Source: Desulfovibrio sp. (GTDB taxonomy: Bacteria; Bacillota; Dethiobacteria; DTU022). Taken from it: a DNA stretch of 40,980 bases. The DNA is taken from NCBI GenBank assembly GCA_020060545.1, contig JAGUZX010000079.1, forward strand, positions 1 through 40,980. The letters run 5' to 3'. Below are positions 1 through 40,980 of the stretch, piece after piece (position 1 is the first letter of the stretch; every line of letters starts with the position of its first letter). A program made the translations under genes and the position numbers. The notes beneath the pieces were generated by a model. That model worked only from the letters and a program-made list of their open reading frames with translations. It was not told the DNA's origin and did no database searches.

Positions 1-1
1 C

Positions 2-460
2 CGCAGCGTGCTCGAACTGGGCGCGGGCGCCGGGCTGCCGGGAGTGGTATGCGGCCTCAAAGGGGCGGCGGTCACTTTTTCCGATTTCCAGCAGCAGGCG
101 CTGGAGCTATGCGGGCGCAACGCCCGGCTGCATGCCCTCGAGGGCTTCAGGCTGCTCCTGGAAGACTGGCGGTGCTTTTCCTGCCGGGAACGGTTTGACC
201 TGGTCCTCGCCTCCGATATCGCCTACGAACCGCGCCTGCTCCCGCACCTTCAAGCGGTCCTGCTGCGGGCGGTACAGCCGGGCGGGGCGATCTTTTTTTC
301 GCACCCCGATCGTCCCGTCACGCGGGATTTTGTGCGGGAGCTGATTCCCACGGGCCCCTTTTCTGAAACCCGCACGGTTGTAAGCGTAAATGTGGACGAC
401 CCCGTCCGTTCCCGCTACGATATCACTGTGCACTGCCTGGTAAAGAGTATTGCCGGCTGA
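2..460 (+). CDS. Class I SAM-dependent methyltransferase, METTL16/21-like (5' end outside window)
   Basis: The frame is open from the first base, so the N-terminus lies to the left of the window; the visible 152 residues are the C-terminal part. The glycine-rich SAM-binding motif I (LELGAGAGLPG) opens the visible part. An acidic residue (FSD) ends strand beta2, and DLVLASDIAYEP follows in the post-motif position typical of the protein lysine methyltransferase family 16 (METTL21-type). The family methylates lysines on proteins; the substrate here cannot be read from the sequence. The gene ends 85 bp before the PAP2 phosphatase on the same strand, so they may or may not be cotranscribed. Another Rossmann methyltransferase family is possible because the diagnostic N-terminus is missing. 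Confidence 0.75.
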   Translation, partial: RSVLELGAGAGLPGVVCGLKGAAVTFSDFQQQALELCGRNARLHALEGFRLLLEDWRCFSCRERFDLVLASDIAYEPRLLPHLQAVLLRAVQPGGAIFFSHPDRPVTRDFVRELIPTGPFSETRTVVSVNVDDPVRSRYDITVHCLVKSIAG

Positions 461-545
461 AGCAGGAGAGAACGCCCCCGGCGCAGAATATTCTTATTAC
501 AAGTTGCCTTTATCTTCAGGCAAATAAAAAAAAGGAGTGATTTTT

Positions 546-1547
546 ATGGAAAGCCCTCCCGTAAGCAGGCCGTATTTTTCTCCTGTTCGGGGGAAGGAGC
601 GCTTTTGGCTGGTCTTGAGCTGGGTGGTGGTTGCTGTATGCGCCGCAATTCTTTATTTTTACTGGGATCAAACCCGCACCATGGCCTTGACTAATTATTT
701 TGCCTTATGGCGCAGTATTAAGCCGGTGAATTACCTGTTCGAGTTTTTCTCTTTTTTAGGCAACGATGAATTTTACATGCTCTTTTTCGGCATCCTGATC
801 TGGTGCGTAAGCAAGCAGCTCGGTTTCTGGACGGCGGCGGTGCTGCTGGTGTCAGGGGTTGTCAGCGGCACCGTGAAGGATTGGACCGCTCTTGAAAGGC
901 CCGCCATAGACTGGAAAAAGCAGCTGGAAAGCTACGCCTTTCCCAGCGGCCACACTTTAACCGCGGTTACGGTCTGGGGTTACATGGCGGTCCGGCTGAA
1001 AAAAACGGGTTTTTGGATCTGGGCGCTCGTGGCGATGGTGATGATCGCTTTGTCAAGGATCGTTTTGGGTTTTCACTACCTTGGCGATATCCTGGGCGGC
1101 TTCGCCATGGGTATCCCTGTCCTGCTGTTCCTGGTCTGGATCAGCGCCTTGTTTGTGGAGAAAGGATGGGCCGCCAAATTCTCCGCACCGCTGATCGCGG
1201 CTTTGTGCGCCGTCATTCCGGTTGTTTTGACCGTTCTGGCTCCGTCCGGCGACATGCCGAAGCTGATGGGCCTTTTCGCCGGGGCCTCCCTGGGCTATTT
1301 CGTGGAAATCAGGAAGGTCCGCGCCGCGACAAGCGCGCGCTGGTATTTCCAGGTAATCAAGGCGGTCATCGGCGCCGCCGTGCTGTTCGGGATCGTGATG
1401 GGCTTGAGCAAGGTCCTCGCCTCGGACAACGCGGCGCTGCAGGTTTGGCTGCGCTTTATCCGCTACGGCTTGGGCGGGGTCTGGGTCACCCTGCTGGCGC
1501 CGGCCCTTTTCGTCGCGCTGAAACTGACCCCGCGGGAGAAAGTATAA
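546..1547 (+). CDS. PAP2-family membrane phosphatase
   Basis: Integral membrane phosphatase of the PAP2 superfamily, acting on lipid phosphates or pyrophosphates (phosphatidate, phosphatidylglycerophosphate or undecaprenyl pyrophosphate) at the outer face of the cytoplasmic membrane. All three signature blocks are visible: KDWTALERP (K-x6-RP), YAFPSGHT (PSGH) and SRIVLGFHYLGDILGG (SR-x5-H-x3-D). About eight or nine membrane segments are present. At 333 residues it is longer than minimal PAP2 proteins, and the extra C-terminal part is hydrophobic with no recognisable domain. The ATG at 546 is preferred over the GTG at 537 because AAGGAG sits correctly upstream of it, whereas the GTG lies inside that ribosome site. 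The exact substrate cannot be assigned from sequence. Confidence 0.88.
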   Translation: MESPPVSRPYFSPVRGKERFWLVLSWVVVAVCAAILYFYWDQTRTMALTNYFALWRSIKPVNYLFEFFSFLGNDEFYMLFFGILIWCVSKQLGFWTAAVLLVSGVVSGTVKDWTALERPAIDWKKQLESYAFPSGHTLTAVTVWGYMAVRLKKTGFWIWALVAMVMIALSRIVLGFHYLGDILGGFAMGIPVLLFLVWISALFVEKGWAAKFSAPLIAALCAVIPVVLTVLAPSGDMPKLMGLFAGASLGYFVEIRKVRAATSARWYFQVIKAVIGAAVLFGIVMGLSKVLASDNAALQVWLRFIRYGLGGVWVTLLAPALFVALKLTPREKV

Positions 1548-1589
1548 CCGTAGTCTTTTCACCGTGTTGATAGTACGGCACTCAGTATG

Positions 1590-1611
1590 GGGGCGGCGCT
1601 TGCGCCGCCCC
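1590..1611 (+). terminator. GC-rich hairpin after the PAP2 gene
   Basis: A perfect 10-bp inverted repeat (GGGGCGGCGC, TT, GCGCCGCCCC) lies 43 bp after the PAP2 stop and is followed by a T-rich stretch (TTCGCTTTGTTAATTT). It sits between convergent transcription units, the PAP2 gene on plus and the antiporter operon on minus, so it could stop plus-strand transcripts. The U-tract is imperfect. Confidence 0.6.
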
Positions 1612-1725
1612 TTCGCTTTGTTAATTTCCCTCCACCGGTATAAGGAAAACCTGCTATTAACCATGGAGATCAGCCCGCGTAGGGTGCGTCTCGCCGCGCC
1701 GCTTCCCGCGGTAGCCCCCGGAGGG

Positions 1726-3924
1726 CTAGTAAAAAAGGAAGAAAAGGCTTAGGAGCACCAGCAGGAAGATCATCATCAGGAGCAGGTTGAAATCGAGGTT
1801 GGAGATATTGAGGGATTGAAAAAAACGGATCCCCTTGGGGTTGAAATCCATCCGTACCAGCACGAAAAATATCCGGCGCCAAAAGTACCCGCTGCCGTGT
1901 ATGAAGCGGCGCAGGCCGTCGTACCAGAGCCTGTAGAACCCGTCTCTGACCCTGACGGCAATGCGCTGGAGCCATCGTCCCAGTCGGGCCGTCCCTTCGC
2001 TGTCAAAGCGCGAAAGCGCCAGGCAGGCCCGCTGCAGCGGGCCGGTGCTTTTAATCAGGAGGTTTTCGGCGGCCGCATCGACCAGGCTGCCGCTGATGGT
2101 TAAAACGCGCAGGGCGTAGGGGCTGCAGCTGTAAGAACGGTCCACCGCCGTTTCCACGGCGCGGCCGCCGCCGGTGAGAAGGAAGCCGGCGGCGAAAACC
2201 AGCGGCCGGTAGACCGCTTGTTCCACGCTGAGCCACGCCGGAAGGCTGACCCGCTGCAGGAGCCGCCCAAACAGGAGGTAGAGCAGCAGGCCCAGCCCCA
2301 GGACGGCGGCGATAGCCTGCAGGTCGTGGTGATCCCAGAAATTAAGCCCGGCCAGGTGTTCGAGGGCGTGGTGATCCAGGGGAAAAACCGCGGCGGCGGG
2401 GATAATCAGCCGGTTTAGCACCTGGGCCGGGAAGCTGCCCAGGGCGGCGATCGCGGCGCTGAGCGCCGCAAAGACGGCCATTTCACCGGGCGTCTCTTTA
2501 GGCAGCGGCCCCAGACCCGCCGGTCGTTTCCCGAAGAAAATACCGCAGCAGAGCTTGGTGATATAGCAGACGGTAAGGGCGCCGGTAACGGTAAAAATCT
2601 TTTCGGCCCAGGCGAGGCCGGGGCCGTGCCCGTGGGCGAGCGCCTCGACGATGGCATGGTGCAGCAGCGTTTTGCCGGTATAGCCGTTCAGGCCCGGCAC
2701 GCCGGTAATGCCGGCCGCCGCCACCAGAAAGGCGAGAGTGGTGGCGGGAAGCGAACGCCACAGTCCGCCCAGCTTTCGAACATCCAGTTCGTGGGTGCGG
2801 ATATAGACCGCGCCCACCAGCATAAACAAAGAAGCTTTGAAAAAAGCGTGGTTGACGATATGATAGACGGCCCCGGCCAGCCCCGCGGCGCCGTGGTAGC
2901 CGAGGTAGGCGGCCGCGCCGGCGCCCATGAGGATGTAGCCCATCTGGCTGATGCTGCTGTAGGCCAGGATGCGCTTGGCGTTGTTTTGAAAGAGAGCAAT
3001 GAAGGCGGCGGTAAACATGGTTGCGGTCCCGATCCAGATCATGACCAGCCCGAGCAGCGCCGCGGTCTCCCAGTGCCCCGCCTCCGGGTGGTGTGCCGGG
3101 GTGAATAAAAGGTTGATCACCCTGATGATGCCGTAAGCGCCGGTTTTGATCATGATCCCCGACAGCAGCGCGCTGGCGGGGGACGGGGCCACCGGGTGGG
3201 CCTTGGGCAGCCAGATATGCAGGGGCACCATCCCGGCCTTGATCCCGAACCCGGCGATCAGGCAGGCGGCAATAAGAAAGCGCAAATTGCCGAGCCGTTC
3301 CAGCTCTTCCAGCCGGGGCGCCAGGGTAACGCTGCCGGTGTAGCAGTAGAGCAGCAGGATCGCCGCCAAGAGCAGCAGCCCGCCCAGGACACCCAGGTAA
3401 AGGTAGTTGCGCCCGGCCTCGTCGGCTTCCGCCGTGCGGGCGTGAACGACGAGGACGCAGGAAGTGAAGGACATGATTTCAAAAAAGACAAAGAGGCTAA
3501 GCAGGTCTCCGGTCATAAAGACGCCGAGACAGCCGCCCAGGGAAAGCAGGAAAAAGAGGTAGTAGCGGTTTTGCTCCCCTTCATGGCGCATATAGAAAAC
3601 GGAAAACAGCGTGGCCAAAAACCAGATCAGGGCGGCCAGGAGGGTAAAGGCGGCGCCGAGGCGGTCAACGCGGAAGTAGAGCAGCCGCTCCAGAAACCCC
3701 GCCTGCAGTTTCAGCTCCACCGCCCCGCCGCCCGAGCGGTAAAAAAGGAACCCCGCCAGGAGCAGGGTCAAGCCCGCCGCCAGGACCGCCCCGCAGCCGC
3801 GCCATCGGCTGTCTCTAAGAGCGATCCGGTAGACCAGAAAACCGCCGGCCAGGGGAATCAGGGCGATCCACAGGGGCAGGCTGCTATAAACCACTTCGCT
3901 TTCCACAGGCGAAGGATAAGCCAT
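1726..3924 (-). CDS. Proton-pumping antiporter-like subunit, long form (MrpD/NuoL/M family), fifth in operon
   Basis: A 732-residue polytopic membrane protein of the MrpA/MrpD/NuoL-M-N antiporter-like superfamily, which moves protons or sodium across the cytoplasmic membrane as part of larger complexes. The TM5 glutamate (LFVFFE, about residue 149), the TM7 lysine (GFGIKAGMVPLHIWLP, about residue 229) and the downstream lysine in NHAFFK are all present. After the 14-TM core there is an extension of about 200 residues, ending in a hydrophobic helix preceded by the motif NISNLDFNLLL. The first gene of the operon carries the same extension. An ATG at 3924 follows AAGGAG. Spacing to the upstream gene is 34 bp. 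The extension recalls, without proving, the lateral helix and final TM of NuoL. No redox partner subunit is encoded in the cluster. Confidence 0.85.
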   Translation of the reverse strand: MAYPSPVESEVVYSSLPLWIALIPLAGGFLVYRIALRDSRWRGCGAVLAAGLTLLLAGFLFYRSGGGAVELKLQAGFLERLLYFRVDRLGAAFTLLAALIWFLATLFSVFYMRHEGEQNRYYLFFLLSLGGCLGVFMTGDLLSLFVFFEIMSFTSCVLVVHARTAEADEAGRNYLYLGVLGGLLLLAAILLLYCYTGSVTLAPRLEELERLGNLRFLIAACLIAGFGIKAGMVPLHIWLPKAHPVAPSPASALLSGIMIKTGAYGIIRVINLLFTPAHHPEAGHWETAALLGLVMIWIGTATMFTAAFIALFQNNAKRILAYSSISQMGYILMGAGAAAYLGYHGAAGLAGAVYHIVNHAFFKASLFMLVGAVYIRTHELDVRKLGGLWRSLPATTLAFLVAAAGITGVPGLNGYTGKTLLHHAIVEALAHGHGPGLAWAEKIFTVTGALTVCYITKLCCGIFFGKRPAGLGPLPKETPGEMAVFAALSAAIAALGSFPAQVLNRLIIPAAAVFPLDHHALEHLAGLNFWDHHDLQAIAAVLGLGLLLYLLFGRLLQRVSLPAWLSVEQAVYRPLVFAAGFLLTGGGRAVETAVDRSYSCSPYALRVLTISGSLVDAAAENLLIKSTGPLQRACLALSRFDSEGTARLGRWLQRIAVRVRDGFYRLWYDGLRRFIHGSGYFWRRIFFVLVRMDFNPKGIRFFQSLNISNLDFNLLLMMIFLLVLLSLFFLFY

Positions 3925-3958
3925 CACTATCTCCTTCTTGCCGCTCTCATCATGCCGG

Positions 3959-5488
3959 TTAGAACAGGCCGTGGGTTACCGTCTTGATCATCTCCAGGGG
4001 CCAGTTGACCGGCGTCAGGGCAAAGATAAAGCAGCCCACCGCCAGGATGGCGGTCGGCACCAGCATCTCCCAGGGCGCTTCGCCGGCCAGGGACGGTCCG
4101 GGGGCGGAAATCTCCGGGGGGGTGTGGCCGCCGTGGCCGCCGTGGACGGCATGCGCGCCGCTTTCGGCTTCACTGCGGCGGTTGAAAAAAGCGGCGATAA
4201 TGATCGGAAAATAATAGACGGCGTTCAAAAGGCTGCTGAGGATGAGCAGGGCCACAAAAATCGGCCGGTTCAGCTCCAGGGCGGCCATGGAAAGCTGCCA
4301 CTTACTGATGAAACCGTTAAAGGGTGGGATCCCGACCATGCTAAAAGAGGCTAACGTAAAACAAAGCATGGTCAGCGGCATGTGAAAACCGATCCCGCCC
4401 ATTTCGCTGATGTTTTTCTTGCCGGTCTGCACGATAATCGCCCCGGCGCAGAGGAAGAGGCAGCCCTTCATCAAGGCGTGGGTGAAGATATGGTAGACCG
4501 CGCCGACGAGGGCCCGCTCGCTGAGCAGGGAAATCCCCAGCAGGATATAACCGATCTGGGCGATGCTGGAGTAGGCCAGCCGCCGCTTTAAATTGTCCTG
4601 CAGGATGGCCAGCGCCGAACCGAGCAGGATGGTGACCGAGGCCAGGATTACGACGCAGATCTCCCAGTTGACGGCTTCGAAAAACCGCAGCGAGTAGACA
4701 TTATGGAAGATCCGGATCAACCCGTACGCCCCGGTTTTGATCATGATCCCGGAAAGCAGGGCGCTGGCCGGCGCCGGGGCCGCCGGGTGGGCGTCGGGCA
4801 GCCAGACATGGAGCGGGAACATCCCTGCCTTGATCCCGAAGCCGATTAGAAAGCCGATAAAGGCGGCCAGGGCCAGGCCCGACGGTTCGGTGATTAACCC
4901 ACCGGGACGGGCGAAGGAAACACTGCCGGCCAGGTAATAGGTCACGACCAGGCCAAAAAATATCGCCAAACCGCCGGCAACCGTCAGGTAGAGGTATTTC
5001 GCGCCGGCGAAAAGCGAGTAGGCGTCTTCCTCGTGGGCGATCAGCACGTAGGTGGTCAGGGCCATGAATTCAAAAAAGAGGAACAGGCCCAGCAGGTCGC
5101 CGGTGACCATCACGCCGACGCAGCCGCCCTGGGCCATCAGTAAAAAAGCGTAGTAGCGGTCGTGGGCGTGGCTGTGGGCGAGGTAGCGCGGCGAGTATAA
5201 CGTGGCCAGAAACCATAAAAATGAGGCCAGCAGGGACAGGAAAAACCCGATTCCGTCCACCCGGAAGGTGATTGAGAGCGGCAGATGGAAGAGGCGGTAG
5301 CCCGCTTCCAGGGTTTGCCCGTCCAGGATGGGCGGAAACATCAGGGCCACCAGGAACAGTGTTGTGCCCGAAATAGCCAGCGCCAGCGGTTCCCGGATCC
5401 TGACATTCAGGTAGTTGGTAATAAAGTAAAGCGCAAGCCCTCCCGCGATCGGGAAGAGGGCGGCCAGAGCCGGCAAGTTTGCATACAC
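3959..5488 (-). CDS. Proton-pumping antiporter-like subunit, short form (MrpD/NuoM family), fourth in operon
   Basis: A 509-residue, about 14-TM member of the MrpD/NuoM antiporter family. The functional glutamate (LFLFFEFM) and both lysines (FGIKAGMFPLHVWLP and HALMKG) are retained, so it looks competent for ion translocation. A His/Gly-rich loop (AVHGGHGGHT) near residue 455 is unusual and might bind metal or just be a flexible cytoplasmic linker. The start is a GTG at 5488, supported by CAGGAGG about 10 bp upstream. It is more similar to the neighbouring 501-residue subunit than to the two long forms, suggesting tandem duplication. It belongs to the five-gene minus-strand operon, 49 bp after the preceding gene. 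Confidence 0.85.
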   Translation of the reverse strand: MYANLPALAALFPIAGGLALYFITNYLNVRIREPLALAISGTTLFLVALMFPPILDGQTLEAGYRLFHLPLSITFRVDGIGFFLSLLASFLWFLATLYSPRYLAHSHAHDRYYAFLLMAQGGCVGVMVTGDLLGLFLFFEFMALTTYVLIAHEEDAYSLFAGAKYLYLTVAGGLAIFFGLVVTYYLAGSVSFARPGGLITEPSGLALAAFIGFLIGFGIKAGMFPLHVWLPDAHPAAPAPASALLSGIMIKTGAYGLIRIFHNVYSLRFFEAVNWEICVVILASVTILLGSALAILQDNLKRRLAYSSIAQIGYILLGISLLSERALVGAVYHIFTHALMKGCLFLCAGAIIVQTGKKNISEMGGIGFHMPLTMLCFTLASFSMVGIPPFNGFISKWQLSMAALELNRPIFVALLILSSLLNAVYYFPIIIAAFFNRRSEAESGAHAVHGGHGGHTPPEISAPGPSLAGEAPWEMLVPTAILAVGCFIFALTPVNWPLEMIKTVTHGLF

Positions 5489-5537
5489 GGTTCACTCGCC
5501 TCCTGAAGATGAAGTTTGTTTCCCGGACGGGCGCACC

Positions 5538-7043
5538 TCAAGGCGTGGCGGCAAAGAACGCCTGGGCCGCCGCCCGGGCCAGTTCGAGCGGCCAGTTGTG
5601 CGGCGCCACCACGGTAAAGGCGATCGACCCGAAAGCCAGTAAGAGAATCGGGATCAGCAAAACCGGCGAAGCTTCTTTAATCCGCACCTGCCGGCCGATC
5701 GTGTGCTGCCTGAGGGCTTTTTCCCCCAGGAAGGCGCTGATTACGATCGGCAGGTAATAAGCCGCGTTGAGCATACTGCTCACCAGGAGCAGCACCAGGA
5801 AGAGCGGCTGCCCGAAATCCAGCGCTCCCTGCCCCAGGTACCACTTGGTGACAAAAACGTTGAACGGGGGCAGCCCTACCGCCGTCACGGAGGCGACGGT
5901 AAAGGCAAGCATGGTCAGCGGCATCCGCAGCCCCACGCCGCCCAGTTCGCTTACCTTTTGTTTTCCCGTGCCCACAAGTACGGCGCCGGCGCAAAGGAAG
6001 AGGCACCCCTTCATCAAGGCGTGGGCGAAGACATGGTAAAGGTTGCCGATAAAGCCGTTTTCCGTCAGCAGCGAGATGCCCAGGAGAATGTACCCGATCT
6101 GGGCGATCCCCGAGTAAGCCAGGCGCCGGTTCAGGTTATCCTGGACCACGGCGTTAAGGGAGCCGTAGAGAATGGTTACGCAGGCCAGGCCCAGCAGAAG
6201 GTTGTTCCAATGCAGCTCTGAAACCAGCTTCAAGCCGTAGAGGTCGTATAAAACGCGGATGAAACCGTAAACACCGGTTTTCAGCAGCATGCCCGAAGAC
6301 AGGGCGGCGGCCGGGATCGGGGCAAAAGTATAGGCGTCAGGCATCCAGAGGTGCATGGGGAACATGGCCGACTTGATCCCGAACGCGACCATGAAGGCAA
6401 CGAAGGCGGCAAAGGCCGGAACCACTCCGGCCGGAAAGACGCCGCCCTGCCCAAAGCAAACCGTACCCGCCTGTAAATAGGTCAACACGCACCCCAGGAA
6501 CAGGGCCACCCCGGCGATGATGGTCATGAAAAGGAATTTCATCGCCGCGGCGCTTGCCTCCGGGGTCTTCTGGTGGGCGATCAAGATAAAAAAGATCACC
6601 GACATGAATTCGAAAAAGAGAAACAGGGTAAAGAGGTCCCCCGCCATGACCACACCCAGGCACCCGGCCAGGGTCAGGGACATGCCGCCCCAGAAGCGGA
6701 TCCGGCCGGGGCGATCTTTCATGAATTCCAGGGCGTAGACAAAGACGATCAGCCCGTAGAGGCAAAAAAGCAAAACCATGAACAGGCTTAAATGGTCCAC
6801 CCGGAAGCTTAAGCCTCCGGGGGGCAGCAGCTGCGCGAACTTAAGCACCAGCGTCTTCCCACCGGCCATCTCCTTCAGCAATAGGGGAGCGGCGGCAGCG
6901 GGGCCCAGGACCGAGGCCATAAACAGGAGCCGGGCCGCTTTTTCCGATACCAGCCCCGCCGCCAGGGCCGCTAGGCCGCATCCCAGGGGGATCAGGATCA
7001 TAACCAGGGGCAATGCGCTGGCGGTAACCGCGTTGGATGTCAA
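5538..7043 (-). CDS. Proton-pumping antiporter-like subunit, short form (MrpD/NuoM family), third in operon
   Basis: A 501-residue polytopic protein of the same family as its neighbours. The TM5 glutamate is seen in LFLFFEFMS, the TM7 lysine in FGIKSAMFPMHLWMP and the distal lysine in HALMKG. The HLWMPDAY stretch departs from the more usual HxWLPxAH of the other operon members, so its proton path may be tuned differently. The start is a TTG at 7043, about 10 bp after AAGGAGG; no ATG or GTG in frame is better placed. The gene follows the 488-residue subunit by 30 bp, so they are surely cotranscribed. Function as one ion-translocating module of a larger membrane complex is a family inference. 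Confidence 0.84.
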   Translation of the reverse strand: MTSNAVTASALPLVMILIPLGCGLAALAAGLVSEKAARLLFMASVLGPAAAAPLLLKEMAGGKTLVLKFAQLLPPGGLSFRVDHLSLFMVLLFCLYGLIVFVYALEFMKDRPGRIRFWGGMSLTLAGCLGVVMAGDLFTLFLFFEFMSVIFFILIAHQKTPEASAAAMKFLFMTIIAGVALFLGCVLTYLQAGTVCFGQGGVFPAGVVPAFAAFVAFMVAFGIKSAMFPMHLWMPDAYTFAPIPAAALSSGMLLKTGVYGFIRVLYDLYGLKLVSELHWNNLLLGLACVTILYGSLNAVVQDNLNRRLAYSGIAQIGYILLGISLLTENGFIGNLYHVFAHALMKGCLFLCAGAVLVGTGKQKVSELGGVGLRMPLTMLAFTVASVTAVGLPPFNVFVTKWYLGQGALDFGQPLFLVLLLVSSMLNAAYYLPIVISAFLGEKALRQHTIGRQVRIKEASPVLLIPILLLAFGSIAFTVVAPHNWPLELARAAAQAFFAATP

Positions 7044-7073
7044 GGCAACAGAACCTCCTTGTAAAACCGGTTG

Positions 7074-8540
7074 CTAGAAAATCGTCCTGATCACGGCGTT
7101 GACCAGGGGGATAGTGGTGTAACCGGCGAACAACCCCAGGGCGACCGCCGCCACGGCCAGGATTACTGTCGGCACAAGCATTGTCAGCGGCGCCTCGATG
7201 CTCCGCGGCCTTTCAAAAAGACCTTGCTTAAAAAAAGCGTTCACAATAATCGGCAGGTAGTAGATTGAATTGAGGACGGTGCTCATCAGGATGACATACG
7301 CGTAAACAGGTTTCCCGGCGCTGAACCCGGCCGTCAAAAGGTAATATTTGCTGAGGTAGCCGCAGATGGGCAGCATCCCCATCAGGCCGAAAGCGCCGAT
7401 GGAGAAGGCCAGCATGGTCAGGGGCAGGCGCCGCCCCACTCCCGCCAGGTCCGAGAGGCTCGTTTTGCCGGTTACGGTAATAATGATCCCGGCGCAAAAA
7501 AACAAGGTGATTTTCAGGAAAGCGTGGTTGATGATATGCAGCAGCCCCCCCGCCAAGCCGAAGGGCGTCAGCATCAGGGTGCCCAGGGTGATATAGCCAA
7601 GCTGCCCGATCGTGGAATAAGCCAGGCGAAGTTTCAGCACATCCTGTTTGATCGCCATCACCGAACCGGCAATGATGGTAAAGCAGATCACCACCGCCAG
7701 GTATCCGGTCAGGTTAAGCTCCCGCAGCGTTTCCACCCCGTAAAGGGAATAAAAAACGCGGGTGATGCCGAATACACCGGCCTTGACGATGGCCACGGCA
7801 TGGAGCAGGGCGCTCACCGGGGTGGGCGCGACCATGGCGCTGGGCAGCCATGAATGAAGCGGCATTACCGCCGCCTTGGTGCTGAAACCGGCGATGCAAA
7901 GGACAAAAATGACGACCAGCCAGCCGCGATCGGCGGGGTCGACCGACCCGAGGATCCCCCCGGGGGCGAAATCGAGTGTTCCGGCGAGGCTCAAAATCGC
8001 GAACAGGGAAAGAAAGATTAGCGCCCCGCCGCCGAAACTGTAGCTGATATATTTAATTCCGGCCCGGGTCGCTTCCCGGGTTTGGGCGTGAACCACCAGG
8101 GGGTAAGTGCAGATGGCGAGATATTCATAGAAAATGTAAAGCGTAAACAGGTTTCCAGCAAAAGCGACCCCCATGGTCGCCGAAGCGGAAAGAACGAAGA
8201 AAGTAAAGTAGCTGCGCTGGCCGTGTTCCCGGGCCATATAGCCGATTGAATAGATCATCGCAAAAACCCAAAGGGTTGAAGAGACTATGCCGAAAATCAT
8301 CCCCAGTGAATCCACCCGGAAATAGATGTGCAGGTTTTCGACCAGGGGGATCAGGCGGACCTCGATGATCTCACCCCGCATGGTATAGGGGAGCATGCTT
8401 GCCGCCGACGCAAACGTCAGGATGATCGCGCCCACGGCGATGCTGCTGCGCCAGGCGCTTTTTTCTTCATGGATGAAGCGGATGATCAGCGCTCCGGCCA
8501 GGGGAAACAGGACCGCCGCGAGGGGGAGGAAACCGGGCAT
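7074..8540 (-). CDS. Antiporter-like subunit, divergent short form (MrpD/NuoN-like), second in operon
   Basis: A 488-residue, 14-TM antiporter-like protein and the most divergent of the five. The glutamate motif reads LYIFYEYLA and the TM7 lysine region reads FSTKAAVMPLHSWLPSAM, with APTPVSALLHAVAIVKAG following. That pattern is closer to MrpD/NuoL-type proteins than to the GIMIKTGAYG pattern of its neighbours. The distal lysine is in NHAFLK. The ATG at 8540 has AGGAGG upstream. It lies 27 bp after the first gene of the operon. The divergence argues that it fills a distinct position in a multi-subunit stack rather than being a recent duplicate. Confidence 0.84.
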   Translation of the reverse strand: MPGFLPLAAVLFPLAGALIIRFIHEEKSAWRSSIAVGAIILTFASAASMLPYTMRGEIIEVRLIPLVENLHIYFRVDSLGMIFGIVSSTLWVFAMIYSIGYMAREHGQRSYFTFFVLSASATMGVAFAGNLFTLYIFYEYLAICTYPLVVHAQTREATRAGIKYISYSFGGGALIFLSLFAILSLAGTLDFAPGGILGSVDPADRGWLVVIFVLCIAGFSTKAAVMPLHSWLPSAMVAPTPVSALLHAVAIVKAGVFGITRVFYSLYGVETLRELNLTGYLAVVICFTIIAGSVMAIKQDVLKLRLAYSTIGQLGYITLGTLMLTPFGLAGGLLHIINHAFLKITLFFCAGIIITVTGKTSLSDLAGVGRRLPLTMLAFSIGAFGLMGMLPICGYLSKYYLLTAGFSAGKPVYAYVILMSTVLNSIYYLPIIVNAFFKQGLFERPRSIEAPLTMLVPTVILAVAAVALGLFAGYTTIPLVNAVIRTIF

Positions 8541-8567
8541 ATTCCACTTGCCTCCTAACCCAATGAT

Positions 8568-10688
8568 TTAATGGCCGAAAAGAAAGATCAGCCCCAGGAT
8601 GATCACCAGGATCATGACGATCAACAAGAGATCGAAATCCAGGTTGGAAATGTTGACTACCTGAAAAAGCTTGCTGCCCCGCGGGCGGTAATCCACCTGG
8701 AAGAGAGTCTTAAAACCGCGGCGCAGGAGCAAGGCCAGATTGCCAAAAACAGCGTTGATCAGGGCCATCCAGAGCGCGTAAATCTTTTCCCTAACCTGGA
8801 CAACCGCCTTGTTCAGCCGGCGGCCGGCGCGGTCGATCAAATCTCCTTCAAAAAGACCCATGCCGCGGCAGACGGCGCCGAAGGCGGCGGGGATCCGCAA
8901 ATAGGACCCGTCGATACCTTGTTCCAGGCCGCCGCCTGCGGCCGTAAACAGCGCCAGGGAGCTCCTGCTGAGCGGGGCGTAGACAGCCCGGTCGATACTG
9001 AGCCAGGCCGGGAAGCTGACCTTTTGAAAAAGCTTGCGCCGTTTCAGCACATAGAGCAGGGTTAAGCCGAGGGCGATCGGGATCAGCACCCCCACCAAAT
9101 CAGCCGTGTTGAGAAAATGCTGCTTTAGTAAATAGTTAATTTTGTAACTATCGTAGGTAAAGCTGTTCGCCGCCGGGGCGATTGCCTTCTTTAAAACTGC
9201 CTGGGGCGCCAGCCCCAAGTAGAGGACGGCCGCGGCGATCGCACCAAAGACCGCTTTCTCCAAAAAGGGTTCCCGGGGGATTGAAGTTAAATGGGCCGGC
9301 CTGGATCCGGTGAAAATGCCGGTGAAGAGTTTAAAAATGTAGCAAACCGTCAGCGCCCCGGTAAGAGTAAAGATAATTTCGGCTAGGCGCAGCGAAAAGA
9401 GGTGGTGATGCTGGAAGGCTTCGACGATGGCATGGTGGAGCAGGGTTTTACTGATATAACCGTTGAAACCGGGGAACCCGGCGATGCCGGCGGCTGACAC
9501 TAAAAAGGCAACGGTGGTGACCGGCGCGCTGCGGGCCAGGCCGCCCAGGCGGGACAATTCCAATTCGTGGGTGCGGGCATATATCGCCCCGGCCATCATG
9601 AAGAGCCCAGCTTTGAAAAAGGCATGGTTGAGAATATGGTATGTAAAACCGCCAAAAGCGATCGCTCCTTCGTAACCAAGGTAGGCGGCGCAGCCGACTC
9701 CCATCAGGATATAACCCATCTGGCTGATGCTGCTGTAGGCGAGGATCCTTTTAATGTTGCTTTGGAACAAAGCCATTACCGCCGCGCTGAACATGGTCAC
9801 CACCGCGAACCAGATCATGACGTAGCCTGCGTTTTCGCTAAAATGCCAGTGGCCGTGCTCCGCTGCAGCGGGGGTGATGATCAGGTTGACCACCCTGATG
9901 ATGCCGTAGGCGCCGGTTTTTATCATGATGCCTGAAAGCAGGGCGCTCGCCGGGGAGGGGGCTACCGGGTGGGCCTTGGGCAGCCAGATATGGAGGGGCA
10001 CCATCCCGGCCTTGATTCCGAACCCGATCATGAGAAAAGCGGTGATAAAAAAGCGGGTGGAGCCGGCCCCGGCCAGCATCTCCCCTTGGGGCGTGATGGC
10101 GGTGGTCCCGGTGGCATATTGGAGCAGGAGGATGCCGGCCAGCAGGGAGAGGCCCCCGAAAATGCTCAGGTAGAGGTAATTACGTCCCGCGGCCATGGCT
10201 TCTTTTGTCTCGGCGTGAACAACCAGGACGTATGAAGTCAGCGACATCATTTCAAAAAAGAAGAAAAGGCTGAAAAGCTCCCCCGTCAGAAAAACGCCCA
10301 GGCACCCGGTCAGGGTCAGCATCAGGAAAGCGTAATAGCGGGTCCGCCGGTGTTCATGGGACATATAGGTCCAGGAAAAAAGGGCCGCCATGAACCAGAC
10401 CAGGGAAGCAAACAGGGCAAAGAGGGCCCCGAAAAGGTCTACCTTGAACTCGAAACCGACGCCCAGGTACTGCGGCCAAGTTAAGACAACCGGGGCCTCC
10501 AGGACGTTTAAAAACAACTGTACGCACAAATAAAATACGATGCCGCTGAAAGAGACGGCGACCAGGTTGCGCCATATTTCCCGGCGGTTGAAGAGGGCAA
10601 TCAGGACGGTTGCCAGCAGGGGAAAGGTGACAATGCACAGGGGGAGGTTGTCTAAGGTCAGGTTTATTGCAGCGGATAGAACAACCAT
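8568..10688 (-). CDS. Proton-pumping antiporter-like subunit, long form, first gene of operon
   Basis: A 706-residue paralogue of the last gene in this operon. It shares the whole core (LFFFFEMM, GFGIKAGMVPLHIWLPKAH, NHAFFK) and the about 200-residue C-terminal extension ending in NISNLDFDLLL and a final TM helix. The ATG at 10688 is chosen because AGAGGG precedes it at good distance and it begins directly before the first hydrophobic helix. An upstream ATG at 10751 would add 21 basic residues and has a ribosome site only 2 bp away. The five genes in order (long, short, short, short, long) suggest a membrane complex flanked by two extended subunits. Its redox or hydrolytic partner is not in the window. 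Confidence 0.84.
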   Translation of the reverse strand: MVVLSAAINLTLDNLPLCIVTFPLLATVLIALFNRREIWRNLVAVSFSGIVFYLCVQLFLNVLEAPVVLTWPQYLGVGFEFKVDLFGALFALFASLVWFMAALFSWTYMSHEHRRTRYYAFLMLTLTGCLGVFLTGELFSLFFFFEMMSLTSYVLVVHAETKEAMAAGRNYLYLSIFGGLSLLAGILLLQYATGTTAITPQGEMLAGAGSTRFFITAFLMIGFGIKAGMVPLHIWLPKAHPVAPSPASALLSGIMIKTGAYGIIRVVNLIITPAAAEHGHWHFSENAGYVMIWFAVVTMFSAAVMALFQSNIKRILAYSSISQMGYILMGVGCAAYLGYEGAIAFGGFTYHILNHAFFKAGLFMMAGAIYARTHELELSRLGGLARSAPVTTVAFLVSAAGIAGFPGFNGYISKTLLHHAIVEAFQHHHLFSLRLAEIIFTLTGALTVCYIFKLFTGIFTGSRPAHLTSIPREPFLEKAVFGAIAAAVLYLGLAPQAVLKKAIAPAANSFTYDSYKINYLLKQHFLNTADLVGVLIPIALGLTLLYVLKRRKLFQKVSFPAWLSIDRAVYAPLSRSSLALFTAAGGGLEQGIDGSYLRIPAAFGAVCRGMGLFEGDLIDRAGRRLNKAVVQVREKIYALWMALINAVFGNLALLLRRGFKTLFQVDYRPRGSKLFQVVNISNLDFDLLLIVMILVIILGLIFLFGH

Positions 10689-10716
10689 GAAGGGCCCTCT
10701 TTTCCCTAGTGAAATA

Positions 10717-10734
10717 AATAACTTATGCGTTATT
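10717..10734. promoter_or_regulatory. Palindrome upstream of the antiporter operon
   Basis: Perfect 6-bp arms (AATAAC, spacer TTATGC, GTTATT) lie 29 bp upstream of the first antiporter start, in the divergent region shared with the tat genes. It could be an operator for either direction; there is no independent evidence. Confidence 0.3.
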
Positions 10735-10944
10735 CGCTTTATCTTCACCATTTCCTTCTTTGCCCGCCAATGTTTGTGCGTTCAACACGGTGAATAATTT
10801 ACCGGCCCAGGCGAATTTTCTCGGAGCCCGTTTAGCGTTTCAAGCAAAAAAATAAAGGAGTTTCAATTGTTATGTAGAATGTTAATGAGGCTGAACAAGT
10901 TACAAATAGAACAAGGTTTCGGCCAAATACAGGAGGTGGAAGTC

Positions 10945-11136
10945 ATGTTTGGCGGCAGACCCGGGGTCTGGGAAATAGTGCTTATCCTTGTGGTAGCTTT
11001 GATTATCTTCGGCCCGGCCAAGCTTCCCGAACTGGGCCGCTCCATCGGCAAGGGAATCCGGGAATTCAAGCAGGCGACAAAGGACCTGGGGCGAAGCATG
11101 GCTCTGGACGATGAACCGGAAGAGCAGTCCAAGTAA
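10945..11136 (+). CDS. tatA: TatA-family twin-arginine translocase pore subunit (first copy)
   Basis: A 63-residue TatA. It has a short N-terminus, one TM helix ([15 protein letters not shown]), the [10 protein letters not shown] hinge and an amphipathic helix, then an acidic tail. It forms the size-variable pore that exports folded, often cofactor-loaded proteins. The ATG at 10945 follows AGGAGGTG. An in-frame TTG at 10867, itself preceded by AAAGGAG, would add 26 residues ahead of the TM; that would be abnormal for TatA but could be a leader read-through product. It opens a cluster of tatA, an fdhE remnant, tatA2 and tatC. Confidence 0.92.
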
Positions 11137-11388
11137 ACCGGAGCGGGGGGACGATCATTTTGCCGGAATAAAGAGCTTGCAAAGCTTCATTTTTTCTATG
11201 CCGACGAATTTCCCGGCCGCCGCGTCCAGCTGTGCGAGCAGTGCAAGAACTACCTCAAAACGGCGGCAGTCAAAGAGATCGGCCGGGAGCTCGTCCTGGA
11301 GCTGGAGCATATTTTTACGCTGCTGCTTGATTGCGTGGCCCGGCGCGAGGGCTACCGGCCCGGCGAGGACCTGGCAGTCTTAATCTAG
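11137..11388 (+). pseudogene. fdhE: Decayed C-terminal fragment of an FdhE-type formate dehydrogenase maturation protein
   Basis: The frame directly after the tatA stop is open for 83 codons and encodes the recognisable end of FdhE. It reads KLHFFYADEF, then RVQLCEQCKNYLKT (the second CxxC pair), then a helical end with LLLDCVARREGY. No ATG, GTG or TTG precedes the homologous part in this frame and the first zinc-ribbon half is gone, so it looks like a remnant from a deletion that removed roughly three quarters of the gene. FdhE-type proteins assist formate dehydrogenase assembly, which fits the surrounding tat and mobA genes. A functional short protein from a non-canonical start cannot be excluded. 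Confidence 0.6.
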
Positions 11389-11411
11389 ACTTAAAAAAGG
11401 AGCTGAAAAAG

Positions 11412-11603
11412 ATGTTTGGTGGAAGGCCCGGAATTTGGGAACTGGTGTTAATCCTGGCTGTCGTGGTCTTGATCTTCGGCGGCAAGAAGCTGCCGGAGCT
11501 GGCCAGGGCCGTCGGCAAAAGCGTAAACGAACTGAAGGAAGGCCTGCGGAGCAAGGCGTCACCGGAAGAGGCTCCCCCGTCCGCTCCTGAGAAAAAACAA
11601 TAA
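11412..11603 (+). CDS. tatA: TatA-family twin-arginine translocase subunit (second copy)
   Basis: A second 63-residue TatA, nearly identical at its N-terminus to the first (MFGGRPGIWE versus [10 protein letters not shown]). It has one TM helix, FGGKKLPELA at the hinge, an amphipathic helix and a Pro/Glu-rich tail. The ATG at 11412 follows AAGGAG. Together with TatC, a TatA-TatC minimal system with two TatA variants is expected; there is no TatB-like longer protein. The repeat of the N-terminal coding sequence on both sides of the fdhE fragment suggests that duplication brought the two copies together. Confidence 0.92.
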   Translation: MFGGRPGIWELVLILAVVVLIFGGKKLPELARAVGKSVNELKEGLRSKASPEEAPPSAPEKKQ

Positions 11604-11627
11604 TTTGCCGAAGGGTATGTCACTGCA

Positions 11628-12392
11628 TTGAAAAGAAAAACCGACAGCTCCATGACGGTGCTGGAGCATCTTTCCGAACTGCGCAAGCGCTTTATAATCT
11701 CGGCCGGCGCTTTCCTGGCGGCGTCGATTATTAGTTTTACCAGGATCGACCTGGTCCGCCGGTTTATAACCGGGCCCCTGGGTGATTTTAAATTGATTTA
11801 TCTCTCTCCGCCGGAGGCGCTTACCGCCAATTTAAGGCTTGCGTTTGTGGCCGGGGCGGCTCTTGCGTCGCCGCTGCTGATCTGGCAACTGGCTGCTTTT
11901 TTAAGCCCCGCTTTTACGCGGCGGGAGAAAAGGTTCTTTTTTTTCATCGTCTTTGGTATCTGCTTTCTGTTTGCGGCCGGGGTTGTATTTGCCTACAGCG
12001 TCGTTTTCCCTTTCACCCTTCATTTTTTTCTGCAGTTTGCCTCCGCCGACCTGGAACCCCGTTTCACGATCAGTGAATATATTTCTTTTGCGTTATCGCT
12101 TCACATTGCTTTCGGGCTGGTTTTTCAGCTTCCCCTGCTTTCCTGGGCCCTGGGCCGCATGGGGGTCGTTTCGGCGAAATTCTTAAGGCGCAACCGCAAG
12201 TACGCCATCCTGGTGATGCTGGTTATCGCGGCGATCATTACACCGCCCGATGTAATCTCGCAAATTATTATGGTCGTGCCCCTCCTGCTGCTCTACGAAA
12301 TTGGCGTAATTATGGTTGTCATCAGTGAAAGAAAAAGAGCCGAAGGACTCGCCCCGGGGAACCGGGAGGTCGGGCTGGAGTTAAAATCTTGA
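11628..12392 (+). CDS. tatC: Sec-independent protein translocase TatC
   Basis: A 254-residue TatC with six predicted TM helices. It serves as the receptor for twin-arginine signal peptides. Family landmarks are LEHLSELRKR at the cytoplasmic N-terminus, FLSPAFTRREKRFF, the glutamate in the third TM region (FTISEYISF) and the ITPPDVISQ segment before the last helices. The start is taken as a TTG at 11628 with AAGGG about 11 bp upstream. An ATG at 11652 has no ribosome site and would cut into the first conserved block. It lies 24 bp after tatA2. Confidence 0.92.
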   Translation: MKRKTDSSMTVLEHLSELRKRFIISAGAFLAASIISFTRIDLVRRFITGPLGDFKLIYLSPPEALTANLRLAFVAGAALASPLLIWQLAAFLSPAFTRREKRFFFFIVFGICFLFAAGVVFAYSVVFPFTLHFFLQFASADLEPRFTISEYISFALSLHIAFGLVFQLPLLSWALGRMGVVSAKFLRRNRKYAILVMLVIAAIITPPDVISQIIMVVPLLLLYEIGVIMVVISERKRAEGLAPGNREVGLELKS

Positions 12393-12416
12393 CAAAACAG
12401 CGGGTTTTGCTTTAAT
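12389..12416 (+). promoter_or_regulatory. Sigma-70-type promoter for mobA
   Basis: The -35 TTGACA is a perfect match, followed by a 16-bp spacer and -10 TTTAAT. It overlaps the tatC stop codon and lies 60 bp before the mobA start. Confidence 0.6.
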
Positions 12417-12475
12417 CTCATCTCACAGCTGCTCACCTCTTACTTCTTACTTCTCAATTGGAAGGTGTATTTAAC

Positions 12476-13123
12476 TTGGACTGCAGGCAAACGCGGGGGG
12501 CGGTCATCCTGGCGGGCGGGGACAGCAAGCGCATCGGCCGGCCGAAACCGCTTCTGGAACTGGGCGGGGAAACCCTGATCGAAAGAATGGTAAGGCAGTT
12601 AAGCCTTTTTTTTGGGCAGATTACAATCGTTACCGATCAAAAAGAGCTTTTTAAAGGCCTTCCGGTCACCCTTGCCGGAGACATCTTGACGGGTCCCTGT
12701 AAAAGCCCCTTGCGGGGGATTCACGCGGGCCTCAGCGCTTCCAGCCTGCCGTACCAGTTTTTCACGGCCTGCGACATGCCTTTTCTAAACTTGCCGTTGA
12801 TCGAATATATGGCCGGTTTTGCCGGCGTTTACGACGTGGTGGTCCCCCGTGTCGGGGATTATTACCAGCCGCTGCACGGATATTACCGCCGCTCCTGCAT
12901 CGAGATAATCCGGCGGCAACTGGAAAACGAGCGCTATAAAACCACCGACTTTTACAGCCTGCTCAACGTCAGGTATATCGGGTTGGCAGAAATAAGCAGG
13001 TTTGATCCCGGCCAGGATACTTTTTTCAACATCAACAGCTGGGCCGATTACGAGAAAGCGCTCCGGATGCTGCAAGGCAAGGACGGGCCGCCCGAGGCGC
13101 CGGCCGGAAACGGGGATAGCTAA
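12476..13123 (+). CDS. mobA: Molybdenum cofactor guanylyltransferase
   Basis: A 215-residue MobA-type nucleotidyltransferase that joins GMP to molybdopterin to make the dinucleotide cofactor used by DMSO-reductase-family enzymes such as formate dehydrogenase. Motifs seen are ILAGGDSKRIGRPK (GTP loop), a CDMPFLN metal-binding aspartate block and FFNINSWADYE near the C-terminus. The TTG at 12476 is preferred because GAAGGTG lies 8 bp upstream; an in-frame TTG at 12458 lacks a site. It sits next to tat genes and an fdhE relic, consistent with Mo/W enzyme export, although no formate dehydrogenase structural gene is present here. Confidence 0.9.
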   Translation: MDCRQTRGAVILAGGDSKRIGRPKPLLELGGETLIERMVRQLSLFFGQITIVTDQKELFKGLPVTLAGDILTGPCKSPLRGIHAGLSASSLPYQFFTACDMPFLNLPLIEYMAGFAGVYDVVVPRVGDYYQPLHGYYRRSCIEIIRRQLENERYKTTDFYSLLNVRYIGLAEISRFDPGQDTFFNINSWADYEKALRMLQGKDGPPEAPAGNGDS

Positions 13124-13203
13124 CTGCACGTGCCCGGCGCATGCCTCGTCCTCTTCCTTTCCGGCACCGTTGGGGCGGGCGGAGCATGCGCCTCCCGGAA
13201 GAG

Positions 13204-13232
13204 AAAGGGTTGCTGGAGGTGACAACCTTTTT
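13204..13232 (+). terminator. Rho-independent terminator after mobA
   Basis: An AAAGGGTTG arm pairs with CAACCTTT with one bulged base, and five Ts complete the element. A larger inverted repeat (GGCGCATGC at 13136-13144 with GCATGCGCC at 13184-13192) lies between the stop codon and this hairpin. Both sit between convergent mobA and lnt. Confidence 0.55.
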
Positions 13233-13245
13233 CCGGGTGCTCGCC

Positions 13246-14787
13246 TCAGAAGATCTTTTGTTTTGGCGCCGCTTTAAACCGGAAAACGATCAGATTGGCC
13301 AATAAAAAGAGCCCCCAGAGCGCTGGAAAGTAGTCCCCGGCCAGGGTGTAGATTGTTTTCCGCCTGGACAGGTCCAGAGGCAGGATGAAAAAAGCGCGTT
13401 CTGATTTGCCGGAGCGGAGCAGTTCTCTCCCCCGGTAATCGAAAGAGATGGTAATCCCGCTGTTGGCGACCTGCGTTACTCCGGCGCCGGTCTCCGCCGC
13501 GCGGATGGCGGCTACGTGGGCATGCTGATCCAGCCCGATGGTTTCCCCGAACCAGACGTCGTTGGTGAGGACGAAGAGGTGGCGTCCACCCTGGCGGGCA
13601 AAAAGGCGGGTGTAGTCCCCGAAGTAAGATTCGAAACAAACGACTCCGCTTATCGGTGTCCCCGCGAGGTCAAAAATGGTGATTTCCTCCCCCGCGGTGT
13701 AGCTCCCCAGGATAAAGTCCAGCTCCAGCAGCTTGTTGAGCGCTTCCTCGAGGGGGAAGTACTCCACAAACGGCACCAGGCGTCTTTTATAATAAGCCTG
13801 GAAATGGTCGTTGCCCGGTGTCAGGAGGACAACGGCGTTATAGAGGAAATCTCCGGCCTTAAGCCGGGCCCCGTAAAGAATGCTTACCCCCAGTTCCCGT
13901 GCCAGCGCCGTCATTTCCGGCCGGTGTGCGGCGGCCTGGCCATGCACATACAGGTCCACCACTGTTTCCGGCCACACCACCAGCTTAACCCGGGGTTCCG
14001 CCGTTGCGGCCTGCCGGGTCAGCTCTAGGTGGCGCTGCAAGATAAGCTCTTTCCCCTGGCGGGATAGGATCTCATCCGGGGCGCTGTTGCCCTGGATCAG
14101 GGCCGTCCAGATGGGGGCATTTTCCCTCTGCACCCGGAACAGCTCCGGCAAAAGCAGGCCTCCCGCCAGGAGCAGTCCCACCAGGACCGCGGCCGCGCGT
14201 AAGGCTTTGCCCCGCAACCGGCCGGCACAGCCGAGGAGCACGATGCTTTGGAACGCCGCCATCAAAAAAGATAAACCCCAGTAACCAAAAACCGCGGTCA
14301 GGTTAAGCAGGGGGGTATAGCGCCATTGGGTATAACCGAGGTAGCCGACGGTATAACCGGTAAAACCGATGGAACGGGCGTACTCCATCAAGAGCCACAG
14401 GGCGGGTAGGATCAAGCTCAGGCTCAACGGGCCGCTTAGCCGCCCAGCCCGGCATACAGCCAGGGCAAAGAGAGCATGAAGCAGGCTTAAATAAAGGATC
14501 AGCAGGACTACCGCTGCGAAAGCCAGGGGCGGGCGCAGGTGGTCAAAAAGGACTCCGGCCAGGTAAAGGTTCAAATGCAGGTGGAGCGGGATGCCGCTGA
14601 TCATCCCGCCGGCAAAAGCCTGGCGGGGCGATGCCCGCAGGCAAAACCAGAGTAAAGGGGTTAGGGCCAGCCAGGCCAGGTAGCCTTGATTCAGGGGAGG
14701 AAAAGCCGCTGCCAGGAGCAGCCCTGAAAAAAGAGGCCAGCCGTAATCTTTCCATGTCAACGGGCGGCGTAATGCTGATTCGAGCAT
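13246..14787 (-). CDS. lnt: Apolipoprotein N-acyltransferase
   Basis: A 513-residue membrane enzyme with an N-terminal block of about six TM helices and a C-terminal nitrilase-like domain that transfers an acyl chain to the N-terminal cysteine of lipoproteins. The nitrilase triad is complete: Glu in VVWPETV, Lys in YYKRRLVPFVEYFP and Cys in VVCFESYF. The ATG at 14787 follows GAAGGGGG. Lnt is classic in Gram-negatives and actinobacteria and less common in Firmicutes. The window has at least two lipoprotein substrates (the DUF4349 protein and ZnuA). It appears monocistronic, convergent with mobA and divergent from the marR-type gene. Confidence 0.93.
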   Translation of the reverse strand: MLESALRRPLTWKDYGWPLFSGLLLAAAFPPLNQGYLAWLALTPLLWFCLRASPRQAFAGGMISGIPLHLHLNLYLAGVLFDHLRPPLAFAAVVLLILYLSLLHALFALAVCRAGRLSGPLSLSLILPALWLLMEYARSIGFTGYTVGYLGYTQWRYTPLLNLTAVFGYWGLSFLMAAFQSIVLLGCAGRLRGKALRAAAVLVGLLLAGGLLLPELFRVQRENAPIWTALIQGNSAPDEILSRQGKELILQRHLELTRQAATAEPRVKLVVWPETVVDLYVHGQAAAHRPEMTALARELGVSILYGARLKAGDFLYNAVVLLTPGNDHFQAYYKRRLVPFVEYFPLEEALNKLLELDFILGSYTAGEEITIFDLAGTPISGVVCFESYFGDYTRLFARQGGRHLFVLTNDVWFGETIGLDQHAHVAAIRAAETGAGVTQVANSGITISFDYRGRELLRSGKSERAFFILPLDLSRRKTIYTLAGDYFPALWGLFLLANLIVFRFKAAPKQKIF

Positions 14788-14884
14788 GCTGTTCCCCCTT
14801 CTTTGCCTGATCTTAGTTTAGCATATCAAGGGGCCGCAGGGAATAAGGCCGGTCCCGCCGGCTGTTTTCCAGGAAAATACTTTC

Positions 14885-14913
14885 TTGACTCAATATTGGC
14901 TAAATGATATAAA
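14885..14913 (+). promoter_or_regulatory. Sigma-70-type promoter for the MarR gene
   Basis: -35 TTGACT, 17-bp spacer and -10 TATAAA lie 57 bp upstream of the MarR start, in the divergent region with lnt. A second AT-rich hexamer, TATAAT, follows immediately. Confidence 0.65.
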
Positions 14914-14969
14914 TATAATCATTAAAAAGCAATGCTGCCGCCGGCCAAGTGAAGGCCGTTTGGGGGTTT

Positions 14970-15431
14970 ATGACGATCGAGAAGGAAAATCTGCTGGAAT
15001 ATATCAAGGAGCTGGACCTGGTTTTCAGCCGGCTGGCGTACCGGTTGAGGGTATTGTTCAGCAGGTACACCGTCGATGAAATTACCGATACCCAATTTAT
15101 CGTCCTGCGCTGCCTGCGCAAGGGTCCGGGCAATACTTCATACCTGGCCCAGGTCCTCGGGGTTACCCTCAGCGCCGTGACCGCCCTGATTAACCGCCTT
15201 TATAAAATGGGGCTCGTGACGCGGGAAAGGCAGGACAGGGACAGGCGGCAGGTATGGATCAGCATCACCCCCAAAGGGCAGCAGGTGCTGAAAGATGTGG
15301 AAGACAAACGCCACCTGCTCCTGGCGCTCTACTTCTCACGTTTTTCGGAAGCGGAAAGGAAACAGCTCCTGTCGCTGCTGCAGCAGGTAATCCGCCTGTT
15401 CGAACGGGATGATATCCTAAAAGAAGAATAG
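14970..15431 (+). CDS. MarR-family transcriptional regulator
   Basis: A 153-residue winged-helix regulator. The DNA-recognition region (SYLAQVLGVTLSAVTALINRL) is followed by the wing (MGLVTRERQDRDRRQVWISIT), with its conserved D-x-R-D-R-R core. N- and C-terminal helices would form the dimer interface. The ATG at 14970 gives a normal MarR N-terminus; a GTG at 14949 would add seven residues. Family members repress adjacent genes and respond to small ligands or oxidation. No obvious target operon is co-oriented here, so it may act on the divergent lnt promoter or elsewhere. Confidence 0.87.
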   Translation: MTIEKENLLEYIKELDLVFSRLAYRLRVLFSRYTVDEITDTQFIVLRCLRKGPGNTSYLAQVLGVTLSAVTALINRLYKMGLVTRERQDRDRRQVWISITPKGQQVLKDVEDKRHLLLALYFSRFSEAERKQLLSLLQQVIRLFERDDILKEE

Positions 15432-15533
15432 ATCAAGGGGACGGTTCTCTTGATCTATTAAAGATTAAGGGCGAATCATGGGGGGGCGGTTCTTTTCAAA
15501 AATAGATCAACGGAACCGTCCCCCTGATCTATT
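15427..15533. repeat. Long imperfect inverted repeat (REP/MITE-like) after the MarR gene
   Basis: The left arm reads AATAGATCA-AGGGGACGGTTC and the right arm GGAACCGTCCCC-CTGATCTATT, with about 20 bp each and one mismatch. The arms enclose about 60 bp containing a second GGCGGTTCTTTT half-copy. The left arm overlaps the marR stop codon and the right arm ends 3 bp from the end of the convergent DUF4349 gene. GGGGACGGTTC-type palindromes are, to my knowledge, dispersed repeats in related genomes; that needs a genome-wide count. Confidence 0.65.
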
Positions 15534-15535
15534 TG

Positions 15536-16447
15536 TTAGGCCGGCGGGGTATTCCGTCCGCGGTCCCGGCGGATGATTAAGAACCGGATCAGCAGCGCCA
15601 AGAGGGCCAATATCACCAGGGCCGGCAGCATCGCCGACAGGACAACGATAAGGCCGGCGAAAGCGGTGCTGACAAAGTTGATGCTGCGCACGAACGCTTC
15701 CTTGATCCTGACACCCAGGTTGGCAAAGGGAGCAGGCGAAATGTTTTGCGTGGCGATCGCTTCTTCTTTAATGCGGAGGTTGATCGTGGAAAAAACGACC
15801 TGGTCCTGCAGGTAGGTAAACTGGGCGGTCATCGCTTCGATTTCGCTCCGCACCCTGCCCAGTTCTTTTTCCACTTGCAAGACTTCTTCAATTTTCACGG
15901 CCATCTTCAAGATTTCCCGCAGCCGTTCTTCCTGGGCGTGCAGGGTCTTTATTCTTGCTTCCATGTCGATATATTGCATGGTTACATCTTGGTTGGACTG
16001 GCCTACATTGGTAGCTTTTCCCAGTGCCTGCAGCCGATCCATAACCGGATCAAACTGGGCTGCCGGTACGCGCAGGGTAAGCTCGGCGGCGTAGAGGTCG
16101 TCCTTCAGTTCGTAAATATAGGCGCTGCCGATAATGCCGCCGGCGGAGGCAACGATGTTTTTAACCTGGCTTACGGTCTCCCGCGTATTCGAAACCGTCA
16201 ATTCCAGAGAGCCGTTGCGGATCACGTGGCGCTCCTGGGACTGGCCGACCACCTGGCCGTAAATTACACCGGGATGGCCACCCTCTTTGGCGGCATAAAC
16301 ATTAGCAGTATCTGCGAATGAGCCCCGATCCGCGGGCGCCGCCTGGTCTTGTACGGTTTGCGCCCCGCAGGAGGTCAGGGTTAGAGCGGCCAGGCCCGCT
16401 AAAAGCAAGAAGAAACATAATAAGATAGTTTTTTTGGACGAGATCAT
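15536..16447 (-). CDS. DUF4349-family lipoprotein
   Basis: A 303-residue secreted lipoprotein. A hydrophobic signal ends in the lipobox LTSC, and the mature part begins at that Cys. The body has the DUF4349 pattern: a beta-rich segment (NGSLELTVSNT), RVPAAQFDPVMDRLQALG, a long coiled coil (IEEVLQVEKELGRVRSEIE) and DQVVFSTINLRI. A C-terminal TM helix is followed by a basic tail. The ATG at 16447 sits 9 bp after AGGAGAGG; a GTG at 16456 lies inside that site. The function of the family is not established; membrane or envelope stress roles are only suggested. It is probably a substrate of the neighbouring Lnt. Confidence 0.85.
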   Translation of the reverse strand: MISSKKTILLCFFLLLAGLAALTLTSCGAQTVQDQAAPADRGSFADTANVYAAKEGGHPGVIYGQVVGQSQERHVIRNGSLELTVSNTRETVSQVKNIVASAGGIIGSAYIYELKDDLYAAELTLRVPAAQFDPVMDRLQALGKATNVGQSNQDVTMQYIDMEARIKTLHAQEERLREILKMAVKIEEVLQVEKELGRVRSEIEAMTAQFTYLQDQVVFSTINLRIKEEAIATQNISPAPFANLGVRIKEAFVRSINFVSTAFAGLIVVLSAMLPALVILALLALLIRFLIIRRDRGRNTPPA

Positions 16448-16619
16448 GGTTTTCACCTCTCCTTTTTGTATATGACCCCTGACTCATCTAAAAAGTTTAT
16501 AAATATTTTGCCGCTGGCCGTAAAATAGTTTGATCAACATCCAGAATGATGTTCATTTGTACAGGCAGAATAGTTTTTACGCGCAAACATTACCGGGGGA
16601 AGGGATGCGGGCGCAGCAC

Positions 16620-17024
16620 TTACACGGCGCGGTGCCCCAGGCCGACGGCGACATCATTGAGATGCAATAGGCCGATCTCAAAAAAAATGGCTACAGCCAC
16701 ATGATCGCCGCCCTGGGCGATGCCCACTTTTCCTCCTACATTCAATCCCAGGGCCTTGGGCATGATTTGGGCCAGGGCTTCGCGGGTGGCGCCCGCCACG
16801 GCGCCTTCCGATTGGTGCGTGCCGTCGATGATCTGCTCTCTTTTTGAGGCAACGACCGCCCTTTCCACCACCTTTTGCAGAGAACTTAGAAATTCGCCTC
16901 CGTAATCGACAGCCGTAGACCTGATTCCTTCGGTAAGATAACGCTCTTTCAGCGCCGTCTCGGATTCCCTGGAAGCGGTCATGGCCATGCTTAGTGCGGC
17001 ACGGGCCACTGCACGACTTTCCAT
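16620..17024 (-). CDS. hutP: HutP-family RNA-binding antiterminator
   Basis: A 134-residue homologue of HutP, the hexameric, metal- and histidine-dependent protein that binds UAG-rich leader RNA and prevents termination in the B. subtilis histidine-utilisation operon. The matching parts are the HQSEGAVAGATREALAQI helix and the C-terminal beta region (VAVAIFFEIGLLHLNDVAVGLGHRAV), aligned with the C-terminal half of HutP. AGGAGG precedes the ATG at 17024. No hut catabolic genes are nearby, so its target is unknown. The gene lies beside the structured repeat array at 17133-17544, which invites the question whether that is an RNA partner. Confidence 0.75.
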   Translation of the reverse strand: MESRAVARAALSMAMTASRESETALKERYLTEGIRSTAVDYGGEFLSSLQKVVERAVVASKREQIIDGTHQSEGAVAGATREALAQIMPKALGLNVGGKVGIAQGGDHVAVAIFFEIGLLHLNDVAVGLGHRAV

Positions 17025-17053
17025 CTGCAGCCTCCTACAAGTTGGTTGCCTTA

Positions 17054-17082
17054 ATTATCATTCCATCCAAGAAAAAGCGCAA
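17054..17082 (-). promoter_or_regulatory. Sigma-70-type promoter for hutP
   Basis: Read on the minus strand: -35 TTGCGC, 17-bp spacer, -10 GATAAT, placed 30 bp upstream of the hutP start. Because this promoter is downstream of the repeat array in the hutP direction, the array need not be part of the hutP transcript. Confidence 0.5.
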
Positions 17083-17132
17083 GGGTTAAATAATGAAGAT
17101 CTGGGGTGAGGCAGATAAGCATAAACAGAAGC

Positions 17133-17544
17133 CTATAACGACCTTTGCTCCGGCTAATGTCGATCCTTTATTAGCCTGGCACAGCCATGTGGCTGCGCCA
17201 GACCACACTTTAGAACCGGCATTAACCTTTGCCCGACCGGCATAGATCCTTTCGAAGCCGGTAACGATCTTTTGACCGTTACCGACCTCGAAACCGCCTG
17301 AACTGCTTTGCGAGGCTCTTACACTTACTAAGTACGCAAGAACCTATACCGATCTTTGCTCGACCGTAATGGATCCTGTGGGACCCTGCAATAATCGGCT
17401 TGATTATTGCAGAACCTTGTGGAACCCATTACGATCTTCCCGCCGGCTGATAACAAGCCCTATCCGGACCTGTTATCAACCTTTGGCCGGCTGTAGTAAA
17501 GCCAAATATTTGACCTTGCTACAGCCTGGGCCCGGCCGTTATAG
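17133..17544 (+). repeat. Array of degenerate direct repeats with self-pairing arms; candidate structured ncRNA or protein-binding locus
   Basis: About a dozen copies of a loose 20-25 bp unit are present, with consensus roughly GTTA-n-CGAYCYTTTG-YCGACCGG. For example, 17133-17167 and 17344-17377 align with few differences. Superimposed on the repeats are complementary arms: 17133-17140 with 17537-17544 (CTATAACG/CGTTATAG) closing the whole array; 17152-17158 with 17170-17176; 17177-17186 with 17191-17200; 17259-17266 with 17277-17284; 17365-17372 with 17426-17433 enclosing 17386-17396 with 17402-17412; 17448-17455 with 17471-17478; 17489-17496 with 17519-17526. Loops carry GATC or GACC. No ORF with coding character overlaps. 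Strand is assigned only because a strong plus-strand terminator follows; palindromes cannot show it. Confidence 0.7.
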
Positions 17545-17955
17545 ACCTCTGTTTCGAGTATAGTATATCCGGCAGCGCCGGGATTATTTATGCTTTTTAA
17601 ATAAAAATAACGTCTGAAAAGTTAGGCAATTATACCTATAAAAAATATTTTTATTATTAAGCAGGATTATTGAAAACCCTGTAGAATAAATAAAAAAAGT
17701 GAACCGGCAAAAACCTAACCTCCTACTATATATTTACAGGGGACTCCCCTGTAATTTTTTTGTCCGGAGACTGAAAGCTTGTTCCTGCCCCGGTAAATGG
17801 TATCCGAAACGCTTCCAGGCAAAAGCGCTAAAACCGGCGGCGATCCGGCTTCCTTCCGGCGCAATTTTAAATCCTTGTTATTGAAAACAGGAATAAGCAT
17901 GCCGATGTTGAATTATGGTTAAATCTGCCGAGATACCGTGAAAGGAGCGGTGCAA
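17545..17955. other. Gene-free AT-rich stretch before the transporter
   Basis: No credible ORF. It contains a small hairpin (CCGGC/GCCGG at 17569-17581), A/T tracts at 17640-17700, the terminator at 17734-17761 and some GC-rich imperfect palindromes around 17840-17870. The transporter promoter was not identified with confidence. Confidence 0.5.
17734..17761 (+). terminator. Strong rho-independent terminator downstream of the repeat array
   Basis: A 9-bp stem (TTACAGGGG / CCCCTGTAA) with a three-base loop is followed directly by seven Ts on the plus strand. No plus-strand gene ends between 15431 and here, so the terminator implies a non-coding transcript across the array. Confidence 0.75.
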
Positions 17956-19374
17956 TTGCAAGCAGTCACCCCGCTTTCCAGGGGCGGCCGGCTCTTTTAC
18001 ACTGCCGGGAGCGCGGCCTTTACCATGGTGGAAAGAATGCTCATCCTTTACGTGCCCTTTTACTTCTGGCCTCCGGAGGAATATGCCCAGCCCAACCTTA
18101 TTTCCAGCAAGATTTATTTTGGGTTCGTCACGATCCTGGGAGCGGCCTGGCTTGCAGGGAGGGTTTTCGACGGTGCGGCTGACCCGATCATCGCTTCTCT
18201 GAGCGACAACAACCGCTCGCGGGTCGGAAGGCGCAAGCTTTTCCTGCTCTTAAGCGGCCTGCCGCTGGCCCTGACGACGGCCCTTGTTTTTTTCCCGCCC
18301 CGCCCTGGCTGTGAATCAGTTCTCAACGGGATCTGGCTGGGGGCAATGCTTTGCCTTTTTTATATTTTTTTTACCGCTTATGTGAACCCATACTTAAGCC
18401 TGCTTTCAGAGCTGGGACATACTGAAGCCATGCGGATAGATATGTCCACGATGATCGCCTTCATGGGCCTGCTGGGGATGATCTGCGCGTCCGTTTTGTT
18501 TCCGCTTGCAGTCGGCGGTATGCAGGCCGGGGGGATGGATTTTCGAAGCTCATACCAGTCCGCGGCGGTTGTGTTTGCGGCTGCGGCGGCTGTTATTCTC
18601 TACCTGGTGGCGCTCGGCTTCAATGAAAAGATACACTGTTCACCCATCCGCCTGCCGCAAGTGGGAGTATGGGAATCGCTGCGTAAAACATACGCGGTAA
18701 AACCATTTCGCCTTTTTTTAGTGGGGGAAGTTTTCCTGCAGTTTGCTTCAAATATCGTTACCGCGGGGATGATCTACTACGCGGTGGTAATTTTTCAGAA
18801 AGAACAGGCCTTTATGACCGTGCTGGCGGGGGTGACCATCGCCTCGGCGCTGCTCAGCTTTCCCCTGGTAAACCTGGCGGCGAAACGGTATGGCAAAAAA
18901 AAGGTGATCCTGGCCGGTGTGGGCATCCTGGCCGCCTGCACCGCGGCCATTTTTTGCTTCAGCTTTAATATGAGCGGCATTTATTTCTACCTCGGATTGG
19001 CCATGTTTGGATTGGCGGGGCTTCCCCTGGCCATCTTATCCGCCCTGGTCAACCCTACCATCGCCGACCTGGCCAGGGTAGAGGCCCTGCGGACCGGTGA
19101 GCACAGGGAAGCCATGTTTTTCGGGGCCAGGGCCGTCCCGCTGAAGCTCACCATCGCCCTGGCCGGGGTCACTTTTACCTTTTTGCTGTCCAGCTTCGGC
19201 AAAGATATCGCCAACCCTCTCGGAGTGCAGCTGAGCGCTCTGGTTGTGGCGGTGTCTTGCTCCCTCGGTTTCTTATTTTTCTTGCGCTACCCGGAAAAAG
19301 AGGTCCAGGCCTGCCTCCGCTGCTACGAACCCCCCACCGGCGCCGCCGCTCCGGATGAGCTAAACACCCTTTAA
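17956..19374 (+). CDS. MFS transporter of the GPH (glycoside-pentoside-hexuronide:cation symporter) type
   Basis: A 472-residue, 12-TM permease. The signature GRVFDGAADPIIASLSDNNRSR, followed by GRRK, matches the loop 2-3 motif of GPH/MFS_2 proteins that couple sodium or proton entry to sugar or other solute uptake. Substrate cannot be read from sequence, and no sugar genes adjoin it. The TTG at 17956 is preferred (AAAGGAG 8 bp upstream) over the GTG at 17938, which overlaps that site. It ends 15 bp inside the convergent methylase gene. Confidence 0.83.
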   Translation: MQAVTPLSRGGRLFYTAGSAAFTMVERMLILYVPFYFWPPEEYAQPNLISSKIYFGFVTILGAAWLAGRVFDGAADPIIASLSDNNRSRVGRRKLFLLLSGLPLALTTALVFFPPRPGCESVLNGIWLGAMLCLFYIFFTAYVNPYLSLLSELGHTEAMRIDMSTMIAFMGLLGMICASVLFPLAVGGMQAGGMDFRSSYQSAAVVFAAAAAVILYLVALGFNEKIHCSPIRLPQVGVWESLRKTYAVKPFRLFLVGEVFLQFASNIVTAGMIYYAVVIFQKEQAFMTVLAGVTIASALLSFPLVNLAAKRYGKKKVILAGVGILAACTAAIFCFSFNMSGIYFYLGLAMFGLAGLPLAILSALVNPTIADLARVEALRTGEHREAMFFGARAVPLKLTIALAGVTFTFLLSSFGKDIANPLGVQLSALVVAVSCSLGFLFFLRYPEKEVQACLRCYEPPTGAAAPDELNTL

Positions 19375-20163
19375 GCCCAGGACCTCCTGTGCCGGGGTGC
19401 GGTCGCCGCTGCAGCTGATCAGGCGCGGCCCGTGAAGAAAGATCAGCTCGTACCCCAGTGCGCGGTAAAGGCTGACGATGCGATCAGTGGCCTGGTTGGA
19501 AATGATGGCCGGGCCCGGATGCGCGGCGAGCCAGGCAGCCAGGCGGACCTGGTCCGCCCAGCTGAAACCGTTCCGGGTGTACTGGGTAAAGGGGACGTCG
19601 TAAGGCGGATCGGCATAGACGAAGTCATCCGGTCCCAGGCGGAGCGCTTCAAAATCGACCGCCGTAAATTCCCATCCCTCAAACAAAGTACGGTAGCCGG
19701 TAAGATCGAGGGCATAATTGATTTTGCCGTAACGTCCGAAAGGCACATTAAAGCTCCCGCTGCGGTTAAAGCGGCAGAGCCCGTTATACCCGGTGCGGTT
19801 CAGGTAAAAAAACAGCTCGGCGGCCTCGCGGCTGTTTTCGCCTCCTTCCGACAGCAGTTGGTTAAACCTGGCGCGGTGGCTGTAATACAATGTTTTTTCA
19901 TTTTGCATGGGGATGCTGATCTCCAGCCCTTCTTTAAGCCAACGCAGGAAGTTCACCAGGTGCGGGTTGAGGTCGTTGAGCAAGGCCCGGGCCGGGTTAA
20001 GGCCGAGGGCAACCGCCAGGCTGCCGCAGAAAGATTCGACCAGGCGCCTGTGCCGGTGTTTCTCCCAGTAAGGCAACAGGTGGGAGACCAGCCACCGTTT
20101 GCCGCCGGCCCACTTCAGGGGGGGGGTAAGCGTTGGGGCCTGCCGCTTCCGAGCCTTACTCAC
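19360..20163 (-). CDS. dam: Dam-type DNA adenine N6-methyltransferase (D12 class)
   Basis: A 267-residue alpha-class (D12) adenine methyltransferase. The SAM-binding motif appears as LKWAGGKRWL near the N-terminus, FCGSLAVALGL follows, and the catalytic DPPY is at about residue 196 (YADPPYD). The family usually methylates GATC; specificity is inferred. The GTG at 20163 is chosen because it follows GAGGTG and overlaps the zur stop by 8 bp. An in-frame ATG at 20220 would overlap zur far more. There is no restriction endonuclease nearby, so it is solitary, and its translation appears coupled to the zinc operon. Confidence 0.87.
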   Translation of the reverse strand: MSKARKRQAPTLTPPLKWAGGKRWLVSHLLPYWEKHRHRRLVESFCGSLAVALGLNPARALLNDLNPHLVNFLRWLKEGLEISIPMQNEKTLYYSHRARFNQLLSEGGENSREAAELFFYLNRTGYNGLCRFNRSGSFNVPFGRYGKINYALDLTGYRTLFEGWEFTAVDFEALRLGPDDFVYADPPYDVPFTQYTRNGFSWADQVRLAAWLAAHPGPAIISNQATDRIVSLYRALGYELIFLHGPRLISCSGDRTPAQEVLGLKGV

Positions 20164-20614
20164 CGGCACACCTCGCTTTGTGCGCGCAGTCCGGGCAGAG
20201 GCCGTAAGCTTCCAGGTCATGCCTCTTGACCACGAAGCGGGTGGCGCTTTCGATGTCTCCGATTAAATGTTCGAAGGTGCAGCTGGCAAACTCCTCCACC
20301 CGGCGGCATCCGGTGCAGATCAGGTGGTGGTGATGATCTCCGTCGCGGTCGATTTCGTAGTGCAGCCGGTTGTCGTTCAAGACCAGGGCCCTGACCAGGC
20401 CGAGCCTGGCCAGCAAATCCATGGTCCGGTAGATTGTCGCCATGCCGGTACCGGGCAGCATCTGCCTGATTGCGGCATGAATTTCCTGCGCCGAGGGATG
20501 GCCGTCGTTTTCCGCCAGGTATTCCAGAATCTTGCGCCGGGGCCCGGTAAGTTTAAAACCTTTCCCCTTCATTTTTTCCTTCAGCTTTTGGATCGCTTCC
20601 GCGGTCAGCGGCAT
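20156..20614 (-). CDS. zur: Fur-family metalloregulator, probably Zur
   Basis: A 152-residue Fur-family repressor. It has an N-terminal winged helix (KLTGPRRKILEYL, TIYRTMDLLARLGL) and a C-terminal metal-binding half with the HHHH run followed by CTGC, and a CPDC pair for the structural zinc. Its position after znuA-znuC-znuB makes Zur (zinc-responsive repression of the uptake operon) the likeliest specificity, though Fur or PerR cannot be excluded by motifs alone. The start overlaps the znuB end by 10 bp. Confidence 0.87.
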   Translation of the reverse strand: MPLTAEAIQKLKEKMKGKGFKLTGPRRKILEYLAENDGHPSAQEIHAAIRQMLPGTGMATIYRTMDLLARLGLVRALVLNDNRLHYEIDRDGDHHHHLICTGCRRVEEFASCTFEHLIGDIESATRFVVKRHDLEAYGLCPDCAHKARCAGE

Positions 20615-21471
20615 GGTTCTTGCCCCGTTTCTTCCAGGCGGTCTTGCTTTGCCCGCTTGCTCTTCCGGCGGGCAAAAAAGCGGGGGCCAACAAGCAAAGA
20701 AAGCAGGAAAAGGATGGTCATGGCGAGCACAATCGTGGCGCCGGAAGGGACCCGGAAATAATAGGACAGTACCAGGCCGCCCACGCTGCCGGTGGCGCCG
20801 CAGATCAGGGAAACGGCGAGCATGGTCCGGTAGTTGCTGCTCAACCGGTACCCGGTCGCCGCGGGGATCACCAGGAGCGCGGAGGCCAGGACGATGCCCA
20901 CCAGCTTCACCGAAACCATAACCGTCAGGGCCATCACTGCCAGCAGGCCCAGGTAGAGGGCGTTGACGGGAACCCCTCCGGCCCGGGCCATCTCTTCGTC
21001 AAAAGAGAGCGCGAGCAACTCTTTAAAGAAAAGGCTTAAAAAAAGCGCCGTTCCCAGCAGGACAAAGGAGAGCAGCCGCAGATCCGCGGCTGAAACGGCC
21101 AGGATATTGCCGAAAAGCAGCGAGAAAAGTTCGGGGTAATACCCCTTGGCCGAGCTGATCAGGGTAATGCCGAAGGCCATGCCGGCGGCGTAAAACACCC
21201 CGATCACGGTGTCTTCATGGAAGCGGCCCAGCCTGCTGATAGAGCCGGTTACAACGGCGGCGGCGACGGCGAAAAGGCTTCCCGTCAGGATCGGGTTTAC
21301 TCCCGCGACCAGGCCCACGGCGATCCCCCCCAGGGCGGTATGGGAGACGCCCACCCCCAGGAACGATAGCCGTTTCAGGACCACAAAAAACGCGACGCCG
21401 GAGCAGATCAGTCCGACCAAGAGCGCCGCCAGGAGCGCCCGCTGCATGAATGTGTAAGAGAGCATCTCCAT
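20605..21471 (-). CDS. znuB: Zinc/manganese ABC transporter permease
   Basis: A 288-residue ABC-3 family permease with about eight TM helices. The hallmark LGVGVSHTALGGIAVGL and SKLVGIVLASALLVIPAATGY-like segments are present. It forms the membrane channel of the ZnuABC importer. The ATG at 21471 shares its A with the znuC stop codon (TGATG), indicating translational coupling. It is followed by zur with a 10-bp overlap. Confidence 0.9.
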   Translation of the reverse strand: MEMLSYTFMQRALLAALLVGLICSGVAFFVVLKRLSFLGVGVSHTALGGIAVGLVAGVNPILTGSLFAVAAAVVTGSISRLGRFHEDTVIGVFYAAGMAFGITLISSAKGYYPELFSLLFGNILAVSAADLRLLSFVLLGTALFLSLFFKELLALSFDEEMARAGGVPVNALYLGLLAVMALTVMVSVKLVGIVLASALLVIPAATGYRLSSNYRTMLAVSLICGATGSVGGLVLSYYFRVPSGATIVLAMTILFLLSLLVGPRFFARRKSKRAKQDRLEETGQEPCR

Positions 21472-22241
21472 CACCGCTCTTCACTCCCCTCCCGCGTTCC
21501 CGCCGTATTCAACAGGTCAAATTGGCAGCGGAAAGCTTCTTTTAAACCGGGGCTGTGCAGCACCTGCCGCGGGTTGCCGTGCAGGTGCATGGTCCGGTTG
21601 ATACAGATCAGGTAATCGGCAAAGGCCGCTGCGGCAGTCAGGTCATGGGAAACCAGCAGCACCGTCAACCCTCGTTCTCGCTGGAGGCGCCTTAAAAGTT
21701 GCATTAACTGGTGCTGGGCGGTAATATCCAGGCCGGCGCTTGGCTCGTCCAGCAGCAGCAGCGCCGGATCGCGGGCAAGGGCCCTGGCCAGCAGGACCCG
21801 CTGCTGTTCGCCGCCCGAGAGCGCTTGAAAAGGCCGGTTGGCCAGGTGAGGGATGCCTACCGCATTCAGGGCGCGGCGGCCGGCATCCCGGTGGCGCCGG
21901 TTAAAAGGGCGCCCGAGAGTCCGGGGTGAAAGAAGGCCCATCAGAACTGCATCGAGGGCTGAAAGCGGAAAGCGGCGCTCAAACGAGCGGTTTTGGGGCA
22001 TATAGCCGATTTTTCCCCGGTCGTGACCCAGTCGATTGGACGGGCGGCCAAAAAGGGCTGCCGAACCTGAAAACGGCTTGACCAGGCCGAGCAGGACCCG
22101 CAGGAGCGTGGTTTTGCCGGCCCCGTTGGGTCCGATAATCCCGACCAGTTCGCCGGCCTTGACCTGAAAGCTGATGTTGTCCAGGACAAAATGGCCTTGC
22201 ATATGCACGGCCAGCCGCTCCACTTTAACAATTTCAGCCAA
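21471..22241 (-). CDS. znuC: Zinc/manganese ABC transporter ATP-binding protein
   Basis: A 256-residue ATPase with Walker A (GPNGAGKT), Q-loop (YMPQNR), ABC signature (LSGGEQQR), Walker B (ALLLLDEP) and the switch histidine (LVSHD). It energises zinc uptake with ZnuB and ZnuA. The start is a TTG at 22241 after AGGTG; a TTG at 22256 would add five residues and lacks a good site. It lies 21 bp after znuA. Confidence 0.9.
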   Translation of the reverse strand: MAEIVKVERLAVHMQGHFVLDNISFQVKAGELVGIIGPNGAGKTTLLRVLLGLVKPFSGSAALFGRPSNRLGHDRGKIGYMPQNRSFERRFPLSALDAVLMGLLSPRTLGRPFNRRHRDAGRRALNAVGIPHLANRPFQALSGGEQQRVLLARALARDPALLLLDEPSAGLDITAQHQLMQLLRRLQRERGLTVLLVSHDLTAAAAFADYLICINRTMHLHGNPRQVLHSPGLKEAFRCQFDLLNTAGTREGSEER

Positions 22242-22262
22242 GGTTTTCACCTGCAATTCCAG

Positions 22263-23204
22263 TTAGTCGGCCAACGCTTCTTTAAGCACCGCCAGGTTAT
22301 CGCGCATCAAGTTGATGTAAGTATTGGCCCGTGGCAGATCCGGTCCCCCCAGGGGGTCAAGCACGGCCGTTTTCGCCCCGGTTTCCGCGGCGAGCATCTT
22401 CACCATTACGGCGGAGAATTGCGGCTCGGCAAAAATAACTTTAACCCCGTGCGCCCGGCTCAAGTCAACCAGCCGGGCAATCCAGGCGGCCGACGGTTCC
22501 TGCCCGGGGAAAGCGGCGATCACCGCCGCCTCTTCCAGGCCGTAACGCCGGGCGAAATAGCGCCAGGCGGAATGAAAGGAGATAAACTTGCGGTTATTCA
22601 GGCCGGCCAGGGCGGCGCGAATTTCACCGTCCAGGGCGGAAAGCTCGGCCTGGTAGGCGGCCAGATTGGCGCGGTAAGACGGGGCCCCGGCCGGATTCAA
22701 GGCAGCAAGCGCTTCCGTGATGGCCGGGCCGATTACATCGCGGACGATAATCGGGTCCAGCCAGATATGCGGGTCAACAGGGCCGTGGTCGTGTTCGCCG
22801 GGCGGGTGATCGTTATCCGCGGCGTGATCTTCAATCACCGGTAGGGTTTCTTCCTCAGTCAGTTTGAGCAGTACAAGGTCTTTTGCGGCCGCGTCCGCCA
22901 GGGTCACCGCCCAATCATCCAGGCCTCCGCCGATGCAAACAAAGAGGCGGGCGCCGGCCACTCGTAAGACCTGGTCTACTGTCGGGTCGTATGTATGCGG
23001 GCTTGCCCCCGGCGGCAGTAGGAAGTAAACTTCTACCGTCTCTCCGCCGATATTTTTTACCATGTCGGCCAGGGGAAAGATAGTTGTAACAACGGTAAGC
23101 GGTTCAAGGCCGCTTTTTTCCGCTTCCCGAAAACCCTGGCAGCCGGCGATTGCTGCCGCTGCGGCCAAAATTAGGGCAGTGATGGTCATCCTCGATTGTT
23201 TCAC
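22263..23204 (-). CDS. znuA: Zinc-binding lipoprotein of the ZnuABC importer
   Basis: A 313-residue cluster 9 (A-1 family) substrate-binding protein. A signal peptide ends in a lipobox (AIAGC), so the mature protein is anchored outside the membrane. Metal ligands expected for the family are visible in PHTYDP, the His/Asp-rich loop DNDHPPGEHDHGP (typical of zinc rather than manganese binders), DPHIWLDP, FHSAWRYFA and the late Glu/Asp positions. The GTG at 23204 is used; an ATG five codons later is possible. First gene of the zinc operon, with a palindrome 84 bp upstream. Confidence 0.9.
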   Translation of the reverse strand: MKQSRMTITALILAAAAAIAGCQGFREAEKSGLEPLTVVTTIFPLADMVKNIGGETVEVYFLLPPGASPHTYDPTVDQVLRVAGARLFVCIGGGLDDWAVTLADAAAKDLVLLKLTEEETLPVIEDHAADNDHPPGEHDHGPVDPHIWLDPIIVRDVIGPAITEALAALNPAGAPSYRANLAAYQAELSALDGEIRAALAGLNNRKFISFHSAWRYFARRYGLEEAAVIAAFPGQEPSAAWIARLVDLSRAHGVKVIFAEPQFSAVMVKMLAAETGAKTAVLDPLGGPDLPRANTYINLMRDNLAVLKEALAD

Positions 23205-23288
23205 AGTGTTTAAACCCCCGTTTGCATATGAGCAGGCTTAAGCGGCAAAAGGATGAATCGCAAGTTTGATTGTGAGCCGATTTAAAAA

Positions 23289-23311
23289 TAAATGATAATC
23301 GGTCTCATTTA
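23289..23311. promoter_or_regulatory. Palindrome upstream of znuA, candidate Zur operator
   Basis: Perfect 7-bp arms (TAAATGA / TCATTTA) with a 9-bp spacer lie in the AT-rich region upstream of znuA. Size and symmetry suit a Fur-family site, and a Fur-family gene lies in the same operon. The exact Zur consensus of this lineage is unknown to me. Confidence 0.5.
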
Positions 23312-23341
23312 CCTTGTTAGATTCTACCATAGCGAAAGCCG

Positions 23342-24022
23342 TTATGCAAGACGCAGCGTGAAAGGGGGAGGAGCCAGTTCCAGGGCGGCGGCCCGGACCG
23401 GGGAGCCATCACAACCGCTTAAACTTAACGGGAAAAAAACGATCAGGGGATTGGGGAAATCGACCAGGTCAAGGTTGGCCAGGCCCTCCACGATGACACC
23501 GTTATGCTCGGCGATCAGGCGGTGGTTCGGCAAATCGTCTGCACCCGGCCGGTCAAGGCTGACCGTATCGGTGCCGATGGTTTTCACTCCCCGGGAGAGC
23601 AGCCAGCGGCAGGCTTCAACTTCCAGGTGGGGGTGATCAAAGTACGAATCGCGGCCGGCTTTTTTATCCCAGCCGGTATGCAGAAGAACCACCACCCCGG
23701 GCTGCAGCAGGTGTGACGCGCTTGCCAACTCGGCTGCGGTGATCGCTTCATTTGCCCGTTTCCCGCGCACTGGTATGATGACCCCCTCTCCGGCACAGCA
23801 GTCCAAATCGACCCGGTCTATCGTCACACCGTCCGGCAGAGTGTGAAAGGGAGCATCCATGTGGGTGCCCGCATGGGAGCCGAAACTGATCCTGCTCAAA
23901 TGATACCCCTGGCCCTGAACGACGGCTGCGGTGCTGACCCGGGGAGCCGGATCGCCGGGATAAACCGGTGTTTGTTTGCATAGCGGCAGTGACAGGTCGA
24001 CGGCGCGCAGCACCTTCCACAT
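23342..24022 (-). CDS. Cyclase-family (kynurenine formamidase-like) metal-dependent hydrolase
   Basis: A 226-residue member of the cyclase family, which includes bacterial kynurenine formamidase and isatin hydrolase. The metal motif HAGTHMDAPFH (H-x-G-T-H-x-D-x-P-x-H) is intact, and DLSLPL at the start and the C-terminal AEHNGVIVEGLANLD segment also fit. The ATG at 24022 has GGGAG 8 bp upstream. Neighbouring trpS might suggest tryptophan catabolism, but no other kyn gene is present, so the substrate is unassigned. Confidence 0.83.
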   Translation of the reverse strand: MWKVLRAVDLSLPLCKQTPVYPGDPAPRVSTAAVVQGQGYHLSRISFGSHAGTHMDAPFHTLPDGVTIDRVDLDCCAGEGVIIPVRGKRANEAITAAELASASHLLQPGVVVLLHTGWDKKAGRDSYFDHPHLEVEACRWLLSRGVKTIGTDTVSLDRPGADDLPNHRLIAEHNGVIVEGLANLDLVDFPNPLIVFFPLSLSGCDGSPVRAAALELAPPPFTLRLA

Positions 24023-24136
24023 GGGCATTTCTCCCGTCGGAGGCAAGGATTAAACTTTTTCAAGAACCGACCAATAATTTTCCGGCCCAGGGAATGTGAC
24101 GGTTCCCGTAAGTCATTGCAGAGGGGCGTTTATTTT

Positions 24137-25129
24137 TTAGATTGGAGGGACCAGGCCGATCGCTTTTTGAACGGCGCTTAAAGTTTTTTCCGCGACCGGT
24201 TTCACCCTGGCGCTTCCTTCCGCCAGCAGGGAATCAAGGTAGTGTGGATCCGCGGTCAGTTCCCGGTAACGAAGCTGCAAAGGACGCAATCCTTCGATGA
24301 TTGCCTCCGCCAATTCGTTTTTAAATTGGGCGTAACCCTTCCCTTCGAAGCGGGCGGTGATCTCTTTCCTGCTCATTTTTGAAAAAAGCTCATAAATCAC
24401 CAGCAAGTTGTAAATGCCGGGCCGCTTTTCGTCAAAACAGATTTCGCGTTTTGAGTCGGTCGTCGCTTTCATTATTTTCGAGCGGATCGCGTCGGTTGAG
24501 TCGAGCAGGTTGACCGCATGCCCGGGATTTGCATCGCTTTTGCTCATCTTCTTGGAAGGGTCATCCAGGCCCATGATGCGCGCTCCCACATCCGGGATGA
24601 CCGGTTCCGGCAGCTTGAACACCGCCCCGTAGATCGAGTTGAAGCGCTGGGCGATATCCCGGGTGAGCTCGACGTGCTGTTTCTGGTCTTCGCCTACCGG
24701 AACCTGGTCCGTCTCGTAAAGCAAAATATCGGCGGCCATCAGGGCGGGATAATCAAACAAGCCGACGCTGACCTGTTCTTTCTGCTTTTCCGATTTCTCC
24801 TTATACTGCGTCATCCGGTTCATCCAGCCGATTGGAATAAAGCAGTTCAAGATCCACGCCAGCTCGGAATGGGCGCCGACATGGGACTGCACGAAGACGG
24901 CCGATCGCCGGGGGTCGATGCCGGCGGCAAAGAGGAGCCCGGCCACTTCGCGCGTTTTCATCGACAGCTCTTTGGGATCTTGTGCGACAGTGATTGCATG
25001 CAGGTCTACGATACAGAAGATATTTTCATATTGATCTTGCGACGACGCCCAATGCCTGATTGCTCCCAAGTAATTGCCGATATGGATGTTTCCAGTCGGT
25101 TGAATGCCCGAAAATACCCGCTTTTTCAT
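24137..25129 (-). CDS. trpS: Tryptophanyl-tRNA synthetase
   Basis: A 330-residue class Ic aminoacyl-tRNA synthetase that charges tRNA-Trp. The first signature is IQPTGNIHIGNYLGA (HIGH equivalent HIGN) and the second KKMSKSD. Length is normal. AGGAGG (reading AAAGGAGGTT on the minus strand) precedes the ATG at 25129. I looked for a T-box leader in the upstream 150 bp and found no GGTGGNACCGCG-type element. Confidence 0.96.
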   Translation of the reverse strand: MKKRVFSGIQPTGNIHIGNYLGAIRHWASSQDQYENIFCIVDLHAITVAQDPKELSMKTREVAGLLFAAGIDPRRSAVFVQSHVGAHSELAWILNCFIPIGWMNRMTQYKEKSEKQKEQVSVGLFDYPALMAADILLYETDQVPVGEDQKQHVELTRDIAQRFNSIYGAVFKLPEPVIPDVGARIMGLDDPSKKMSKSDANPGHAVNLLDSTDAIRSKIMKATTDSKREICFDEKRPGIYNLLVIYELFSKMSRKEITARFEGKGYAQFKNELAEAIIEGLRPLQLRYRELTADPHYLDSLLAEGSARVKPVAEKTLSAVQKAIGLVPPI

Positions 25130-25215
25130 CCGTAATCAACCTCCTTTTAAGCGCATGGCGTCTCTGCGCTGCTATCGCTTCACCGCTGTTACCGAAGTAT
25201 AAAAATTTCGATGCT

Positions 25216-25224
25216 ATTGTATCA
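25216..25224 (-). promoter_or_regulatory. Extended -10 promoter for trpS
   Basis: On the minus strand, TGATACAAT gives a TGn-extended -10 (TACAAT) about 87 bp upstream of trpS. No good -35 is seen, as is usual for extended -10 promoters. Confidence 0.45.
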
Positions 25225-25633
25225 CAAAAATACGGCCGTATCCTTATCATAATCGGTTCCAGGAAAGAAAATTGAATTTTGATTGAAGCTTAAACTACCT
25301 GATCGCATTGACGATACTATGGCTTGATTGAAATTCTTCATTTAGGCATTGGCGGCGAGCACTGGTGCCGATGCGAAGAGCGGGGATGAGAATTGAACTC
25401 ATAAATTCTACTATTTTAAAAAGAAAGTATTTACGCTTGTTCAACAATTAACTATTTTTGAAATATTGACTTAACAGTGATATTGTAATATGATTACAAC
25501 AACTTTAGATTGGGCAAGTTAAAATGTTGAGAGAAAGCGGCAATTACGCAGAAAACACGCTTTAATCAATAAAATAAGCAAATAGGAATTTTAATTTAGT
25601 GGTAGTCCCGGCCTGTTTAGGAGGGGAACGGGA
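25225..25633. other. Gene-free AT-rich region between trpS and the sigma-54 activator
   Basis: No convincing ORF is present. The base composition is much more AT-rich than the genes on either side. It holds the activator promoter at 25466-25494 and a small ATGAG/CTCAT hairpin near 25388. The 5' UTR of the activator would be about 130 nt. Confidence 0.6.
25466..25494 (+). promoter_or_regulatory. Sigma-70-type promoter for the sigma-54 activator gene
   Basis: -35 TTGACT, 17-bp spacer, -10 TATGAT. This is a near-consensus vegetative promoter on the correct strand, 140 bp upstream of the activator start. Confidence 0.65.
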
Positions 25634-27121
25634 ATGGCAGGATTGGTGCCTTTAAGGGATTCCATGCAAAACCTGGTGGACTCACTTTCCATCCAGCTGA
25701 AGCTCGAGATGGAAGTGGTCGATACGCACCTGAACCGGATCGGAGTTTCGGGCAGCCTGCGCGGGCTGGCAGGGACCCGGCAGAAGCGGGGCTTTATTAA
25801 CCGCCACGTGCTGGAAGAAGGCAAGCCCATGCTGATCGCCAACCCGGGGCGGGAACACCACTGCAGCCCTTGTGATCTCAGGCACAGCTGCTCGTACCGG
25901 GCCGGGCTGGCCTGCCCCATCGTTCGCCAGGGGCATGTAGTTGGCGTTTTTGACCTGATGGGTTTTGAGGATGGCGGCTGGCAGATGCTGCGGCAGGGTG
26001 ACGAGCATCTGCTTTCGTTCATCGGGGGTCTCATCAGTGGGCTGGTGACCGGGCAAATTTTCGGCGACCGCAGCGTTGACCAGCACGAGAGTATTGCGGC
26101 GGTTTCCACCGCCCTGCAAATTTCCCGGCAAACCCTGCGCCGCGCTTGTTCAGCTGCCGCGGCGCCGGCAACGGCGCCCACCGACCCATTCGCTGAAATC
26201 TTTGGGACCAGCGCATCGTTGCAGCGCGTGGTGGAAAAAGCACGGCGGGTGGCCCGCCGGGGGGACCTGATCTTGCTGATCGGGGAGACGGGTACGGGCA
26301 AAGAGCTGTTTGCCCGGGCAATACACAGGGCCAGCCCGGCGGGGCGGGGTTCCCTTGTGGCGCTGAACTGCAGCGCCATTCCTGAATCGCTGCTGGAAAG
26401 CGAACTCTTCGGTTATGAAGAGGGCGCCTTCACCGGGGCGCGGCGGGGGGGCAAGGCCGGCAAGTTTGAACTGGCCGACGGCGGCACTCTATTCCTCGAT
26501 GAAGTCAGCGAGCTGCCCTTAAGCCTGCAGCCCAAGCTGCTGCGGGTGCTGGAGCGGCGCACTGTTGAACGGGTGGGGGGCACGGGGTACCGCCCCGTAA
26601 ACATTCAAATTATAGCCGCCTGCAACTGCGACCTGGCTGAACGGGTGCGGCAGGGAAAATTCCGGGCCGACCTCTACTACCGTTTGAAGGGGTTGCCGAT
26701 CTACCTGCCTCCGCTTAGAGAGCGGCGGGATGATATCCCCCTTCTGGCGGAACATTTCCTCGCCGCCGAAGCCGAGCGCTCCGGCCAGGACCTGAAGCGA
26801 TTGAGCGGGACCGCCCAAGAAGCCCTGCTGGTTTATGATTGGCCCGGTAACGTGCGGGAACTTAAGAATGCCGTTGAGTATGCCGCCCTGATGGAAGAGG
26901 GTAACGAAATCAGCATTGAAAGCCTACCCGACGAATTGCAGGACGGGCGGCGCGGTGTTTCGCTGCGCGGGCAAGTGCTGGATTACGAGCGGCAACTGGT
27001 AGCTGCAGCTTTGCGCAGCGAGGGCGAGAATGTGGAAGGCAAGCGCCGCGTAGCCAATCAAATGGGTGTCAGTTTGCCCACTCTCTACCGCCGTTTGAAA
27101 GAACTGGGACTGTCTGATTGA
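25634..27121 (+). CDS. Sigma-54-dependent enhancer-binding activator with a Cys-rich sensor region
   Basis: A 495-residue activator. Residues 1-150 form a GAF/PAS-like sensor containing C77-x2-C80-x5-C86-x7-C94, capable of binding metal or an Fe-S cluster. The AAA+ domain has Walker A (GETGTGKE, about 217-224), the sigma-54 contact loop GAFTGA (264-269), Walker B (GTLFLDEV) and RADLYYRL. A Fis-type helix-turn-helix closes the protein ([20 protein letters not shown]). AGGAGG precedes the ATG. It is followed on the same strand by a sigma-54 promoter for the microcompartment operon, so it is very probably the activator of that operon, responding to the amine substrate, redox or both. Confidence 0.92.
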
Positions 27122-27156
27122 TCAGTTTTAAGAAATGCTTTTAAAAATTTGAGAAC

Positions 27157-27181
27157 GAGGCGAGGCCAAAAGCCCCGCCTC
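27157..27181 (+). terminator. Hairpin after the activator gene
   Basis: GAGGCGAGGC, CAAAA, GCCCCGCCTC: a 10-bp stem with one A-C mismatch, 36 bp after the stop. There is no clear U-tract, so it could be an attenuating stem or an activator-binding site rather than a true terminator. Confidence 0.4.
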
Positions 27182-27276
27182 TGCCTTATCTGCAGGTTGA
27201 GCCAAAGCCCTGCCATGCCCACCCGGTAGGGTTTTGAACCCCTTCCAGTTTTCCCTGATCCCAGCCGGACAGGCAT

Positions 27277-27292
27277 TGGTACGACATTTGCT
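27277..27292 (+). promoter_or_regulatory. Sigma-54 (-24/-12) promoter of the microcompartment operon
   Basis: TGGTAC, five bases, TTGCT: both invariant GG and GC dinucleotides are present at the right distance (consensus TGGCAC-N5-TTGCW). The start site should be near 27303. A short palindrome (GGGTT-TTG-AACCC, 27229-27241) upstream is one possible activator site. The upstream gene encodes a sigma-54 activator. Confidence 0.85.
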
Positions 27293-27302
27293 TACAGTAG
27301 AG

Positions 27303-27363
27303 GTAAGCGATCCGGCTGAGAGGTATATGCACATGATTAGGGCAGCCCAATAGCCGGCCTTAC
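27303..27363 (+). ncRNA. Structured 5' leader of the operon mRNA
   Basis: Beginning at the predicted start site, GTAAG (27303-27307) pairs with CTTAC (27359-27363) and CCGGCT (27312-27317) with AGCCGG (27352-27357). A small GGG-CAG-CCC hairpin lies inside. The ribosome site of the permease (GGGAGGG) is left free just after it. It could be a stabilising 5' stem or a ligand-sensing element; no known riboswitch class was recognised. Confidence 0.5.
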
Positions 27364-27385
27364 ACTGTGAAAGGGAGGGAAAGCT

Positions 27386-28804
27386 ATGGCTCAGGAAGGA
27401 TTGAAGAGAAGTTTGGGGATTCCGGCAACGGTGGCAGCCGCCTGTGGTTTGGTGGTGGCCTCCACAACCCTGGTTTCTTTGGGACAGGGCTTCGGGATCG
27501 GGGGACCGGGTTTTATTATCGCCATGATCATTGCGGTACTGATCAATCTCTTTGTGGCCTTTTCCTTCGCCGAATTATCAGGGATCATCCCCAAAGCGGG
27601 CAGCATCGACCACTATACCCTGCCGGCGCTGGGACGCTTTCTGGCGATTCTGGCCGTCCTCAGCGGCTACGTGACCGTAACCGTATTTGCGGGCAGCGCC
27701 GAAGCGGCGGTCCCCGGCTTTGTTTTTAGCGAGGTGTTTGCCCCGGGTATCCCGCCGGTAATCTACAGCACCATCGTGGTGCTGCTGCTTGCGTATATCA
27801 ACTACCGGGGCATCGAGCTGTTTGGCTGGGTGCAGATCGTGCTGACCAGTATCATGATCGGCACTCTCGTGATCATGGGCATCGCCGGCTTGTTCAGTCT
27901 CAGCGTCACCCCGCCGCTGCCGGCCGAGGGCCCGTTCAACCCCATGGGGTGGGGGGTCCTGGCGCTCACGGCGCTGGGTTTCTGGTTGTTCGTGGGCATT
28001 GAGTACGTCACGCCCATGGCCGAAGAAGTCAAGCGGCCCGGCGTGATGATCCCTATCTCCATGATTTCGGCCCTGGCCATCATTCTCGTGGCCAAGGTGC
28101 TCTTCGGCTTCGCCTCCATCCGCTACGTGCCCCTGGGCATGCTGGCTGAATCCGAGGCGCCCCAGGTGCTGGCGGGCGAAGCCATCTTCGGCTTGCCAGG
28201 TGTCTACTGGATGGCGATCGTCACGATCCTGGCCAGCGCCAGCACGGTGAACACGCTGCTGGCGGCCATACCCCGCCTGCTGTACGGGATGGCGTCCAAG
28301 GGCCAGGCGCCGTCATTTTTCGGCCGGCTGAACACCAGGTATCAAACCCCGGCACTGGGGATCGCCCTGGTGGCTTTGTGCATCCTGATCCCGATCTGGA
28401 TCGGCATCGCCGGCATCGAGATGATCGTGGTGTTTATCCTTGCCGGCGCTTTCTCGTGGTTCATCTCGTATATTATCGCGCACCTCAATGTAATCATCCT
28501 GCGCGTCAAGTACCCCGATGTACCCCGCAGCTTCAAGACTCCGCTGTATCCGCTGCCCCAGCTGCTGGGTATCGCCTCGATGATTTACATGATCATCAAC
28601 ATCTTCCCAGACCCGGTAATGAAGGCGGCCATCTACCGCTACGCCCTGATCTTCCTGGCCCTGTCAGCGGTTTGGGCGGTCATCTGGGTGCGGGTGATCC
28701 AGAAGAAGCCGCTGTTTGCGCCGGTGCCCCTTGAAGAGGTCAGGGAAGCTTCCCTTGCCGAGGCGGCTGGAACGGCCAAAACAACAGCCTCACACGGAGG
28801 ATAA
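27386..28804 (+). CDS. APC-superfamily amino acid/amine permease
   Basis: A 472-residue, 12-TM transporter of the amino acid-polyamine-organocation superfamily. TM1 carries the small-residue unwound motif region (VAAACGLVVASTT) and a loop has FAELSGIIPKAGS. FWLFVGIEYVTPMAEEVKRP is the typical TM6 to loop-7 stretch. KYPDVPRSFKTPLYP is the usual segment before the last helices. The ATG at 27386 follows GGGAGGG. As the first gene of the operon it most likely imports the substrate. Its type (amine, aminoalcohol or amino acid) cannot be fixed from sequence, but the next four genes suggest a primary amine. Confidence 0.88.
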   Translation: MAQEGLKRSLGIPATVAAACGLVVASTTLVSLGQGFGIGGPGFIIAMIIAVLINLFVAFSFAELSGIIPKAGSIDHYTLPALGRFLAILAVLSGYVTVTVFAGSAEAAVPGFVFSEVFAPGIPPVIYSTIVVLLLAYINYRGIELFGWVQIVLTSIMIGTLVIMGIAGLFSLSVTPPLPAEGPFNPMGWGVLALTALGFWLFVGIEYVTPMAEEVKRPGVMIPISMISALAIILVAKVLFGFASIRYVPLGMLAESEAPQVLAGEAIFGLPGVYWMAIVTILASASTVNTLLAAIPRLLYGMASKGQAPSFFGRLNTRYQTPALGIALVALCILIPIWIGIAGIEMIVVFILAGAFSWFISYIIAHLNVIILRVKYPDVPRSFKTPLYPLPQLLGIASMIYMIINIFPDPVMKAAIYRYALIFLALSAVWAVIWVRVIQKKPLFAPVPLEEVREASLAEAAGTAKTTASHGG

Positions 28805-28810
28805 GCAATT

Positions 28811-30151
28811 ATGGCCGACTTTGAACACATTCAACAGCTTATTCGGGAACGGGATATCCGCACACTGCGGGTGGAATTCAGCGATTTTCACGGTGTGATC
28901 CGGGGCAAGGCGGTCTCGATCGACCGCCTTCCCCACATCGTTGAAGAGGGTTTGCATTTTGCCTTGCCCACTTTCGCTTTGGATCTGGCCGGTAACGTGG
29001 CCATGGGCACGGGCTTGGCCGATGAGGTGGGCTACTGCGACATGACCGCACTCCCCGACCTGGACACCTTTATGGTGCTGCCCTGGGAGGCCCATACCGC
29101 CAAGGTGACCGCCGACCTTTACTTAAATGATCAACCCCTGCCCCTGGCGCCCCGGGGCATCTTGAAGCGGGTGGTGGCAGCCTACCATGAAATCGGCCTT
29201 GAGCCGGTGATCGGCAACGAGCTGGAGTTCTTCCTGCTCCGGGAGAACGGCTCCGGCTGGGACCCGTATTGCAACAAACCGAGCATGGTCTATACCATTA
29301 ATCCGATGGTCGACCCCGACAATTTTCTCGGAAAATTGCGCGATACCATGCGGGAGATGGACATGGCCAACCTGGCTTGCGCCCACGAGTTTTTTGCCGG
29401 ACAGTACGAGATCAACCTCGGCCACGGCAAGGCGGTCGAGTCGGCCGATCGCACCTCCAATTTCAAGCAGATGGTCAAGGAGATGGCGGCGCAAGCCGGC
29501 ATTCGGGCCACTTTCATGGCCCAGCCGATTAACGGTTCAGGCGGCAGCGGTTATCACCAGCACCTGAGCCTGGTTGACCGTCAGACCGGCGAGAACCGCT
29601 GTTACGATGCAAACGATAAGTACGGCCTCTCTGAGCTGGCCCGGCAGTTCATCGCCGGCCAGTTGGCTCATGCTCCGGCCATGATGGCCGTGCTGGCCCC
29701 CACCGTCAACTCGTACAAGCGCTACCAGCCCTTCACCTTTGCCCCCTACTACGTGGTCTGGGGCCTTGACAACCGCTCGACCTACATTCGCATCCCGCCC
29801 GAGCGCAAGGGCGGCACCCGGGTGGAGAACCGCACCGCCGACGGCTGCGCCAACCCCTACCTGGTGAGCGCCGCCAACCTGGCCGCCGGGCTTGACGGGA
29901 TCAAGCGCGGCCTGGATGCCGGCAAGCCTTTCTTAGGCGATGCCTACCAGATGACCGGCGAAGAGGGTTACCCTCTGGTGATTCAGAAACTCGAAGACGC
30001 GCTCACCGCCTTAGAGCAGGATGAGTTTATGCTGCAAACCTTAGGATCGGGTTTTGTTCAGGCCTACCTTGCGGTCAAACGCCAGGAAGCCGAACGCTTC
30101 CGTAAATATGTGACCGATTGGGAGATTAACGAATACTCTTTTTACCTATAA
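28811..30151 (+). CDS. Glutamine-synthetase-like gamma-glutamylamide synthetase (GlnT/GmaS type)
   Basis: A 446-residue member of the glutamine synthetase superfamily, joining glutamate to ammonia or an amine with ATP. Metal and substrate residues are kept: GNELEFF (E137, E139), GQYEINL (E200), NGSGGSGYHQH (241-251), NSYKRY (300-305), NRSTYIRIP (from 321) and ENRTAD (339-344). It lacks the adenylylation and feedback features of housekeeping GSI. The architecture and the next three genes match GmaS/GlnT, which make gamma-glutamylmethylamide or related gamma-glutamylamides. Spacing to the permease is 6 bp, with GGAGG ahead of the start. The amine used is unknown; a plain glutamine synthetase role is possible but less likely here. 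Confidence 0.87.
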   Translation: MADFEHIQQLIRERDIRTLRVEFSDFHGVIRGKAVSIDRLPHIVEEGLHFALPTFALDLAGNVAMGTGLADEVGYCDMTALPDLDTFMVLPWEAHTAKVTADLYLNDQPLPLAPRGILKRVVAAYHEIGLEPVIGNELEFFLLRENGSGWDPYCNKPSMVYTINPMVDPDNFLGKLRDTMREMDMANLACAHEFFAGQYEINLGHGKAVESADRTSNFKQMVKEMAAQAGIRATFMAQPINGSGGSGYHQHLSLVDRQTGENRCYDANDKYGLSELARQFIAGQLAHAPAMMAVLAPTVNSYKRYQPFTFAPYYVVWGLDNRSTYIRIPPERKGGTRVENRTADGCANPYLVSAANLAAGLDGIKRGLDAGKPFLGDAYQMTGEEGYPLVIQKLEDALTALEQDEFMLQTLGSGFVQAYLAVKRQEAERFRKYVTDWEINEYSFYL

Positions 30152-30163
30152 GGAGTGACCGGC

Positions 30164-31090
30164 ATGTGTGGGGTGGCGGCTGTTTTCTACAAACGGCGAG
30201 GTGGCGGGTTCAGGGCCGGGGTGATGCTGCGCATGCTTGAGTTGCTCAAGCACCGCGGTGAGGACGCCACCGGCATAGCCGCCTACGCATCCGTCCCAGG
30301 GGAAGGCTGGCGGCTGCGCTTTTCCTGCCGGGAACCGGGGGCGCAGCTTCCGCGGGTCCGGGAGATTGTTGCGGCCCGCGGCCGCTGGGTATCTGAAGAG
30401 ATTACGGTTACCCACTCGCCCTATTATCTGGTGGAGGCGGTGGTGGACTTGCCCGGCGATGCGGTAGGGCCGCTCTACCGCTGCCTGGAGGCAGACCCGG
30501 ACCTGTGCGTGCACAGCTTCAGCGACAGCCTGGCCGTTTTTAAGGATGTCGGGCCGGCCCGCAACCTCACGGGCTACAAAGGCCTGGAAGAGTTGGTTTG
30601 CTCCCACGTGGTGGGCCACGTGCGTTTGGCCACCGAAAGCGTGGACAACCTGAACTTTGCCCACCCGTTCGCGTCGCCGCTGCGTCCTGACCTGGCCATC
30701 GTGCACAACGGACAGCTTACCAACTACTTCCGGTTGCGCCGGAGCCTCGAGAGCAAGGGTGTTGCCTTTAAAACCGGCAACGACTCCGAGCTGATCGCCC
30801 ATTACCTGGCTTACAAGACCGCCGTAGCGGGCAGGGGCCTGCAGGAAGCCTTAAAAACTTCGATCGACGAGCTTGACGGGGTTTTCAGCTACGTGGCGGC
30901 CACCGCGACGGAAATAGGGGCCGTGCAGGACCGCTTGGGGCTCAAGCCGATTGTGATTTACGAGACCGTTGACCGGGTCCTGCTGGGCTCCGAACAGCTC
31001 TGTTTCTCGGTATTGGATGAGGAAACAGCGGGCGAGGAAATTACCCCGGGGGAGGTGCGGTATTGGTCGAATTCGATTGCGCCGGCTTGA
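30164..31090 (+). CDS. Class II glutamine amidotransferase subunit, MgsA/GlxB-like
   Basis: A 308-residue Ntn-type amidotransferase. The ATG at 30164 is chosen because it exposes Cys2 (MCGVAAVF) as the catalytic nucleophile after Met removal; an in-frame ATG nine bases earlier would bury it. Supporting motifs are LKHRGEDATG, GHVRLATE, FAHPFAS and IVHNGQLTNY, and GNDSELIAHYL follows. In N-methylglutamate synthase this subunit hydrolyses the gamma-glutamylamide and hands the freed amine to the synthase subunit. In glutamate synthase it would do so with glutamine. The order GS-like, amidotransferase, GXGXG, FMN subunit is that of the N-methylglutamate pathway. It overlaps the next gene by 28 bp. 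Confidence 0.87.
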   Translation: MCGVAAVFYKRRGGGFRAGVMLRMLELLKHRGEDATGIAAYASVPGEGWRLRFSCREPGAQLPRVREIVAARGRWVSEEITVTHSPYYLVEAVVDLPGDAVGPLYRCLEADPDLCVHSFSDSLAVFKDVGPARNLTGYKGLEELVCSHVVGHVRLATESVDNLNFAHPFASPLRPDLAIVHNGQLTNYFRLRRSLESKGVAFKTGNDSELIAHYLAYKTAVAGRGLQEALKTSIDELDGVFSYVAATATEIGAVQDRLGLKPIVIYETVDRVLLGSEQLCFSVLDEETAGEEITPGEVRYWSNSIAPA

Positions 31091-31800
31091 CGCCGCGGGA
31101 GGTCAACGCCCGTCTGGGGGCCCTCGCCTTTGAGCTGGCGGCGGCGGGGTATAACGAAGAAATTCTGGTCTTGCACCCCCATGCCATGCACAACTTTTGC
31201 GTCGGCTTAAAAACCCCGGTGCGCCTCCGGGTGCAGGGCAGCCTCGGTTCGTATGCCGGAGGCTTTATGAACGGGCCGCAGATCGTCATCAGCGGAAACG
31301 CGGGCTGGTATGCGGGCGACAACATGATGGGCGGCTCCCTGATAGTCGAGGGCAATGCGGGTTCGAACACCGGTCCGTCCATGATCGGCGGCATGCTGCG
31401 GGTGCGGGGCAAGGCGGGCAACCGGGTGGGTTACGCCCTCAAGGGAGGCAGTTTGATCGTCGAAGGCTCGGCCGGCTTTGAGACCGGCAAGATGATGATG
31501 GGCGGCCGGATCGTGCTCTGCGAAGGCGTGGGGCGCAAGGTAGGCGAATCCATGTACGGCGGTTTTATTCATGTGCGCGGCCGGATCGAGGGCCTGGGCG
31601 GCAATATCGAGACCGGCGAACCGCCGCCGGGTGAGCGAGAGGTGCTGCAAGCCTTGCTTGACGAGATCGGCGCCGGTCTTAAGGCCGGCGAATTCACCAC
31701 GATCAAGCCCCGGCCGGGCAAACACAGCTACAAGATCTTCACCCCGGGGCACAGGCCGCGCGAGATGCGGGCAGAAAAGGAGGAAGGGGCGGCGCGATGA
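31063..31800 (+). CDS. GXGXG-domain subunit, MgsB/GlxC-like
   Basis: A 245-residue right-handed beta-helix protein equal to the C-terminal domain of glutamate synthase large subunit. Repeats of G-x-A-G-x-x-x-G-x-x-M-x-G-G (YAGDNMMGG, NTGPSMIGG, RVGYALKGG, ETGKMMMGG, KVGESMYGG) make up most of it. It structurally links the amidotransferase and FMN subunits and shapes the ammonia or amine tunnel. The TTG at 31063 follows GGAGGTG, inside the previous gene. It overlaps the next gene by 4 bp (ATGA), so the three proteins are translationally coupled as one complex. Confidence 0.88.
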   Translation: MVEFDCAGLTPREVNARLGALAFELAAAGYNEEILVLHPHAMHNFCVGLKTPVRLRVQGSLGSYAGGFMNGPQIVISGNAGWYAGDNMMGGSLIVEGNAGSNTGPSMIGGMLRVRGKAGNRVGYALKGGSLIVEGSAGFETGKMMMGGRIVLCEGVGRKVGESMYGGFIHVRGRIEGLGGNIETGEPPPGEREVLQALLDEIGAGLKAGEFTTIKPRPGKHSYKIFTPGHRPREMRAEKEEGAAR

Positions 31801-33221
31801 AAATTCGATGGAATCCTGAAACTTGCACTGACTGCGGCGCCTGCATCGACGCCTGTCCTACCGGGGCCCTGATTCGGGAGGAGGGCGCGGGAGGGGCCGC
31901 GCGCTCTGCTGCAGACATTGCCGCCGCCGCGCCTGTAACCGGGGGTAACGTCTTGGGAAGCCCTTTGGCGGGAGGCGGTTGGAGCGCCGCCGCCATTGCC
32001 GAGATCAGGGAGAAGGCGCGCACCGGCAGCCACCGGATCCGGGGTTGCGGGTCTACCCGCAAGGTCCCCCACTTTGACGATCTGATCTTTCTGCCGGCCC
32101 AGCTTTCCCGGCTATCCATCGATACCTACCGGGAAGAATGCCGCACCCGCACGGTGATCGGCGGCCGTTTCGCCTCCAAGCCCCTGGTGCTGGAGACCCC
32201 CATCCTCATCGGCGCCATGTCCTACGGCGCTCTCAGCAAAGAGGCGAAGACGGCCCTGGCCAAGGGTTCGGCCATGGCGGGGACGGCGATCAACAACGGC
32301 GAGGGCGGCTTGCTGCCCGAGGAACGGGCCAACTCCTACCTGCAGATCTTGCAGATTACCCCGGGCCGTTTCGGCTTCTCCCTGGCCAGCATCGAGCAGG
32401 CCGACGCCCTGGAAATTATCGTCGGGATCGGCGCCAAGCCGGGCCTGACCGGGCACCTGATGGCCGAAAAAATCAGCCGGGAAATTGCCGACTTCCGGGG
32501 CATTCCCGCCGGCATCGACCTGCACAGCCACCCCCGCCACAGCGATATTTTCGGCGCCGACGACCTGGTGCTGAAAATCGACGAATTACGGGAGTTGACC
32601 CGCGGAGAAAAGCCGATCCTGCTTAAAGTGGCCGCCGGCCGGGTTAAGGAAGACGTCAAGATTGCGGCGAAAGTGGGCGCCGACGGCATTACCATCGACG
32701 GCTCGCAGGGCGGCACCGGAGCCGCGCCCGTGGTGGCGCTGGATCACCTGGGGCACCCCACCCTGCCCGCACTGGTACAGGCGGTGCGGGCGTTGGAAGA
32801 GATGGGCGTCAAGGACGAAATGAGCCTGCTGGTATCCGGCGGCATCAAGGACGGGGCCGACGTGGCCAAGGCCCTGGCCATCGGCGCCGACGCAGTGCTC
32901 CTCGGCACCGCCGCCCTGGTGGCGATGGGTTGTAACGTCTGTTTCGAGTGTCACAAGGGCCGGTGTCAGTTCGGCATCGGCACCCAGGATCCCGGGCTGA
33001 AGGCCCGCCTGAACGTGGATGAGGGCGCGCGCAAGGTGGCCAACCTGATTACGGCCATGACCAACGAGGCCGTCATCCTGGCCAAAGCTTGCGGCAAAAC
33101 GGATGTGCACAACCTCGAACGGGAGGACCTCCGGTCGCTGACCCTGGAGTCATGCGCCATGACGGGGATACCCCTGATCGGGACGGATTACACCTTTGGC
33201 CGGCCGTTCGGGTTCTTCTAG
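31797..33221 (+). CDS. FMN-dependent glutamate-synthase-type subunit, MgsC/GlxD-like, with ferredoxin domain
   Basis: A 474-residue protein. Residues 10-21 hold a [4Fe-4S] motif (CTDCGACIDACP), then a linker, then the glutamate synthase FMN barrel: PILIGAMSYGALS, NNGEGG, ITIDGSQGGTGAAP, VSGGIKDGADVAKALAIGADAV and the cluster motif GCNVCFECHKGRCQFG for a [3Fe-4S]-type centre. It reduces the imine formed between 2-oxoglutarate and ammonia or amine, giving glutamate or N-alkylglutamate. Its own ferredoxin domain suggests ferredoxin or internal electron supply rather than a GltD partner, which is absent. Stand-alone glutamate synthase (archaeal type) is the alternative, but the split three-gene layout with a GmaS-like gene favours N-methylglutamate-synthase-like chemistry. 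Confidence 0.87.
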   Translation: MKIRWNPETCTDCGACIDACPTGALIREEGAGGAARSAADIAAAAPVTGGNVLGSPLAGGGWSAAAIAEIREKARTGSHRIRGCGSTRKVPHFDDLIFLPAQLSRLSIDTYREECRTRTVIGGRFASKPLVLETPILIGAMSYGALSKEAKTALAKGSAMAGTAINNGEGGLLPEERANSYLQILQITPGRFGFSLASIEQADALEIIVGIGAKPGLTGHLMAEKISREIADFRGIPAGIDLHSHPRHSDIFGADDLVLKIDELRELTRGEKPILLKVAAGRVKEDVKIAAKVGADGITIDGSQGGTGAAPVVALDHLGHPTLPALVQAVRALEEMGVKDEMSLLVSGGIKDGADVAKALAIGADAVLLGTAALVAMGCNVCFECHKGRCQFGIGTQDPGLKARLNVDEGARKVANLITAMTNEAVILAKACGKTDVHNLEREDLRSLTLESCAMTGIPLIGTDYTFGRPFGFF

Positions 33222-33244
33222 CTCTGGAATAGGAGGCATGAAAG

Positions 33245-33514
33245 ATGCAGGTCTGCCGTGTTGTAGGTTCGGTGACAGCGACAGCCAAAGATGAGCGCCT
33301 GGTCGGCCTTAAGCTGATGCTGGTACGGGCCGCGGACAGCGGAGAGGATACACCGTCATTTGTGGCTGTAGATACAGTGGGCGCCGGGATCGGGGAACGG
33401 GTGCTGGTGGTGTTCGGCTCGGCGGCGCGCCTGGCGACGGCCACCCGGGATACCCCAACCGATGCGGCTATCGTGGCCATTATCGATCCCGAACGCCAGC
33501 CCAAGGACGAGTGA
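33245..33514 (+). CDS. BMC-P microcompartment vertex protein (EutN/CcmL family)
   Basis: An 89-residue EutN/CcmL pentamer protein that caps the vertices of the shell. The family fold is recognisable: [10 protein letters not shown] at the start, then [33 protein letters not shown] and the C-terminal DAAIVAIID strand. AGGAGG precedes the ATG. It is the first shell gene of the operon, 23 bp after the FMN subunit, marking the switch from amine-conjugating enzymes to microcompartment parts. Confidence 0.92.
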
Positions 33515-33705
33515 GTATGAAGGCGGTGATAGAAAAAAAAATGAGTACGGCAGGAGGCTCCACAGGAAAACAATTGGCAAAGGGATCCCGGGCGCGTGCG
33601 CCGCGGGCGGCCGCGGCCAGGGCAGACCATAAAGCCGCCGGCACAGCCCTGCAGGGAGCGTCCTTATTTACCGGTGAAACACGATATCGAGGAGGAGAAA
33701 AGGAA

Positions 33706-33996
33706 ATGTCAAACGTAAACGGTGTTGCTTTGGGGATGGTGGAAACCAAGGGCCTGGTGGGGGCCATTGAAGCGGCGGATGCGATGGTCAAAGCCGCCAA
33801 CGTGCACCTGGTGGGCAAGGAAATGATCGGCGGCGGCTACGTCACCGTGATCGTGCGGGGCGACGTGGGCGCCGTCAAGGCGGCCACCGACGCCGGTTCC
33901 GCGGCGGCCAACAAGGTGGGCGAGCTTGTTTCGGTGCACGTGATACCGAGGCCCCATGCGGATGTTGAAGCAATCTTACCCAAGGACAAGGCTTAA
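33706..33996 (+). CDS. BMC-H microcompartment shell hexamer (PduA/EutM family), with possible longer isoform from 33517
   Basis: A 96-residue single-domain shell protein. It has [24 protein letters not shown], then the [27 protein letters not shown] core, and the C-terminal [10 protein letters not shown] typical of PduA/EutM. The ATG at 33706 follows AGGAGGAGAAAAGG. The same frame is open back to an ATG at 33517, which would add 63 residues rich in Lys, Arg, Ala and Gly and begins almost at the BMC-P stop. A 190-bp gap is odd in this compact operon, so two isoforms, as in PduB/PduB', deserve consideration. It forms hexagonal facets with pores for substrate. Confidence 0.93.
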
Positions 33997-34033
33997 AGCA
34001 GGCGGGCTGCGATAACCCACTTTAAAATTTAGT

Positions 34034-34057
34034 CGGGTCTTGAGCGCTTAAGACCCG
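34034..34057 (+). promoter_or_regulatory. Intra-operon hairpin between shell and enzyme genes
   Basis: CGGGTCTTGAGC pairs with GCTTAAGACCCG (12 bp, one G-U). It lies just ahead of the ribosome site of the opine-dehydrogenase-like gene, with no T-tract. It could act as an mRNA processing or stability element that sets the ratio of shell to core proteins. Confidence 0.45.
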
Positions 34058-34075
34058 GTAAGAGAGGTGACAGCG

Positions 34076-35389
34076 GTGAGCGACCCGCGAGTCGATTCAA
34101 TTGTGGCTGCGGTGATGAGAGAGTTGCAGAACCAGGGGCCGGCCACCGCGCCGGCGGCCCCCCGCCCGGCGGCCGGTAACATTAAGCCGGCGCCGGAACA
34201 GCGGGGGGTGGGCGGCCGGCGCAAGGTCAACCCGAATTTGAAAATTTCGGTTCTGGGCGGCGGCAACGGCGGCCTGGCGATGGCCGGCCACCTGACGCTG
34301 TTGGGCGGCAAGGTGCGCCTGTTCAGCTTCTTCGAGCGGGAGCTGGCCCCGGTGCGGGAAAAGGGCGGCATCGAGGTGATCGGTGAGGAGGTCTCGGGCT
34401 TTGCCCCGGTGATCGACGTCACCGGCAGCATTGACGCCGCCGTCAAGGACGCCGATGTGATCATGATCGTTTCGCCGGCGTATACTCACAACACTTATGC
34501 CGCGCTGCTGGCCGGCTTGCTGCGGGACGGCCAGACAGTGATCCTGAACCCCGGCCGCACCGGCGGCGCCCTGGAATTCGCCCAGGTGCTGCGCCGCTAC
34601 GCCATGCGGGCCCGCATCTACCTCGGTGAGGCCCAGACCTTTATTTATGCCGCCGAGGCGCGGGGTCCCGCCAGGGTCGAGATCTTGAAAGAGAAATTCA
34701 GCATGCGGGCCGCGGCCCTGCCGGCGACAGACAACGACCACGTCATCGGCGTTTTCCAGGAGCTGTATCCCCAGGTCAGGGCCTCCCGCAACGTGCTGGA
34801 GACGGGCCTCGGCAACATCGGGCCGATCAACCACGTGGCCCCGATGCTGCTCAATACCTCGATTATCGAGCGGGCGGCGCACGGCGAGGAAGGGCTGAAT
34901 TTTTACCGTGACATGATCAACCCCACCATCTGCAACCTGGTCCTGGAGAAGATGGACCGGCAGCGGATGGCCGTAGCCGGGGCCTTCGGGTTGGAGACCT
35001 GGAGCACCGTGGACTGGTACCGGGAGTGCTACCATGTCCACGGCGAGACGCTCTACGAGTGCTACCAGACGAACCCTTACATTCAGGGCTTCAGCGCCCC
35101 GATGCATATCCTTTCGCACAACAATATCCCCGACGAAATTCCCAGCTCATTGGTGCCGATGTCCCTTTTGGGCAAAGTGGTGGGTGTGGCCACCCCCAAT
35201 ATTGACGCCATCGTCAACCTGGCCTGCAGCATGTGCGAGATTGACTTCTGGACGGTCGGACGCACCCTGGACAAACTCGGCCTGGCCGGGATGAGCCGGG
35301 ATCAGATCCTCGAATTTGTCGACGGCCAGCCTATCCTCGGGGCGTGCAGCACATGCGGCGTCTGCCGCCCGCTGCCCCAGTTCCGGTAG
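34076..35389 (+). CDS. Opine/octopine dehydrogenase-like NAD(P) enzyme with N-terminal encapsulation peptide
   Basis: A 437-residue protein. Residues 2-20 (SDPRVDSIVAAVMRELQNQ) form an amphipathic helix, followed by an Ala/Pro/Gly-rich linker to about residue 50; this is the form of a microcompartment targeting peptide (compare PduP, PduD). The Rossmann motif VLGGGNGGLAMAG starts near residue 59. NPGRTGGALEFAQVL and GNIGPINHVAPMLLNTSIIE belong to the octopine dehydrogenase family, which interconverts N-substituted amino acids with amino acid plus carbonyl compound. The GTG at 34076 has GAGAGG 8 bp upstream. The C-terminus has four Cys (CSTCGVC and an earlier CSMC). Likely role: oxidise the N-alkylglutamate inside the shell to glutamate and aldehyde. 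Confidence 0.85.
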   Translation: MSDPRVDSIVAAVMRELQNQGPATAPAAPRPAAGNIKPAPEQRGVGGRRKVNPNLKISVLGGGNGGLAMAGHLTLLGGKVRLFSFFERELAPVREKGGIEVIGEEVSGFAPVIDVTGSIDAAVKDADVIMIVSPAYTHNTYAALLAGLLRDGQTVILNPGRTGGALEFAQVLRRYAMRARIYLGEAQTFIYAAEARGPARVEILKEKFSMRAAALPATDNDHVIGVFQELYPQVRASRNVLETGLGNIGPINHVAPMLLNTSIIERAAHGEEGLNFYRDMINPTICNLVLEKMDRQRMAVAGAFGLETWSTVDWYRECYHVHGETLYECYQTNPYIQGFSAPMHILSHNNIPDEIPSSLVPMSLLGKVVGVATPNIDAIVNLACSMCEIDFWTVGRTLDKLGLAGMSRDQILEFVDGQPILGACSTCGVCRPLPQFR

Positions 35390-35397
35390 GTGTTCTG

Positions 35398-36804
35398 ATG
35401 AGCGAAGCAGCGGCTGGAGTCGTCCAATTGGATACCGAATCGGTGCAGGAGGCGCGGGACCTTGCCGAGAAGGCCCGTGCCGCCCAGGCCGAGTATGCCG
35501 GGTTCAGCCAGGAACAGGTCGACCGGGTGGTGGCCGCGATGGCCCGTGTCGGGGCCGCGGCCGCCGAGCCTCTGGCCCGCCTGGCGGTGGAGGAAACAGG
35601 CTTCGGCGTATATGAAGACAAGGTTTTCAAAAACCGCTTTGCCAGCGAACAGCTGAACCGTTCCCTCGAAGGGATGATCACGGTGGGGGTCATCCGTTAT
35701 GACGAGCAGCGGGGTGTGCTGGAGGTGGCCGAGCCGATGGGAGTTTTGGCCGCTTTAGTCCCTGTTACAAGCCCTACCGCGGCTGTGCTATCCAAAAGCA
35801 TCATCAGCCTGAAAACCCGGAACGCCGTAATCTTCGCGCCGCATCCGCGGGCGCCCCGGAGCGGCCTGATGGCCGCCCGGCTGATGAACCGGGCCGCGGT
35901 AGAGGAGGGGGCCCCCGACGGCCTGGTGCAGGTCATGGAAAAGATCACCATGGCGGGAACCAACGAACTGATGCGCCACCCTCATGTGGCCCTGATCCTG
36001 GCCAGCGGCGGCGGCCCCATGGTTAAAGCCGCTTACAGCGCCGGAAAACCCGCCATCGCCGTCGGCCCCGGCAATGTGCCCACTTACGTGGATCGTTCCG
36101 TCCCTGACCTCGATACGGCGGCCCGCCGCATCGTTAACAGCAAGACCTTTGATAACGGGACCCCGTGTGCGGCCGAGCAGGCTGTCGTGGCCGATCGCCC
36201 CATCGCCAGGGCGCTGCGCTCGGCCATGGAACGGGCCGGTTGCTATTTTTTGAGCGAGCTTCAAAAAGCCGCTTTGCGGCCGGTGGTGCAGCTGCCCAAC
36301 GGCGTCCCCAACATCGCCGTGATCGGCCAGAGTGCCGGGCGCCTGGCGGAGCTGGCCGGTTTCCGGGTGCCTGCGGGGACCCGGGTGCTGGTGGCGCCTG
36401 TCGACGCTGTCGGCCCCCAGGAACCGCTCTCGGCGGAGATCCTGAGCACGCTGCTGGCCTGGTACGAAGTGGAGGGCTGGCAGGAGGGGTTGAAGAGGGC
36501 CAACCAGCTCCTCTATTTCCACGGCCAGGGCCATACTTGCGGCGTGCATGCCGCGGACGAAGCGGTAATCGGCGCGTTTGCCGCGCGGGCCCGCGCCTTC
36601 CGGGTGCTGATCAACTGCGGTACCGCGGTGGGGGCGATCGGGCACCAATCGGGGCTGGAGCCCTCGTTGATGATCGGCACGGGCACCTGGGGCGGCGGCA
36701 TCTTCTCCGATAACATCACGGCCCGCCACTTGATGCACGTCAAGCGGGTGGCTTTCCGGGTCGCCGAATGGAACGGTTCCGGCGGACAGGGGGTGAAAGG
36801 ATGA
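35398..36804 (+). CDS. CoA-acylating aldehyde dehydrogenase (AdhE-N/EutE/SauS-like)
   Basis: A 468-residue acylating aldehyde dehydrogenase: aldehyde + CoA + NAD+ gives acyl-CoA + NADH. The catalytic Cys is C257 in FDNGTPCAAEQ. LAVEETGFGVYEDKVFKN at the N-terminus and VALILASGGGPMVKAAYSAGKPAIAVGPGN in the cofactor region match the AdhE N-domain and related sulfoacetaldehyde or acetaldehyde dehydrogenases more than PduP. The ATG at 35398 is used, 8 bp after the previous stop; an upstream ATG overlaps that gene. No encapsulation peptide is evident at either end, so it may enter by co-assembly with the preceding enzyme. Aldehyde chain length cannot be predicted. Confidence 0.9.
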   Translation: MSEAAAGVVQLDTESVQEARDLAEKARAAQAEYAGFSQEQVDRVVAAMARVGAAAAEPLARLAVEETGFGVYEDKVFKNRFASEQLNRSLEGMITVGVIRYDEQRGVLEVAEPMGVLAALVPVTSPTAAVLSKSIISLKTRNAVIFAPHPRAPRSGLMAARLMNRAAVEEGAPDGLVQVMEKITMAGTNELMRHPHVALILASGGGPMVKAAYSAGKPAIAVGPGNVPTYVDRSVPDLDTAARRIVNSKTFDNGTPCAAEQAVVADRPIARALRSAMERAGCYFLSELQKAALRPVVQLPNGVPNIAVIGQSAGRLAELAGFRVPAGTRVLVAPVDAVGPQEPLSAEILSTLLAWYEVEGWQEGLKRANQLLYFHGQGHTCGVHAADEAVIGAFAARARAFRVLINCGTAVGAIGHQSGLEPSLMIGTGTWGGGIFSDNITARHLMHVKRVAFRVAEWNGSGGQGVKG

Positions 36805-37424
36805 ACCAGAAAAAATTCGAATTGAGGGCCTATGCCGTGATCGATCGCATGCAGCCGCAATATGCCGCTTTTGTGGGCACCACCGTCAACGGCGATATCC
36901 CCATCGCGGGCATGTCGCAGCTGTACATGGAGGTCGCTCCCGGCAATGAGGTCTTTCGCATCGCCGATGTGGCGCTGAAGTCCGCGGAGGTGAAGCCGGC
37001 CTCGATGATCGTCGAGCGGGAATTCGGCATGCTCGAAGTGCACGCCTCCGACCAGGCGGCGGTGCTGGCCTCCGGGCGGGCGGTGCTGGAATACCTGGGC
37101 CTTACCGAAGACGACCGGGTACGGCCGCAAATTGCCTCGGCCCAGGTCATTACCAACGTTGATCCCTATCAGGCCCAGCTGATCAACCGCTTCCGGCGGG
37201 GAAGCATGCTGGTGCCGGGTGAGACCCTTTTCGTAATGGAGACGGCCCCGGCCGCCTACGTGGCCGTGGCCGCCAACGAGGCCGAGAAAGCGGCGGGGAT
37301 TAAAATTATTCAGATCAGCAACGTGGGGCGGTTCGGCCGCATGTTTGTCTCGGGCAGCGAGTCGGAGGTGCTGGCGGCCAAAGAAGCGGCCATGGCGATC
37401 ATCGAAGGAATGAGCGGCTTATGA
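36801..37424 (+). CDS. BMC-T tandem-domain shell trimer (EutL/PduB-like)
   Basis: A 207-residue shell protein made of two BMC-type halves. One contains VFRIADVALKSAEVKPASMIVEREFG and the other YVAVAANEAEKAAGIKIIQISNVG, each followed by an alpha-helical AVLASGRAVLEYL or VLAAKEAAMAIIEGM segment. The order suggests permuted domains, as in EutL or PduB trimers, which form larger gated pores. It starts ATGA on the dehydrogenase stop and ends ATGA on the PduS-like start, so it is tightly coupled. Which BMC-T subclass it belongs to needs a structure-based alignment. Confidence 0.8.
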   Translation: MNQKKFELRAYAVIDRMQPQYAAFVGTTVNGDIPIAGMSQLYMEVAPGNEVFRIADVALKSAEVKPASMIVEREFGMLEVHASDQAAVLASGRAVLEYLGLTEDDRVRPQIASAQVITNVDPYQAQLINRFRRGSMLVPGETLFVMETAPAAYVAVAANEAEKAAGIKIIQISNVGRFGRMFVSGSESEVLAAKEAAMAIIEGMSGL

Positions 37425-38788
37425 GCGACCTGGCGGCCCTGGCCGATGCCGTCCGCCTGGCGGGGGTGGTCGGGGCCGGTGGCGCCGGCTTCCCCACCCA
37501 TCTCAAGTTCGCGCGGCGGGCCGAAATTGTGGTCATCAACGGCGCCGAGTGCGAACCGCTGCTCCGGGTTGACCAGGAACTGCTGGCCCGGTGTACGGAC
37601 GAGCTGCTGGCGGGCATCGATGCCGTCCGGGAGGCCGCGGCGCCCGGCGCCATCTGGCTGGGTGTCAAAGCCAAGCACGAGGCGATCGTCGACCGGTGGC
37701 GCCGGTTCGAGGGCCGCGGCTTCAAAGTGCGCCCCCTGGACGATTACTACCCCGCCGGCGACGAACACATCCTGGTGCATGAAGTCACCGGCCGCACGGT
37801 CCCGGCCGGAGGCATCCCCCCCGACGTGGGCGTTACCGTCATTAATGTTGAGACCTTGTTAAATGTGGGCCGGGCGGTCCGGGGACGGCCCGTGACCGGC
37901 AAGTTTGTCACTGTGAACGGCCTGGTGGCGAGGCCCGCCACTCTCGAAGTGCCCGTGGGTACGCCGCTCGCGGCCCTGGTGGCCATGGCCGGCGGACTGA
38001 CCGCCCGGGAGGCGGTGCTGCTCGAGGGCGGCCCGATGATGGGCAAGGTGGTCGGCGATCCCGGCGCGGTGGTGACCCGCACTACCAAGGCGCTGCTGGC
38101 CGTGCCCTCCTGGTTGGACCTGGTGCATCGGCGCCAGGCGGACTGGCGCGTTGTCGCCCGGCGCTCGTCTTCAAACTGCGAGATCTGCCAGCGCTGCACA
38201 GACCTCTGCCCCCGCTACTTGCTGGGGCACAACCTGGAACCCCACAAGGTGATGCGCGCCTATGCCTACGGCGGGAACGCCCCGCCTACCGCTTCCCTGG
38301 CGGGGGCCCTCTACTGCGTCGAATGCGGCGTGTGCGAACTGTTTGCCTGCCCGACCGGCGTCTTTCCCCGGCAGGTGACGGGCTCCGTGAAGGAACAGCT
38401 TCTCGCCGCCGGGCGGCGGCCCCAGGTGGATCGCGAAAACGGGCCCAAACCCCGGCAGTACGCCGGGGATCGGCGGGTGCCCTTTAAAAGGCTGGTGGCC
38501 CGCTTGGGGCTTGCACCATACGATCTGCCGGCGCCGCTCAGCGAGACCCGCTGGCCCGAGCGGACGCTCACGGTACGGGTGCCTTTGAAGCCGCCGTTCG
38601 GTGCAACCTGCCGGCCGGTGGTGGCCGCGGGACAATTAGTGCGCGCGGGCGATGTGGTGGGCGAGATTCCGGATCGCACATTGGGTGCGCGGGCCCATGC
38701 CAGTATCGACGGAAGGGTGGAAGCCGTGGACGAACGTTACGTGGTGATTACAGGTCCGGCGCCCGGGCCCGCAGGAGGTGAGGCCTAG
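37421..38788 (+). CDS. pduS: PduS-like RnfC-family flavin/iron-sulfur oxidoreductase
   Basis: A 455-residue protein of the RnfC/NuoF-like PduS family. The N-terminus has the nucleotide-binding GAGGAGFPTH (18-27), then the SLBB region. Two [4Fe-4S] motifs lie at C253-x2-C256-x2-C259-x3-CP (CEICQRCTDLCP) and C299-x2-C302-x2-C305-x4-CP (CVECGVCELFACP). The C-terminal lipoyl-like segment has VVAAGQLVRAGDVVGEIP. In Pdu systems PduS oxidises NADH and was proposed to reduce cobalamin. No B12 enzyme is encoded here, so general NADH reoxidation with electron export through the PduT-like shell protein next door is more plausible. Confidence 0.9.
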   Translation: MSDLAALADAVRLAGVVGAGGAGFPTHLKFARRAEIVVINGAECEPLLRVDQELLARCTDELLAGIDAVREAAAPGAIWLGVKAKHEAIVDRWRRFEGRGFKVRPLDDYYPAGDEHILVHEVTGRTVPAGGIPPDVGVTVINVETLLNVGRAVRGRPVTGKFVTVNGLVARPATLEVPVGTPLAALVAMAGGLTAREAVLLEGGPMMGKVVGDPGAVVTRTTKALLAVPSWLDLVHRRQADWRVVARRSSSNCEICQRCTDLCPRYLLGHNLEPHKVMRAYAYGGNAPPTASLAGALYCVECGVCELFACPTGVFPRQVTGSVKEQLLAAGRRPQVDRENGPKPRQYAGDRRVPFKRLVARLGLAPYDLPAPLSETRWPERTLTVRVPLKPPFGATCRPVVAAGQLVRAGDVVGEIPDRTLGARAHASIDGRVEAVDERYVVITGPAPGPAGGEA

Positions 38789-39340
38789 ATGGAAAACGGC
38801 GCCCTGGGTGTCTTAGAAATGAACAGCATCGCCTGCGGCATCGAGGCGGCCGATGCGATGCTCAAACGGGCCGCGGTGTCCCTCTACTTAAGCCGGCCCA
38901 TCTGCCCCGGCAAGCACATCACCATGGTGCACGGCCTGCTTGCCGATGTCATTGAGGCCGTGGCGGCGGGCGCGGCCATGGCCGGTGACCGGCTGGTGGA
39001 CAGCCTGATCCTGGCCCGGCCGCACCCCGGGTTGCTGCCGGCGATGACGCAGACCAGCGGCGTGACCGGCCTGAGCGCCGTGGGCATTATCGAGTGCTTC
39101 AGTCTCTGTGCCGCGCTGCGGGCCGCCGACGCCGCCGTAACCCGCGCCGCCGTCGATCTGATCGAGGTGCGCCTGGCAATTATGATGGCGGGCAAGGGTT
39201 TTGTTACCTTTACCGGCGACGAATCGGCGGTAAAGGAGGCTGTGGATGCCGCTGCGGCCATAGCCTCGGGCGAAGGCATGCTGGCGGCGGCGGTAGTGAT
39301 TCCCCAACCCCGGGAAGAACTGCTCTCCTTCCTGGTCTAG
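38789..39340 (+). CDS. pduT: PduT-like BMC-T shell protein with Fe-S ligand cysteine
   Basis: A 183-residue protein with two tandem canonical BMC domains: LGVLEMNSIACGIEAADAML then AVGIIECFSLCAALRAADAAV. SRPICPGKH places C39 exactly where PduT carries the pore cysteine that ligates a [4Fe-4S] cluster at the trimer axis, so electrons could cross the shell here. It starts directly at the base after the PduS-like stop. PduS and PduT are functional partners in propanediol compartments, and their adjacency is retained. Confidence 0.93.
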   Translation: MENGALGVLEMNSIACGIEAADAMLKRAAVSLYLSRPICPGKHITMVHGLLADVIEAVAAGAAMAGDRLVDSLILARPHPGLLPAMTQTSGVTGLSAVGIIECFSLCAALRAADAAVTRAAVDLIEVRLAIMMAGKGFVTFTGDESAVKEAVDAAAAIASGEGMLAAAVVIPQPREELLSFLV

Positions 39341-39355
39341 CGAGGTGACTTTTGG

Positions 39356-39739
39356 ATGACGGAACTGATTCAAGCAGCCGATGTAGAGGAGGCGCACGCC
39401 GGCGGCCGGCGGTTTTTGATCCTGCCGCCGCACGCCCTGGTTACCCCTTTGGCCCGGGAACGGGCCCGCGACCTCGGAGTGGTGCTGCAGCAGCCGGGTG
39501 TAAATGGGGGAGGGGTGAAGACGTCCTGTCCGGGCGGCGGTTGTGCTCAACCCTGCGGCGGGCTTGGCGCCTGCGGCCGGCCCACGGGCCTTACCGAAGC
39601 CCAGGTGCGCCGCGTGGTAGCCGGAATTATTTTGAAGGCGATGCCCGATGCTTTTTCGCCGGTGCTGGTGCGCCAGGTGACCGAACGGGTGATGCAGCAG
39701 CTCCGGACGCCCAAGGTCGGCCGCGCCCCGGGCGGCTGA
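39356..39739 (+). CDS. Small Cys-rich microcompartment-associated protein with EutQ-like N-terminus
   Basis: A 127-residue protein, last in the operon. Residues 1-46 resemble the N-terminal segment of EutQ (LITANDIRxAHxxG and ITPxAREVAxxLG become LIQAADVEEAHAGG and VTPLARERARDLG) but the cupin domain that follows in EutQ is missing. A glycine-rich middle carries C58-x4-C63-x3-C67-x5-C73. The C-terminus has two predicted amphipathic helices (EAQVRRVVAGIILKAM and SPVLVRQVTERVMQQL), which look like encapsulation peptides. GAGGTG precedes the ATG. It may be a core scaffold or a metal or Fe-S protein; no function is established. Confidence 0.7.
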   Translation: MTELIQAADVEEAHAGGRRFLILPPHALVTPLARERARDLGVVLQQPGVNGGGVKTSCPGGGCAQPCGGLGACGRPTGLTEAQVRRVVAGIILKAMPDAFSPVLVRQVTERVMQQLRTPKVGRAPGG

Positions 39740-39773
39740 GCGTAATTTCCGGCATACGTGTATGCCTTAAATT

Positions 39774-39801
39774 AAAGAGGGAGGCGCAGGCCTCCCTCTT
39801 T
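39774..39801 (+). terminator. Operon terminator
   Basis: A perfect 12-bp stem (AAAGAGGGAGGC / GCCTCCCTCTTT) with a GCAG loop is followed by TCCTT, 35 bp after the last gene. A smaller GGCATAC/GTATGCC hairpin (39751-39766) precedes it. It closes the operon starting at 27303. Confidence 0.8.
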
Positions 39802-39958
39802 CCTTAAAGTTCTCGAACCAGATCGACCAGAAGGCATTTAGATGTATAATATTAAACCTTGAAGCTTGGTTTTTACAACGGAAGTAAATATGCAGGTGAT
39901 ATTTGATGGCATGAGGCATGGCCGGAGGACAAGGACGGTTCCGGGTGGAAGTAGGCGG

Positions 39959-39983
39959 CACGGGAGCCGAAACGGCTCCCGTG
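39959..39983. repeat. Perfect hairpin near the tRNA fragment
   Basis: CACGGGAGCCG, AAA, CGGCTCCCGTG: an 11-bp perfect stem followed on plus by CAAGTTTAAACCCTTTT. It could terminate transcription toward the tRNA fragment, but it has no immediate U-tract. Confidence 0.45.
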
Positions 39984-40008
39984 CAAGTTTAAACCCTTTT
40001 ATTTACAG

Positions 40009-40054
40009 TGGTCGGAGCGGCGAGATTTGAACTCGCGGCCTCTTGGTCCCGAAA
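40009..40054 (-). tRNA. tRNA-Pro 3' half (attachment-site scar), not a functional tRNA
   Basis: Read on the minus strand, it begins at the anticodon loop (TTCGGGA, anticodon CGG) and runs through CCAAG, the T arm (GCGAG-TTCAAAT-CTCGC), the acceptor 3' strand CGCTCCG and ACCA. The 5' half (acceptor CGGAGCG, D arm and anticodon 5' stem) is absent upstream, so it cannot fold as a tRNA. Identity that starts in the anticodon loop and runs to the 3' end is the usual footprint of tyrosine-recombinase integration at a tRNA gene. By orientation the element lies to the right (beyond 40054). Confidence 0.7.
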
Positions 40055-40076
40055 CGCATAACCAGTTTTTGGGACC
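40045..40076. other. Inverted core-type repeat, candidate att core
   Basis: GGTCCCGAAA (40045-40054) and TTTTGGGACC (40067-40076) are inverted with one mismatch around a 12-bp centre. One arm is inside the tRNA fragment and the other outside. This is the layout of integrase core-binding sites flanking the strand-exchange region. Further right, GTGTGACA and GTGACA direct repeats (about 40178-40196) could be arm-type sites. Confidence 0.5.
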
Positions 40077-40305
40077 TATTTTGCGGTTACCGGGTGTCGT
40101 AAAGTGCTTTAAAATAAGGCTTTGTTATTTTCTTACATCTCTAATTTTGCATCGTTTTTGCTGAGTTTGGGCAAAAGTGTGACACGCCAGTGACATTTTT
40201 TTGCGAAGTGCCTTCATGGTAATCAACAATCCTTTTTATGATCGATGTGTCGTTTTAGAAGGATTAAATACTGAATTAATAAGCTGCATGTTGTAATTAA
40301 TGATG
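40077..40305. other. Gene-free AT-rich region between att scar and toxin-antitoxin genes
   Basis: No ORF of note. The base composition is far more AT-rich than the operon to the left, consistent with accessory DNA. It contains the possible arm-site repeats near 40178-40196. Confidence 0.5.
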
Positions 40306-40334
40306 TTGTATTTTACGAGCAATATGGGTATAAT
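40306..40334 (+). promoter_or_regulatory. Sigma-70-type promoter for the toxin-antitoxin pair
   Basis: -35 TTGTAT, 17-bp spacer and a perfect -10 TATAAT, 30 bp before the antitoxin start. Confidence 0.7.
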
Positions 40335-40363
40335 AATAACAGCAATCCATGGAGGTGTGCCAT

Positions 40364-40612
40364 TTGCCAAATATCAAGCCGGTTTCAGACTTAAGAAATT
40401 ACAACGAAGTGCTCCGTTCCTGCCAGGTTGGAGAACCTGTTTTTTTAACTAAAAACGGCAGGGGCCGTTATGTGCTTTTGGATATTCAGGAATATGAAAA
40501 GCAGCAGGCTGTCATCAAGCTTTTATCAAAACTTTCTGAGGCAGAGGATGCGATAAAAACAGGAGAGGAATGGAAATCACTTGATGACCTCAAGAAATCA
40601 CTGGAGGTCTGA
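40364..40612 (+). CDS. Phd/YefM-type antitoxin
   Basis: An 82-residue antitoxin. The TTG at 40364 after GGAGGTG gives the common N-terminus MPNIKPVSDLRNYNEVL of RelB/Phd-YefM antitoxins; an ATG at 40349 would overlap the ribosome site. NGRGRYVLLDIQEYEK is the DNA-binding-domain end and the C-terminal acidic helix would wrap the toxin. It is 2 bp from the toxin gene and should autoregulate the promoter at 40306. Confidence 0.88.
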   Translation: MPNIKPVSDLRNYNEVLRSCQVGEPVFLTKNGRGRYVLLDIQEYEKQQAVIKLLSKLSEAEDAIKTGEEWKSLDDLKKSLEV

Positions 40613-40614
40613 AA

Positions 40615-40920
40615 ATGAAATATAAAATCAGAATCAACCCTGTGGTGATTTCCGATGTGCAGGAAATAAAGGCTTACATCGCTGAAGACAACCCCCAAGC
40701 CGCTGCAAGGATGGGAAACACAATCTATTCAAAGATTAAAAAGCTGGCTGATTTCCCTAAAATGGGCACCTCAATATCCTCGAAAATTAACACACAGACA
40801 GATTACCGCTTCCTTGTCTGTGGTGTGTATCTCATATTTAGGGCCTCCGCCCAGAGCTGTTTGGCTTTTGGTAACGCAAAAGGCGGCACCTCGCCCACCT
40901 GCCTCAAAAGTTCCGCGTAG
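40615..40920 (+). pseudogene. RelE/ParE-type toxin with replaced C-terminus
   Basis: The first about 74 residues are a normal ParE/RelE toxin (INPVVISDVQEIKAYIAEDNPQAAARM, LADFPKMGTSI, TDYRFLVCGVYLIF). After VYLIF the expected ending (typically YxxxxxxVxIxRVLxGRRDY) is missing. It is replaced by residues read antisense to a transposon ATPase gene, starting around 40838. The toxin therefore lacks its C-terminal catalytic or target-contact strand and helix and is probably inactive. The antitoxin remains intact. Confidence 0.7.
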
Positions 40921-40979
40921 AAATCCCGGGGCTTTAAATTAGATTTGGCGATGTAGACGGGGTGATAGTGCTTGGTATC
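40803..40979 (-). pseudogene. Fragment of an ExeA/TniB-like transposition ATPase (continues beyond window)
   Basis: On the minus strand, from the right edge to about 40838, the translation has the pattern of AAA ATPases that accompany insertion elements: HPVYIAKSNLKPRDFYAELL, RQVGEVPPF, AKQLWAEAL. It is then cut at the junction with the toxin gene. It reads a few junk codons antisense to the toxin and stops at 40803. It is a truncated transposon end, and the N-terminal part lies outside the window. Confidence 0.6.
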
Positions 40980-40980
40980 C

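Follow-up and report, generated by a model that had tools for sequence, protein, structure and literature searches.

A microcompartment operon with an opine-dehydrogenase-like enzyme bearing a very likely encapsulation peptide, and a proposed route for anaerobic amine oxidation

Organization of the microcompartment locus

The window, meaning the whole 40,980-nucleotide stretch of DNA that was analyzed, contains an operon combining bacterial microcompartment (BMC) shell genes with genes of amino-group and aldehyde metabolism, all on the forward strand. A gene for a GAF and sigma-54 activator protein, the probable regulator, lies at 25634..27121, and a pattern scan placed a sigma-54-type promoter-like site (TGGTACGACATTTGC, 27277..27291) between this gene and the permease, upstream of the operon. 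The permease belongs to the APC family (27386..28804), is the proposed amine importer, and shares 45% identity with the permease adjoining the synthase genes of genome G280. It is followed by a glutamine synthetase (GS) homologue without the ammonium-site residues, a putative GmaS-like gamma-glutamylamide synthetase (28811..30151), and by three separate subunit genes: a class II GATase subunit, MgsA/GlxB-like, with an MCG nucleophile at its N-terminus (30164..31090); a GXGXG subunit, MgsB/GlxC-like (31063..31800); and an FMN subunit of the MgsC/GlxD clade (31797..33221).

Downstream lie a BMC-P vertex protein (EutN/CcmL; 33245..33514), a BMC-H shell protein with 80-84% identity to its counterparts in other BMC loci (33706..33996), and the opine-dehydrogenase-like enzyme (ODH; 34076..35389), a PF02317 protein that we propose to be an aldehyde-generating N-alkylglutamate dehydrogenase. 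The operon continues with an acylating aldehyde dehydrogenase (AldDH) of EutE/AdhE type (35398..36804), assigned by family match with its activity inferred, a BMC-T shell protein of CcmP/CsoS1D type (36801..37424), a PduS/RnfC-like flavin and Fe-S protein (37421..38788), and a PduT-like BMC-T shell protein whose SRPICPGK motif marks a proposed Fe-S electron port (38789..39340).

Neither an alcohol dehydrogenase nor an acetate kinase was seen among the genes of the window's locus, and no PF06130 match for PTAC was found in the window's genome (95% complete); a related locus (L039) does carry PTAC. Since some accepted metabolosomes are without PTAC (PMC4207490), its absence does not disqualify the locus as a metabolosome.

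The N-terminus of the ODH has the form of an encapsulation peptide

The probable start of the ODH is the GTG at 34076, with AGAGGTG 5 nt upstream as ribosome-binding site, and from this codon the N-terminus reads M-SDPRVDSIVAAVMRELQNQ. The same frame can also be read from 34067, and the residue numbers of conserved helix positions given below count from there. The sequence-only reading had described a 19-residue amphipathic helix joined by an Ala/Pro/Gly-rich linker to a Rossmann enzyme; this description held, and the translation matches it. The putative encapsulation peptide, an amphipathic helix, occupies residues 1-20 (34076..34135) and the linker occupies 34136..34222, with Ala, Pro and Gly making up 60% of 30 residues; the Rossmann motif GGGNGG lies near residue 60. 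AlphaFold2, supplied with an alignment of 26 homologues, predicted a helix at residues 4-19 and disorder over residues 22-47, where pLDDT stays below 50; from about residue 50 onward the fold is confident, with pLDDT exceeding 90. Encapsulation peptides are defined by a terminal amphipathic helix of about 18 residues and a disordered linker (PMC12339742), and the ODH N-terminus meets this form.

The mean helical moment of 0.52 was the highest among 13 operon N-termini and only weakly above that of the helix's own shuffles (P = 0.06, window sequence alone). Because this single-sequence amphipathicity is unimpressive, the encapsulation-peptide claim rests on comparison.

The peptide tracks BMC linkage within one ODH clade

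Besides the window, four BMC loci in Thermincolaceae and Myxococcota carry an ODH with the same helix motif: a Thermincola MAG (L040/L041, equated with L054), another genome from that genus (L042/L043), UBA2595 (L039, equated with L055) and a Myxococcota MAG (L053). S11, I12, V13, V16, E19, L20 and Q21 are identical between the window ODH and its Thermincolaceae orthologues, while the linkers of these orthologues vary, and the Myxococcota orthologue also bears the helix. In the ODH tree, a single clade with support of 100/100 unites these five BMC-linked, peptide-bearing enzymes with three non-BMC enzymes without the peptide. The latter (L056, L057 and L058) are the nearest helix-free homologues, with 48-51% identity and merely 6-19 residues preceding the glycine motif; no match to BMC-domain proteins was found in their genomes, whose completeness was not stated. 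The idea that the helix is general to this ODH family was rejected.

Across 112 homologous ODH open reading frames (ORFs) that were scored, the helix pattern was present in every BMC-linked one, and its sole other match was a 28%-identity ORF with a doubtful upstream start. BMC-free orthologues with the same extension had been named beforehand as the refuting observation; none was found among the nearest homologues, and the peptide reading survives. Shell association itself remains inferred.

Several limits define this comparison. The BMC-linked sample comprises only five loci from three lineages, and the orthologue counts are not independent events because the sequences are related; the tree requires at least two changes of BMC linkage. 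Flanks of the additional loci L004-L038 were short, so missing BMC genes there are only a local absence. Relatives in genome contigs were found with a three-row ODH alignment as query, a single-sequence query having found nothing. A broader search of the phylum Myxococcota recovered no additional BMC-linked ODHs, viral contigs yielded no ODH relatives, and the plasmid matches listed were only opine-type enzymes of about 32% identity or less.

The alternative that the extension results from a wrongly assigned start codon, or is simply an unrelated tail, draws some support from the weak excess of the window's helical moment over shuffles. Against it stand the residue-level conservation of the helix in other lineages beside variable linkers, the association of the peptide with BMC loci, the predicted helix and disordered linker, and the ribosome-binding site before 34076. 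We regard this alternative as very unlikely and an encapsulation peptide as very likely, with delivery into shells an inference.

Fold and active-site residues of the ODH

The ODH combines a Rossmann domain with an Octopine_DH helical domain (PF02317), the CENDH fold. Its best structural match was 1bg6, the N-(1-D-carboxylethyl)-L-norvaline dehydrogenase CENDH (Foldseek E 1.7e-34, 36% identity, TM 0.94 by target length). The His of an H-x-x-P segment is common to both enzymes, and His253, the candidate catalytic His, is invariant in homologue set A2. The candidate catalytic Asp, in a TP-x-x-D segment, is kept in the BMC-linked ODHs and not in L057 or L058. The two enzymes thus share a fold, whereas the N-terminal peptide is a feature of the ODH, whose genomic context favors N-alkylglutamate oxidation over opine metabolism.

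The window ODH also ends in a Cys-rich tail (GACSTCGVC, 35330-35389) that is not found in the Thermincolaceae orthologues; the Myxococcota enzyme has a different C-terminal tail with two Cys.

The neighboring ligase and synthase resemble those of the N-methylglutamate pathway

Relative to E. coli positions, the operon GS has lost all four of the ammonium-site residues checked (D51 to A, S54 to T, Y180 to V and E328 to F). The genome's other GS retains them; BMC-linked relatives have lost the same four from their GS, as have the GlnT references taken from N-methylglutamate-type loci. GmaS is reported to differ from GS by loss of Asp50' and Glu-flap residues (PMC7948447). By whole-sequence score, solved GmaS/Glu-methylamine ligases and ordinary GS were about equal matches, and the operon GS shows about the same overall distance to many GS proteins; for this reason the amine-ligase assignment rests on active-site residues and context. 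On these grounds the operon GS is likely a GmaS-like amine ligase.

The FMN subunit clusters with GlxD (97/97) and lies apart from GltB (100/100). The GlxD/MgsC clade is that of N-methylglutamate synthase, and the operon has the MgsABC/GlxBCD layout: the synthase is split into three separate subunits, the FMN one being of the GlxD clade. Every tested genome with this ODH clade, the three BMC-free genomes among them, also had an FMN gene from that group; in one of the BMC-free genomes (L058) the ODH lies directly 3' of a GmaS-like GS, beside GATase and GXGXG genes. Ordinary GS/GOGAT nitrogen assimilation by the operon was rejected on the active-site residues and the FMN tree.

The N-terminus of the FMN subunit carries a 4Fe-4S ferredoxin-like domain (31797-31880) fused to the GlxD-type core; the domain may hint at where the subunit's electrons come from.

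The N-methylglutamate pathway is encoded by mgsABC-gmaS-mgdABCD (PMC6237917), also known as glnT and glxBCD for the ligase and synthase genes. Aerobic methylamine users follow the synthase step with a flavin N-methylglutamate dehydrogenase. Synthase clusters of Rhizobium and Paracoccus carry a sarcosine-oxidase-type flavin dehydrogenase, and those of G280 and G156 have an FAD/2Fe-2S/DAO set in the dehydrogenase place. No flavin N-methylglutamate dehydrogenase of MgdABCD/SoxBDAG type was found among the operon genes examined. The present locus thus resembles the pathway in its adjacent GmaS-type ligase and three-subunit FMN synthase of the same FMN clade; it differs in that an ODH-like enzyme replaces the flavin dehydrogenase and the last steps are apparently shell-enclosed.

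The G280 and G156 clusters (L164 5613-17371 and L166) run from an APC permease through a GmaS-like GS and MgsABC-like genes to a 2Fe-2S/FAD/BFD/DAO set; they likely serve amine oxidation without ODH or shell.

A different reading is that the compartment degrades an imported natural opine: the ODH would split the opine, and the GS/GOGAT-type genes would merely assimilate the freed nitrogen. In its favor, the ODH is most similar to CENDH, which is a genuine opine dehydrogenase, and the operon includes an amino-acid-type permease. However, the operon GS lacks the residues of the ammonium site, and the FMN subunit belongs with GlxD rather than GltB; the genome has a separate, residue-retaining GS and another glutamate-synthase-like FMN gene apart from the operon; and opine cleavage would normally release a keto acid, leaving AldDH without an aldehyde substrate. 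We consider this reading unlikely.

A proposed N-alkylglutamate route for amine oxidation

Taken together, these features make it likely that the operon encodes a metabolosome oxidizing a primary amine without oxygen via an N-alkylglutamate route, although no biochemistry supports this as yet. In the proposed pathway, the permease would bring the amine into the cell, and the GmaS-like ligase, an enzyme type supported by sequence, would join it to glutamate in an ATP-driven reaction to give a gamma-glutamylamide. The MgsABC-like FMN synthase, supported as to type by phylogeny, would transfer the amine onto 2-oxoglutarate, giving an N-alkylglutamate. Because this product is an opine-type secondary amine, the opine-dehydrogenase fold is suited to it: the ODH, kept in the lumen by its N-terminal peptide, would oxidize the N-alkylglutamate with NAD(P)+ to glutamate and a toxic aldehyde, substituting for the flavin enzyme that performs this step in aerobic methylamine users. 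Both the direction of this reaction and shell entry are inferred. AldDH, whose family is shown and whose substrate is inferred, would convert the aldehyde to acyl-CoA before it escapes, and electrons may exit through PduS and the PduT-like shell protein. PTAC and acetate kinase (AckA), present in the Thermincolaceae loci, would then recover ATP.

The likeliest substrate, by inference, is a short alkylamine such as ethylamine. The AldDH sequence is closest to acetylating acetaldehyde dehydrogenases (405 bits, versus 266 bits for succinate-semialdehyde dehydrogenases), and RhGmaS accepts ethylamine with a Km of 58 uM, compared with 27 uM for methylamine (PMC7948447). A possible variant of the same route, not exclusive of it, uses another amine, either an amino acid (beta-alanine, GABA) or an amino alcohol, with AldDH producing malonyl-, succinyl- or glycolyl-CoA. 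Amino acids are often carried by APC permeases, a PuuD-like peptidase C26 gene occurs in the Myxococcota locus, and the operon GS resembles PuuA at several active-site positions; the AldDH scores and the presence of PTAC and acetate kinase in the Thermincolaceae loci count against this variant.

The weak point of the N-alkylglutamate model is the regiochemistry of the ODH. Known opine dehydrogenases oxidize the carboxylate-bearing carbon. A productive reaction here needs hydride removal from the alkyl carbon, because attack at the glutamate alpha-carbon only reverses the synthase step. Alkyl-carbon oxidation, the substrate and shell entry are all inferences.

The ODH might instead work reductively, using NADH to condense an amino acid with either a keto acid or an aldehyde and so regenerating luminal NAD+ as alcohol dehydrogenase does in Pdu/Eut compartments. 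It is for their reductive activity that opine dehydrogenases are best known, and the missing alcohol dehydrogenase gene would fit such a role. Yet the aldehyde source would then be missing among the other locus enzymes, NADH reoxidation is possible via PduS and the PduT-like shell protein, and the BMC-free L058 ODH also accompanies GS and synthase genes without luminal NAD+ to recycle. This alternative therefore appears unlikely.

The ODH as proposed signature enzyme of a probable metabolosome

The set of ODH, GS-like, GATase, GXGXG, FMN, AldDH, PduS and BMC-H/T/P genes recurs in Thermincolaceae and Myxococcota with shuffled gene order, and the Thermincolaceae loci additionally carry PTAC and AckA. 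The ODH is the only enzyme of the window operon with a clear encapsulation peptide; it is conserved even where AldDH is replaced by a distant type (L053), and with or without PTAC/AckA. Because of these properties and its position in the N-methylglutamate dehydrogenase slot, the best inference is that the ODH is the signature core enzyme. The sequence-only reading had called it so and held that it defines the compartment's chemistry. The first part is supported, with the aldehyde-making role inferred from context only; the chemistry itself had been left unnamed, and it is the neighboring GmaS-like and MgsABC-like genes that suggest one.

AldDH was rejected as the conserved core: the Myxococcota enzyme (L053 16542-17960) is a distant type bearing its own N-terminal peptide, MGLDIKQIDAIVEKIVTRL.

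Pdu and Eut metabolosomes differ from this locus, from which their B12 or glycyl-radical lyase is missing; the aldehyde is instead proposed to come from an enzyme with the opine-dehydrogenase fold, NAD(P)-linked and supplied with its substrate by GmaS/MgsABC-like proteins. The window locus also lacks the PTAC and alcohol dehydrogenase of those systems, PTAC being a likeness seen in the Thermincolaceae loci. Another comparison is with the MUF/MIC metabolosomes, whose function is unknown (Axen 2014, Sutter 2021) and which are likewise AldDH-bearing BMC loci without a known signature enzyme. The main text of the 2014 and 2021 BMC locus surveys mentions no opine/octopine dehydrogenase, glutamine synthetase or glutamate synthase; supplementary tables were outside our scope, and this locus type may already be catalogued in those of the 2021 survey with its function unassigned. 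A literature search for opine/octopine dehydrogenase or N-methylglutamate together with microcompartments returned nothing relevant. The earlier statement that no microcompartment is known with an opine dehydrogenase as signature enzyme thus met no counterexample in the literature searched, where no metabolosome with this proposed signature enzyme and pathway is described.

A bolder reading, which we consider more likely than not, is that these loci form a new functional BMC class for anaerobic amine catabolism, with N-alkylglutamate being oxidized inside the shell. The N-alkylglutamate dehydrogenase, NAD(P)-linked, would then be a recruited enzyme of the opine-dehydrogenase fold that bears the peptide whenever there is a shell and never otherwise. 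If true, this reading would assign a function to a kind of metabolosome locus without an obvious signature enzyme, give BMCs a new aldehyde-generating chemistry, and provide a soluble, NAD(P)-linked, oxygen-independent version of the N-methylglutamate pathway. The ODH clade also offers a natural with/without comparison for the gain or loss of an encapsulation peptide by an enzyme.

Additional genes in and beside the loci

In UBA2595, a 266-aa protein without Pfam matches, whose N-terminus resembles an encapsulation peptide, is encoded between PduS and PTAC (L039 10348-11148). The Thermincolaceae BMC loci also contain a second, deep-branching FMN glutamate-synthase-like protein (L039 6700-8115, L043 125-1402), the L039 copy of which has Fer4 domains. 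In the window, a Phd/YefM antitoxin and ParE toxin pair lies at 40349-40920, just 3' of the BMC operon.
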